From: Fulvivirga lutimaris
GTDB lineage: Bacteria; Bacteroidota; Bacteroidia; Cytophagales; Cyclobacteriaceae
DNA length: 41,216 bases
NCBI RefSeq assembly: GCF_009711525.1
Contig: NZ_SMLV01000415.1
Coordinates: 1 to 41,216, forward strand
Reading direction: 5' to 3'
Position 1 is the stretch's first letter; each line of letters opens with the position of its first letter. The translations under genes were made by a program, and so were the position numbers. The notes beneath the pieces were generated by a model. That model was given only the letters and a program-made list of their open reading frames with translations. It had not been told where the DNA came from and searched no databases. Shown piece after piece: positions 1 through 41,216 of the stretch.

Positions 1-1
1 T

Positions 2-1036
2 AGGCTATTGGCCGGCATCATTGTATTTGTCAGTCTGCATTTAGCATATCTTATGATATTGGATCTTAATTTGGAAATTAGGTATCGTTCTCTACTCTGT
101 TTTCCTTATTCATTTCTTTTAGGCATAGGACCACTTATTTTCTTTTACACTAAGTCGCTTATTGAACCAGATTTTTGTTTTAATAGTAAAGATTTTATCC
201 ACTTTATACCTCTTTTATTAGAGGTTATGGTGCAAATAATTCAAATAATTTATAGTAGCTATAACGGAGTGTTATATTATAATGTCCCAACCGATTCAAT
301 ATTCACTATCGCTATTTATTTATTGAGTATTCTGTCTATTCTGTATTACTTGAAAAGATCACTGTCGATTATTAAAGAAAGAGAAAAGTGGCTTCTAACA
401 AATTTATCAAACCTACAAGGAGTTACTCTTAAATGGCTTTATGTGTCACTTAGGAATTATAGAATCATATGGATGCTCTGGATTCCCTTTGCTATCCTAT
501 TTCTTTTAATCTTCCGATTTCAATGGCAATACTTAGTTTTGGTGGTTACAGTCTATGGTCTCATGATAGCCATTACTTACCTAATGTATTGGATGGGGAT
601 GGAAGGCTTTAGGTATCTGGATATCATTCCATATCAGAATCAAAGTGTTTCTAAAAACAGTAGCTATACTAATTTGCCTAATTCTGTAATAAGTGGTTAT
701 CAATTACAAATAACTGAGCTGATGGATACTAATCAGTTATATCTGGATGAAAATCTAGATTTAAAGAAGTTGTCTTTGCACCTATCTCTTGATCCCAATC
801 TTGTTTCATATATCCTAAATCAACATTTCAGTAAAAATTTCTATGAGTTTGTAAATGAGTATCGAGTGGAAGAGGTTAAAAGACGCATTATGGATTCCTC
901 ATCAAATCACTTGACCATTTTAGGAATTGCATTAGAATCAGGCTTTAATTCTAAGACTTCCTTTAACAGAGTATTTAAACAATTGACTGGAATTACTCCT
1001 TCTCAATTTCAAAAGGAACATCAGAAAAAGGGTTAG
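2..1036 (+). CDS. membrane-anchored AraC-family transcriptional regulator (5' partial)
   Basis: The frame is open to the left edge of the window, so the true start probably lies outside; the first start codon inside is TTG at 8. About six hydrophobic segments lie in the first 200 residues (roughly 3-20, 28-48, 63-82, 97-115, 153-169, 175-197 counted from the TTG). They are followed by a C-terminal AraC-type double helix-turn-helix at about 235-336, which ends in the usual pattern SGFNSKTSFNRVFKQLTGITP. This architecture, a multi-span membrane domain joined to an AraC DNA-binding domain, is common in Bacteroidota; it presumably senses a membrane or envelope signal and acts on DNA at the inner face. 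The target is unknown. The exported peptidase that follows within about 55 bases may be co-transcribed and is a possible target. The family call is firm; the ligand cannot be inferred. Confidence 0.85.
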   Translation, partial: RLLAGIIVFVSLHLAYLMILDLNLEIRYRSLLCFPYSFLLGIGPLIFFYTKSLIEPDFCFNSKDFIHFIPLLLEVMVQIIQIIYSSYNGVLYYNVPTDSIFTIAIYLLSILSILYYLKRSLSIIKEREKWLLTNLSNLQGVTLKWLYVSLRNYRIIWMLWIPFAILFLLIFRFQWQYLVLVVTVYGLMIAITYLMYWMGMEGFRYLDIIPYQNQSVSKNSSYTNLPNSVISGYQLQITELMDTNQLYLDENLDLKKLSLHLSLDPNLVSYILNQHFSKNFYEFVNEYRVEEVKRRIMDSSSNHLTILGIALESGFNSKTSFNRVFKQLTGITPSQFQKEHQKKG

Positions 1037-1089
1037 AATAAGTGCCATTCTACATCATGGTACGCACTGAGTACTGTTATTTTATTCAT

Positions 1090-2223
1090 TTGAACAAAAA
1101 GTATAAGATGTGGATTATTAGAATTTTGCTTGTAGCAACTGTTTCCTTTGTGGGCTCATTGCTCTTTGCCCAAGAAGCAGTTTCAAAATTAGATGATCAA
1201 ATTCCTTTGGAGCAGTTTGTTGGCTATTATGATGTAGGAATAAAACCTGGTAAGCCTTTTTTTAGAAGTAGATGGTATTTGAGAGAGGGAAAGTTATTTG
1301 CGATTTATGACTCTGACAAAGACCGTGAATTACAACTTTATGAAAACGGTAAGTTAAGATATAATATAGTGATGGATGAGTCTGAACTACCTGAAGTGCT
1401 AGACGATACTACTTACTATCTGATCTTAAATGTTGAGGAAAAAAAGTTAAAGAGCTTCATAGTTAAACGGCCAAGAAGAGATTGGCCCACTGATTTATAT
1501 GGGGCAAGAAATGAGAAGCTAAGTCCACTGGCGGTCGATACAGAAGAGTCGCTAAAAGAAACTACCTCAACCGACCATTTTACTATTCAATATAGTTATC
1601 AGGACGCTGCCTTGATACCAAAACTAAGTTCAACTTTAGAAGATCGATATGATAATCTGCTCTCAACATTTGGTGTTGAAAACCTACCTATAACCAATAT
1701 CAGGATTTACCCTGATTTAGAAACCTACCACAATGCGGTTCTAACTCCAGACGCACCGAATTGGCAAATGGGTAGAGCCTGGGACAGTAATGAAATAAGG
1801 ATGTTGTCTCCTATCACAGCTGAGAAGGAATCTGGAGAAGCTATTAATCTGAACGAAATTGTTTTACATGAATTTGTTCATTGTATTCATCTTAATTTGA
1901 TAAATGAAACCACACGTGTACCAGGCTGGTTTTGGGAAGGTTTGGCTATGTATAAGGGGTGCTGTAAATGGATTGAGAATCCTAAAGAATTAGATTATGT
2001 AAAAAAGAAGAAATACCCATCACTAAAAAAGATCAGCAATGAGAGGAATAGTGAGATGAAATATGATTTAGCATACTACCTAATAGAGTACATAGATAAA
2101 AAATATGGATGGGATAAAGTACTTGAGTTAATTGACTCTAATGGAAATGTTGAAAGCACATTGGGAGTCTCTAACAAGGGTTTTGAGAAAGCTTTTTATA
2201 CTTACATCGATGAAGAATATTGA
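1090..2223 (+). CDS. exported gluzincin-type (HExxH) metallopeptidase-like protein
   Basis: No gene name recognised. The TTG at 1090 gives MNKKYKMWIIRILL..., a good signal peptide ending near SLLFAQ, so I prefer it to the GTG at 1042 or the ATGs at 1057 and 1108. The mature protein has a variable N-terminal half of about 150 residues, then a zinc site HEFVH at 260-264 with a downstream glutamate at 283 in PGWFWEGLAMY. This HExxH plus E spacing is that of gluzincins such as the peptidase-MA-like families. It should act in the periplasm or at the surface; the substrate is unknown. It follows the AraC-type regulator closely on the same strand and converges on the ABC ATPase gene with 17 bases between the stops. 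The peptidase fold is well supported, the activity is inferred from the motif only. Confidence 0.75.
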   Translation: MNKKYKMWIIRILLVATVSFVGSLLFAQEAVSKLDDQIPLEQFVGYYDVGIKPGKPFFRSRWYLREGKLFAIYDSDKDRELQLYENGKLRYNIVMDESELPEVLDDTTYYLILNVEEKKLKSFIVKRPRRDWPTDLYGARNEKLSPLAVDTEESLKETTSTDHFTIQYSYQDAALIPKLSSTLEDRYDNLLSTFGVENLPITNIRIYPDLETYHNAVLTPDAPNWQMGRAWDSNEIRMLSPITAEKESGEAINLNEIVLHEFVHCIHLNLINETTRVPGWFWEGLAMYKGCCKWIENPKELDYVKKKKYPSLKKISNERNSEMKYDLAYYLIEYIDKKYGWDKVLELIDSNGNVESTLGVSNKGFEKAFYTYIDEEY

Positions 2224-2240
2224 CATTTGTTTGTGTTGAA

Positions 2241-2903
2241 TCATTCACTTGAAAGATATCCCTGCCTTCTTAAATCGGCACTATTTTTTATTGAAATGAG
2301 TTTGCCATCCTTGAGAATTAGATTTTTGTCAGAAACAGACAGTACATCTTTGTAGTAGTGATCAGTAATAATAATACACTTATGTGATTTTAACTCTAAT
2401 AGCAACGAGGCAACTATCCCTTTGTACATAGGCTCAATCATTGAGAAGGGTTCATCCAGTATTACAATAGGATGATCGAGGTGGGAAACAAGTAATAACT
2501 CAACATATCGCCTCTCTCCCATTGATAAATTTTTAACCAACTTTCTTTCTATTGAGGCCATTCTTGGGGCATAGAAAATCTCATTTTGCTGATCACTCTC
2601 ATCAAAATAGATGGGAATTATATCTCTTACACGTGTATTAAGAGGCAGAAAAGTTTGTTGAGGCAGAAAAGCTATAAGCTTATCTCGTCTAACATTGATA
2701 GGATCGGTCGGCACATTATTTATTTCCAGATAGATACTTTCAGGAGTCTGTGTGCCAAACAAAATTTTCATTAGCGTGGATTTTCCACTTCCATTTCTTC
2801 CAAAAATGGCTGTAATCTCTCCTGAGTTACATGTTAATTCAGCACTATCGAGTATGCGATTATTTTTAAAAGAGTGATTGATAGTGTTTGCGAATAGGGT
2901 CAT
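2241..2903 (-). CDS. ABC transporter ATP-binding protein
   Basis: A 220-residue ABC nucleotide-binding domain with all hallmark motifs: Walker A GRNGSGKS at 35-42, Q-loop glutamines at 82-83, signature LSMGE at 126-130, Walker B ILDE at 148-151 and switch histidine H182. It is a stand-alone ATPase of usual length with no fused membrane domain. Its start codon overlaps the stop of the 96-residue membrane protein upstream by four bases, so the two are translationally coupled and probably form one complex. The substrate cannot be told; the N-terminal half resembles export-type or branched-chain-like ATPases only in general terms. No classical permease (six membrane spans) is present in this cluster, which is odd and is discussed in the findings. 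Confidence 0.9.
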   Translation of the reverse strand: MTLFANTINHSFKNNRILDSAELTCNSGEITAIFGRNGSGKSTLMKILFGTQTPESIYLEINNVPTDPINVRRDKLIAFLPQQTFLPLNTRVRDIIPIYFDESDQQNEIFYAPRMASIERKLVKNLSMGERRYVELLLVSHLDHPIVILDEPFSMIEPMYKGIVASLLLELKSHKCIIITDHYYKDVLSVSDKNLILKDGKLISIKNSADLRRQGYLSSE

Positions 2904-3190
2904 TCAGGCAGGAAGCTTAGAATATAGAAGTATAAGGCTAGTAAAGGAAGGGAGAGGAACAGGTTAAGAAGGTAAAGCTTAATTACTAAGCTGGATTTGG
3001 TATACCCCAGGTTGTAGTAAAAGTATAATTCTTCGCTTCTGAGAAAGCTATGAATGATAGTCCCCATACCAGGCCCTATTACCATCAAGCTTATGATTCC
3101 CCAGAATACACCACTTACCATGCTAATTATGATGCTGAATATACCGCTGTATAATATTGTGTCTTGGTAAAACTTGAACAGTGCTCTCAC
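2900..3190 (-). CDS. small membrane protein, putative partner of the ABC ATPase
   Basis: A 96-residue hydrophobic protein that I do not recognise. Three hydrophobic stretches are visible, at about 15-30, 32-48 and 70-92, separated by a short polar segment (about 49-68, rich in Y, S and E). It overlaps the ATPase start by four bases (ATGA arrangement) and follows the methyltransferase by 57 bases in the same direction. The coupling suggests it is the membrane subunit or an anchor for the ATPase. It is far shorter than a normal ABC permease and could instead be the remnant of a longer one, although it has its own start and a clean frame. Hypothetical protein with a context-based role only. Confidence 0.6.
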   Translation of the reverse strand: MRALFKFYQDTILYSGIFSIIISMVSGVFWGIISLMVIGPGMGTIIHSFLRSEELYFYYNLGYTKSSLVIKLYLLNLFLSLPLLALYFYILSFLPE

Positions 3191-3247
3191 TATCCGGATT
3201 TAAACAGAAATTATGCCACTTCTTTTTCCATCCTTGAGGGAAGATAT

Positions 3248-3982
3248 TTAAATCTTTTCTACAATAAAGATCATCCTCTCTGACTGCTCGGCTGTATAGG
3301 GCGACAGGTCATAATCGCCAAAAACATTCACCACTTTTAGTTCTGCTTTCTTAAAGAATTCAAGAAAATCAATCCTCTTTATGGCTTTTACCTTTTCTGT
3401 GAAATGATATTGCTCACCTTCATAGGTAAAATGAATGTCTTTTATGATGTAGCCTGCATCTGAAAGCTGCTTCTCTATATTGAATTCAATGCCATCCACC
3501 TTTTTAATCTCATGAGGTTTAAGGTCATTGATCACCTTATAAGTATTAAAGAAATCCAGAATTAATTTTCCTTTAGGCTTTAGAGCTCGTGCTACAGATT
3601 TGATTGCAACTTCGTGTTCGTGCGTGGTTTCAAAATATCCAAAGCTGGTGAAGAGGTTAAAGATGAAATCGAACTTTTGGTGCTCAAAAGGCAAGCGCAT
3701 GTCATGAACCTCGAAATGAAGTTTGTCATTAGCAAATTGTCTCGCGTGTTTTATATTTTCATCAGACAGGTCAAGTCCTGTAACATCAAACCCTTGCTTA
3801 TTAAGATAAATGGCATGTCGCCCTTTGCCACATGCCAGATCCATAAGTTGATGCTCCGTGGTTATCTTAAGGTGTGCGGTTAGGTTATCTATAAATTTCC
3901 GCGCTTCAGCATTATCACGGTTTTTATAGAGTATATGATAGTAAGGGGAATTGAACCACTCGCCAAACCATTCCTTTTTCAT
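3248..3982 (-). CDS. class I SAM-dependent methyltransferase
   Basis: A 244-residue Rossmann-type methyltransferase. Motif I, DLACGKG at 48-54, is followed by the acidic residue of the second strand in VTGLDLS around 66-72, both typical of the methyltransferase-11/25 group. The C-terminal half has the antiparallel strands expected of small-molecule methyltransferases. The acceptor is unknown. The start codon overlaps the apbE stop by one base (TAATG), so it is translated from the same message as apbE. Adjacent genes do not reveal a pathway. Family assignment is secure; specificity is open. Confidence 0.88.
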   Translation of the reverse strand: MKKEWFGEWFNSPYYHILYKNRDNAEARKFIDNLTAHLKITTEHQLMDLACGKGRHAIYLNKQGFDVTGLDLSDENIKHARQFANDKLHFEVHDMRLPFEHQKFDFIFNLFTSFGYFETTHEHEVAIKSVARALKPKGKLILDFFNTYKVINDLKPHEIKKVDGIEFNIEKQLSDAGYIIKDIHFTYEGEQYHFTEKVKAIKRIDFLEFFKKAELKVVNVFGDYDLSPYTAEQSERMIFIVEKI

Positions 3983-5013
3983 TATTCCGCCCTTTTAATG
4001 AAAGGTTTTATACCTTCAGTGCTATAGTCTCCATGGGTGCCATCAGGCTGACTAAAGATTAAGTATGCATCATACTGTGTATGCTGTTTTAGGAACTCGA
4101 TGGTTCCGTCTTTACCCATTACCATAAAAGCGGTAGCAAGTGCATCCGCAGTTTGACAATCTTCAGCAAAAACAGAAGCACTGAGCAGATTATGCTGTAT
4201 TGGATAACCTGTAGATGGTGATATAGTATGTCCATATTTCACGCCATCAATAATATGGTAATTGAAATAATTACCAGAAGTGGCCATAGCCCTGTTTTCA
4301 AGCGCTACCTGAGCATAAGCAAACTGACTTATCTCATCAGAGTCAGGATCCAAAATGCCAATGATCCAAGGCGAGTCACGCTCAAGATTTTTTCCAGAAA
4401 CAACTACTTCACCACCAATTTCTACATAGTAGTTTTCAATTCCAATATTGCTTAAATAATTGGCGACTACATCCACACCATAACCTTTAGCAGAAGCACT
4501 AAAGCTAATTGTTGTACGACTATCATTTTTAACAACTGATTGCTGATCAAATTTGATTTTATCATAGCCAACAAATTGTCTTAGCGAGTCAACATAAGAA
4601 CTGTCAGGCCCCACTTGTTCACCTGGACCAAAACCCCATGCATTTATCAGAGGGCCTATACTTGGATCAAAGGCTCCATTTGTTTGATCATATATAGTTC
4701 TTGCTGCTTCCAAAGCAGGTAGAAAATAAGGAAGCTCAAACCGAAAAGAATCTGTTTTGTTGAATTTACTAATTTCAGAATCAGGAATGTAGGTATTAAG
4801 GCTTTCATTAAACACTACTAAAAGAGAGTCGATTTGGGGTTTTAAATTCCTTTTACTCTCATCAAAATATTTGACGTTGTAGGTTATTGGTCCCATAGTT
4901 TTACCCTTAACCCAAATGACATCCTGCTTAACATTTTGTCTGTAATGCCAAACCAAAAACATGGCCGAAAACAAGCCCAGAGTATAAAGTATGTTTTTTA
5001 GTCGCAGGGTCAT
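3982..5013 (-). CDS. apbE: FAD:protein FMN transferase (ApbE family)
   Basis: Transfers FMN from FAD to a threonine of target redox proteins (for example NqrB/NqrC or RnfG in other bacteria) on the outer side of the inner membrane. The frame continues upstream to 5109, but the ATG at 5013 gives MTLRLKNILYTLGLF with a single membrane anchor and avoids overlap with ruvB, so it is preferred; the product is then 343 residues, the usual size. Family motifs visible are GGEVVVSG in the middle, HTISPSTGYP, and the metal-binding DALATAFMVMG near the C terminus. It heads the minus-strand cluster with the methyltransferase and ABC genes. No flavinylation target such as an FMN-bind protein is in the window. 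Confidence 0.9.
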   Translation of the reverse strand: MTLRLKNILYTLGLFSAMFLVWHYRQNVKQDVIWVKGKTMGPITYNVKYFDESKRNLKPQIDSLLVVFNESLNTYIPDSEISKFNKTDSFRFELPYFLPALEAARTIYDQTNGAFDPSIGPLINAWGFGPGEQVGPDSSYVDSLRQFVGYDKIKFDQQSVVKNDSRTTISFSASAKGYGVDVVANYLSNIGIENYYVEIGGEVVVSGKNLERDSPWIIGILDPDSDEISQFAYAQVALENRAMATSGNYFNYHIIDGVKYGHTISPSTGYPIQHNLLSASVFAEDCQTADALATAFMVMGKDGTIEFLKQHTQYDAYLIFSQPDGTHGDYSTEGIKPFIKRAE

Positions 5014-5088
5014 AATTATTAAATTTTGCCGCAAATTAATGAATTTGGAATGGCTTATGATTACTTTAGAGCAGGAAATCGACAATAT

Positions 5089-6117
5089 ATGCGCGAAGAT
5101 TATCTGCAAGCTGATGATGAGAATTTAGGTCCTGTTGAAAAGGAATTTGAGCGGGCGCTACGGCCACTCAATTTTGGAGATTTTACAGGTCAGAAGAAAG
5201 TGGTGGAGAACGTGAAGGTTTTTGTGCAAGCGGCACAAAAGCGTGGTGAACCTCTTGATCATGTGCTATTACATGGCCCTCCTGGATTGGGAAAGACAAC
5301 TTTGTCGCACATTATAGCGAATGAGCTACAAACCAGTATTAAGGTGACTTCAGGTCCAATTCTTGATAAACCGGGAGATTTGGCCGGTTTACTAACTAAT
5401 CTTGAAGATAATGAAGTTTTATTCATTGATGAAATCCACAGGTTAAACCCAATTGTAGAAGAGTACCTTTATTCTGCAATGGAGGATTTCAAGATTGATA
5501 TCATGCTTGATTCCGGGCCAAGTGCCAGGACAGTTCAGATTACATTGGCACCTTTTACTTTAATAGGTGCTACTACAAGATCAGGATTGTTGACCTCACC
5601 ATTGAGAGCCAGATTTGGTATCAATGCCAGACTAGAATATTACGATGCGGAACTGTTGTCTACCATTGTAAATAGATCATGCAGCATTTTAAATACAACC
5701 ATTGATAAAGACGCTGCTTATGAAATAGCACGCAGGAGTAGGGGCACACCACGTATAGCAAACAACCTACTTAGGAGAACCAGAGATTTTGCCGAGATAA
5801 AGGGGGATGGCACTATCACCATGGAAATTGCCCAAATGGCACTGACAGCACTGGATGTTGATCAGCATGGGTTAGACGAGATGGACAATAGAATTCTGTC
5901 AACTATCATCGAAAAATTTAAAGGTGGACCAGTAGGACTATCTACTATAGCTACGGCATGTGGCGAGGAAGCTGAGACTATTGAAGAAGTGTACGAACCC
6001 TATTTAATACAGGAAGGATACATAAAAAGAACTTCAAGAGGACGGGAAGCAACCGAGCTTGCATACAAACATTTAAAGATTGTGCCCCCGAGCAGAACAG
6101 GTGGGCTGTTCGAATAG
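5089..6117 (+). CDS. ruvB: Holliday junction branch migration helicase RuvB
   Basis: The ATPase motor that, with RuvA, drives branch migration of Holliday junctions during recombinational repair. The ATG at 5089 gives [20 protein letters not shown] and 342 residues, the normal length; the longer frame from a TTG at 5026 adds 21 residues not expected in the family. Walker A GPPGLGKT is at 63-70, Walker B DEIH at 114-117, sensor GATTRSG and the [10 protein letters not shown] segment follow, and the C-terminal winged helix ends in SRTGGLFE. It is divergent from apbE with about 75 bases between starts. queG lies downstream, a neighbourhood I recall from other Bacteroidota. Confidence 0.97.
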
Positions 6118-6223
6118 GAACATTTTTTCAAAACATTTAATGTACTATTTTAATGGTTAAACACTAAATAAAAGTGCTTCTATTTGCTCTAAATCGCGAT
6201 TATTGAGAGATAAGAAGGTGCTC

Positions 6224-6236
6224 ACCCAAATTGGGT
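6224..6236. repeat. short inverted repeat between ruvB and the 68-residue ORF
   Basis: ACCCAA at 6224-6229 and TTGGGT at 6231-6236 form a perfect six-base inverted repeat around a single A. It lies about 100 bases before the 68-residue gene in an AT-rich 220-base spacer and could be an operator. There is no T tract behind it, so it is not a simple terminator. The rest of the spacer (6118-6337) shows no other clear element. Confidence 0.3.
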
Positions 6237-6337
6237 TAAATTACCTGATGTAAGAACTGAAAAAAAGTGATAAAAAAAATTAACATTTTGTAATATTTGT
6301 CGTCTAATAGGTACTAACTGGTCAAATAATCGAAACC

Positions 6338-6544
6338 ATGAAAAAGAAAAATTTAAGATTCTGGACTATTTCGCTAGGAATTTTTGTGGTGTTCTTATTA
6401 ACGGCTATGAGTTTTAATCATTCCTTTAATGCCAGGACAGACCACGAGACACACACTAAGATTTTAGGTAAGTACAAGTCAATGCCAGTAATAGCTACTC
6501 CACTTTATATTTTAGCCAAAGGCCTGAATATTGTCAATAAGTAA
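6338..6544 (+). CDS. hypothetical 68-residue single-span membrane protein
   Basis: Not recognised. The protein starts MKKKNLRFW, followed by one hydrophobic segment at about 9-25 (TISLGIFVVFLLTAMSF), then a polar tail with DHETHTKILGKYKSMP and a weaker hydrophobic patch near 51-61. The lysine-rich start suggests the N terminus stays in the cytoplasm or that this is an uncleaved signal. A 220-base spacer in front means it probably has its own promoter; a near match to the -7 box (AATATTTG around 6293-6300) lies about 40 bases upstream. It ends 43 bases before queG. The ATG and the signal-like start make it likely real, but length alone gives little support. Confidence 0.6.
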   Translation: MKKKNLRFWTISLGIFVVFLLTAMSFNHSFNARTDHETHTKILGKYKSMPVIATPLYILAKGLNIVNK

Positions 6545-6552
6545 TTAATATC

Positions 6553-6582
6553 TTGAGATTGCTTTTCCAGCCCTTATCTTTG
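6553..6582 (+). promoter_or_regulatory. putative queG promoter, Bacteroidota type
   Basis: TTG at 6553-6555, then 19 bases, then TATCTTTG at 6575-6582, which matches the Bacteroidota -33/-7 pattern (TTG, about 19-21 bases, TAnnTTTG). The ATG used for queG is at 6588, so transcription would begin almost at the start codon. Either the message is leaderless or translation begins further inside. Confidence 0.55.
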
Positions 6583-6587
6583 GGCTG

Positions 6588-7520
6588 ATGCCAGGCAAGT
6601 CTACAATTCAAAACAATACGAATTTAATAAAGCAGGAAGCCGAGAATCTCGGCTTTATGTTTTGTGGCATTTCCAAAGCTGAATTCTTATCAGAAGAAGC
6701 ACCCAAACTAGAACAATGGCTTTCTAAAGGTATGCATGGCTCTATGCAGTACATGGAAAATCATTTTGACAAACGACTTGATCCAACCCTGCTTGTCCCT
6801 GGAGCGAAATCCGTAGTTTCTTTAGTTTATAACTATTACCCGAAAAAGGATCTGACTAATTCAGATAGCTACAAAGTGGCTAAATATGCCTATGGGAAAG
6901 ATTATCATTATGTAGTTAAGGATAAATTAAGGTCTTTTTTAGAGGTAATTCATGATAAAATAGGGGAAGTTGATGGTCGGGCTTTTGTTGATTCAGCTCC
7001 TGTCATGGAGCGCCAATGGGCTGAACGTTCAGGGGTAGGATGGATAGGGAAAAATAGCCTGCTCTTGAATAAAAAAAGCGGTAGCTTTTTCTTTCTAGCC
7101 GAGCTCATTCTTGATCTCGAACTTACTCCTGACGGACCGGTAAAGGATTTTTGCGGCACTTGCACTGCCTGTATGGATGCCTGTCCGACAGATGCTATAC
7201 CGGATCCGTATGTTGTGGATGCCAGTAAGTGCATTTCTTATTTTACCATTGAGTTGAAAGACCAAATTCCTAATGATGTAAAGGGCAAATTTGAAGACTG
7301 GATGTTTGGCTGTGATATCTGCCAGGATGTATGCCCTTGGAACAGATTTTCAAAACCACATAATGAGCCTGCCTTTGAACCTCATGAGCAATTGTCGGGT
7401 ATGACCAAAAGTGATTGGGAGGAGATAACAAAAGATGTTTTTCGAGAGATCTTTAGAAAGTCGGCAGTTAAGAGAACTAAATTCGAAGGACTGAAAAGGA
7501 ACATTAAATTTCTTAAGTAG
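6588..7520 (+). CDS. queG: epoxyqueuosine reductase
   Basis: Cobalamin- and Fe-S-dependent enzyme of the last step of queuosine synthesis, reducing epoxyqueuosine in tRNA to queuosine. The 310-residue protein has the conserved N-terminal catalytic part with [16 protein letters not shown] and [11 protein letters not shown], then two ferredoxin-like 4Fe-4S clusters shown by [16 protein letters not shown] and [11 protein letters not shown]. The length is as expected for QueG proteins lacking the C-terminal HEAT repeats. The first residues ([12 protein letters not shown]) are not part of the family core, so the start is less certain than the rest; the promoter just upstream leaves almost no leader. 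Downstream are inverted repeats in front of the sensor kinase gene. Confidence 0.96.
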
Positions 7521-7563
7521 TACCACTCAAAAAATATCAGTGTAATTTCTCGTGTGAAGGAAA

Positions 7564-7584
7564 GTTTTGGTTGTTTACCAAAAC
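7564..7584. repeat. perfect 8-bp hairpin after queG
   Basis: GTTTTGGT at 7564-7571 and ACCAAAAC at 7577-7584 form an eight-pair stem with a five-base loop. It sits 43 bases after the queG stop and 50 bases before the sensor kinase. No T run follows, so it may be a weak terminator of queG or an operator for the kinase gene. Confidence 0.45.
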
Positions 7585-7592
7585 AAAATTGG

Positions 7593-7609
7593 CTATTATC
7601 GATTAATAG
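7593..7609. promoter_or_regulatory. inverted repeat in front of the sensor kinase
   Basis: CTATTA at 7593-7598 and TAATAG at 7604-7609 are exact reverse complements around TCGAT. The heptamer ATTATCG also occurs twice here (about 7595-7601 and 7614-7620). The symmetric, AT-rich arrangement 25-40 bases before the start at 7635 looks like a protein-binding site, but nothing identifies the protein. Confidence 0.35.
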
Positions 7610-7634
7610 TCTAATTATCGCCTAATAAAAAAGA

Positions 7635-10600
7635 ATGCGCAAACGCTCTTTTTCACTCTTTTTCGAACTCGTCATCATTTTTGCGTCCATTTCAAACTGG
7701 TGCTTTGCTCAGCGGGCGAATTATAGAACGCTGGACTTCTTTGATAATAATAATGGCCTTTCTCAGGGCACTGTCAATAGTATTGTTCAAGACAAATATG
7801 GTTATATATGGCTAGGTACTCAGGATGGACTTAACAAGTTTGATGGCTTAAACTTCACTGTTTACAAGAGCAATCCTGCTGCTCCAACGAGCATTAATGA
7901 CAATTTCATCACCTCCATGGTAGAAGACTATAATGGAGATTTATGGATAGGAACAAGAAATGGAGGGCTTAACAGGTATGACATTAAAACCGGACTTTTC
8001 GAATCATTCAAAACACAATCAGATAACACAAAATCTATCAGTTACAACTGGGTGATCTCATTGCATATCACCGCTGATAGCACTTTGTGGGTGGGTACTC
8101 AAGGAGGAGGGTTAAACAGGTTTAATAGAACAGATCAGTCATTTGAAGCCTTTAAGCATGATGGTAGAGATGCCAGCACGCTTTCAAGCAATAATGTGCA
8201 ATGCATTTTACAAAAAGATAAAAACACACTTTGGGTAGGTACTGATAGAGGTCTCAATGAATTTAATATTCAAACCGGTGTAATCAACAGGTATTTAAAT
8301 GATGAGAACGATCCTGAATCAATTTCTAATAACGATATATTGTCTCTTTATCAGGATGATGACGGGACACTTTATGTAGGAACTAATGGTGGAGGTTTAA
8401 ATGTAAAAAATGGAGATAGATTTACCTCGTATGTTAACGATCCTGACCAAGAAGGTACAATTACTAGTAATAATGTTATAAGTATGCTGCCGGGAGATCC
8501 GGATGAAATTTGGGTGGCAACTGATGGTGGAGGTCTTTCAAGTTTTAACATAGAAACCAAAAGGTTCACAGAATTTCAGGTCTCCTTCCCACGCCTAAAT
8601 ACATTATACATGGATAACAACAGTAATCTCTGGATAGGCGAAAGAGGTGGGTTAAATAAAATAGGGAAGCATAGCGGGATGTTTACAATTTACAAGTCTG
8701 ATGTCAATGGAGACTTAATTGCCCCGCATGGCGATATACATGCCCTGTGTGAAGATAAAGATGGGTTTATTTGGACAGGCTCGTCAATTGATGGTCTGAA
8801 AAGATTGGATCCTAAAACGTTAGCAACGAAGACCTATGTTCATACATCTGATCCGAACTCACTCTGTCATACTGCCATTAATTTTTTATTTATCGACTCC
8901 AAAGACAGAATTTGGGTGGGTACTTTAGCGGGTCTGAGTAGGTATGTGAAAGAAACTGATTCATTTATCAATTTTTTGCCTGGAACAGGGCCTAAAAGTA
9001 TCAGCTCTGGCAGAATTAATTTCATTTACGAAGACTCAAAACAGCGGATATGGATCTGTACTGACAATGGAATTAATATATATGATGAGGCTAATAATCA
9101 GTTCGATGTTATTAACAGGGATCCTTCAAATCCAAACTCTTTATTGACCAACAATATTTCTACTGTTGTTGAAGATTCGGATGGGATATATTGGATAGGC
9201 TATTCTTCCAGAGGTTTTGGAAGCTATGATGCCAAGACAAATAGTTTTAAAAATTATGAGCATCAGGATGATAACCCTAACTCTCCTGCAAATGACAGAA
9301 TAGCCTATCTCTACGATGATGGAATGGGAAATTTGTGGTTGGCTACCTATGGAGGGGGTCTTGATAAGTTTGAAAAAAAGACGGAGAAATTCACTCATTA
9401 TAATGAGAAGCAGGGGCTGGCCAACCCATCGTTGTATTATGTGATAAATGACGAGTTTGGCGATTTATGGATGAGTCATAATGATGGTATTTCTAGATTT
9501 AATGTTGAGTCAGAGACTTTTAGCAATTATTTGAAAGGAGTAGAATTCAACGGCCGTGCGCACTACAAATCACCAGATGGCAAGATACTTTTAGGAGGTT
9601 TCGATATCGTTACTTTTTATGCTAAAGATATTACTACTAATGAGGTCATACCCCCGGTTCATATCAATGAATTCAAGTTGTTTAATGAATTGGTGACTGC
9701 TAAAGATTCACTAAGAATTTTAAGTGAATTGCTTGAGCAGACAGATTCAATTACTCTCAATCATGATCAGAATTTCTTTTCTTTTGGCTTTGTTGCACTG
9801 AATTTTACTGATGCTATAAACAACCAGTATAAGTATATGCTGGAAAATTTTGATGAAAGATGGCGCCAGGGTGATGGTAATACGCATGCCTATTATACCA
9901 ATGTACCTCCCGGCAATTACGTTTTTAAAGTTCAAGGTTCAAATAATGATGGGCTATGGAATGAAGAAGGGGATAAAATTTACATTAAAATTTTGGCTCC
10001 CTGGTGGGACAGTTGGTGGTTTAAAGTAATACTACTACTAGCCTTTTTAATGATTTTCGTCCTTATCTATAAACTTAGATTAAGCAATATCAAGCAGCAG
10101 AAACTGGCGCTGGAAAAACTTGTTAATCAGAGAACAGCAGAAGTCACGCAACAGCAAAGGGAGATTGTAGAACAAAAGGAAAGTATCTCTGACCAAAATG
10201 AGCAGCTAAAAGCACTAAATGAAGAGAAGAACGACCTCATGCAGATTGTATCTCATGATTTAAGAAGCCCACTCAACCAGATCAAAGGTTTGGCTTCAAT
10301 CATTAAAATGATCAACCCCAATTTAAATACAGAAACTACCAATTCTATAGACCTTATTAATGATCTGGTTGATAGACAAAACACAATGATTGGTAAGATC
10401 CTCGACACCAATGCTATTGATGCCAAGAGAACTAATGTCAATATGAGCGCTCAGTACATCAATCCATTGCTGGAAAAGATTGTAAATACCCTTAAAGTAG
10501 TAGGAGCGGCAAAAAGTACTTCTATAGAATTAAACTTATCAGAAAGGGAACCTCAAGCCTGTGTTGATCCAAATTACCTAATTCAGGTATTGGAAAATAT

Positions 10601-10901
10601 ACTTTCAAATGCCATTAAATTTTCGCCTCCTAATTCAAAAGTCTATGTGTCTACCATTGTGGAAAAGGATAGGGTAAGAATAGGGGTTGAAGATGAAGGT
10701 CCTGGTATTTCTGAAAAAGAAATGAGGTTCTTGTTTGAACCATATAGCAAGTTATCTGCAAGGCCTACAGCCAATGAGCAAAGCAGCGGCTTGGGCCTCT
10801 CCATTGCCAAGAAATATGTAGAGGTAATGCAGGGCAAAATTTGGTGTGAAGGAGCCAAAGGAAAGGGCGCAAAATTCTTTGTAGAGTTTGATGCGGTTTA
10901 G
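7635..10901 (+). CDS. Reg_prop / Y_Y_Y periplasmic-sensor histidine kinase
   Basis: A 1088-residue sensor kinase. A signal peptide (MRKRSFSLFFELVIIFASIS..., ending near CFAQ) leads into about fourteen two-component-regulator propeller repeats of the type IWLGTQDGLNKFD, which form the periplasmic beta-propellers up to about residue 700. A Y_Y_Y domain follows (about 705-785, with ENFDERWRQGDG and NVPPGNYVFKVQGSNNDG), one membrane span near 793-813, a coiled coil, a HisKA segment with phospho-acceptor His874 in SHDLRSPLNQ, and an HATPase domain with N box NILSNAIKFS, DEGPGIS and SSGLGLSIAKKY. Unlike hybrid systems of this family it ends after the ATPase domain: no receiver and no AraC domain. 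No response regulator is adjacent. The ligand is probably a glycan or an envelope signal, but that is inference. Confidence 0.93.
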   Translation: MRKRSFSLFFELVIIFASISNWCFAQRANYRTLDFFDNNNGLSQGTVNSIVQDKYGYIWLGTQDGLNKFDGLNFTVYKSNPAAPTSINDNFITSMVEDYNGDLWIGTRNGGLNRYDIKTGLFESFKTQSDNTKSISYNWVISLHITADSTLWVGTQGGGLNRFNRTDQSFEAFKHDGRDASTLSSNNVQCILQKDKNTLWVGTDRGLNEFNIQTGVINRYLNDENDPESISNNDILSLYQDDDGTLYVGTNGGGLNVKNGDRFTSYVNDPDQEGTITSNNVISMLPGDPDEIWVATDGGGLSSFNIETKRFTEFQVSFPRLNTLYMDNNSNLWIGERGGLNKIGKHSGMFTIYKSDVNGDLIAPHGDIHALCEDKDGFIWTGSSIDGLKRLDPKTLATKTYVHTSDPNSLCHTAINFLFIDSKDRIWVGTLAGLSRYVKETDSFINFLPGTGPKSISSGRINFIYEDSKQRIWICTDNGINIYDEANNQFDVINRDPSNPNSLLTNNISTVVEDSDGIYWIGYSSRGFGSYDAKTNSFKNYEHQDDNPNSPANDRIAYLYDDGMGNLWLATYGGGLDKFEKKTEKFTHYNEKQGLANPSLYYVINDEFGDLWMSHNDGISRFNVESETFSNYLKGVEFNGRAHYKSPDGKILLGGFDIVTFYAKDITTNEVIPPVHINEFKLFNELVTAKDSLRILSELLEQTDSITLNHDQNFFSFGFVALNFTDAINNQYKYMLENFDERWRQGDGNTHAYYTNVPPGNYVFKVQGSNNDGLWNEEGDKIYIKILAPWWDSWWFKVILLLAFLMIFVLIYKLRLSNIKQQKLALEKLVNQRTAEVTQQQREIVEQKESISDQNEQLKALNEEKNDLMQIVSHDLRSPLNQIKGLASIIKMINPNLNTETTNSIDLINDLVDRQNTMIGKILDTNAIDAKRTNVNMSAQYINPLLEKIVNTLKVVGAAKSTSIELNLSEREPQACVDPNYLIQVLENILSNAIKFSPPNSKVYVSTIVEKDRVRIGVEDEGPGISEKEMRFLFEPYSKLSARPTANEQSSGLGLSIAKKYVEVMQGKIWCEGAKGKGAKFFVEFDAV

Positions 10902-10938
10902 TTGGTCTCCTTCTGTTAAATGGTCTTTTAGATAGTTG

Positions 10939-11118
10939 CTAAGTAAAACACTTCTGTAGTACTGGGTCATGCGTTTCTCCGAATTTTGAGTAGCACCAGT
11001 TTTTCAATTCTTCTATTTCTTTTCCAACTAGAGATTTTAAAGCCTTTTTAAGTTCTTTTTCGAATAACTTTAAATCGAAACTAACTTTGACTAGTATAGT
11101 TTTAAAGTAATCTAACAT
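10939..11118 (-). CDS. small conserved-looking cytoplasmic protein, 59 residues
   Basis: An ATG at 11118 opens a 59-codon frame ending in TAG at 10939-10941. The product begins MLDYFKTILVKVSFD, continues with a charged helical segment (KLFEKELKKALKSLVG, then KEIEELKNWC) and ends DPVLQKCF. The regular alternation of charged and hydrophobic residues, the lack of low-complexity sequence and the fact that it fills an otherwise empty 349-base gap all favour a real gene. I have an impression of similar short proteins with a KVSFD..LFEKEL core in other Cytophagales, but could not search. Function unknown. It is convergent with the sensor kinase and divergent from the batD-like gene. Confidence 0.72.
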   Translation of the reverse strand: MLDYFKTILVKVSFDLKLFEKELKKALKSLVGKEIEELKNWCYSKFGETHDPVLQKCFT

Positions 11119-11195
11119 AACTGTTGGTTTTTAGGTGAAAAGATAAGTTTATCCTTTTTAACAACCTTTAGCATAGTATTCGTTAATGCTTTACT

Positions 11196-11213
11196 AAAGT
11201 TGACATAACTTTG
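11196..11213 (+). promoter_or_regulatory. putative batD promoter -7 box inside an inverted repeat
   Basis: TAACTTTG at 11206-11213 is an exact TAnnTTTG match, 38 bases before the ATG at 11251. It lies within an inverted repeat, AAAGTT at 11196-11201 and AACTTT at 11207-11212, separated by GACAT. No convincing -33 TTG is seen at the normal spacing, so an activator may be needed or the site may be fortuitous. Confidence 0.45.
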
Positions 11214-11250
11214 TACGAGTTATAAAACTATAAAGATTCATCAATTTTAT

Positions 11251-12714
11251 ATGATGCTGAAAAACAGATACATTGGTTTTCTTTTAGTTCTTTTTTCACT
11301 GAGTTTTAATATCAAGACTTTTGGTCAGGAAATAGAATTGCAACTCGGCCCGCCAGAGATTGGTGAAAATCAGGCCTGGACAATAACTATTTCAATCTCT
11401 AATGAGAGGCTACAGAGCTATGATAATTTCCCTGATATTGAGGGTTTTCAAAAGCGAGGGACATCATCTTCTTCTAGCACTCAAATAATCAACGGTCAGG
11501 TTTCTTCTTCTCAAAGCATAACCATGACCTATGTGCCTTTAAAACAGGGCGATGTGCGGGTGAGACCATTTAGCATGACTGTCAATGGCAAAGTGGTAAG
11601 CTCGCAAGGTACTGTTGTAAAAGTAGGCCCACCTATTCAGAGGCAGCGGAGCAGAGATCCGTTTAGAAGTTTATTTGATCATAGTCCGGGAGATGATCCT
11701 TTTAGCAGAGGAGGAGAAACTGAGTTTGTAGATATTGATGAAGATGCTTTTCTAGCGCTAACCACTAGTAAAAATGAAATTTACGTGGGCGAAGGTGTGA
11801 CAACGACATTATCATTCTTTGTAGCGGAAAGAAATAGAGCTCCACTTCAATTTCATGAGTTAGGTAAACAGCTATCAGATATCTTAAAAGTAGTACGCCC
11901 TGAAAACTGCTGGGAAGAGAATTTTAATATTGAGAACATCAATGGAGAATCAGTAACATTAAATAACAAGCGCTACACGCAATACAAAATTTATCAGGGC
12001 ACCTTCTATCCTCTAAATGCTGAAGATATTGTATTTCCTAAAGTAGGTCTGGAGATGATTAAGTATAAGGTGGCCAAAAACCCATCTTTCTTTGGGCAGA
12101 ATAGAAAGGAAGATTTTAAGACTTTTTATTCAAGGCCAAAAACTGTTAAGGTAAAGGAGCTACCACCACATCCTCTTAGAGATAGGGTAGCTGTAGGTGA
12201 TTACCTATTAGATGAACGAATAAATACCAATGATCTAGAAACGGGTCAGAGTTTCTCTTATGAGTTTAATGTTTATGGTGAGGGTAACATATCGGCTGTT
12301 AATAAACCCATAGTTGCCAATGATGACAACTTTGATTTTTATGAACCCAATGTAACGCAAAATATAAACAGACGCTCTGGTAGGGTTACTGGCTCTAAGT
12401 CATTTAGCTATTATGGCATACCAAAAGAGCCGGGAGTCTACAAGCTTTCTGATTATTTCAATTGGGTATTCTTTAATCCTAAATCAGGTCAGTATGATAC
12501 CTTGAAATCTGAGCAGGTTGTAAAGGTTATTGGAGAAAGCAAAAAGAATGAGTCCATCCAGTCTAATGATCTGGGCTCATTTTACGACCAGATTGAGTTT
12601 GTTGATAATTCACTAAGTAGCACTGATAGTTTTGAATGGGTTAAAATATTTGCCAACATTCTTATTTTAGGTATGTTAGCAACTTCAGTAGTTATCTTTT
12701 TGAAGAAAAATTAA
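11251..12714 (+). CDS. BatD-family protein
   Basis: A 487-residue envelope protein. The N-terminal signal peptide ([19 protein letters not shown]..., ending at KTFGQ) is followed by the first BatD immunoglobulin-like domain ([20 protein letters not shown], then FEGF-like [13 protein letters not shown] and [17 protein letters not shown]), a proline/arginine-rich linker, further beta domains, and one C-terminal span at about 465-483 ending LKKN. The family is named from the Bacteroides aerotolerance operon, where BatD works with the MoxR ATPase and von Willebrand A proteins. Here no moxR, batA or batB gene is adjacent, so it may be a stand-alone paralog. It is followed by aroC after 13 bases, probably in one message. 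Confidence 0.85.
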
Positions 12715-12727
12715 TCCAACCAGTACT

Positions 12728-13804
12728 TTGGGAAACTCATTCGGCAATATTTTTAGAATTACAACTTTTGGTGAATCTCATGGCAAGGCCATCGGTGTTA
12801 TCATTGATGGATGCCCGGCAGGACTGGATATAGATGAAGACTTCATTCAGGAGGAGCTTGACAGGCGTAAACCTGGCCAGTCCAAAATAACTACTCAGCG
12901 CAAAGAAGATGATACTTTTGAAATACTTTCAGGAGTATTTGAAGGTAAGTCAACAGGCATGCCAATTACCATTGTAATTGCTAATAAGGACCAACGCAGT
13001 AAGGACTACTCTCATATAGCAGACCAGTTCAGACCTTCACATGCTGACTTTACTTACCAACAAAAATATGGCATCAGAGATTACAGAGGAGGTGGCAGAA
13101 GCTCAGCGCGTGAGACAGCGGCAAGAGTAGCAGCCGGAGCTGTTGCGAAAATGGTGCTTAAGCAGCATGATATCAAAATAGATGCTTATGTTTCACAGGT
13201 GGGAGACATAAAAGCACCTGACTATACATCACTGGATTTATCAAAAACCGAGTCTAATATTGTCCGTTGTCCTGACCAAAAAGCAGCGGATGAGATGATC
13301 GAACTTATTGATCAGGTTCGTAAAGACAGGGATACTATAGGAGGTGTTGTTACAGGCGTTTTACAGAATGTTCCAGTTGGATTAGGTGAGCCTGTTTTTG
13401 ACAAACTACATGCCGCACTTGGTGGTGCTATGCTTGGTATAAATGCAGTTAAAGGATTTGAATATGGCAGTGGGTTTGAAGGTGTTAAGATGCTCGGATC
13501 AGCCCATAATGACGAATTTTATACCGAAGGTGATAGAATAAAAACAAAATCAAACCACTCTGGAGGAATTCAGGGAGGCATCTCCAACGGAGAAGATATT
13601 TATTTCAAAGTAGCCTTTAAACCTGTGGCTACTATTATGCAGGATCAGGATAGTGTTAACGAAAAAGGAGAGACAATTAAGGTAAGTGGCAAAGGCCGTC
13701 ATGATCCATGTGTGGTCCCCAGGGCAGTGCCTATTGTGGAAGCTATGGCCGCTTTAGTTGTAGTTGACTTTTTTATGATGGCGCAAACGTCTAAATTGCG
13801 CTAA
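12728..13804 (+). CDS. aroC: chorismate synthase
   Basis: Last step of the shikimate pathway: 5-enolpyruvylshikimate-3-phosphate to chorismate, with reduced FMN. The product, 358 residues, starts [19 protein letters not shown] with TTG as initiation codon; that sequence is the conserved N terminus of the family, which fixes the start. Other family signatures are RPGQ-like RKPGQS near residue 50, [20 protein letters not shown] near 120, and the C-terminal [14 protein letters not shown]. It sits 13 bases after the batD-like gene and 12 bases before the symporter, so all three may share a transcript, though their functions do not match. Confidence 0.97.
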
Positions 13805-13816
13805 TTTTTATCTTTT

Positions 13817-15238
13817 ATGAAGAATTTACCTTTACATACGAAAATCATTATCGGTCTGGTAGCAGGTGTTATCTGGGCATTTTTGTCAAGTTATTTGGGA
13901 TGGAATGAATTCACCATTAACTGGATAGATCCCTTCGGAACCATATTTATCAGACTTCTGAAATATATAGCAGTGCCTTTGGTATTATTCTCCATTATCA
14001 GTGGAGTATCAAGCTTAACGGATGTTTCAAAACTTGGGCGCCTTGGAGGAAAGACTTTGGGCATGTATTTAACAACAACCGTTATTGCCGTTGGCGTTGG
14101 ACTTCTACTGGTTAATGTGGTTAAGCCAGGTACTTTCCTTGATGAAGAACAAAGAATTAAAAACAGAATTTCTTACGAGAAATGGGTACAGGATACGCCA
14201 GGTGTTCCTCAGCCAAAAGACGGAAGAAACTTCTTGAATGACCCTGAATTAAGATCCAAAGTAGAAGAGGTTATCAGTCAGAAAGAGCTTGATAAAATGG
14301 ATGCCCAAAATGATATTGTTGAGAAGAGAAAGGCAGCCGCAGAGCAAACTAAAGAACAGGGGCCTCTTCAGTTCTTTGTAGACATTGTTCCTGAAAATAT
14401 TATTCTGGCCATCTCTGATAATGGTTTGATGCTACAGGTGATCTTCTTTGCCATTTTCTTTGGTATTACCATTGTATTTATACCCGCGGAACAAGGAAAG
14501 CCAGTAATTGATTTTGTAAACAGCGTTAATGCTGTCTTTTTAAAGATGGTTGACATTGTGATGAAGGCAGCACCATTTTTTGTGTTTGCTCTTCTTGCAG
14601 GGGTTATTGCAAAAATGGCGGATACACCTGCTGAAGTATGGGAGATATTTAAAGGTCTCGGGTCATACTCCATCACTCTTTTTGTAGGGTTGATGTTTAT
14701 GGTATTTGTTTTCTACCCACTGGTTATTACCCTATTTGTAAAGAAGCTTTCATATAAGGAGTTCTTTAAAAATATAAGTCCGGCCCAGTTTTTAGCTTTT
14801 TCTACTAGTTCAAGTGCTGCTACCTTGCCCGTGACCATGGAGTGTCTTGAGGACAACATGGGGGTTTCTAAGAATGTAAGCAGCTTTGTTTTACCAATTG
14901 GTGCTACAGTCAATATGGACGGTACAAGTTTATACCAGGCAGTAGCTGTTATCTTTATGGCTCAGCTTCATATGGTAGACCTAACACTTGGCCAGCAAAT
15001 GACAATTGTATTAACGGCTACTTTAGCATCAATAGGAGCTGCAGCTACACCTAGCGCTGGCTTGGTTATGATGATCATTGTTCTTCAGTCAGTTGGACTG
15101 AATCCAGCATGGATTGCAATCATTTTTCCTGTTGACAGAATTCTGGATATGTGCAGAACAGTTGTCAATGTTACGGGTGATGCAACAGTAGCTACTCTTG
15201 TAGCTAAATCTGAAGGCGAATTGCCTAAATACAGCTAA
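13817..15238 (+). CDS. dicarboxylate/amino acid:cation symporter (DAACS family)
   Basis: A 473-residue sodium- or proton-coupled transporter of glutamate, aspartate or C4-dicarboxylates in the inner membrane. About eight membrane segments plus the two re-entrant loops are visible. Diagnostic motifs are the serine-rich hairpin STSSSAATLPVTMECLED around residue 330 and PIGATVNMDGTSLYQ around 360-375, followed by the sodium-site segment ASIGAAATPSAG and the C-terminal RILDMCRTVVNVTGD. A polar insertion of about 65 residues (about 105-175, rich in K, E and Q) after the third span is longer than in the best-known members. The exact substrate cannot be read from the motif alone. Confidence 0.93.
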   Translation: MKNLPLHTKIIIGLVAGVIWAFLSSYLGWNEFTINWIDPFGTIFIRLLKYIAVPLVLFSIISGVSSLTDVSKLGRLGGKTLGMYLTTTVIAVGVGLLLVNVVKPGTFLDEEQRIKNRISYEKWVQDTPGVPQPKDGRNFLNDPELRSKVEEVISQKELDKMDAQNDIVEKRKAAAEQTKEQGPLQFFVDIVPENIILAISDNGLMLQVIFFAIFFGITIVFIPAEQGKPVIDFVNSVNAVFLKMVDIVMKAAPFFVFALLAGVIAKMADTPAEVWEIFKGLGSYSITLFVGLMFMVFVFYPLVITLFVKKLSYKEFFKNISPAQFLAFSTSSSAATLPVTMECLEDNMGVSKNVSSFVLPIGATVNMDGTSLYQAVAVIFMAQLHMVDLTLGQQMTIVLTATLASIGAAATPSAGLVMMIIVLQSVGLNPAWIAIIFPVDRILDMCRTVVNVTGDATVATLVAKSEGELPKYS

Positions 15239-15252
15239 TATCCGAACTAAAC

Positions 15253-15271
15253 GAAGAAGATTTTGTTCTTC
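15253..15271 (+). terminator. weak hairpin after the symporter gene
   Basis: GAAGAA at 15253-15258 and TTCTTC at 15266-15271 can form a six-pair stem 14 bases behind the symporter stop; a short pyrimidine tail follows. Stability is low, so this is a tentative terminator at best. Confidence 0.25.
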
Positions 15272-15288
15272 TCTTAAATCATTAAATT

Positions 15289-15876
15289 ATGCAAGCGACA
15301 TCTTCATCAACTTCCAGAGTGGTTAATTTATATTTAGAGGCTAATCCTAATCCAAACTCAATGAAGTTTGTGGCCAATTTCATGCTTTTACCTGAAGGTA
15401 TGAGTCATGATATACCTTCTATCAAAGAGGCGGATAATTCTCCTCTGGCTCAGCAGCTATTCTCCTTAGAGTATGTTGACAGGGTATTTTTCATGAGCAA
15501 TTTCGTGACGGTTACTAAAAAGGACGGTATTGATTGGTTAGAAATACGTGAAGAGATCAAAAGCATTATCAAGACTTACCTGGAGTCAGGAAAATTAGTT
15601 ATTGATGAAATCTCAGATCAGAATCAAATCGATGAGAATGATTCTGAAACCGTGAAGAAGATCAAAGGTATATTGGATGAATATATCCGCCCAGCAGTTG
15701 AGCAGGATGGAGGAGCCATTTCTTTCCATTCTTTTGAAGAAGGACAATTGAAGGTTTTACTTCAAGGGTCATGTAGTGGCTGCCCATCTTCAACAGTAAC
15801 ACTCAAGGCTGGCATTGAAAATCTGATGAAAAGAATGCTTCCTGAGGTTCAGTCTGTAGAGGCAGAAGGTATTTAA
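15289..15876 (+). CDS. Nfu-type iron-sulfur cluster carrier protein
   Basis: A 195-residue NifU/Nfu scaffold that binds and hands on 4Fe-4S clusters. The N-terminal Nfu_N domain (about 10-95) is recognised by EANPNPNSMKFVANFMLLPE and the FFMSNFVTVTKKDGIDW segment. The C-terminal NifU domain (about 118-190) carries YIRPAVEQDGGAISF and the cluster-binding Cys162 and Cys165 in GSCSGCPSSTVTLK. This two-domain layout is standard for Bacteroidota Nfu. It starts about 50 bases behind the symporter. queG upstream in the window is one of many possible Fe-S clients, but there is no operon link. Confidence 0.93.
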   Translation: MQATSSSTSRVVNLYLEANPNPNSMKFVANFMLLPEGMSHDIPSIKEADNSPLAQQLFSLEYVDRVFFMSNFVTVTKKDGIDWLEIREEIKSIIKTYLESGKLVIDEISDQNQIDENDSETVKKIKGILDEYIRPAVEQDGGAISFHSFEEGQLKVLLQGSCSGCPSSTVTLKAGIENLMKRMLPEVQSVEAEGI

Positions 15877-15901
15877 TACCAACTCACTAAAATCATATCA
15901 C

Positions 15902-15981
15902 TTGTAGGTAAGGTCTTACTATTTATTAATTGTAAATATTAAGGTTTGTCGTTATATTGGTTGCTTTTAAACCACCTACAA
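15902..15981. repeat. spaced inverted repeat before the GAF/PAS sensor gene
   Basis: TTGTAGGT at 15902-15909 and ACCTACAA at 15974-15981 are exact reverse complements 64 bases apart, ending 18 bases before the sensor start at 16000. It could be a long-loop RNA hairpin that hides the translation start, or a pair of half sites; nothing distinguishes these. Confidence 0.3.
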
Positions 15982-15999
15982 TCAGGACAGAGATTTTAG

Positions 16000-18165
16000 A
16001 TGCAGGAGACACAAACCATTTCAGAAGAATACATTAAGCCATTTCATGATAAAGTTAATGAGGAGGCAGATGGTATAGTTAAGTATTTCATCTACGGGTT
16101 CTTTTTTCTAGGTATTGCGCTTTCTGTCTTTCACGACACATACATTCTGGCCATAGTTATGGGTGGATTATCAGTAGGTGTTTATTATGCTGTTAAGACA
16201 TTTGGTAATGGCTATTTGTGGACCAGACTGGTAGTTAGTGCATTAATGTGGAATTTTGCTTTTCAGTTCATTCTCCAGATGCATGGCAGCTATGAGATGC
16301 ATTTCTTTTATTTTGTAGGCCTTACTGTACTTCTCTTTTATGAAGATTGGCGCGTATTACTTCCATTAATTGTTTATGCTGTATTTACATTTCTATATGT
16401 GTTTTATGGACAAAACGCAGATGCCGCCCTAAATGGCATGTTGGAAAATGCACCGAAATTGACCTATACTAATGTCCTGATGCATCTAAGTCTTCTTATT
16501 TTATATGGGGGTTTATGTATGCTGTGGGCTAATTTACAGAAGAAGCAAACAAGAGATTCAGGCATTGATCAGTTCAAGATGGAAGAGCAGTTGAAGCTCA
16601 TGGATACAAATATCAATTTCGCTAATAGTATTAGTCAGGGAAATTTGAATGCAGAGTATTCAGCGGAGAAAGCGGATAGATTGGGAGAGTCTTTAATGAA
16701 CATGCGGGAGAGTTTAATAGAAGCAGCGGATAGAGAATCAAAAGAGAAATTTGTTAATGTTGGACTCGCTGCCATTGGAGATATTTTAAGAAATAATTCT
16801 GATAATATTAAAGACTTGTGCAATGATGTTATTCAGAATTTGGTGAAATACATGCGTGCCAATCAGGGTGGAATATTCATTATTCAGAAAGATGACAACA
16901 CTGACGAGTCTTACCTGGAACTAATGGCTTGCAGAGCTTATGAGCGTAAGAAATATATGGAGAGACGTGTGGAGATCGGCCAGGGTCTTATCGGTCAGGC
17001 AGCTATTGAGAAGAAAGCTATTTTCCTAACTGATGTTCCTGATTCTTATATAAATATAACTTCCGGTTTGGGGATCGCTAATCCCAACAGTCTTTTGATT
17101 GTACCATTAAAATCGAATGAAGAGATTGTAGGTGTTATTGAAATGGCGTCTTTTGATGTGTTTACTGACAATGATGTAGAGTTTCTAGAAAAAGTAGGGG
17201 AAAGTATTGCATCAACTATAATTTCTGCTCAAACCAATCAGCAAACCAAAGAGCTACTTGAACAATCTCGTCAAATGACTGAAGAGATGCAGTCTCAGGA
17301 AGAGGAGATGCGTCAGAATATGGAAGAGATGCAGGCCACTCAGGAAGAGATGGCCAGAACTCAATCGGAATTGGGAGATAAAGAAGCTAACCTTAAAGCA
17401 TTAATTGATAATACTACCGATTCTATCATCACCATGGATAGAAACTATAAAATCTTGGTGATGAATCAGGTGGTAAAAAATAGGTACAAGGGTACTCAGT
17501 ATGAGAATATGAAAGAGGGTTCTGATGCGCTTGACATGCTGGGCGATGTTCGTGATGAGTGGAAAGCATATTATGACAGAGCTTTAAATGGTGAAGCGCT
17601 AAATTTCACCTTGAAGAGCTCTGTTAAAGGAGAAGATACTTATAGAGATTATTATATTAACCCAATCAGAGATGAGAAGGGCTATATTCTGGGGGTTTCA
17701 GTATTCTCAAGAGATATAACTGATAAGAAGCATTTCGAGATTGAAATGAAAGAAAAGGGTGCTGTATTAGATGCGATGGTTAATCATACAGACAATACTT
17801 ACTTTGCTATTGATACCAAGTTTAAAATCATTTTTGCTAATGACACACTTAAAGAAAGGTTTAAAGCAAATGGTATTGAACTAGATAATGGAAAAAATAT
17901 TCTTGACGTTCTTTCTGGTGATGCGCTAAACACATGGAAAGATCGCTATACTAAGACTCTGGCTGGCGAAAGACTTACTTTCAAAGAAGACAGACCTGTT
18001 GGTGATAAGGTACTCAAAATTATTACCGAGTGTTTTCCAATAAATAATGAGGATGGTGAAATTATCGGGGCAGCCGTAATATCAAGAGATAAAACTGCAG
18101 AAGAAGATGCTAAAGAGCAGGTCGGAAAGCTTACCGCGGAAATCGAAAAACTAAAAGGCAAATAA
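16000..18165 (+). CDS. membrane sensor with GAF and two PAS domains, no kinase or cyclase output
   Basis: A 721-residue signalling protein. Residues about 25-180 hold five or six membrane spans with a MHFFYFVGLTVLLFYEDWR segment typical of small integral sensor domains. A linker of about 70 residues leads to a GAF domain (about 250-410, with GQGLIGQAAIEKKAIFLTDV), a coiled coil very rich in M, E and Q (about 415-465), a first PAS (about 470-580) and a second PAS (about 590-705), both ending in the usual AVISRD-type strand, and a short terminal coil. No HisKA, HATPase, GGDEF or methyl-accepting signalling domain follows. It may work through a separate kinase via its coiled coil. It is followed by a perfect terminator. 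Confidence 0.88.
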   Translation: MQETQTISEEYIKPFHDKVNEEADGIVKYFIYGFFFLGIALSVFHDTYILAIVMGGLSVGVYYAVKTFGNGYLWTRLVVSALMWNFAFQFILQMHGSYEMHFFYFVGLTVLLFYEDWRVLLPLIVYAVFTFLYVFYGQNADAALNGMLENAPKLTYTNVLMHLSLLILYGGLCMLWANLQKKQTRDSGIDQFKMEEQLKLMDTNINFANSISQGNLNAEYSAEKADRLGESLMNMRESLIEAADRESKEKFVNVGLAAIGDILRNNSDNIKDLCNDVIQNLVKYMRANQGGIFIIQKDDNTDESYLELMACRAYERKKYMERRVEIGQGLIGQAAIEKKAIFLTDVPDSYINITSGLGIANPNSLLIVPLKSNEEIVGVIEMASFDVFTDNDVEFLEKVGESIASTIISAQTNQQTKELLEQSRQMTEEMQSQEEEMRQNMEEMQATQEEMARTQSELGDKEANLKALIDNTTDSIITMDRNYKILVMNQVVKNRYKGTQYENMKEGSDALDMLGDVRDEWKAYYDRALNGEALNFTLKSSVKGEDTYRDYYINPIRDEKGYILGVSVFSRDITDKKHFEIEMKEKGAVLDAMVNHTDNTYFAIDTKFKIIFANDTLKERFKANGIELDNGKNILDVLSGDALNTWKDRYTKTLAGERLTFKEDRPVGDKVLKIITECFPINNEDGEIIGAAVISRDKTAEEDAKEQVGKLTAEIEKLKGK

Positions 18166-18167
18166 TT

Positions 18168-18193
18168 AAATGTCCTGAGAAATCAGGACATTT
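18168..18193. terminator. bidirectional intrinsic terminator
   Basis: AAATGTCCTGA at 18168-18178 and TCAGGACATTT at 18183-18193 form a perfect 11-pair stem closed by a GAAA tetraloop. It is followed by TTATTT on the plus strand and by TTAATTATT on the minus strand. It lies exactly between the two convergent stops (18165 and 18194), so it serves both genes. Confidence 0.9.
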
Positions 18194-18967
18194 TTATTTC
18201 GTGACAATTAGAAACAAATCCAGCGCTTCATTACCGTCTTCCATAAGGATATAATCAGTGTGATGTATTTCATTCACTAAATCATCATTGCCAGACTTCA
18301 GCTTGTTTCTGTTAAGCCTGTTAAGCAAATCATAAGGAATTCGCAGCAAGGGAGCTGGTAGATTATATTGAAGGTTAAAGATGTCAAATCTTGTTATTTT
18401 CTCAACAGACTTTTTGTTCTTCTCATAGTACTCCATCACCTTTTCATTACCGCCCACACCCTTCATTTCCACATGGTCAAATACCTCAGAAGCCAGTTTC
18501 GTTAACTCATCGGCAGTATATTCCCTTATGTGCCAAGGGTTTCGTGTTAAGGTTTTTTTAATGTTCGGAGTAGTAAGCAAAGCCTTACCTCCTGGCTTTA
18601 ATACACGCTTAATTTCTTCAAGGTATAACCTGTCATTTTTAATGTGTTCTATTACCTGAAAGCTGATAATGACATCATAGCTATTATCCTTTACTTTATT
18701 AAAAGGAGGGATGTTGTCATGTATAAATATTACTTCAGGAAATTTGGTGGCTAGTTCATCCAGAACTGGCTTGATTTTATCAATAGCTGTAAAATTTTCA
18801 CATTTCCCTTTTAGAAGCTCAATGCCTCGTCCTTCACCACAACCAATCTCCAGCAGGTCTCCATTAATATATTCTTCTGCAAGATAATATGCTTTCAGTA
18901 ATCTTTGATGAATAGGATTATCTGAGGCAATTTTGTCAGAAGCTATTTCGGTAGTATAAACGCTCAT
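18194..18967 (-). CDS. class I SAM-dependent methyltransferase
   Basis: A 257-residue methyltransferase of the Methyltransf_11 type. Motif I is LLEIGCGEGRGIELL at about 38-52; the motif II/III region SYDVIISFQVIEHIKNDRLY and the post-motif LKPGGKALLTTPN near 130 are also typical. Such proteins often modify quinones, lipids or sugars; the acceptor here is not clear. It is monocistronic: a TAnnTTTG box lies just upstream on the minus strand and a strong terminator directly after the stop. The next gene is divergent. Confidence 0.88.
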   Translation of the reverse strand: MSVYTTEIASDKIASDNPIHQRLLKAYYLAEEYINGDLLEIGCGEGRGIELLKGKCENFTAIDKIKPVLDELATKFPEVIFIHDNIPPFNKVKDNSYDVIISFQVIEHIKNDRLYLEEIKRVLKPGGKALLTTPNIKKTLTRNPWHIREYTADELTKLASEVFDHVEMKGVGGNEKVMEYYEKNKKSVEKITRFDIFNLQYNLPAPLLRIPYDLLNRLNRNKLKSGNDDLVNEIHHTDYILMEDGNEALDLFLIVTK

Positions 18968-18981
18968 TACTTAAATTTTTG

Positions 18982-18989
18982 CAAAAGTA
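18982..18989 (-). promoter_or_regulatory. putative -7 box for the methyltransferase gene
   Basis: On the minus strand this reads TACTTTTG, an exact TAnnTTTG match, 15 bases before the ATG at 18967, so the leader would be very short. No clear -33 TTG is present at the expected distance. Confidence 0.45.
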
Positions 18990-19071
18990 GGTCAAAAGAG
19001 AGGAAATTGCCCTACCCTTTTTTATTTTGACTGATATCAACGTAATTTATTCAACATTGAATTATAAAACC

Positions 19072-20235
19072 TTGAAAAAAATTGTCTTTGTGGGGTTGCT
19101 GCTGGTTTCTGCTTTTCGGGCTCTTAGTCAGGAGATGGATTATAGTCATTTGTATAACCCAAAAGCAGAATTGTCTTTAGACCACCAGCTAGTTCAGGAA
19201 GGTGATAAGCTGATCGTGCTTTTTGCTATGAAAATTCAAAACCAGAACTACCAATTGTATGACTATACATTTGAGCTCTATAATCTGGAAAACTACAGTT
19301 CTGAGTTTACTGCTCCACTCGTGAAAGACAGTTATGATAGCATCTATCTTGAAAGCAATGCATCAACGCATTATTTTAAATTTGTCTTAAATGACCTTCC
19401 TCCTTTGCCACTTTTAGTTTTAGAAATTAAAAACAAAAAAACGGGCTTTGGGCTTTCATTTGATCTGCCACTATATGATAAGCAGAATTTGTTTCTGAAT
19501 AATGGGTCGGCACACAAATTTGTGAATAATTGGACTGCACCAACTCAGATTAGTTTCAATAGTGATAACATTTATTGTTACTATTATAATCAGAGTTTTC
19601 CTTTGGGCCTGCCTCCTATGGTTACCAAGGACGATTTTAAGAACAAGGAATTAAAGGTTGACTCATCTTTTTCTTCAAGTGGCACTGCAAAACTAAAGGG
19701 TCAGGGCTTGTATCTTTTTATGACTGACACTGCGGGCACAGAGGCTGTATCTTTGAGGGTTGTATATGAATATTTTCCTAAAATGACAACCATCGATCAA
19801 CTGGTTGAGCCATTGAGATACATTACAAGCCGGGATGAGCAGGTAGTATTGGAAGGTATTGAAGGTGACAAGAGAAAGTTTGATAAATTCTGGTTAAACC
19901 TGACAGGCTCAGCCAGCCGAGCTAAAAGCATTATTAAAGTTTATTATAGCAGAGTGGAGGAAGCGAATGCCATGTTTACAACTTATAAAGAAGGGTGGAG
20001 AACTGATATGGGAATGATTTACTCGGTTATGGGTCCTCCAGATGAAGTTATTAAGTCATTCAATGAGGAAACTTGGGTATATTTGGCGAATCGAAATCTT
20101 CCGAAAAGGAAGTATTCTTTTATAAGAGCCGCTTCTGTTTTTTCTAAATCGCATTTTGTGCTGATAAGAGAAAAGAAACATGCAGAATCGTGGTTTGAAA
20201 CAATTGACTTATTAAGAAAAGGAATATTTAGATAA
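19072..20235 (+). CDS. GWxTD domain-containing exported protein
   Basis: The TTG at 19072 gives MKKIVFVGLLLVSAFRALSQ, a clean signal peptide, so I prefer it to the TTG at 19027 that would add 15 non-signal residues; the product is then 387 residues. The C-terminal GWxTD domain is identified by FWLNLTGSASRAKS-like sequence, YYSRVEEANAMFTTYKEGW and the GWRTD motif at 308-312, followed by MIYSVMGPPDEV. GWxTD proteins are widespread in Bacteroidota and other phyla; their molecular role is unknown. The last base of its stop is the first base of the next start (TAATG at 20233-20237), so it is coupled to the rlmB-like gene. Confidence 0.85.
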   Translation: MKKIVFVGLLLVSAFRALSQEMDYSHLYNPKAELSLDHQLVQEGDKLIVLFAMKIQNQNYQLYDYTFELYNLENYSSEFTAPLVKDSYDSIYLESNASTHYFKFVLNDLPPLPLLVLEIKNKKTGFGLSFDLPLYDKQNLFLNNGSAHKFVNNWTAPTQISFNSDNIYCYYYNQSFPLGLPPMVTKDDFKNKELKVDSSFSSSGTAKLKGQGLYLFMTDTAGTEAVSLRVVYEYFPKMTTIDQLVEPLRYITSRDEQVVLEGIEGDKRKFDKFWLNLTGSASRAKSIIKVYYSRVEEANAMFTTYKEGWRTDMGMIYSVMGPPDEVIKSFNEETWVYLANRNLPKRKYSFIRAASVFSKSHFVLIREKKHAESWFETIDLLRKGIFR

Positions 20236-20987
20236 TGGCATTTAAGAAGGAGAGTACCGATGATGTTGTATTTGGCATAAGAGCCATTATTGAGACTATT
20301 CAGGCAGGTAAGGAAATTGACAGGCTGTTTATTCAAAAAGGGCTTAGCAACGACCTGATTAAGGAGCTGGTAAAAGTGGCTCGTGATTATAAGATCCCTT
20401 TTGCTAATGTTCCTATTGAGAAATTAAACCGAATTACAAGAAAGAACCACCAAGGCGCCATAGCCTTTATTTCTGCTATCAATTATGCATCACTAGATAA
20501 CATTGTTAGTGAGACTTATCAAAATGGTAAAGAGCCATTGATATTGATGCTGGACAGGGTAACCGATGTTAGAAATTTTGGGGCCATTGCACGTACAGCA
20601 GAGTGCTGTGGAGTTGACGCTATTGTTATACCTAGCAGAGGAAGTGCGGCTATCAATGCTGATGCTATGAAAACTTCAGCTGGTGCACTCAATTACATTC
20701 CGGTCTGCAGAGAAGACAACCTTAAGATAACTATCCAGTACTTAAAGGACAGCGGTATGACCGTTGTGGCCTGTACAGAAAAGACTGATAAGATGATTCA
20801 TGAATTGAATCTTAATCAACCGGCTGTAATTATAATGGGTTCTGAGGAGGATGGTATTTCTCCAGAGTATCTTAAACTGGCAGATGTAAGAGGCAAAATT
20901 CCTATGAGTGGTAAAATTGAGTCTCTTAATGTTTCTGTTTCAGCTGGTATCGCTATTTATGAAGCTGCGAGGCAAAGGAGCCTATAA
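20235..20987 (+). CDS. rlmB: TrmH/SpoU-family RNA 2'-O-methyltransferase, RlmB-like
   Basis: A 250-residue SPOUT methyltransferase. The N-terminal substrate-binding domain (about 8-80, with FGIRAIIETIQAGKEIDRLF) and the C-terminal knotted catalytic domain with motif 1 LDRVTDVRNFGAIARTAECCGVDA, split here by a predicted break, motif 2 IIMGSEEDGIS and motif 3 IPMSGKIESLNVSVSAGIAI are all present. RlmB methylates G2251 of 23S rRNA in E. coli; other TrmH members act on tRNA, so the exact site is inferred. It is coupled to the GWxTD gene and its last six bases overlap the end of the convergent manC. Confidence 0.9.
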   Translation: MAFKKESTDDVVFGIRAIIETIQAGKEIDRLFIQKGLSNDLIKELVKVARDYKIPFANVPIEKLNRITRKNHQGAIAFISAINYASLDNIVSETYQNGKEPLILMLDRVTDVRNFGAIARTAECCGVDAIVIPSRGSAAINADAMKTSAGALNYIPVCREDNLKITIQYLKDSGMTVVACTEKTDKMIHELNLNQPAVIIMGSEEDGISPEYLKLADVRGKIPMSGKIESLNVSVSAGIAIYEAARQRSL

Positions 20988-21000
20988 AAACTCCTTGCCT
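20970..21000. terminator. imperfect hairpin in the rlmB/manC convergent overlap
   Basis: AGGCAAAGGAG at 20970-20980 pairs with CTCCTTGCCT at 20991-21000, with one bulged A and a ten-base loop. A TTTCATTTCTTTT stretch follows on the plus strand. It lies inside the overlapping ends of two convergent genes and could end plus-strand transcription. Confidence 0.4.
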
Positions 21001-22055
21001 TTCATTTCTTTTACGTCAGATACGAAGTCTCTAAATTTTTGCTCGTTATTGCGCTTACAGATAAGTATAACATTGTCACACTCTGTAACTAAGTAATCCT
21101 GAAGGCCCTGGACAACTATTAACTTATTATTAGAAGAGCTTATCAAGGTGTTCTTAGTATCGTAAACCAAAGCATTGGCTTGAACGGAGTTGCCATTATT
21201 ATCTTTCTCAGCCAGTTCATAGATAGTATTCCAGGAACCCAAATCTGACCACCCAAAATCACCAAGTACAACATACACCGACTGCGAGTGCTCCATCACG
21301 CCATAATCAATAGAGATATTAGCGCTTTGTGCATATGCTGCATCAACTGCCTTTTGCTCATTGTCACTAAAAAATGAGTCGGAGGCTTCACTAAAAACTT
21401 CGGCCATTTCTGGTAATGAGTCCTCAAAAGCTGATATTATAGCCTTTACACCCCAAATAAAAATACCTGAGTTCCATACAAAGTCTCCACTTTCAATAAA
21501 CTTTTCTGCTAATGCTTTTTCTGGTTTCTCTGTAAAGGTCTTTACCTTTTTTACACTATTACCTGTCTCCAGATATTGAATATAGCCATAGCCCACTTCT
21601 GGACTATGGGGCTTAAGTCCTATGGTTATTAATTTATCTTGATCGCTGGCAGCTTCTACAGATGTATTCCAGGATTTAATGAAAGCCTCATCTTTAAAGA
21701 TCATATGATCAGATGGGGTAACTGTTATTATCGCATCTGGGTTTGATTTGTTAATCTTATAACATGCATAAGCAATACAAGGTGCGGTATTTCTTCTGAA
21801 AGGCTCAAGGAGTATCTGACAATCATCTAACTCTGGAAGCTGCTCATTTATTAGACCTTTATATTCTTGGTTAGACACCACATAGATATTTTTTTTATCT
21901 ACATGCGGAGCAAACCTGTCATAGGTTGTTTGGATCAGCGTTCTGCCGGTTTTAAGAATATCCAAGAATTGTTTTGGTTTGGTATTGCGACTGTAAGGCC
22001 AAAATCTACTGCCAATACCACCGGCCATGATGACCACATAACTATTATTGTTCAT
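20982..22055 (-). CDS. manC: mannose-1-phosphate guanylyltransferase
   Basis: Makes GDP-mannose from mannose 1-phosphate and GTP, a precursor for surface polysaccharide. The 357-residue protein starts MNNNSYVVIMAGGIGSRFWP with the nucleotide-binding loop at about 11-20, then KPKQFLDI; TPSDHMI near 115, FTEKPEKALAEKF near 175 and the FVWNSGIFIWGVK segment follow, all typical of the GMP-pyrophosphorylase branch. It lacks a fused isomerase domain, as is usual for this shorter class. It lies 17 bases downstream of kdsD in the same direction, so both sugar-precursor genes form one operon. Convergent with rlmB, overlapping by six bases. Confidence 0.94.
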   Translation of the reverse strand: MNNNSYVVIMAGGIGSRFWPYSRNTKPKQFLDILKTGRTLIQTTYDRFAPHVDKKNIYVVSNQEYKGLINEQLPELDDCQILLEPFRRNTAPCIAYACYKINKSNPDAIITVTPSDHMIFKDEAFIKSWNTSVEAASDQDKLITIGLKPHSPEVGYGYIQYLETGNSVKKVKTFTEKPEKALAEKFIESGDFVWNSGIFIWGVKAIISAFEDSLPEMAEVFSEASDSFFSDNEQKAVDAAYAQSANISIDYGVMEHSQSVYVVLGDFGWSDLGSWNTIYELAEKDNNGNSVQANALVYDTKNTLISSSNNKLIVVQGLQDYLVTECDNVILICKRNNEQKFRDFVSDVKEMKGKEFL

Positions 22056-22072
22056 TAGCTTTTTAATTGAGG

Positions 22073-23041
22073 TTAAATAATCCCCTCTTTCAATAAGTCA
22101 TGAAGATGTACAAAACCAACGACTTTTCCATCGTCAAGGACAATAACTTGACTTATACTGTTTTGCTGCATGATGTTTAGTGCTTTTACAGCAAAATCTC
22201 CCTTATTAACATTTTTAGGCATACCGCTCATTATTTGAGCCGCTGTTACCTTATCTAGATCAAAACCTTTTTCTATAGCCCTTCTTAAGTCTCCATCTGT
22301 CACAATCCCGGTTAACTCATCCTTACCATTTACTACCGCTGCTGCCCCTAGTCTTTTGGAAGAGATTTCTAAGATTACCTCTTTAAAAGTAGTGTCCTCT
22401 TTAACAATCGGCACTTCATTTTGAGCATAGATATCATCTACTTTTAGATATAATTGTTTCCCTAAAGACCCTCCAGGGTGATACTTGGCAAAGTCTTCAC
22501 TGGTGAAATTATTTAACTCCATTAAACAGATGGCCAATGCATCACCCATAGCCATATGAGCAGTCGTACTTGTTGTAGGTGCCAGGCTAATAGGGCATGC
22601 TTCTTCATCAATGGTGGCATTGAGTATATGATCTGCTTGTTTAGCTAGGTAAGAATCTACATTACTTACTAAAGCAACCAACTTTGAGCCAGTCCTTTTT
22701 AGCAATGGAACCAGCACCTTGATCTCTGGGGTATTACCACTTTTTGAGAGGCAAATTACTATGTCATCTTTTTGGATCATCCCTAAATCGCCATGTATGG
22801 CATCTGCTGCATGCATAAACAAAGCAGGGGTTCCCGTTGAGTTTAGGGTAGCCACAATTTTGTTGGCAACAATGGCACTTTTTCCTATCCCTGTGATGAC
22901 CACACGTCCTTTAGAATTGTAAATATCAAGGACACATTTTTCAAAATCTTCATCTACCAGAGATGATAATTTACGGAGAGCGTCAGCTTCATTTAAAAGT
23001 ACTTCCTTGGCGATTTTTTGAATATTTTTTGCTAACTTCAA
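22073..23041 (-). CDS. kdsD: arabinose-5-phosphate isomerase (KpsF/GutQ/KdsD family)
   Basis: Interconverts ribulose 5-phosphate and arabinose 5-phosphate, the first step towards Kdo of lipopolysaccharide. The frame extends to 23158, but a -7 box at 23072-23079 and overlap with recQ argue against that; the TTG at 23041 gives MKLAKNIQKIAKEVLLNEAD and 322 residues, the usual family length. The N-terminal SIS domain shows VVITGIGKSAIVANKIVATL and CLSKSGNTPEI; it is followed by two CBS repeats at about 200-320 (SKRLGAAAVVNGKDELTGIV and ISQVIVLDDGKVVGFVHLHD). It forms an operon with manC. It is divergent from recQ. Confidence 0.93.
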   Translation of the reverse strand: MKLAKNIQKIAKEVLLNEADALRKLSSLVDEDFEKCVLDIYNSKGRVVITGIGKSAIVANKIVATLNSTGTPALFMHAADAIHGDLGMIQKDDIVICLSKSGNTPEIKVLVPLLKRTGSKLVALVSNVDSYLAKQADHILNATIDEEACPISLAPTTSTTAHMAMGDALAICLMELNNFTSEDFAKYHPGGSLGKQLYLKVDDIYAQNEVPIVKEDTTFKEVILEISSKRLGAAAVVNGKDELTGIVTDGDLRRAIEKGFDLDKVTAAQIMSGMPKNVNKGDFAVKALNIMQQNSISQVIVLDDGKVVGFVHLHDLLKEGII

Positions 23042-23071
23042 TGTCCTTTTAGATTGGTGATTCAGGCGGGG

Positions 23072-23079
23072 CAAAGATA
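23072..23079 (-). promoter_or_regulatory. putative -7 box of the kdsD-manC operon
   Basis: On the minus strand this reads TATCTTTG, an exact TAnnTTTG match. The expected transcription start near 23066 lies downstream of the long upstream frame and before the TTG start at 23041, which supports the shorter KdsD. No TTG at proper -33 spacing was found. Confidence 0.5.
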
Positions 23080-23117
23080 ATAAAACATAGAGAAATAGTA
23101 CTTTATCAATTACAAAG

Positions 23118-25304
23118 ATGCTGGCAGCAGAAACAGACATATTACGAGGTAAGCTCAAGGAAGTGTTTGGCTATAGTCAGTTCAGGGGAACGCAGGAAGC
23201 TATAATCCAAAACATACTTAACAAACACAATACATTTGTTATAATGCCCACCGGTGCGGGCAAATCCTTATGTTACCAATTGCCATCGTTGGTGGCAGAT
23301 GGTTTAGCGGTGGTTATTTCACCTTTAATAGCGTTAATGAAGAATCAGGTCGACCAAATGAATGCATTCGGTATTAACGCTCAATTCCTAAACTCAACAT
23401 TGTCAAAATCTGAGATTACACGAGTGAAAAAGGAATGTCTTAATGGTTCTATAAAGCTGCTTTATGTGGCTCCGGAATCATTAACTAAGCCTGAAAATGT
23501 AGATTTCCTTAAAAAAGTAGATATTGCTTTTGTCGCGGTGGATGAAGCACATTGTATCTCAGAATGGGGACATGACTTCAGACCTGAATACAGAAGAATA
23601 AAAGAAATAATAGCGCAAATAGGTAACCTTCCTATTATTGCTCTTACAGCAACAGCAACGCCTAAGGTTCAACTCGATATTCAGAAGAATCTGAATATGG
23701 AAGGGGCCAATCTTTTTAAGTCTTCATTTAATAGAACTAATCTGTTTTATGAAGTAAGGCAAAAAAGACATGCAAAAAAGCAGCTGATTCAGTTTCTAAA
23801 AGGTCACAAAGGTAAATGTGGTATTATATATTGCCTTAGCCGGAAGAAGGTAGAAGAGATTGCAGAAATGCTTAATGTTAATGGCTTCAATGCGGCACCT
23901 TATCACGCAGGACTTGAACCCGGCATTCGCGAGAAAAATCAGGATGGCTTTCTAAATGAAGATATCGATATTGTGGTGGCAACTATTGCCTTTGGCATGG
24001 GTATAGATAAGCCAGATGTACGGTTTGTTGTCCATTATGATGTTCCTAAATCTTTAGAAGGATATTATCAGGAAACGGGTAGAGCGGGTCGTGATGGGCT
24101 TGAAGGTCATTGCTTGATGTTCTATAGTCATAATGACATTAATAAACTTGAGAAATTCAATAAGGATAAGCCTGTGCAAGAGCGGGAGAACTCTAGAGTA
24201 TTGCTGCAGGAGATGTCCTTTTATGCTGAATCTCCAGTGTGTCGAAGAAAGCAATTGCTTCATTACTTTGGTGAAGAGTATATGCAGGACAACTGTGGAG
24301 GTTGTGATAACTGCGTTAACCCAAAAGATAAATATGAGGGCAAAGACTATGTACATAAGGCCATAGATGCCGCTCTTCAAACTGGCGAAAGATTCGGTTT
24401 AAACCACTTGGTACATGTGCTGCGTGGTGTAAATAATCAATATACCAAGTCATACAGCCATGATAAGCTTCAGATATTTGGAAAAGGTGATAATGAAGAT
24501 GAAGAATTCTGGAAAAGCGTAATTCGGCAGACTTTGATTTATGAATATCTTGAAAAGGATATTGAGAACATTGGGGTGCTTAAGGTGTCAGAAAGAGGAA
24601 GAGCGTTCCTTGACAATCCAGTATCAGTGATGTTGGCTAAAGATCATGAGTATACAACTGGTGAGGAAGAAGATGAAATAGTGGAAAGAGCTCCAATAAA
24701 TGCTAAGGCATATGATGAGGAGCTGTTCACGTTATTAAAAGCTTTCCGCAAAAAGTTAGCACATCAACTTGATTTACCTCCTTATGTGTTGTTCCAGGAT
24801 CCTTCATTAGAGGAAATGGCAACAACTTATCCAACAACAGAAGAAGAGCTGTCACAGATCAATGGTGTGGGTGTTGGTAAGGTGGCCAAGTTTGGTAAAG
24901 AGTTTATAGGCCTCATCAAAGAGTATGTTGAGGAAAATGATATTGTAACAGCTTCAAAAGTGGTTGTCAAATCTTCTGTGAATAAATCAAAGATGAAGAT
25001 TTTTATCATTCAGCAGATTGATAGAAAAATAGATCTTGATGAAATTGCTGAATCAAAAGGGATAACATTCGAGGCGCTCTTAGATGAGATTGAAAACATC
25101 TGTTACTCGGGCACCAGGTTGAACCTGGATTATTACATTGATGAGATTCTTGATCCTGAGAAGCAGGATGATATTTTTGAATACTTTCTGAACGCAGAAT
25201 CTGATAGTATTGATGAGGCGCTTGATGACGAGGACAATGAAGATTACTCAGAGGAGGAGCTGCGGTTAATGCGTATTAAATTCATGTCTGAATACGCCAA
25301 TTAA
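23118..25304 (+). CDS. recQ: ATP-dependent DNA helicase RecQ
   Basis: A 3'-5' helicase of recombination and repair. The 728-residue protein has Walker A TGAGKS at 45-50, the DEAH box at 142-145 within VDEAHCISEWGHDFRPEY, motif V/VI IAFGMGIDKPDVRFV and QETGRAGRDGLEG, then zinc-binding cysteines at 375, 393, 396 and 399, a winged-helix RQC domain, and an HRDC domain (about 535-605, with EELFTLLKAFRKKLA and INGVGVGKVAKFG). After the HRDC domain there is another helical module of about 100 residues with an acidic end (ALDDEDNEDYSEEEL), as in several Bacteroidota RecQ proteins. It is divergent from kdsD, with 76 bases between the starts. Confidence 0.97.
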   Translation: MLAAETDILRGKLKEVFGYSQFRGTQEAIIQNILNKHNTFVIMPTGAGKSLCYQLPSLVADGLAVVISPLIALMKNQVDQMNAFGINAQFLNSTLSKSEITRVKKECLNGSIKLLYVAPESLTKPENVDFLKKVDIAFVAVDEAHCISEWGHDFRPEYRRIKEIIAQIGNLPIIALTATATPKVQLDIQKNLNMEGANLFKSSFNRTNLFYEVRQKRHAKKQLIQFLKGHKGKCGIIYCLSRKKVEEIAEMLNVNGFNAAPYHAGLEPGIREKNQDGFLNEDIDIVVATIAFGMGIDKPDVRFVVHYDVPKSLEGYYQETGRAGRDGLEGHCLMFYSHNDINKLEKFNKDKPVQERENSRVLLQEMSFYAESPVCRRKQLLHYFGEEYMQDNCGGCDNCVNPKDKYEGKDYVHKAIDAALQTGERFGLNHLVHVLRGVNNQYTKSYSHDKLQIFGKGDNEDEEFWKSVIRQTLIYEYLEKDIENIGVLKVSERGRAFLDNPVSVMLAKDHEYTTGEEEDEIVERAPINAKAYDEELFTLLKAFRKKLAHQLDLPPYVLFQDPSLEEMATTYPTTEEELSQINGVGVGKVAKFGKEFIGLIKEYVEENDIVTASKVVVKSSVNKSKMKIFIIQQIDRKIDLDEIAESKGITFEALLDEIENICYSGTRLNLDYYIDEILDPEKQDDIFEYFLNAESDSIDEALDDEDNEDYSEEELRLMRIKFMSEYAN

Positions 25305-25352
25305 ATCATCACACATTTTAGAAGTATAACCATGAAGTTATAGTCATTTGTA

Positions 25353-25360
25353 TAACTTTG
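25353..25360 (+). promoter_or_regulatory. putative purD -7 box
   Basis: TAACTTTG, an exact TAnnTTTG match, 26 bases before the purD ATG at 25387. No convincing TTG at -33 spacing; the same octamer is found before the batD-like gene at 11206. Confidence 0.5.
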
Positions 25361-25386
25361 TGCCTTTATAAAATAATATTCAAAGC

Positions 25387-26676
25387 ATGAATATACTCGT
25401 CTTAGGAAGTGGCGGTCGTGAACATACACTGGCCTGGAAAATATCTCAAAGTTTTAATTGCACTCAAGTTTTTGTTGCTCCGGGTAATGCGGGCACAGAC
25501 CTTATAGCTATAAATGTTGACATTAGCGTTAATGACTTTTCAGCTATTGGTGAGTTTGTTCTGGAAAATGAAATTGACCTAGTGGTTGTTGGCCCAGAGG
25601 ACCCTTTGGTAAATGGCATCAGAGACTTTTTTGAAGCAAACGAGAAACTGAAGAGTATAAATTTAGTCGGCCCTGGTAAAGTGGGTGCTCAACTTGAGGG
25701 GAGTAAAGATTTCAGCAAAATCTTTATGCAAAAACATGGAGTACCTACCGCTGAGGCTCAAACTTTTAGTGCAGACACCATAGATCAGGGGTATACATAT
25801 CTTGAAGGTTGCGATATGCCAATAGTGCTTAAGGCAGATGGACTAGCGGCGGGCAAGGGTGTGGTGATCGCTCAGAGTATAGAGGAGGCTAAGGACACAT
25901 TGAAGTCTATGCTGCTGGATAAGCAGTTTGGGGATGCCAGTTCCAAAGTGCTAATTGAGCAATACCTGGATGGTATAGAACTATCCGTTTTTGTGCTGAC
26001 TGACGGTAAAGATTATGTTGTCCTTCCTGAAGCAAAAGATTATAAAAGAATAGGTGAAGGAGATACCGGCCTAAATACTGGTGGTATGGGGGCTGTTTCG
26101 CCAGTTAAATTTGCCGACAAGGCCTTTATGGACAAGGTAGAGGAGAAAGTAATTAAACCAACTGTCGATGGACTGAAGGCTGATAATATAGATTACAAGG
26201 GATTCATTTTCATCGGATTGATGAACGTAGGTGGAGAGCCCTATGTAATCGAATACAATGTAAGAATGGGTGACCCTGAAACACAGGTTGTTATACCAAG
26301 AATCCAGAGTGATATTGTTGATATGCTATTGGCAGCTGCTGAGGGCACTTTAGGTGATTATAAACTAGAGATTGGTGAGTTTAATGTTGCTGGAGTAGTC
26401 TTGGTTTCTGGCGGGTATCCTGGCTCATATGAAAAGGGAAAATCGATTCAGGGACTTGCTGATGTTACGAATTCATTGGTTATCCATGCAGGAACAACGC
26501 AGGAAGATTATGAAGTGTTGACCAATGGAGGGCGTGTGCTAACCATCATTGGGCGAGGTGATGATATGGAAGCTGCAATATCTAATGCCTATAAAGACGT
26601 AAATTCTATTAAGTGGGATGGTATGTATTATAGAAAAGACATTGGAAAAGATATTTTAGCTCCCCGAATATTTTAG
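25387..26676 (+). CDS. purD: phosphoribosylamine-glycine ligase
   Basis: ATP-grasp enzyme of purine synthesis that joins glycine to phosphoribosylamine. The 429-residue protein starts MNILVLGSGGREHTLAWK, the conserved PurD N terminus. The family signatures VVGPEDPLVNG, GSKDFSKIFMQKHGVPTAEA, VLKADGLAAGKGVVIA and NVRMGDPETQVV are present in order, and the C-terminal GRVLTIIGRGDDMEAAI segment closes the fold. It is the only purine gene in the window. It has its own -7 box and is followed by the RicT-like gene after 46 bases. Confidence 0.97.
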   Translation: MNILVLGSGGREHTLAWKISQSFNCTQVFVAPGNAGTDLIAINVDISVNDFSAIGEFVLENEIDLVVVGPEDPLVNGIRDFFEANEKLKSINLVGPGKVGAQLEGSKDFSKIFMQKHGVPTAEAQTFSADTIDQGYTYLEGCDMPIVLKADGLAAGKGVVIAQSIEEAKDTLKSMLLDKQFGDASSKVLIEQYLDGIELSVFVLTDGKDYVVLPEAKDYKRIGEGDTGLNTGGMGAVSPVKFADKAFMDKVEEKVIKPTVDGLKADNIDYKGFIFIGLMNVGGEPYVIEYNVRMGDPETQVVIPRIQSDIVDMLLAAAEGTLGDYKLEIGEFNVAGVVLVSGGYPGSYEKGKSIQGLADVTNSLVIHAGTTQEDYEVLTNGGRVLTIIGRGDDMEAAISNAYKDVNSIKWDGMYYRKDIGKDILAPRIF

Positions 26677-26722
26677 ACTCTTGAATTATTTATCTTTATT
26701 GTAGATGAAAATTTACTAAGCG

Positions 26723-27874
26723 ATGGGATGCGGAACGTGTAGTTCAGGTGGCAGTAAAGTCTCCGGTTGTAATAACAACGGTGGGTGTGCAACTGGTGGA
26801 TGCAATAAGATGAATGTTTTTGACTGGCTCTCCAATATGGATGTGCCTGTTATAGATAAATTTGATGTTGTTGAAGTCCGTTTTAAAGGCGGCCACAAGG
26901 ACTTTTTTAGAAATACAGAAAATCTGGAACTCACCACTGGTGATGCAATAGTGGTAGATGTGCCTAATGGACACCATTTGGGGCATGTGTCGCTACAAGG
27001 GGAGTTAGTGCGTCTTCAGATGCAGAAGAAAAAGGTAAAGAACAACGAGGACATTAAGAAAATTTACCGAATCGCTCACCAAAAAGATCAGGAAAAATAC
27101 GAAGAGGTAAAGAAGCGTGAAATGCCAACGCTCTATCGTGCTCGTCAAATTATAGATGATTTAAAGCTTGAAATGAAACTGTCTGATGTTGAATATCAGG
27201 CTGACAATTCAAAAGCTACATTCTTCTACTCTGCTGAAGACAGAGTGGACTTTAGAGAATTAATAAAATTACTTGCCGGGGAATTCCGCATCCGAGTTGA
27301 AATGCGTCAGATAAGCTTAAGACAAGAAGCCGGAAGATTAGGAGGAATTGGTTCTTGCGGCAGAGAATTATGTTGCTCAACATGGTTATTTGATTTTAAA
27401 AGTGTGAGCACCAGTGCTGCACGTTATCAAAACCTTTCTTTGAATCCAAGCAAGCTTTCAGGTCAGTGTGGTAGATTGAAATGCTGTCTTAACTATGAGC
27501 TGGATACTTACATCGATGCCCTAGAAGACATTCCAAAGGTTGAGAAACCCTTACTTACAGAACAAGGTGTTGCTAAGCTTCAAAAGACAGATATTTTCAG
27601 AAAAATAATGTGGTTTGGCTATGATGACGAAAACACATGGTTCCCTATTGAAGCCAAGCGCGTTAAGGAAATTATCAAGCTCAACAAGGCTGGTAAAAAA
27701 CCATCATCACTTCAAGAGGATAATGTACCTGTAAAAGAAGAAGTAACAATCAATAGTGATCTGGAGAGAATGGATAAGAAATACTCCACCAACACTAAAA
27801 AGAAGAAAAGAAGAAAAGGGAAAAAGAGATTTCCTAAAAACCGCAATCAAGACAGGAAGAATAAGCCATCATGA
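26723..27874 (+). CDS. PSP1-domain protein, RicT/YaaT-like
   Basis: A 383-residue protein with the PSP1 C-terminal domain. In Bacillus, the homologue RicT (YaaT) forms a complex with RicA and RicF that holds Fe-S clusters and helps RNase Y-dependent mRNA maturation; Bacteroidota homologues are uncharacterised. The core is recognised by VRFKGGHKDFF-like sequence near 55, FFYSAEDRVDFRELIKLLA near 170 and LGGIGSCGRELCCSTWL followed by SGQCGRLKCCLNYE near 210-255. The N terminus has a glycine/cysteine-rich segment with Cys3, 6, 16, 22 and 27 not expected in the Bacillus protein. The C-terminal 50 residues are very basic. The stop overlaps the gldH start by four bases (ATGA). Confidence 0.88.
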   Translation: MGCGTCSSGGSKVSGCNNNGGCATGGCNKMNVFDWLSNMDVPVIDKFDVVEVRFKGGHKDFFRNTENLELTTGDAIVVDVPNGHHLGHVSLQGELVRLQMQKKKVKNNEDIKKIYRIAHQKDQEKYEEVKKREMPTLYRARQIIDDLKLEMKLSDVEYQADNSKATFFYSAEDRVDFRELIKLLAGEFRIRVEMRQISLRQEAGRLGGIGSCGRELCCSTWLFDFKSVSTSAARYQNLSLNPSKLSGQCGRLKCCLNYELDTYIDALEDIPKVEKPLLTEQGVAKLQKTDIFRKIMWFGYDDENTWFPIEAKRVKEIIKLNKAGKKPSSLQEDNVPVKEEVTINSDLERMDKKYSTNTKKKKRRKGKKRFPKNRNQDRKNKPS

Positions 27875-28341
27875 GATTAGTTTTAGCAGCAGTAATTTTC
27901 ACTTTTCTTGCAAGTTGTGATGATTCTCGAGTGTATGAAGAGAATCTGGATGTAGCGAATAAAATTTGGATAGCAGATTCAGCAAAGATTTTTCAGTTTA
28001 ACATAAAAGATGCTGACAAGAGGTATAACCTATATTTTAATCTTAGAAATACTGTAGCCTACCCCTACGAAAACATATATGTGACTTATACACTAAGAGA
28101 CACATTGGATAACCAGCTTAAAAAGGAGTTGGTTAATTTCAATTTGTTCGATCCTAAAACCGGTGAGCCTTTTGGTTCAGGTTTGGGAGATGTATTTGAT
28201 CACCAACTACCGATATTGAATAATTATAAATTTGATCATACCGGACCTTTTGTCTTTCATCTGCAGCAGTATATGCGGATGGATTCATTGCCTGAAATAA
28301 TATCTGCAGGCTTGAGAGTAGAGCAGGCAATAAATGAGTAA
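27871..28341 (+). CDS. gldH: gliding motility lipoprotein GldH
   Basis: A 156-residue lipoprotein: signal MRLVLAAVIFTFLAS and a lipobox Cys16. The mature part matches the GldH pattern as I know it: VYEENLDVANKIWIADS near the start, a central YNLYFNLRNTVAYPYENIYV beta segment, LFDPKTGEPFGSGLGDVFDH, and the end FVFHLQQYMRMDSLPEI. GldH is required for gliding in Flavobacterium johnsoniae, probably through the type IX secretion and gliding machinery, although many non-gliders also carry it. It is translationally coupled to the RicT-like gene, an arrangement I recall from other Bacteroidota. Confidence 0.9.
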   Translation: MRLVLAAVIFTFLASCDDSRVYEENLDVANKIWIADSAKIFQFNIKDADKRYNLYFNLRNTVAYPYENIYVTYTLRDTLDNQLKKELVNFNLFDPKTGEPFGSGLGDVFDHQLPILNNYKFDHTGPFVFHLQQYMRMDSLPEIISAGLRVEQAINE

Positions 28342-28359
28342 TCTGGTGATCTTTTACTT

Positions 28360-29700
28360 ATGAAAATAATAATTGCAGGAGCGGGCGATGTAGGTTTTCA
28401 TTTGGCTAAACTATTAGCCAATGAAGGTCATGATATTGTCTTGGTTGACAGGGATGGCTTGCGCCTAAAACAAGCTTCTTCTTCCTTGGATGTTAGCATT
28501 GTAAAAGGTAATTCTACTTCATACAAAGTTCTTGAGGAGGCAGATATTAAAAATTCAGACTTACTAATAGCCGTAACCTCATCAGAAGAGGCAAACCTCA
28601 CAACCTCAATGATAGGTAAGCACTTAGGCGCCAAACAGACCATTGCAAGAATTCAAAATGTTGAGTACCTGCTCAATAAAGAAAAGCTTGATCTTAAAGA
28701 TTTAGGAATTGACGAGATTATTTCACCGGAGTCTCTAGCTGCTAAGGAGATAAAAAGGCTTCTTAAGGAAGTTGCTATCACTGATACTTTCGATTTTGAT
28801 GAAGGAAAACTTTCACTTCTTGGTGTAATCATCGATGAAACTAGTAAGTTAAAAGGCAAGTCATTAATGGAAATGGCGCACCTAAACCCTTCACAAAATT
28901 TCCTGACCGTAGCCATTCTTAGAAACAATCAGACTATTATTCCTCATGGTGATAATGTCTTTCAAGAGGGTGATCATGCCTATTTTATCTCTCAGCCGGA
29001 CGGTATTGATGAAGTTTTGGCATTATCAGGCAAGGTGAAGCAGGAGATTAAGAATGTAATGATTCTTGGTGGTAGTAAGGTTGGTTTTCATGCCGCTAAG
29101 AGCCTAAGTAGAAAATTTAATGTTAAGCTGATCGAAAGTGACAAAGACAAGTGCTTTGAATTAGCTGACCAGCTTAAAAATGTAATGGTCATCAATGGGG
29201 ATGGCCGTGATGTTGAATTACTGGAAGAAGAGGGTATTGATGATATGGATGCTTTTATTGCCGTTACAGGTAATTCGGAGACCAATATCATCTCATGTCT
29301 TGTAGCAAAAAATCATAGTGTTAAAAAGACCATCTCATTGGTTGAAAATATTGACTATATCCATTTGTCGCAGAATATTGGTGTTGATACTATGATCAAC
29401 AAAAAGTTGATTGCGGCTAACTTTATATTCAGGTATGTACGTCAGGGGGAGATTATCTCATTGACTAGTATCCATGGTGTGGATGCTGAGATATTGGAAT
29501 TCATTGTAAAAGCAGGTTCAAAAATTACTCAGGCAGAGATTAAATACTTAGAATTCCCCAAAGGGGCAATTATCGGTGGTGTAGTGAGAAATGGTGTTGG
29601 TTATACCACCATGGGTAATTTCCAATTCAGACCTAAAGACAGAGCTGTCGTGTTATGCCGTCTGGAGTGCATAAAAACAGTGGAGGAGTTTTTCAAGTAA
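28360..29700 (+). CDS. trkA: Trk potassium system NAD-binding subunit TrkA
   Basis: Peripheral regulatory subunit of the Trk potassium transporter at the inner membrane. The 446-residue protein has the tandem RCK layout: first nucleotide-binding fold with GAGDVGFHLAKLLANEGHD at about 6-24 and the acidic end LVDRD, first TrkA-C at about 140-220, second fold with GGSKVGFHAAKSL near 231 and KLIESDKDKCFELA, and second TrkA-C at about 365-446. It is followed by trkH after 38 bases, so subunits are made together. It follows gldH after 18 bases, possibly on the same message. Confidence 0.96.
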   Translation: MKIIIAGAGDVGFHLAKLLANEGHDIVLVDRDGLRLKQASSSLDVSIVKGNSTSYKVLEEADIKNSDLLIAVTSSEEANLTTSMIGKHLGAKQTIARIQNVEYLLNKEKLDLKDLGIDEIISPESLAAKEIKRLLKEVAITDTFDFDEGKLSLLGVIIDETSKLKGKSLMEMAHLNPSQNFLTVAILRNNQTIIPHGDNVFQEGDHAYFISQPDGIDEVLALSGKVKQEIKNVMILGGSKVGFHAAKSLSRKFNVKLIESDKDKCFELADQLKNVMVINGDGRDVELLEEEGIDDMDAFIAVTGNSETNIISCLVAKNHSVKKTISLVENIDYIHLSQNIGVDTMINKKLIAANFIFRYVRQGEIISLTSIHGVDAEILEFIVKAGSKITQAEIKYLEFPKGAIIGGVVRNGVGYTTMGNFQFRPKDRAVVLCRLECIKTVEEFFK

Positions 29701-29738
29701 ACTAAATTTGATACTTTCGAAGATTATCAAAGCACTGG

Positions 29739-31193
29739 ATGAGATTTAACTTCAAACAAATTGCCAGTTTTTCGGGTTTACTTCTCATTATCAATGGCAT
29801 TTTCATGTTCTTGTGTTTGCCATTCTCCATATATTATGATGAACCAATCTACCCCTTAGGCCTATCAGGTCTTATTACGCTTTTAACAGGTGCCACAATT
29901 TGGTTCATTAATAGAAAAAACGAGAATAAAGAACTAAAGAAAAAGGATGGTTATCTGGTCGTGATTGTTGGCTGGTTAACTATGTCAATGTTCGGTACAA
30001 TGCCTTTTTTACTATCTGGTGAGATTTCAAATTTTACAGATGCATTTTTTGAAACCATTTCAGGATTCACAACTACAGGGGCATCCATTCTAACAGATAT
30101 AGAGAGTGTTTCGAAAGGCATTTTATTTTGGCGCAGTCTTACCCAGTGGATTGGTGGAATGGGAATTATAGTTTTGGCAGTGGCCATATTACCAATCTTG
30201 GGAATTGGAGGTATGCAGCTCTTTATTGCTGAAGCTCCCGGCCTATCACCAGATAAAATGAAGCCTAGAATTAAAGAGGTGGCCAAGCGACTTTGGTTCA
30301 TTTATATTGGTTTGACCATGCTCGAAATGGTATTATTGATGTTTGGAGGTATGAATTTTTATGATGCCATTAACCACGCTTTAACTACAATGGCTACTGG
30401 AGGCTTCTCTACTAAAAATGACAGCGTGGCTCACTTTGATTCTGCATATATTCAATATGTTATAACCTTCTTCATGTTTTTAGCGGGGACCAATTTCACT
30501 ATTACTTATTATGGGCTAAAAGGAAAGTTTGCCAAAGCCTGGTCAAATGAGGAGTTTAGGAATTATGTTATCCTTATTATTCTACTTTCGGTATGTATAT
30601 CATTTTTTGTCTTCTCTTCAAAATGGGAAGGTTTCGAAAAATCATTTAGAGATTCAATGTTTCAGGTTGTATCCATCATTACAACCACGGGCTTTGTATC
30701 AGCAGATTATACCGCATGGGCACCATTTTTAACTATTATCTTCTTTCTACTCATGTTTGTTGGGGCTTCAGCTGGCTCTACTGCTGGTGGAGTAAAGATT
30801 ATAAGACATACGCTCTTGTTTAAGAATAGCTTTCTTGAAATGAAGCGTCAGCTTCACCCTTCAGCAGTCATACCAGTACGACTCAATAGTCAGGCGGTAA
30901 GTAGAGATATTACTTATAATGTGCTGGCCTTTGTTATGATTTATTTACTCATTTATGGTGTGGGTGTGTTTTTGATATCATTCACAGGTGTTGATTTTGA
31001 TACTGCTTTAGGTGCCGTGGCTACTTGCCTGGGTAATATTGGCCCTGGATTAGGAAGTGTAGGACCAGTAAATAATTTTGCACACATCACACCATTTGGT
31101 AAGTGGTTATTAGCTTTTCTGATGCTACTAGGTAGACTAGAACTTTTTACTGTATTGATGCTTTTTAATCCTAATTTCTGGAAGAAATACTAG
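29739..31193 (+). CDS. trkH: Trk potassium system transmembrane subunit TrkH
   Basis: Pore-forming potassium translocating subunit, 484 residues, with about ten membrane helices arranged as four pseudo-repeats. The selectivity-filter loops are visible as GFTTTGASIL (about 109-118), TTMATGGFST (about 217-226), TTTGFVSADY (about 318-327) and CLGNIGPGLGSVGP (about 431-444); the middle part STAGGVKIIRH near 350 is the conserved intramembrane gate loop. It works with TrkA, encoded just upstream. The next ORF, a 54-residue membrane protein, starts two bases after its stop. Confidence 0.96.
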   Translation: MRFNFKQIASFSGLLLIINGIFMFLCLPFSIYYDEPIYPLGLSGLITLLTGATIWFINRKNENKELKKKDGYLVVIVGWLTMSMFGTMPFLLSGEISNFTDAFFETISGFTTTGASILTDIESVSKGILFWRSLTQWIGGMGIIVLAVAILPILGIGGMQLFIAEAPGLSPDKMKPRIKEVAKRLWFIYIGLTMLEMVLLMFGGMNFYDAINHALTTMATGGFSTKNDSVAHFDSAYIQYVITFFMFLAGTNFTITYYGLKGKFAKAWSNEEFRNYVILIILLSVCISFFVFSSKWEGFEKSFRDSMFQVVSIITTTGFVSADYTAWAPFLTIIFFLLMFVGASAGSTAGGVKIIRHTLLFKNSFLEMKRQLHPSAVIPVRLNSQAVSRDITYNVLAFVMIYLLIYGVGVFLISFTGVDFDTALGAVATCLGNIGPGLGSVGPVNNFAHITPFGKWLLAFLMLLGRLELFTVLMLFNPNFWKKY

Positions 31194-31195
31194 AG

Positions 31196-31360
31196 ATGAA
31201 ACATCTTATAATTACAACTCAGGTTGCTGCTGTTATTTATTTACTCCTAGATCTTTTTGAGGTGGTGAATTATCCTGTGTTAAGAGTAGCGGCTTATAGT
31301 GTTATTATCTTAGCACTTGTTTATACACTTGTAATAGCTTCTCGGAAGAATCAAGCCTAG
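31196..31360 (+). CDS. 54-residue two-span membrane protein after trkH
   Basis: The ATG at 31196 starts two bases after the trkH stop and the frame runs to TAG at 31358-31360. The product is MKHLIITTQVAAVIYLLLDL, then FEVVNYPVLR, then a second hydrophobic segment VAAYSVIILALVYTLVIAS and the basic tail RKNQA. Two membrane spans with a short loop, a positive tail and immediate coupling to trkH make a real gene likely. It may be a small accessory subunit of the Trk transporter, as KdpF is for Kdp, but that is inference by analogy. It is too short to place in a known family by eye. Confidence 0.68.
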   Translation: MKHLIITTQVAAVIYLLLDLFEVVNYPVLRVAAYSVIILALVYTLVIASRKNQA

Positions 31361-31407
31361 AATACTACAATTCGGGCATTTGCTATCGGCTAATTTCACT
31401 TCAAATT

Positions 31408-32685
31408 TTAACCCACAAGTATTTCTTTCAAAGCTTCATAATCATTTGCAATGGGAATACTCACCTTGGTCTTGTCTAAATAGGCGGCTAGCCTCTCCGG
31501 AATTTCAACTTCCCCAATTACCTCATTAACGGTATCGAGGAACTTAGCCGGATGGGCAGTTTCCAGAAACACTCCAATGCAATCATGATTTTTCATATAA
31601 CTCTTCAATCCAAGATAACCAACGGCACCATGAGGATCTAAAATGTAGCCTTTCTCATCAAACACTTTTTTCATAGCGGTTTTAGTCTCACCATCAAGAA
31701 AACTATAGCCAGTGATGTCTTTGGTGATGCCGTCCCACGATTGTTGATACAGTTCCGTCATGCGGCCGAAGTTGCTCGGGTTGCCCACGTCCATGGCATT
31801 AGAGATGGTTTGAACAGAAGGCCTTGGTTTGAATTTGTTCTCATTCAGGTATTGCGGGACAATATCATTGGCATTTGAAGAGGCCACAAAACCTTTAATA
31901 CCAAGACCCATAGCTTTGGCTAATAAACCTGCTGTCAAATTTCCATAGTTACCACTAGGTACAGAAAAAACAATTTTCTGATCTGTTGGTAATTGCTTCA
32001 TTGCCCAGAAATAGTAAAATGATTGTGGGATAAGCCTGGCGATATTAATAGAATTAGCAGAGGTTAATTTTATCGATTCGTTTAATTCCTTATCCAGAAA
32101 GGCAGTTTTCACCAACGCCTGGCAATCATCAAAAGTGCCATCAACTTCTAATGCAGTAATATTTTGCCCTAGAGTAGTAAGCTGTTGCTCTTGCAAATGA
32201 CTCACTTTACCTTTTGGGTAAAGAATAACTACGTCAACATTGGGCACACCTAAAAAACCATTGGCCACTGCACTTCCGGTATCACCAGAAGTGGCCACTA
32301 AAACGGTAACTTTTTCATCAGAAAACTGACTTAAGCAGCGCGCAAGGAAACGGGCACCTACATCTTTAAAAGCACAAGTAGGGCCATGAAAAAGCTCCAA
32401 ACTATAAACATTGTCTTCTACCCTTACTACAGGGATGTCAAAATTTAAGGTCTCTGTAACAATCTCTTCCAGGTCGTTTTTTGAAATATCATCACCAACA
32501 AATGGATAGGCTACTTCTAGTCCAATCTCATGAATACTCTTATCATTAAGATTAGCGAAAAACTGCTCTGAGAGTTGTGGAATGTACTCAGGCATAAAAA
32601 GACCATTGTCCTCAGGTAATCCCTTTATCACCGCTTCTTTGAATGAAACAGACTCTACAGATCTTTTGGTACTATAAAATTTCAT
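31408..32685 (-). CDS. thrC: threonine synthase
   Basis: Pyridoxal-phosphate enzyme converting O-phosphohomoserine to threonine. The 425-residue protein starts with MKFYSTKRSVESVSFKEAV, shows the Schiff-base lysine K107 in FHGPTCAFKDVGARF, the phosphate-binding VATSGDTGSAVANGF, the PSGNYGNLTAG loop and the C-terminal FLETAHPAKF, all typical of the class I short form found in Bacteroidota and enterics. It is the last gene of the thr operon; its start overlaps the thrB end by 14 bases. It converges on trkH and the 54-residue gene with 47 bases between, where I see no clear terminator. Confidence 0.97.
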   Translation of the reverse strand: MKFYSTKRSVESVSFKEAVIKGLPEDNGLFMPEYIPQLSEQFFANLNDKSIHEIGLEVAYPFVGDDISKNDLEEIVTETLNFDIPVVRVEDNVYSLELFHGPTCAFKDVGARFLARCLSQFSDEKVTVLVATSGDTGSAVANGFLGVPNVDVVILYPKGKVSHLQEQQLTTLGQNITALEVDGTFDDCQALVKTAFLDKELNESIKLTSANSINIARLIPQSFYYFWAMKQLPTDQKIVFSVPSGNYGNLTAGLLAKAMGLGIKGFVASSNANDIVPQYLNENKFKPRPSVQTISNAMDVGNPSNFGRMTELYQQSWDGITKDITGYSFLDGETKTAMKKVFDEKGYILDPHGAVGYLGLKSYMKNHDCIGVFLETAHPAKFLDTVNEVIGEVEIPERLAAYLDKTKVSIPIANDYEALKEILVG

Positions 32686-33613
32686 ACGATGGTTCTAATG
32701 TTTTACATCCTTTCGGATTGATTTGAGAAATGTGGATATCATGATTGATGTCCAATTGATTATAAATGCCTTTAAAGGCAGCTCCTATTTTATCGGCAAC
32801 TGATTTGTTTTCACAAAGGGCAAAAACTGATGGCCCTGAACCTGATATGCTACAGCCCAAAGCACCATTATTTTTGGCAGCTTCTTTCAGAGTTTCAAAA
32901 CCTGGGATTAGCATCGACCGAATGGGTTCAACAATCAAATCTTCCAATGATCTGCTAATAAGATCAAAGTCACTACTTGCCAGACCCGATACAAAGCCTG
33001 CCAGGTTTCCCCACTGTGCCACCGCCAGCTCCAGGGAAATTTCCTTTTTCAACATTTTCTTTGAGTCGGAAGTTTTCACCTCGATATGTGGGTGCACGGC
33101 TGTTACATAAAGTGATGTTGGGTATGAGAGCTTGATCACATCCAATGGATTATAACTACGCACTAATGTAAAACCACCAAGCAATGAAGGAGCAACATTA
33201 TCTGCATGGGCTTTGCCAGAAGAAGCGGTTTCTCCGGCCATAGCAAAAGGCACCAATTCCAATTTGGTCAATGGCTGGCCAAGTAATTCATTCACACCAT
33301 ACACAGCGCCTGCCGCACTTGAGGCACTTGACCCCAGTCCACTACCAGCTTTTACATTTTTATGGATATTTATGGTCACACCTTTTTTAGACTTCAAATG
33401 ATTTAGCAAGGCTCTTGCAGCCACGCCCGCTACATTGATCTCAGGATCAGTTGGTAAATCAGGATCAGACATAGAAATCTTAATGACACCAGAGTCATTC
33501 AGTGTTAATTCCATATAGTCGCCAATATTGTCGAGGGCTAGTCCTAATACATCATAGCCAGGGCCAACATTGGCCACTGTAGCTGGTGCAAATATTTTTA
33601 TAGACTTATCCAT
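32672..33613 (-). CDS. thrB: homoserine kinase
   Basis: GHMP-family kinase that phosphorylates homoserine for threonine synthase. The 313-residue protein has the N-terminal IFAPATVANVGPGYDVLGLA, the ATP-binding loop KAGSGLGSSASSAAGAV at about 86-102, and the third GHMP motif GCSISGSGPSVFALCE near 260. Length and motifs fit ThrB. It overlaps thrA upstream by eight bases and thrC downstream by 14 bases, so the three genes are tightly coupled for balanced translation. Confidence 0.97.
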   Translation of the reverse strand: MDKSIKIFAPATVANVGPGYDVLGLALDNIGDYMELTLNDSGVIKISMSDPDLPTDPEINVAGVAARALLNHLKSKKGVTINIHKNVKAGSGLGSSASSAAGAVYGVNELLGQPLTKLELVPFAMAGETASSGKAHADNVAPSLLGGFTLVRSYNPLDVIKLSYPTSLYVTAVHPHIEVKTSDSKKMLKKEISLELAVAQWGNLAGFVSGLASSDFDLISRSLEDLIVEPIRSMLIPGFETLKEAAKNNGALGCSISGSGPSVFALCENKSVADKIGAAFKGIYNQLDINHDIHISQINPKGCKTLEPSYEIL

Positions 33614-36047
33614 TAGCGATTCTCATTATATCGGCAAATATTCCCATGGCGGTAACTTCTGCACCAGCACCAGCACCTTTGATCACTAAAGGCTGCTCTG
33701 GGTAGCGTTTGGTAGTAAAGAGCACAATATTGTCTTTACCCTCCAGATTGTAGAATGGATGATCCTGGCTTACGAACTTAAGACCTCCTTCAGCTTTTCC
33801 TTTGTTGAAAGAAGCCACGTATTTTATCTTTTTATTGTCATCAGAGGCCTTTTTATATAGCTGCTGGAACTCCGCCTCATGAGCTTCAAGAGAAGCTAAA
33901 AATTTATCAACAGAAGGTGCGTCCATACATTCTTTAGGTATAAAAGGCACTCCTTTAATATCACTTAATTCCATTTCTAAACCAGATTCTCGTATCAAGA
34001 TGAGAATTTTTCGCATTACATCCACACCGCTTAGGTCTATTCTAGGATCAGGTTCAGTGAAGCCCTGTTTCATAGCTTCTTTTACTACATCTACAAAGCG
34101 ACTTTTATCATTGAAATTGTTGAAAATAAAATTCAAACTACCTGAAAGTACAGCTTCAATTTTATAAATCTCATCACCACTTTTGATCAAATCGTTTAGG
34201 GTGTTGATAACAGGTAGACCTGCCCCTACATTAGTCTCAAATAAGAACTTGGTTCTATAGCGGAGTGCTGTTTGCTTAAGCTCCTTATACTTATCAATAC
34301 TCTGGGTACATGCTATTTTGTTTGGAGTTACTACCGCAATGCTTTCTTCCAAAAGCTGGTTGTAAATTGTAGCGACATCTTCATTAGCTGTATTGTCTAT
34401 GAAAATGCTATTTCTCAGGTTCAGGTCTATGGCCTGTTGAATGAAGCCTTTCAGGGTCATTTTTTCTCCACTTTCAAGAAGCGAGTCTTTCCAGTTTTTA
34501 AGACTAATACCATCTTCATCAAATAGCATCTTTTTAGAGTTGGCTAGAGCCACGATCTTAACATCTATATGATGATGCTTCAATAAATATGATTTTTGCT
34601 TATTAATTTGCTCCACCAAAGTGCCGCCTACATTGCCAATACCAATCATAAAAAGGTTGATGCGCTTTCGATCTGATAAGAAGAAGCTTTCATGTAAACT
34701 GTTGAGTGCCTTTCTTACTTCATTGTTTTGAATGACTACAGAAATATTCTTCTCAGAAGAACCCTGAGCGATGGCTTTTATATTAATGCCATTCTGACTC
34801 AATGTGCTGAACATGTTCCCACTTACACCCACTTGTTCTTTCATTTTGGATCCTACAAGGGCAACAATCGACAGGTTTTTCTCTATTTCTAAAGCATCAA
34901 TCTTATGACGAGATAGTTCAAATTCGAATTCTTCTTCAACAGCTTCTTTGGCTATTTCACAATCATGTTCATCAATTCCTACACAAATGGAGTGTTCAGA
35001 TGATGCCTGTGTAATCAATATGATATTTACTTTGGCACTGGACAATGCCTTGAAAAGACGGTGTGAAAAGTTAGGAATACCAACCATACCACTGCCTGAT
35101 AGGTTAACTAAAGCGATATTTTGGATGCATGAAAGCCCTTTAATAATGTTGCCATTCCCGTTGCCTTTATTAGAAATTACAGTGCCGTAATCATCAGGTT
35201 TAAAAGTGTTCTTGATATGAATAGGTATATTGGCCTCCAGTACAGGTTGAATGGTTGGTGGATAGATCACCTTGGCTCCGAAATGGGAGAGCTCCATCGC
35301 CTCTTCATAACTTATTTCTTTAATGGCATAAGCTCTACTTACCAATCGAGGATCGGCTGTCATCATGCCACTGACATCTGTCCAGATTTCTAGTTCTTTA
35401 CTTTTTAAAATAGAGGCCAAAATGGCCGCGGTATAGTCAGATCCACCTCTGCCAAGCGTTGTTGTTTCATCATTTTTATTAGAGGCCACAAAACCTGGAC
35501 ATACCCAGCAGTTAGACTGATCTTTAAAATAGGTCTTAACCTCTTCAGAAGTCGTCTGAAAGTCTACATTGGCTCGGCCATAATTGCTGTCTGTCTTAAT
35601 AAACTGTTTGGCATCTGCCCAGCTGCTCTTGAGCCCTGAGTCATTGAAATAATCATTGATAATCAATGAAGATAATGTTTCACCGAAACTCAAGATTCTG
35701 TCCTGAGTTTTGAGGCTTAATTCTCTGATAAGGTAAACACCTCTAAAAATATCTTCCAAATCGTTTAATAGCATTTTTACCTTGCTTAGGGTTTTGCCCT
35801 GTCCTTTTACAGAAATAAGCTCCTGCACTGTTTTTATGTGCCTTGACTCTATCTGGTTAAGTTGCTTTAGGTATTGATCATCTCCTGAGGCGGCAAGTTC
35901 ACTACATTCAATTAATAGATTGGTAATGCCGCCAAACGCAGAAACCACGGCAACTAAAGGTTGCTGTTTATTGACAATGATGTTTTTAACTAATGATATA
36001 TTTTTTGCTGAGGCTACAGATGTACCTCCAAATTTCACAACAAGCAT
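33606..36047 (-). CDS. thrA: bifunctional aspartokinase / homoserine dehydrogenase
   Basis: Two enzymes of the aspartate pathway in one 813-residue chain. The aspartokinase part starts MLVVKFGGTSVASAKNI and includes GRGGSDYTAAILASILK near 195 and WTDVSGMMTADPRLV near 217. Two ACT regulatory modules lie at about 305-460 (VNLSGSGMVGIPNF, VALVGSKMKEQVGVSG). The homoserine dehydrogenase part begins with the NAD-binding FMIGIGNVGGTL near 465 and contains TPNKIACT, ETNVGAGLPVINTLNDL and GFTEPDPRIDLSGVDV. This is the ThrA/MetL type fusion as in E. coli. It is the first gene of the operon, with a Thr-rich leader peptide 69 bases upstream. Threonine feedback through the ACT modules is expected but not shown by the sequence. 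Confidence 0.97.
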   Translation of the reverse strand: MLVVKFGGTSVASAKNISLVKNIIVNKQQPLVAVVSAFGGITNLLIECSELAASGDDQYLKQLNQIESRHIKTVQELISVKGQGKTLSKVKMLLNDLEDIFRGVYLIRELSLKTQDRILSFGETLSSLIINDYFNDSGLKSSWADAKQFIKTDSNYGRANVDFQTTSEEVKTYFKDQSNCWVCPGFVASNKNDETTTLGRGGSDYTAAILASILKSKELEIWTDVSGMMTADPRLVSRAYAIKEISYEEAMELSHFGAKVIYPPTIQPVLEANIPIHIKNTFKPDDYGTVISNKGNGNGNIIKGLSCIQNIALVNLSGSGMVGIPNFSHRLFKALSSAKVNIILITQASSEHSICVGIDEHDCEIAKEAVEEEFEFELSRHKIDALEIEKNLSIVALVGSKMKEQVGVSGNMFSTLSQNGINIKAIAQGSSEKNISVVIQNNEVRKALNSLHESFFLSDRKRINLFMIGIGNVGGTLVEQINKQKSYLLKHHHIDVKIVALANSKKMLFDEDGISLKNWKDSLLESGEKMTLKGFIQQAIDLNLRNSIFIDNTANEDVATIYNQLLEESIAVVTPNKIACTQSIDKYKELKQTALRYRTKFLFETNVGAGLPVINTLNDLIKSGDEIYKIEAVLSGSLNFIFNNFNDKSRFVDVVKEAMKQGFTEPDPRIDLSGVDVMRKILILIRESGLEMELSDIKGVPFIPKECMDAPSVDKFLASLEAHEAEFQQLYKKASDDNKKIKYVASFNKGKAEGGLKFVSQDHPFYNLEGKDNIVLFTTKRYPEQPLVIKGAGAGAEVTAMGIFADIMRIANG

Positions 36048-36116
36048 GGTTGAGATTTTTAAAGAATAAAATTTTATTTAGAAAAGTCGGCTAGTGCCTA
36101 TGGCGATATGTAAATA

Positions 36117-36218
36117 TTAACCCCGCGAAGGGGTTGTGATTGTTGTAATAATAGCAGCTATCACTACTGTTGTTGCAGTAGAAATAGTAGTGATGATATG
36201 GTTTGAAATGTTATTCAC
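36117..36218 (-). CDS. thrL: thr operon leader peptide (Thr/Ile-rich, 33 residues)
   Basis: On the minus strand, a GTG at 36218 (or the TTG at 36221) opens a 33-codon frame ending in TAA at 36117-36119. The product is MNNISNHIITTISTATTVVI, then AAIITTITTPSRG: nine Thr and eight Ile of 33 residues. This composition, exactly the end products of the threonine and isoleucine pathway, is that of ThrL of E. coli and is not expected by chance in an AT-rich spacer. The stop lies 69 bases before thrA. The symbol is assigned by analogy. An upstream in-frame TAA limits the start to these two codons. Confidence 0.8.
   Translation of the reverse strand: MNNISNHIITTISTATTVVIAAIITTITTPSRG
36119..36194 (-). 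promoter_or_regulatory. candidate attenuator hairpins of the thr leader
   Basis: Within the leader-peptide region two stems share bases. Arms 36160-36168 and 36186-36194 (ATCACTACT/AGTAGTGAT) make a nine-pair stem; arms 36164-36169 and 36176-36181 (CTACTG/CAGTAG) make an alternative six-pair stem. They cannot form together. Closer to thrA, arms 36119-36124 and 36130-36135 (AACCCC/GGGGTT) form a GC-rich six-pair hairpin over the last leader codons, followed by AATATTTA in the direction of transcription. This is the layout of a ribosome-dependent attenuator, but the tail is poor in U, so the terminator assignment is weak. Confidence 0.5.
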
Positions 36219-36219
36219 C

Positions 36220-36428
36220 AATGTGCTTTATTACGCTTGGAGAGATGAAACTAGTTTTTTATTTCTTCTTGTCAAAATATCAGTTGCTGTTGTAATGTCT
36301 CATTTTCAAGCTTTGGGCATAAAAGTTCTGTCAAAATAGGCCGCTATTCTATTTTAAATCGTATGCGAAGATTTTTTGCCGAATGGTAAGATTTATTCTT
36401 TTTGAGAGCCTTACCAATACGGCTTTCT
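36220..36428. other. spacer upstream of the thr leader, probably holding its promoter
   Basis: About 210 bases without a convincing gene. On the minus strand the decamer TATTTTGACA occurs twice (around 36270-36279 and 36328-36337), close to but not matching TAnnTTTG. Near the right end TGGTAAG at 36384-36390 and CTTACCA at 36410-36416 form a seven-pair inverted repeat with a 19-base loop and no T tract. The thr promoter must lie in this region, but I cannot place it. Confidence 0.4.
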
Positions 36429-36430
36429 AA

Positions 36431-36474
36431 GATTCCGGCCTGTCTGCCGACAAAGGCAGGCTCAAGGCCGGAAT
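36431..36474. repeat. palindromic repeat A, copy 1 (long form)
   Basis: Outer arms ATTCCGGCC at 36432-36440 and GGCCGGAAT at 36466-36474 form a nine-pair stem; inside it sits a second hairpin CTGCC at 36444-36448 with GGCAG at 36455-36459. The sequence ends in GGAATGACA. Compared with copy 2 at 36854 it carries an additional 22 bases that form the inner hairpin. It lies 61 bases in front of the GIY-YIG gene. Confidence 0.85.
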
Positions 36475-36529
36475 GACAACAATACCTAGGATAATGTCAT
36501 TGCGGACCTGATTCGCAATCTTTAACTTC
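36461..36529 (+). repeat. 69-bp direct repeat, copy 1
   Basis: This 69-base block recurs at 36861-36929 with only three mismatches (two at 36486-36487, one at 36513), exactly 400 bases away. It includes the right half of palindrome A and all of palindrome B (ATTGCG at 36499-36504, CGCAAT at 36514-36519) and ends six bases before the GIY-YIG start codon. Confidence 0.9.
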
Positions 36530-36534
36530 AAGGT

Positions 36535-36831
36535 GTGAGAGACCACCAATACTTCGTCTACATCCTATCCAATTTCACCAACACTACTGTCTATATTGGT
36601 GTGACTAATGACCTTGAAACTCGAGTGCGTCAACACAAAGACAAGTTGGTAAAAGGGTTTACTCAAAAGTATAATGTCGATAAGCTTGTCTACTTTGAAG
36701 AACATAATGATATCAGCAGGGCAATTGCAAGGGAAAAACAATTGAAGAATTGGCAGCGAGCTTGGAAAGATGAGTTAATTGAAGAGGATAATCCAAATTG
36801 GATCGATCTGAGCCAAGGGTGGTATGATTGA
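36535..36831 (+). CDS. GIY-YIG domain endonuclease, associated with palindromic repeats
   Basis: A 98-residue single-domain protein with the GIY-YIG fold. The two tyrosine strands are seen as YFVYI (6-10) and VYIGVTN (19-25); the catalytic arginine is probably R30 in LETRVRQH, and the metal-binding glutamate E67 in AIAREKQLKNW. It belongs to the small UPF0213/UvrC-N-like group, and the length is usual. It starts with GTG at 36535. The gene is embedded between copies of palindromic repeats, and the conserved repeat unit runs straight into its 5' end. It is probably the protein component of a small mobile or repeat-spreading element rather than a housekeeping gene. The role in repair or transposition is unproven. 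Confidence 0.88.
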   Translation: MRDHQYFVYILSNFTNTTVYIGVTNDLETRVRQHKDKLVKGFTQKYNVDKLVYFEEHNDISRAIAREKQLKNWQRAWKDELIEEDNPNWIDLSQGWYD

Positions 36832-36853
36832 TGATTTGCCTGAACGCTGTAAG

Positions 36854-36874
36854 ATTCCGGCTCAAGGCCGGAAT
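36854..36874. repeat. palindromic repeat A, copy 2 (short form)
   Basis: Arms ATTCCGGC at 36854-36861 and GCCGGAAT at 36867-36874 form a perfect eight-pair stem with the loop TCAAG; ATGACA follows. It begins 22 bases behind the GIY-YIG stop. Confidence 0.85.
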
Positions 36875-36929
36875 GACAACAATACTCAGGATAATGTCAT
36901 TGCGGACCTGATCCGCAATCTTTAACTTC
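36861..36929 (+). repeat. 69-bp direct repeat, copy 2
   Basis: Second copy of the block at 36461-36529, with three mismatches. Here palindrome B is longer and perfect: ATTGCGGA at 36899-36906 pairs with TCCGCAAT at 36912-36919 around the loop CCTGA. It is followed at once by the decayed GIY-YIG fragment. Confidence 0.9.
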
Positions 36930-36934
36930 TGAAG

Positions 36935-37017
36935 TTGACATACTACCAATGCTTCATCAATATGGTGTTCAATTTCACCAATGCAATGGATAATTTTGGT
37001 GTGACGAATAGAACAAG
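36935..37017 (+). pseudogene. 5' remnant of a second GIY-YIG gene
   Basis: This segment lines up without gaps, at an offset of exactly 400 bases, with the start of the intact GIY-YIG gene; by hand count 53 of the first 75 bases agree. The TTG at 36935 matches the GTG start at 36535. The translated piece, YYQCFINMVFNFTN then NFGVTN, mirrors HQYFVYILSNFTN then YIGVTN, but the motif tyrosines are changed to asparagine (VYI to INM, YIG to NFG). After about 27 codons homology stops and a third palindrome A copy follows. It is an inactive relic, not a gene. Confidence 0.75.
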
Positions 37018-37018
37018 A

Positions 37019-37045
37019 AGATTCCTGCTTAAGGCCGGAATGACA
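37019..37045. repeat. palindromic repeat A, copy 3 (degenerate)
   Basis: ATTCC at 37021-37025 and GGAAT at 37037-37041, with GC/GC pairs inside and a T/C mismatch, keep the outline of repeat A and the same GGAATGACA end. It abuts the GIY-YIG remnant. From here to 37128 I see only an AT-rich spacer before the M61 gene. Confidence 0.65.
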
Positions 37046-37128
37046 AATACTCAAGACGAACTCTTTAGGTTCATTCACCAGACAAATTTTATATTTATGG
37101 TATATTCGTTTTTTAAACATACGATTTC

Positions 37129-38937
37129 ATGAAAAACCTTCTTTTACTATCATTTTTATTATTGATTGGTCTCATTGCTAATGCACAGACTAATTCTTTC
37201 ACCATTTCATTCGATAATGCAGTACACCATGAAGCTGAAATAAAAGCGACCTTTCCAGATTTAAAGGAGTCAACTTTTTCAGTAAGAATGAGCAGGACAT
37301 CCCCAGGAAGGTACGCCATCCATGAGTTTGCTAAGAATGTATATAATGTTGTAGCTACTGATAGTAAAGGCAAGGAGTTGAAAATTGTTAGACCTAATCC
37401 ATATCAATGGGATATTACAGGCCATGATGGCACTGTCAGTATCAGCTATACTTTGTATGCTGATCATGGTGATGGCACCTACTCACAAATTGATGAAACA
37501 CACGCACACTTAAATATCCCGGCCACTTTCATGTTTGCGCCTTCACAAGCTGATCGTGCTGTGCAGGTTACTTTTAATGTAAGAGAGGACTTGAAATGGA
37601 AGGTAGCTACGCAGTTGAAACCAGTATCTGGCAATACCTTCTCAGCACCAAATCTTCAATATTTCATGGACAGTCCAACAGAGGTCAGCAATTGGGATAT
37701 TCGTCAATTTGAAGTTGAATCAAGTGGAAAAAAGTATAATGTAAGGTTTGTACTTCACCATAATGGCACATCTGCTGACTTGGATACTTATTTTGAGAAA
37801 GTAAAGAAAGTCGTTCTCGCGGAGAAAGATGTTTATGGCGAGTTGGCGGATTATGACTTTGGCACATACACTTTCCTTGCCTGCTACTTACCCAATGTTT
37901 CTGGAGATGGCATGGAGCATAGAAACTCAACCATTTTAACAGATAGAGAAGGTCTTGCTGAAGGTGGTATGGAAGGTAATATTGGTACCGTTTCGCATGA
38001 ATTTTTTCATTCATGGAATGTAGAAAGAATAAGGCCTCAGACATTAGAGCCTTTTGACTTCACTGAAGCTAACATGAGTGGCGAACTGTGGTTTGCTGAA
38101 GGGTTTACCAGCTATTATACAGGCCTTATCTTATGCAGAGCAGGGGTGATTACTCCTCAGCAATATGTGGAAGGACTTGATGGTACTTTTAATTATGTGT
38201 GGAATTCACCAGCCAGACAGTTTTTCAATCCTATTGAGATGAGCTACCAGGCGCCATTTGTTGATGCGGCCACGGCTGTTGATCCTGTGAATAGAGAAAA
38301 TACGTTTATCTCTTATTACTCCTATGGCAGCATTTTAGGCTTGTCGTTGGATTTATCACTAAGACAAAACAAGCTAAATCTAGATGATTATATGAAACTG
38401 GTTTGGCAAACTTATGGTAAAAATGAAGAGCCATACACTGTCAAAGACTTACATGAAACGTTGAAGAAATATGCGGGAAATGAATTTGGAGATATGTTTT
38501 TTAACAAATACATCTACAGCAGCGAAATGCCTGATTACAAAACCTTGCTGGCTTCTGTGGGTGTTGATCTGATACAGAATACAGCTATGCCCTATTTTGG
38601 GGCTTCGGTATATGCTAATAATGATGGATCTGTTACTATTAGAAGAAATACCTCCATTGGTAGCCCAGCATATAAAGCAGGACTTGATAGAGGACATGTG
38701 ATCACAGCTATAAATGATGTGGTACTAACTACAGAGAAGACGTTGGATAATTTTGTGGCAGAACACAAAGTTGGGGATAAGTTGAAGGTTACTTATATCG
38801 CTTTTGGTGAGACAAGAACTACAGAAGTTGAATTAGCAGCAAGTCCAACTTATACTACTCAATTAGCAGAAAAAAATGGTGCTAAAGTAGATAAGAAGAT
38901 TTTAGAGAAAAGAAAAGCCTGGTTGAAGGTAGAGTAA
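37129..38937 (+). CDS. M61-family (glycyl) aminopeptidase with PDZ domain
   Basis: A 602-residue exported metallopeptidase. The signal peptide MKNLLLLSFLLLIGLIANAQ is followed by the N-terminal M61 beta domain (about 22-190), the catalytic domain with zinc site HEFFH at 290-294 in TVSHEFFHSWNVERIRP and the third ligand E324 in LWFAEGFTSYY, and a C-terminal PDZ domain (about 490-585, with SPAYKAGLDRGHVITAINDV). This is the domain order of the M61 family, described mostly as glycyl aminopeptidases in Bacteroidota and Sphingomonas. It should act in the periplasm on peptides. It is convergent with the zinc dehydrogenase gene, five bases apart. Confidence 0.93.
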   Translation: MKNLLLLSFLLLIGLIANAQTNSFTISFDNAVHHEAEIKATFPDLKESTFSVRMSRTSPGRYAIHEFAKNVYNVVATDSKGKELKIVRPNPYQWDITGHDGTVSISYTLYADHGDGTYSQIDETHAHLNIPATFMFAPSQADRAVQVTFNVREDLKWKVATQLKPVSGNTFSAPNLQYFMDSPTEVSNWDIRQFEVESSGKKYNVRFVLHHNGTSADLDTYFEKVKKVVLAEKDVYGELADYDFGTYTFLACYLPNVSGDGMEHRNSTILTDREGLAEGGMEGNIGTVSHEFFHSWNVERIRPQTLEPFDFTEANMSGELWFAEGFTSYYTGLILCRAGVITPQQYVEGLDGTFNYVWNSPARQFFNPIEMSYQAPFVDAATAVDPVNRENTFISYYSYGSILGLSLDLSLRQNKLNLDDYMKLVWQTYGKNEEPYTVKDLHETLKKYAGNEFGDMFFNKYIYSSEMPDYKTLLASVGVDLIQNTAMPYFGASVYANNDGSVTIRRNTSIGSPAYKAGLDRGHVITAINDVVLTTEKTLDNFVAEHKVGDKLKVTYIAFGETRTTEVELAASPTYTTQLAEKNGAKVDKKILEKRKAWLKVE

Positions 38938-38942
38938 TTCAA

Positions 38943-39986
38943 TTAGCTAAAATCAGTAATAACCTCAATGCCTGATGTTTTTGACTGATGCATAACTGGT
39001 AATTTATCAATAACCTCGCTTAAGGATATAGTGTTGGCTACCAGTTTTTCAGGGTGTAGTTTTCCTGCTTTCATCATGTCCAGCATTTCCGTATACCGGT
39101 GTGCCTGCATACCATGACTGCCCAATATTTCCAACTCTTTACCGATGATCAGGTCTATTGGAATTTTGGAATTAGTATGCGCTGCATTCATAATACCGAT
39201 TTGTACATGCCGGCCTCTTTTGCGCAGACAGCTTACTGAATTAAAAAGTACCTCTGGATGGCCCAATGCATCTATGGAAAGATGAGCCCCACCTTTCGTG
39301 AGCTCATTAATTTCACCAACCACATTGGGGGAATCAACTGAATTAATAGCAGCCACGGCACCTAGAGACTTTGCCAGACTGAGCTTTTCATTATTGATAT
39401 CAATGGCTATAACCTGAGCACCAAAAGCAACGGCAATCATAATGGCGGATAAACCAACACCACCGCAGCCATGCACAACTACCCATTCTTCAGGCTTGAC
39501 CCTGCCTTGATCAACTACTCCTCTAAATGAAGTGGCAAATCTACATCCCAGACTTGCTGCTGTAACAAATTCAACTTCTTTTGGAAGCTTTACCAGGTTG
39601 ATATCTGCATAGTGAATGGAAACATATTGAGCAAAGGAGCCCCAATGTGTAAAGCCTGGCTGGAATTGGTTATCACAAATCTGTTGATTGCCAGTAGCAC
39701 ATTCAGGGCAGTGGCCACAGCCAGATACAAAAGGAACGGTTACGCGATCTCCTGCTTTAAAATTTTTGATAGCATTGCCGGTTTCAACCACTATACCAGC
39801 TAATTCATGACCGGGCACATGAGGTAATTTGATATCCTTATCGTGACCCATCCAGCCATGCCAGTCGCTGAGGCATAACCCTGAAGATTGCAGCTGAATA
39901 ACCACACCATCTTTTTCTGGTGCTGGATCAGGTACATTTTGCAGCGTAAGCGCTCCCTGAAATTCTTCGTAAACAATGGCTTTCAT
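38943..39986 (-). CDS. zinc-dependent alcohol dehydrogenase family protein
   Basis: A 347-residue medium-chain dehydrogenase. The catalytic zinc ligands are C38 and H60-E61 in GLCLSDWHG and VPGHELAG; the structural zinc is bound by C90, C93, C96 and C104 (SGCGHCPECATGN). The NAD(P)-binding loop HGCGGVGLSAIMIAV lies near 172-186 and the acidic residue in VIAIDINNEK favours NAD. The substrate is not evident; relatives act on alcohols, polyols or aldehydes. It is transcribed away from the AhpD-like gene, with about 207 bases of spacer between the starts that contain the -7 box of that gene and nothing else I can name. Confidence 0.92.
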   Translation of the reverse strand: MKAIVYEEFQGALTLQNVPDPAPEKDGVVIQLQSSGLCLSDWHGWMGHDKDIKLPHVPGHELAGIVVETGNAIKNFKAGDRVTVPFVSGCGHCPECATGNQQICDNQFQPGFTHWGSFAQYVSIHYADINLVKLPKEVEFVTAASLGCRFATSFRGVVDQGRVKPEEWVVVHGCGGVGLSAIMIAVAFGAQVIAIDINNEKLSLAKSLGAVAAINSVDSPNVVGEINELTKGGAHLSIDALGHPEVLFNSVSCLRKRGRHVQIGIMNAAHTNSKIPIDLIIGKELEILGSHGMQAHRYTEMLDMMKAGKLHPEKLVANTISLSEVIDKLPVMHQSKTSGIEVITDFS

Positions 39987-40161
39987 ACAATGATATTTGA
40001 AAGCCAGAAGTTAAGATTTCTTTTTGAATTTAGATGTTGCTGCTTTCTATAAATGTCTTTCCCTAACAGACTGTGATTAAGGCTTCGTACATATATACTG
40101 TTTGAGAAAATCATCCATCTACTTGCGCCCATTATCCATTTTCTACGGCTAGCGGTCAATA

Positions 40162-40169
40162 TAATTTTG
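40162..40169 (+). promoter_or_regulatory. putative -7 box of the AhpD-like/YHS unit
   Basis: TAATTTTG is an exact TAnnTTTG match. Transcription would begin near 40175, about 20 bases before the ATG at 40194. This excludes the upstream TTG at 40167 as start codon. No clear -33 TTG. Confidence 0.5.
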
Positions 40170-40193
40170 CGTCATAATCAAATTAAAAAAGAT

Positions 40194-40748
40194 ATGACAC
40201 GATTAACAGCATTAAACAGGGACCAGGCTTCGAGCAGATCAAAAGAGCTTTTTGACGGTATTCAGGCCAAGCTTGGTACAGTTCCAAACATGATGCGAAC
40301 TATGGGTAATTCTTCAGCAGTACTTGAAGGATACCTTAACCTAAGCGAATCACTAAGCAAAGGTGGTTTAGGCTCAAAAATGGGTGAGCTAATAGCCATG
40401 ACTGTGGCTGAAGCGAATGCCTGCGACTACTGCTTGTCAGCACATGCCTATATAGGTACAAAGCTGGCAGGAATTGAAGCTGAAGAACTCAATGCTTCCC
40501 GAGATGCTCAGCATAACGACCCCAAGGTTGAGGCAGGGCTTTATTTTGCTAAAACCCTGGTAGAAAAACAAGGAAAGCCATCTTTTGAGGAAGTAATGGC
40601 AGTATTGGGCGCTGGCTACACTGAGGGAGAAGTGGGAGAAATTATTGCGCATGTAGCACTCAATATTTTGACTAACTACTTCAATAACACGGCAAATACG
40701 GAAATAGATTTCCCCAAGGTGAGAGCTAATGGCAATGCCGTATTGTAA
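40194..40748 (+). CDS. carboxymuconolactone decarboxylase / AhpD-like family protein
   Basis: A 184-residue protein from the ATG at 40194 (MTRLTALNRDQASSRSKELF). The family core is clear: TVPNMMRTMGNSSAVLEGYL, then the redox pair in ACDYCLSAHAYIG with two cysteines and a histidine, then EGEVGEIIAHVALNILTNYF near the end. Members with the CxxCxxxH site act as peroxidase-linked or alkylhydroperoxidase-like enzymes rather than as true decarboxylases; the peroxidase role is inferred from the motif. It is followed by the YHS-domain gene after 33 bases, most likely on the same message. Confidence 0.92.
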   Translation: MTRLTALNRDQASSRSKELFDGIQAKLGTVPNMMRTMGNSSAVLEGYLNLSESLSKGGLGSKMGELIAMTVAEANACDYCLSAHAYIGTKLAGIEAEELNASRDAQHNDPKVEAGLYFAKTLVEKQGKPSFEEVMAVLGAGYTEGEVGEIIAHVALNILTNYFNNTANTEIDFPKVRANGNAVL

Positions 40749-40781
40749 TTCAATTTTCACAAACATTTAAAATCTTATAAA

Positions 40782-41216
40782 ATGAAAAATCTAATATTAA
40801 TAATAGGGCTGATAGTTGCTGGTTTTATATCAGCAACAGCACAAATACCTCCTGTGGATGAAAATGGACTGGCCATAGGCGGCTATGATGTTGTCTCCTA
40901 TTTCGATGACGAAGCACAAAAAGGGAGCGCAAAATTTACAGTTAAGCTAAATGGAGCAACCTATAGGTTTGTATCAGCCAAGCATAGGGATGCTTTTAAA
41001 AAAAAGCCCGGCAAATACTTGCCTCAGTTTGATGGATATTGTGCCTGGGGTGTAGCGGCAAAGGATACGAAGTTTCCTATTAACCCGGAAACGTTCGACA
41101 TTATTGATGGAAAATTGTACTTGTTTTTCAACGGACCATTTGATGGTCAAAACTTCAATACCGTTTTATTGTGGACTGAAGAAACTACTAAGTTGAAAGA
41201 GCAGGCGCATTCAAAA
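40782..41216 (+). CDS. exported YHS-domain-containing protein (3' partial)
   Basis: The ATG at 40782 opens a frame that runs to the window edge without a stop (145 codons seen). It starts MKNLILIIGLIVAGFISATA, a signal peptide cleaved near TAQ, and continues with the YHS-type core GGYDVVSYFDDEAQKGS, TYRFVSAKHRDAFKKKPGKY and QFDGYCAWGVAAKD. Such YHS proteins are common in marine bacteria and are thought to bind metal or haem-like ligands; the function is not established. The 33-base distance to the AhpD-like gene suggests co-expression, perhaps in a redox response. Confidence 0.88.
   Translation, partial: MKNLILIIGLIVAGFISATAQIPPVDENGLAIGGYDVVSYFDDEAQKGSAKFTVKLNGATYRFVSAKHRDAFKKKPGKYLPQFDGYCAWGVAAKDTKFPINPETFDIIDGKLYLFFNGPFDGQNFNTVLLWTEETTKLKEQAHSK

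Follow-up and report, generated by a model that had tools for sequence, protein, structure and literature searches.

The thr operon of Fulvivirga lutimaris is preceded by a leader that is a different device from the classic attenuator. A short Thr/Ile-rich frame, conserved across the Bacteroidota, runs into a hairpin at its stop codon, a CATAT box follows the hairpin at a nearly constant distance, and an intrinsic terminator is absent between leader and thrA in the window (the whole stretch analysed, 41,216 nucleotides of contig NZ_SMLV01000415.1). Judged from its sequence, the leader would be a variant form of ribosome-mediated attenuation, and we propose a mechanism for it: a non-classical Thr/Ile-sensing leader that may act through a hairpin-stabilized pause, with termination probably assisted by Rho. 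We give this reading about the same chance of being right as of being wrong.

A conserved leader frame before thrA

The operon, in the order thrABC, its leader and its promoter occupy the following positions:

31408..32685, minus strand: thrC, threonine synthase (TIGR00260, 299 bits)
32672..33613, minus strand: thrB, homoserine kinase (TIGR00191, 222 bits)
33606..36047, minus strand: thrA, bifunctional aspartate kinase/homoserine dehydrogenase I (NF006959, 1058 bits)
36117..36218, minus strand: leader peptide ORF, GTG start at 36218, 33 codons and a TAA ending at 36117
36132..36152, minus strand: terminal sensor run ATT ATT ACA ACA ATC ACA ACC (I I T T I T T), at the same position in relatives
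36246..36276, minus strand: Bacteroidota-type promoter from motif scoring, with -33 TTTG (36276-36273), a 19-nt spacer and -7 TAGTTTCA (36253-36246)

The initial annotation had described, from the sequence alone, a 33-codon frame before thrA with nine Thr and eight Ile codons, and this frame is indeed present on the minus strand, 69 nt from thrA. The encoded peptide, VNNISNHIITTISTATTVVIAAIITTITTPSRG*, carries these residues (Thr at 9/33 and Ile at 8/33 codons) in the blocks ITT, TATT and IITTITT. A comparable Thr/Ile stretch was found in 0 of 3000 random sequences, each read in six frames and generated by a Markov-1 model matched to the intergenic region in length and dinucleotide make-up. 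As far as sequence can tell, conservation is a stronger argument for a real leader than this random-sequence test.

The comparison upstream of thrA in relatives, which the same annotation had suggested, returned a frame rich in Thr and Ile that runs up to the same hairpin in all 11 Fulvivirga thrA loci with intact upstream DNA (L001-L011), most of which also conserve a GTG start ~31 codons before the stop. In a phylum sample of 80 further named thrA loci across Bacteroidota, the leader recurs, among others, in Flavobacteriaceae, Chitinophagaceae and a genome labelled Balneolaceae. Not every genome has it: in many of the same family no thr leader is recognizable, and two of that family (L018 and L023) carry classic thr attenuators with a GC hairpin and a T-run. 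Place, frame and composition are thus conserved across the phylum, which bears out the proposal of a threonine operon leader peptide.

A covariance model (R1) was built from 23 thr leaders, with no Fulvivirga sequence included. Its top match in the window's genome covers the end of the leader and the box downstream:

36086..36163, minus strand: R1 match, 38.2 bits, E 0.0036 (R1 E-values are rough)

The runner-up in the same 4.86-Mb assembly reached 19.8 bits. R1 matched 39 of 296 Bacteroidota genomes, ten of which (family f41) belong to a different class within the phylum. Every one of the 30 matches that were fetched lies directly before thrA. Because R1 carries the Thr run, it gave no match at his leaders.

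The promoter lies ~28 nt upstream of the leader GTG, in a layout common to most Fulvivirga relatives (for example, TTTG-N19-TAGCTTCG in L002). Across 80 leaders, a promoter score of at least 8 occurs upstream of the leader in 34% of cases versus 5% of shuffles, and in 1% of the sequences that separate the leader from thrA. An additional promoter in that interval was accordingly rejected, its frequency (1% of loci) being below that of the shuffles. Since the promoter sits upstream of the leader frame, the thrA transcript very likely includes it. A Thr/Ile-rich ORF upstream of a thr operon, the mark of ribosome-mediated attenuation, is found here, and the position of the promoter points to a shared transcript. 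The window's genome has, at G000:C429:29741-32125, another gene resembling aspartate kinase/homoserine dehydrogenase, with 37% identity to thrA.

The stop-codon hairpin and the CATAT box

Two elements recur at the end of the leader frame, and two further structures are less certain:

36119..36135, minus strand: hairpin 1, AACCCC-ttcgc-GGGGTT, from fold, compensatory changes and arm swaps
36102..36110, minus strand: CATAT box, CATATCGCC, beginning 8 nt past hairpin 1
36089..36104, minus strand: two overlapping short hairpins, GCC-ata-GGC and GGC-acta-GCC, a weak, clade-specific second element
36145..36234, minus strand: possible long-range stem P0, uncertain, pairing 5' UTR GTAATAAAGC (36234-36225) with run region GCTATTATTAC (36155-36145)

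In the window, the 5' arm of hairpin 1 is formed by the last Thr codons, the final base of the 3' arm is also the first of the stop codon, and no U-tract follows. We collected 58 distinct thr leaders, selected by codon run and stop only, with stem-loops of 4-9 bp; the stop codon falls in the loop in 32 of them, in the 3' arm in 6 and 0-3 nt past the hairpin in 20. Because the hairpin was sought near the stop, covariation rather than position counts as evidence. In an 80-row alignment (A4), hairpin 1 contains 28 double-change cells, versus 16.0 ± 2.8 after shuffling, and has a covariation score of 0.124, versus 0.070 ± 0.011 after shuffling and far lower values with the partner slid; as kinship among sequences inflates such counts, they are to be read as support and not as a p-value. 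When the arms were exchanged between species, pairing became weaker (natural versus swapped, z -5.0).

An exact CATAT within 24 nt past the hairpin is present in 32 of the 58 leaders, which had been picked without reference to the box, versus 3.8 expected. CATAT begins 9.2 ± 2.2 nt past the end of the hairpin, and the variants CATAC and TATAT occur in Fulvivirga. The short hairpins at the box covary within Fulvivirga (GGC/GCC, GGGGC/GCUCC, GGGAC/GUCCC), are weak by energy and are not conserved in Flavobacterium; a universal second hairpin past the box was therefore rejected, being supported only in Fulvivirga, the Balneola group and his leaders. For P0, natural pairing exceeds swapped pairing in Fulvivirga (p 0.033) and in the Balneola group (p 0.0005), and is not significant in the other groups tested by swapping.

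The same arrangement precedes hisG. Among 118 Cytophagales hisG loci, 16 have a His-rich leader with a hairpin of at least 5 bp at the stop, and CATAT occurs in 10 of these 16 versus 0.4 expected, although several of these leaders are closely related and represent fewer independent cases than counted. Nine of the ten boxes lie 7-9 nt past the stem. The stems differ in sequence (CATTCCTC/GAGGAATG, TGGCTCTCT/AGAGAGCCA) and come from several genera. The device is thus specific neither for Thr codons nor for thrA, and this favors an action on the transcription complex over one on the thrA start. A pairing of CATAT with the thrA start (AUAUG), seen in L003, L050 and L072, was discarded: in Flavobacterium an identical box goes with AAATG, and hisG, too, is preceded by the box. 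In four his leaders (L245, L262, L289 and L291), CATAT continues as CATATYGNCCCC, with GGGG soon after, which can also pair with sequence further on, giving two mutually exclusive short hairpins with no U-tract.

Absence of an intrinsic terminator and the proposed mechanism

One scan rule for intrinsic terminators was applied throughout. It found none between leader and thrA in the window and two among 76 thr leaders between hairpin 1 and thrA (L005 and L006), so that 74 of these type II leaders, the window included, have none; in genomes of the same group, this rule returned a terminator before trpE in 28 of 30 cases and before hisG in 19 of 30. The assertion that terminator style differs in this organism is thus too simple, as the trp and his leaders of its genome are standard attenuators made of a GC hairpin and a T-run. 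The eight nucleotides past hairpin 1 contain 3.5 T, compared with 6.9 past the his and trp terminators, and at least six T were counted there in 1 of 58 leaders. With such a T content, hairpin 1 was rejected as a canonical terminator.

A 2:3 antiterminator formed by the 3' arm of hairpin 1 and the box looked promising by eye in Chitinophagaceae and Flavobacterium and was also rejected: natural pairs are weaker than swapped ones (z +4.4, in a test whose swaps mix clades). The Rfam Thr_leader family (RF00506) has no match in the window's genome, and Rfam 15 gave no family match at gathering score at the locus or in relatives. The initial annotation had stated that the same logic as in E. coli ThrL operates here. 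Part of this stands: there is a leader peptide, and, with its place, frame and composition conserved, sensing of Thr/Ile-tRNA charging by the translating ribosome is the natural reading. The identity of the logic is not supported, for lack of a terminator, a supported antiterminator or an RF00506 match.

Other leaders were noted during this search. The window's genome (L185, G000:C112) has two complete trp attenuators in tandem, their leaders lying ~274 and ~145 nt upstream of the trpE match, each a WWW leader followed by its own GC hairpin and T-run; the doubled attenuator is also present in L175, L176, L178, L179, L182 and L190. In L155, L167, L169 and other genomes of the same family, ilvD is preceded by a leader rich in Ile and Val with an ordinary terminator; none is evident in the window's genome.

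We propose that the leader works as follows. A ribosome on the leader would either read through hairpin 1 or stop within it. Since the 5' arm consists of the last Thr codons, folding of hairpin 1 would depend on the position of the ribosome, a dependence that follows from the geometry of the sequence. Slow decoding of the last Thr/Ile codons, or a ribosome at the stop codon, would hold the hairpin open, and quick completion of the leader followed by release would let it fold. CATAT begins 9 ± 2 nt past the hairpin, where the active site of the polymerase would be as the hairpin emerges; hairpin and box thus most likely form a pause, with CATAT as the putative pause site of RNA polymerase and hairpin 1 as the pause hairpin. 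When threonine is plentiful, the leader would be finished, the RNA up to thrA (~70 nt here) would be free of ribosomes, and the paused polymerase would be stopped, most likely with Rho, since there is no U-tract terminator. When charged tRNA-Thr or tRNA-Ile is low, the slowed ribosome would keep hairpin 1 open and transcription would proceed.

Several observations qualify this model. The E. coli pause consensus (G-10 Y-1 G+1) is not matched at CATAT. In 76 downstream regions, C makes up 17.4% and G 12.7% of bases, an excess of C so small that no clear rut site stands out. If a ribosome stalls early in a long run, it would be too far upstream to keep hairpin 1 from folding; the model therefore leaves control under severe starvation unexplained.

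The alternative closest to the pause model holds that hairpin 1, with the A/U-rich stretch up to CATAT, is itself the terminator and that a ribosome on the last Thr codons blocks its folding. The sole difference is that hairpin 1 would release the polymerase unaided. The logic resembles that of the pyrBI leader, in which translation through a hairpin prevents termination, and it agrees with sensor codons that form the 5' arm, with a stop in or just past the hairpin and with a box located where release would occur. The low T content past the hairpin, in genomes whose his and trp leaders use long T-runs, argues against it; we regard such unaided release as possible, though rather improbable.

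Attenuation of the classic E. coli type, with a terminator 3:4, an antiterminator 2:3 and the stop-codon hairpin as 1:2, would account for the stop codon, since the E. coli trp leader likewise has its stop codon inside hairpin 1:2. It is also favored by L018 and L023, with their classic thr attenuators in the same family, and by the two leaders that pass the terminator scan, which L009 resembles: L005, L006 and L009 share a plausible short terminator (GGGGC..GCUCC followed by AUUUUUC) that fits a classic reading for these three. The scan result for the other 74 leaders, the weak natural pairing of 3' arm and box, and the missing RF00506 match make it unlikely for the leader at large.

Control through translation or RNA stability, in which leader structure would govern how accessible the thrA start is or how the RNA decays, is about as doubtful. 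The lack of a terminator is compatible with it, as are the minimum-free-energy fold of the window, in which some of the box region is paired with the thrA start, and the ability of the Flavobacterium box to pair with a downstream segment. However, the distance from leader to thrA varies (~65-190 nt) with no structure conserved around the start codon, the box is also found before a different gene, hisG, and pairing of the box with downstream sequence is no better than in swapped pairs (z -1.2). A chance low-complexity frame without function, conceivable insofar as Thr/Ile codons are A/T-rich and readily found in such DNA, is practically refuted by the random-sequence result and by the phylum-wide conservation of place, hairpin and box.

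Returning to the hairpin-stabilized pause, we are evenly divided on a wider proposal: that Bacteroidota may possess an ancient second type of attenuator, serving thr in much of the phylum and his in several Cytophagales, built from a stop-codon hairpin and a polymerase signal, CATAT, at fixed distance, and operating with no switching between terminator and antiterminator.

Relation to known leaders

Textbook amino-acid attenuation is defined by a terminator and an antiterminator, and the conserved thr leader has neither. With E. coli ThrL and RF00506 it shares a short Thr/Ile-rich ORF directly before thrA of thrABC; it differs in lacking a U-tract terminator and a supported antiterminator, and in an ORF that runs into a stop-bearing hairpin. 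The trp, his and ilv attenuators of Cytophagales likewise have a leader peptide, under a single promoter, in which the regulated amino acid occurs in runs, but they end in GC hairpins with T-run terminators, and trp has a clear 2:3 pair (GAACAGCG/CGCUGUUC). As these classic attenuators precede other operons of the same genomes, both kinds can be compared within one organism.

A further parallel is with the pause hairpins of E. coli hisL and trpL, which lie around the end of the leader ORF, ~10 nt before a polymerase pause (PMC9291695). At the his pause, the hairpin spans -30 to -11 from the pause, a spacing close to that between hairpin and box in the thr leaders (PMC9291695). In hisL and trpL, however, the pause sequence is another and an intrinsic terminator comes after. 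Actinobacterial cys leaders without terminators and the LEU element also combine a leader peptide before a biosynthetic gene with missing attenuator parts, and Rho was proposed for cys (PMC1262725); they belong to another phylum and to other genes, and no stop-codon hairpin or CATAT box was described for them (PMC1262725).

Within Bacteroidota, 'strong clues' of leader-peptide attenuation were reported for Flavobacterium psychrophilum (PMC9723704), and sORFs were reported in 5' UTRs of Bacteroides (PMC7366714), so that attenuating leader peptides had already been considered possible in amino-acid operons or 5' UTRs of the phylum; the main texts of both papers do not describe the anatomy of the thr leader. 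In the open-access literature, to which the search was confined (subscription papers and supplements fell outside it), we found no description of a stop-codon hairpin with CATAT or of terminator-less Bacteroidota thr leaders, and we provisionally consider this anatomy novel. If correct, the proposal would offer a defined system in which to study Rho, pausing and the coupling of transcription and translation, all little known in this phylum, and a search model (hairpin plus CATAT) for leaders overlooked by terminator-based screens.

A separate feature lies beyond the promoter, at 36438-37046 of the window: a 172-nt direct repeat, 77% identical at a spacing of 400, that carries the motif AAGATTCCGGCTCAAGGCCGGAATGACAA three times. 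The repeat unit extends into the ORF of a small GIY-YIG nuclease (36535-36831, PF01541, E 3e-18), and its 22-nt core has five near-exact copies in the genome.
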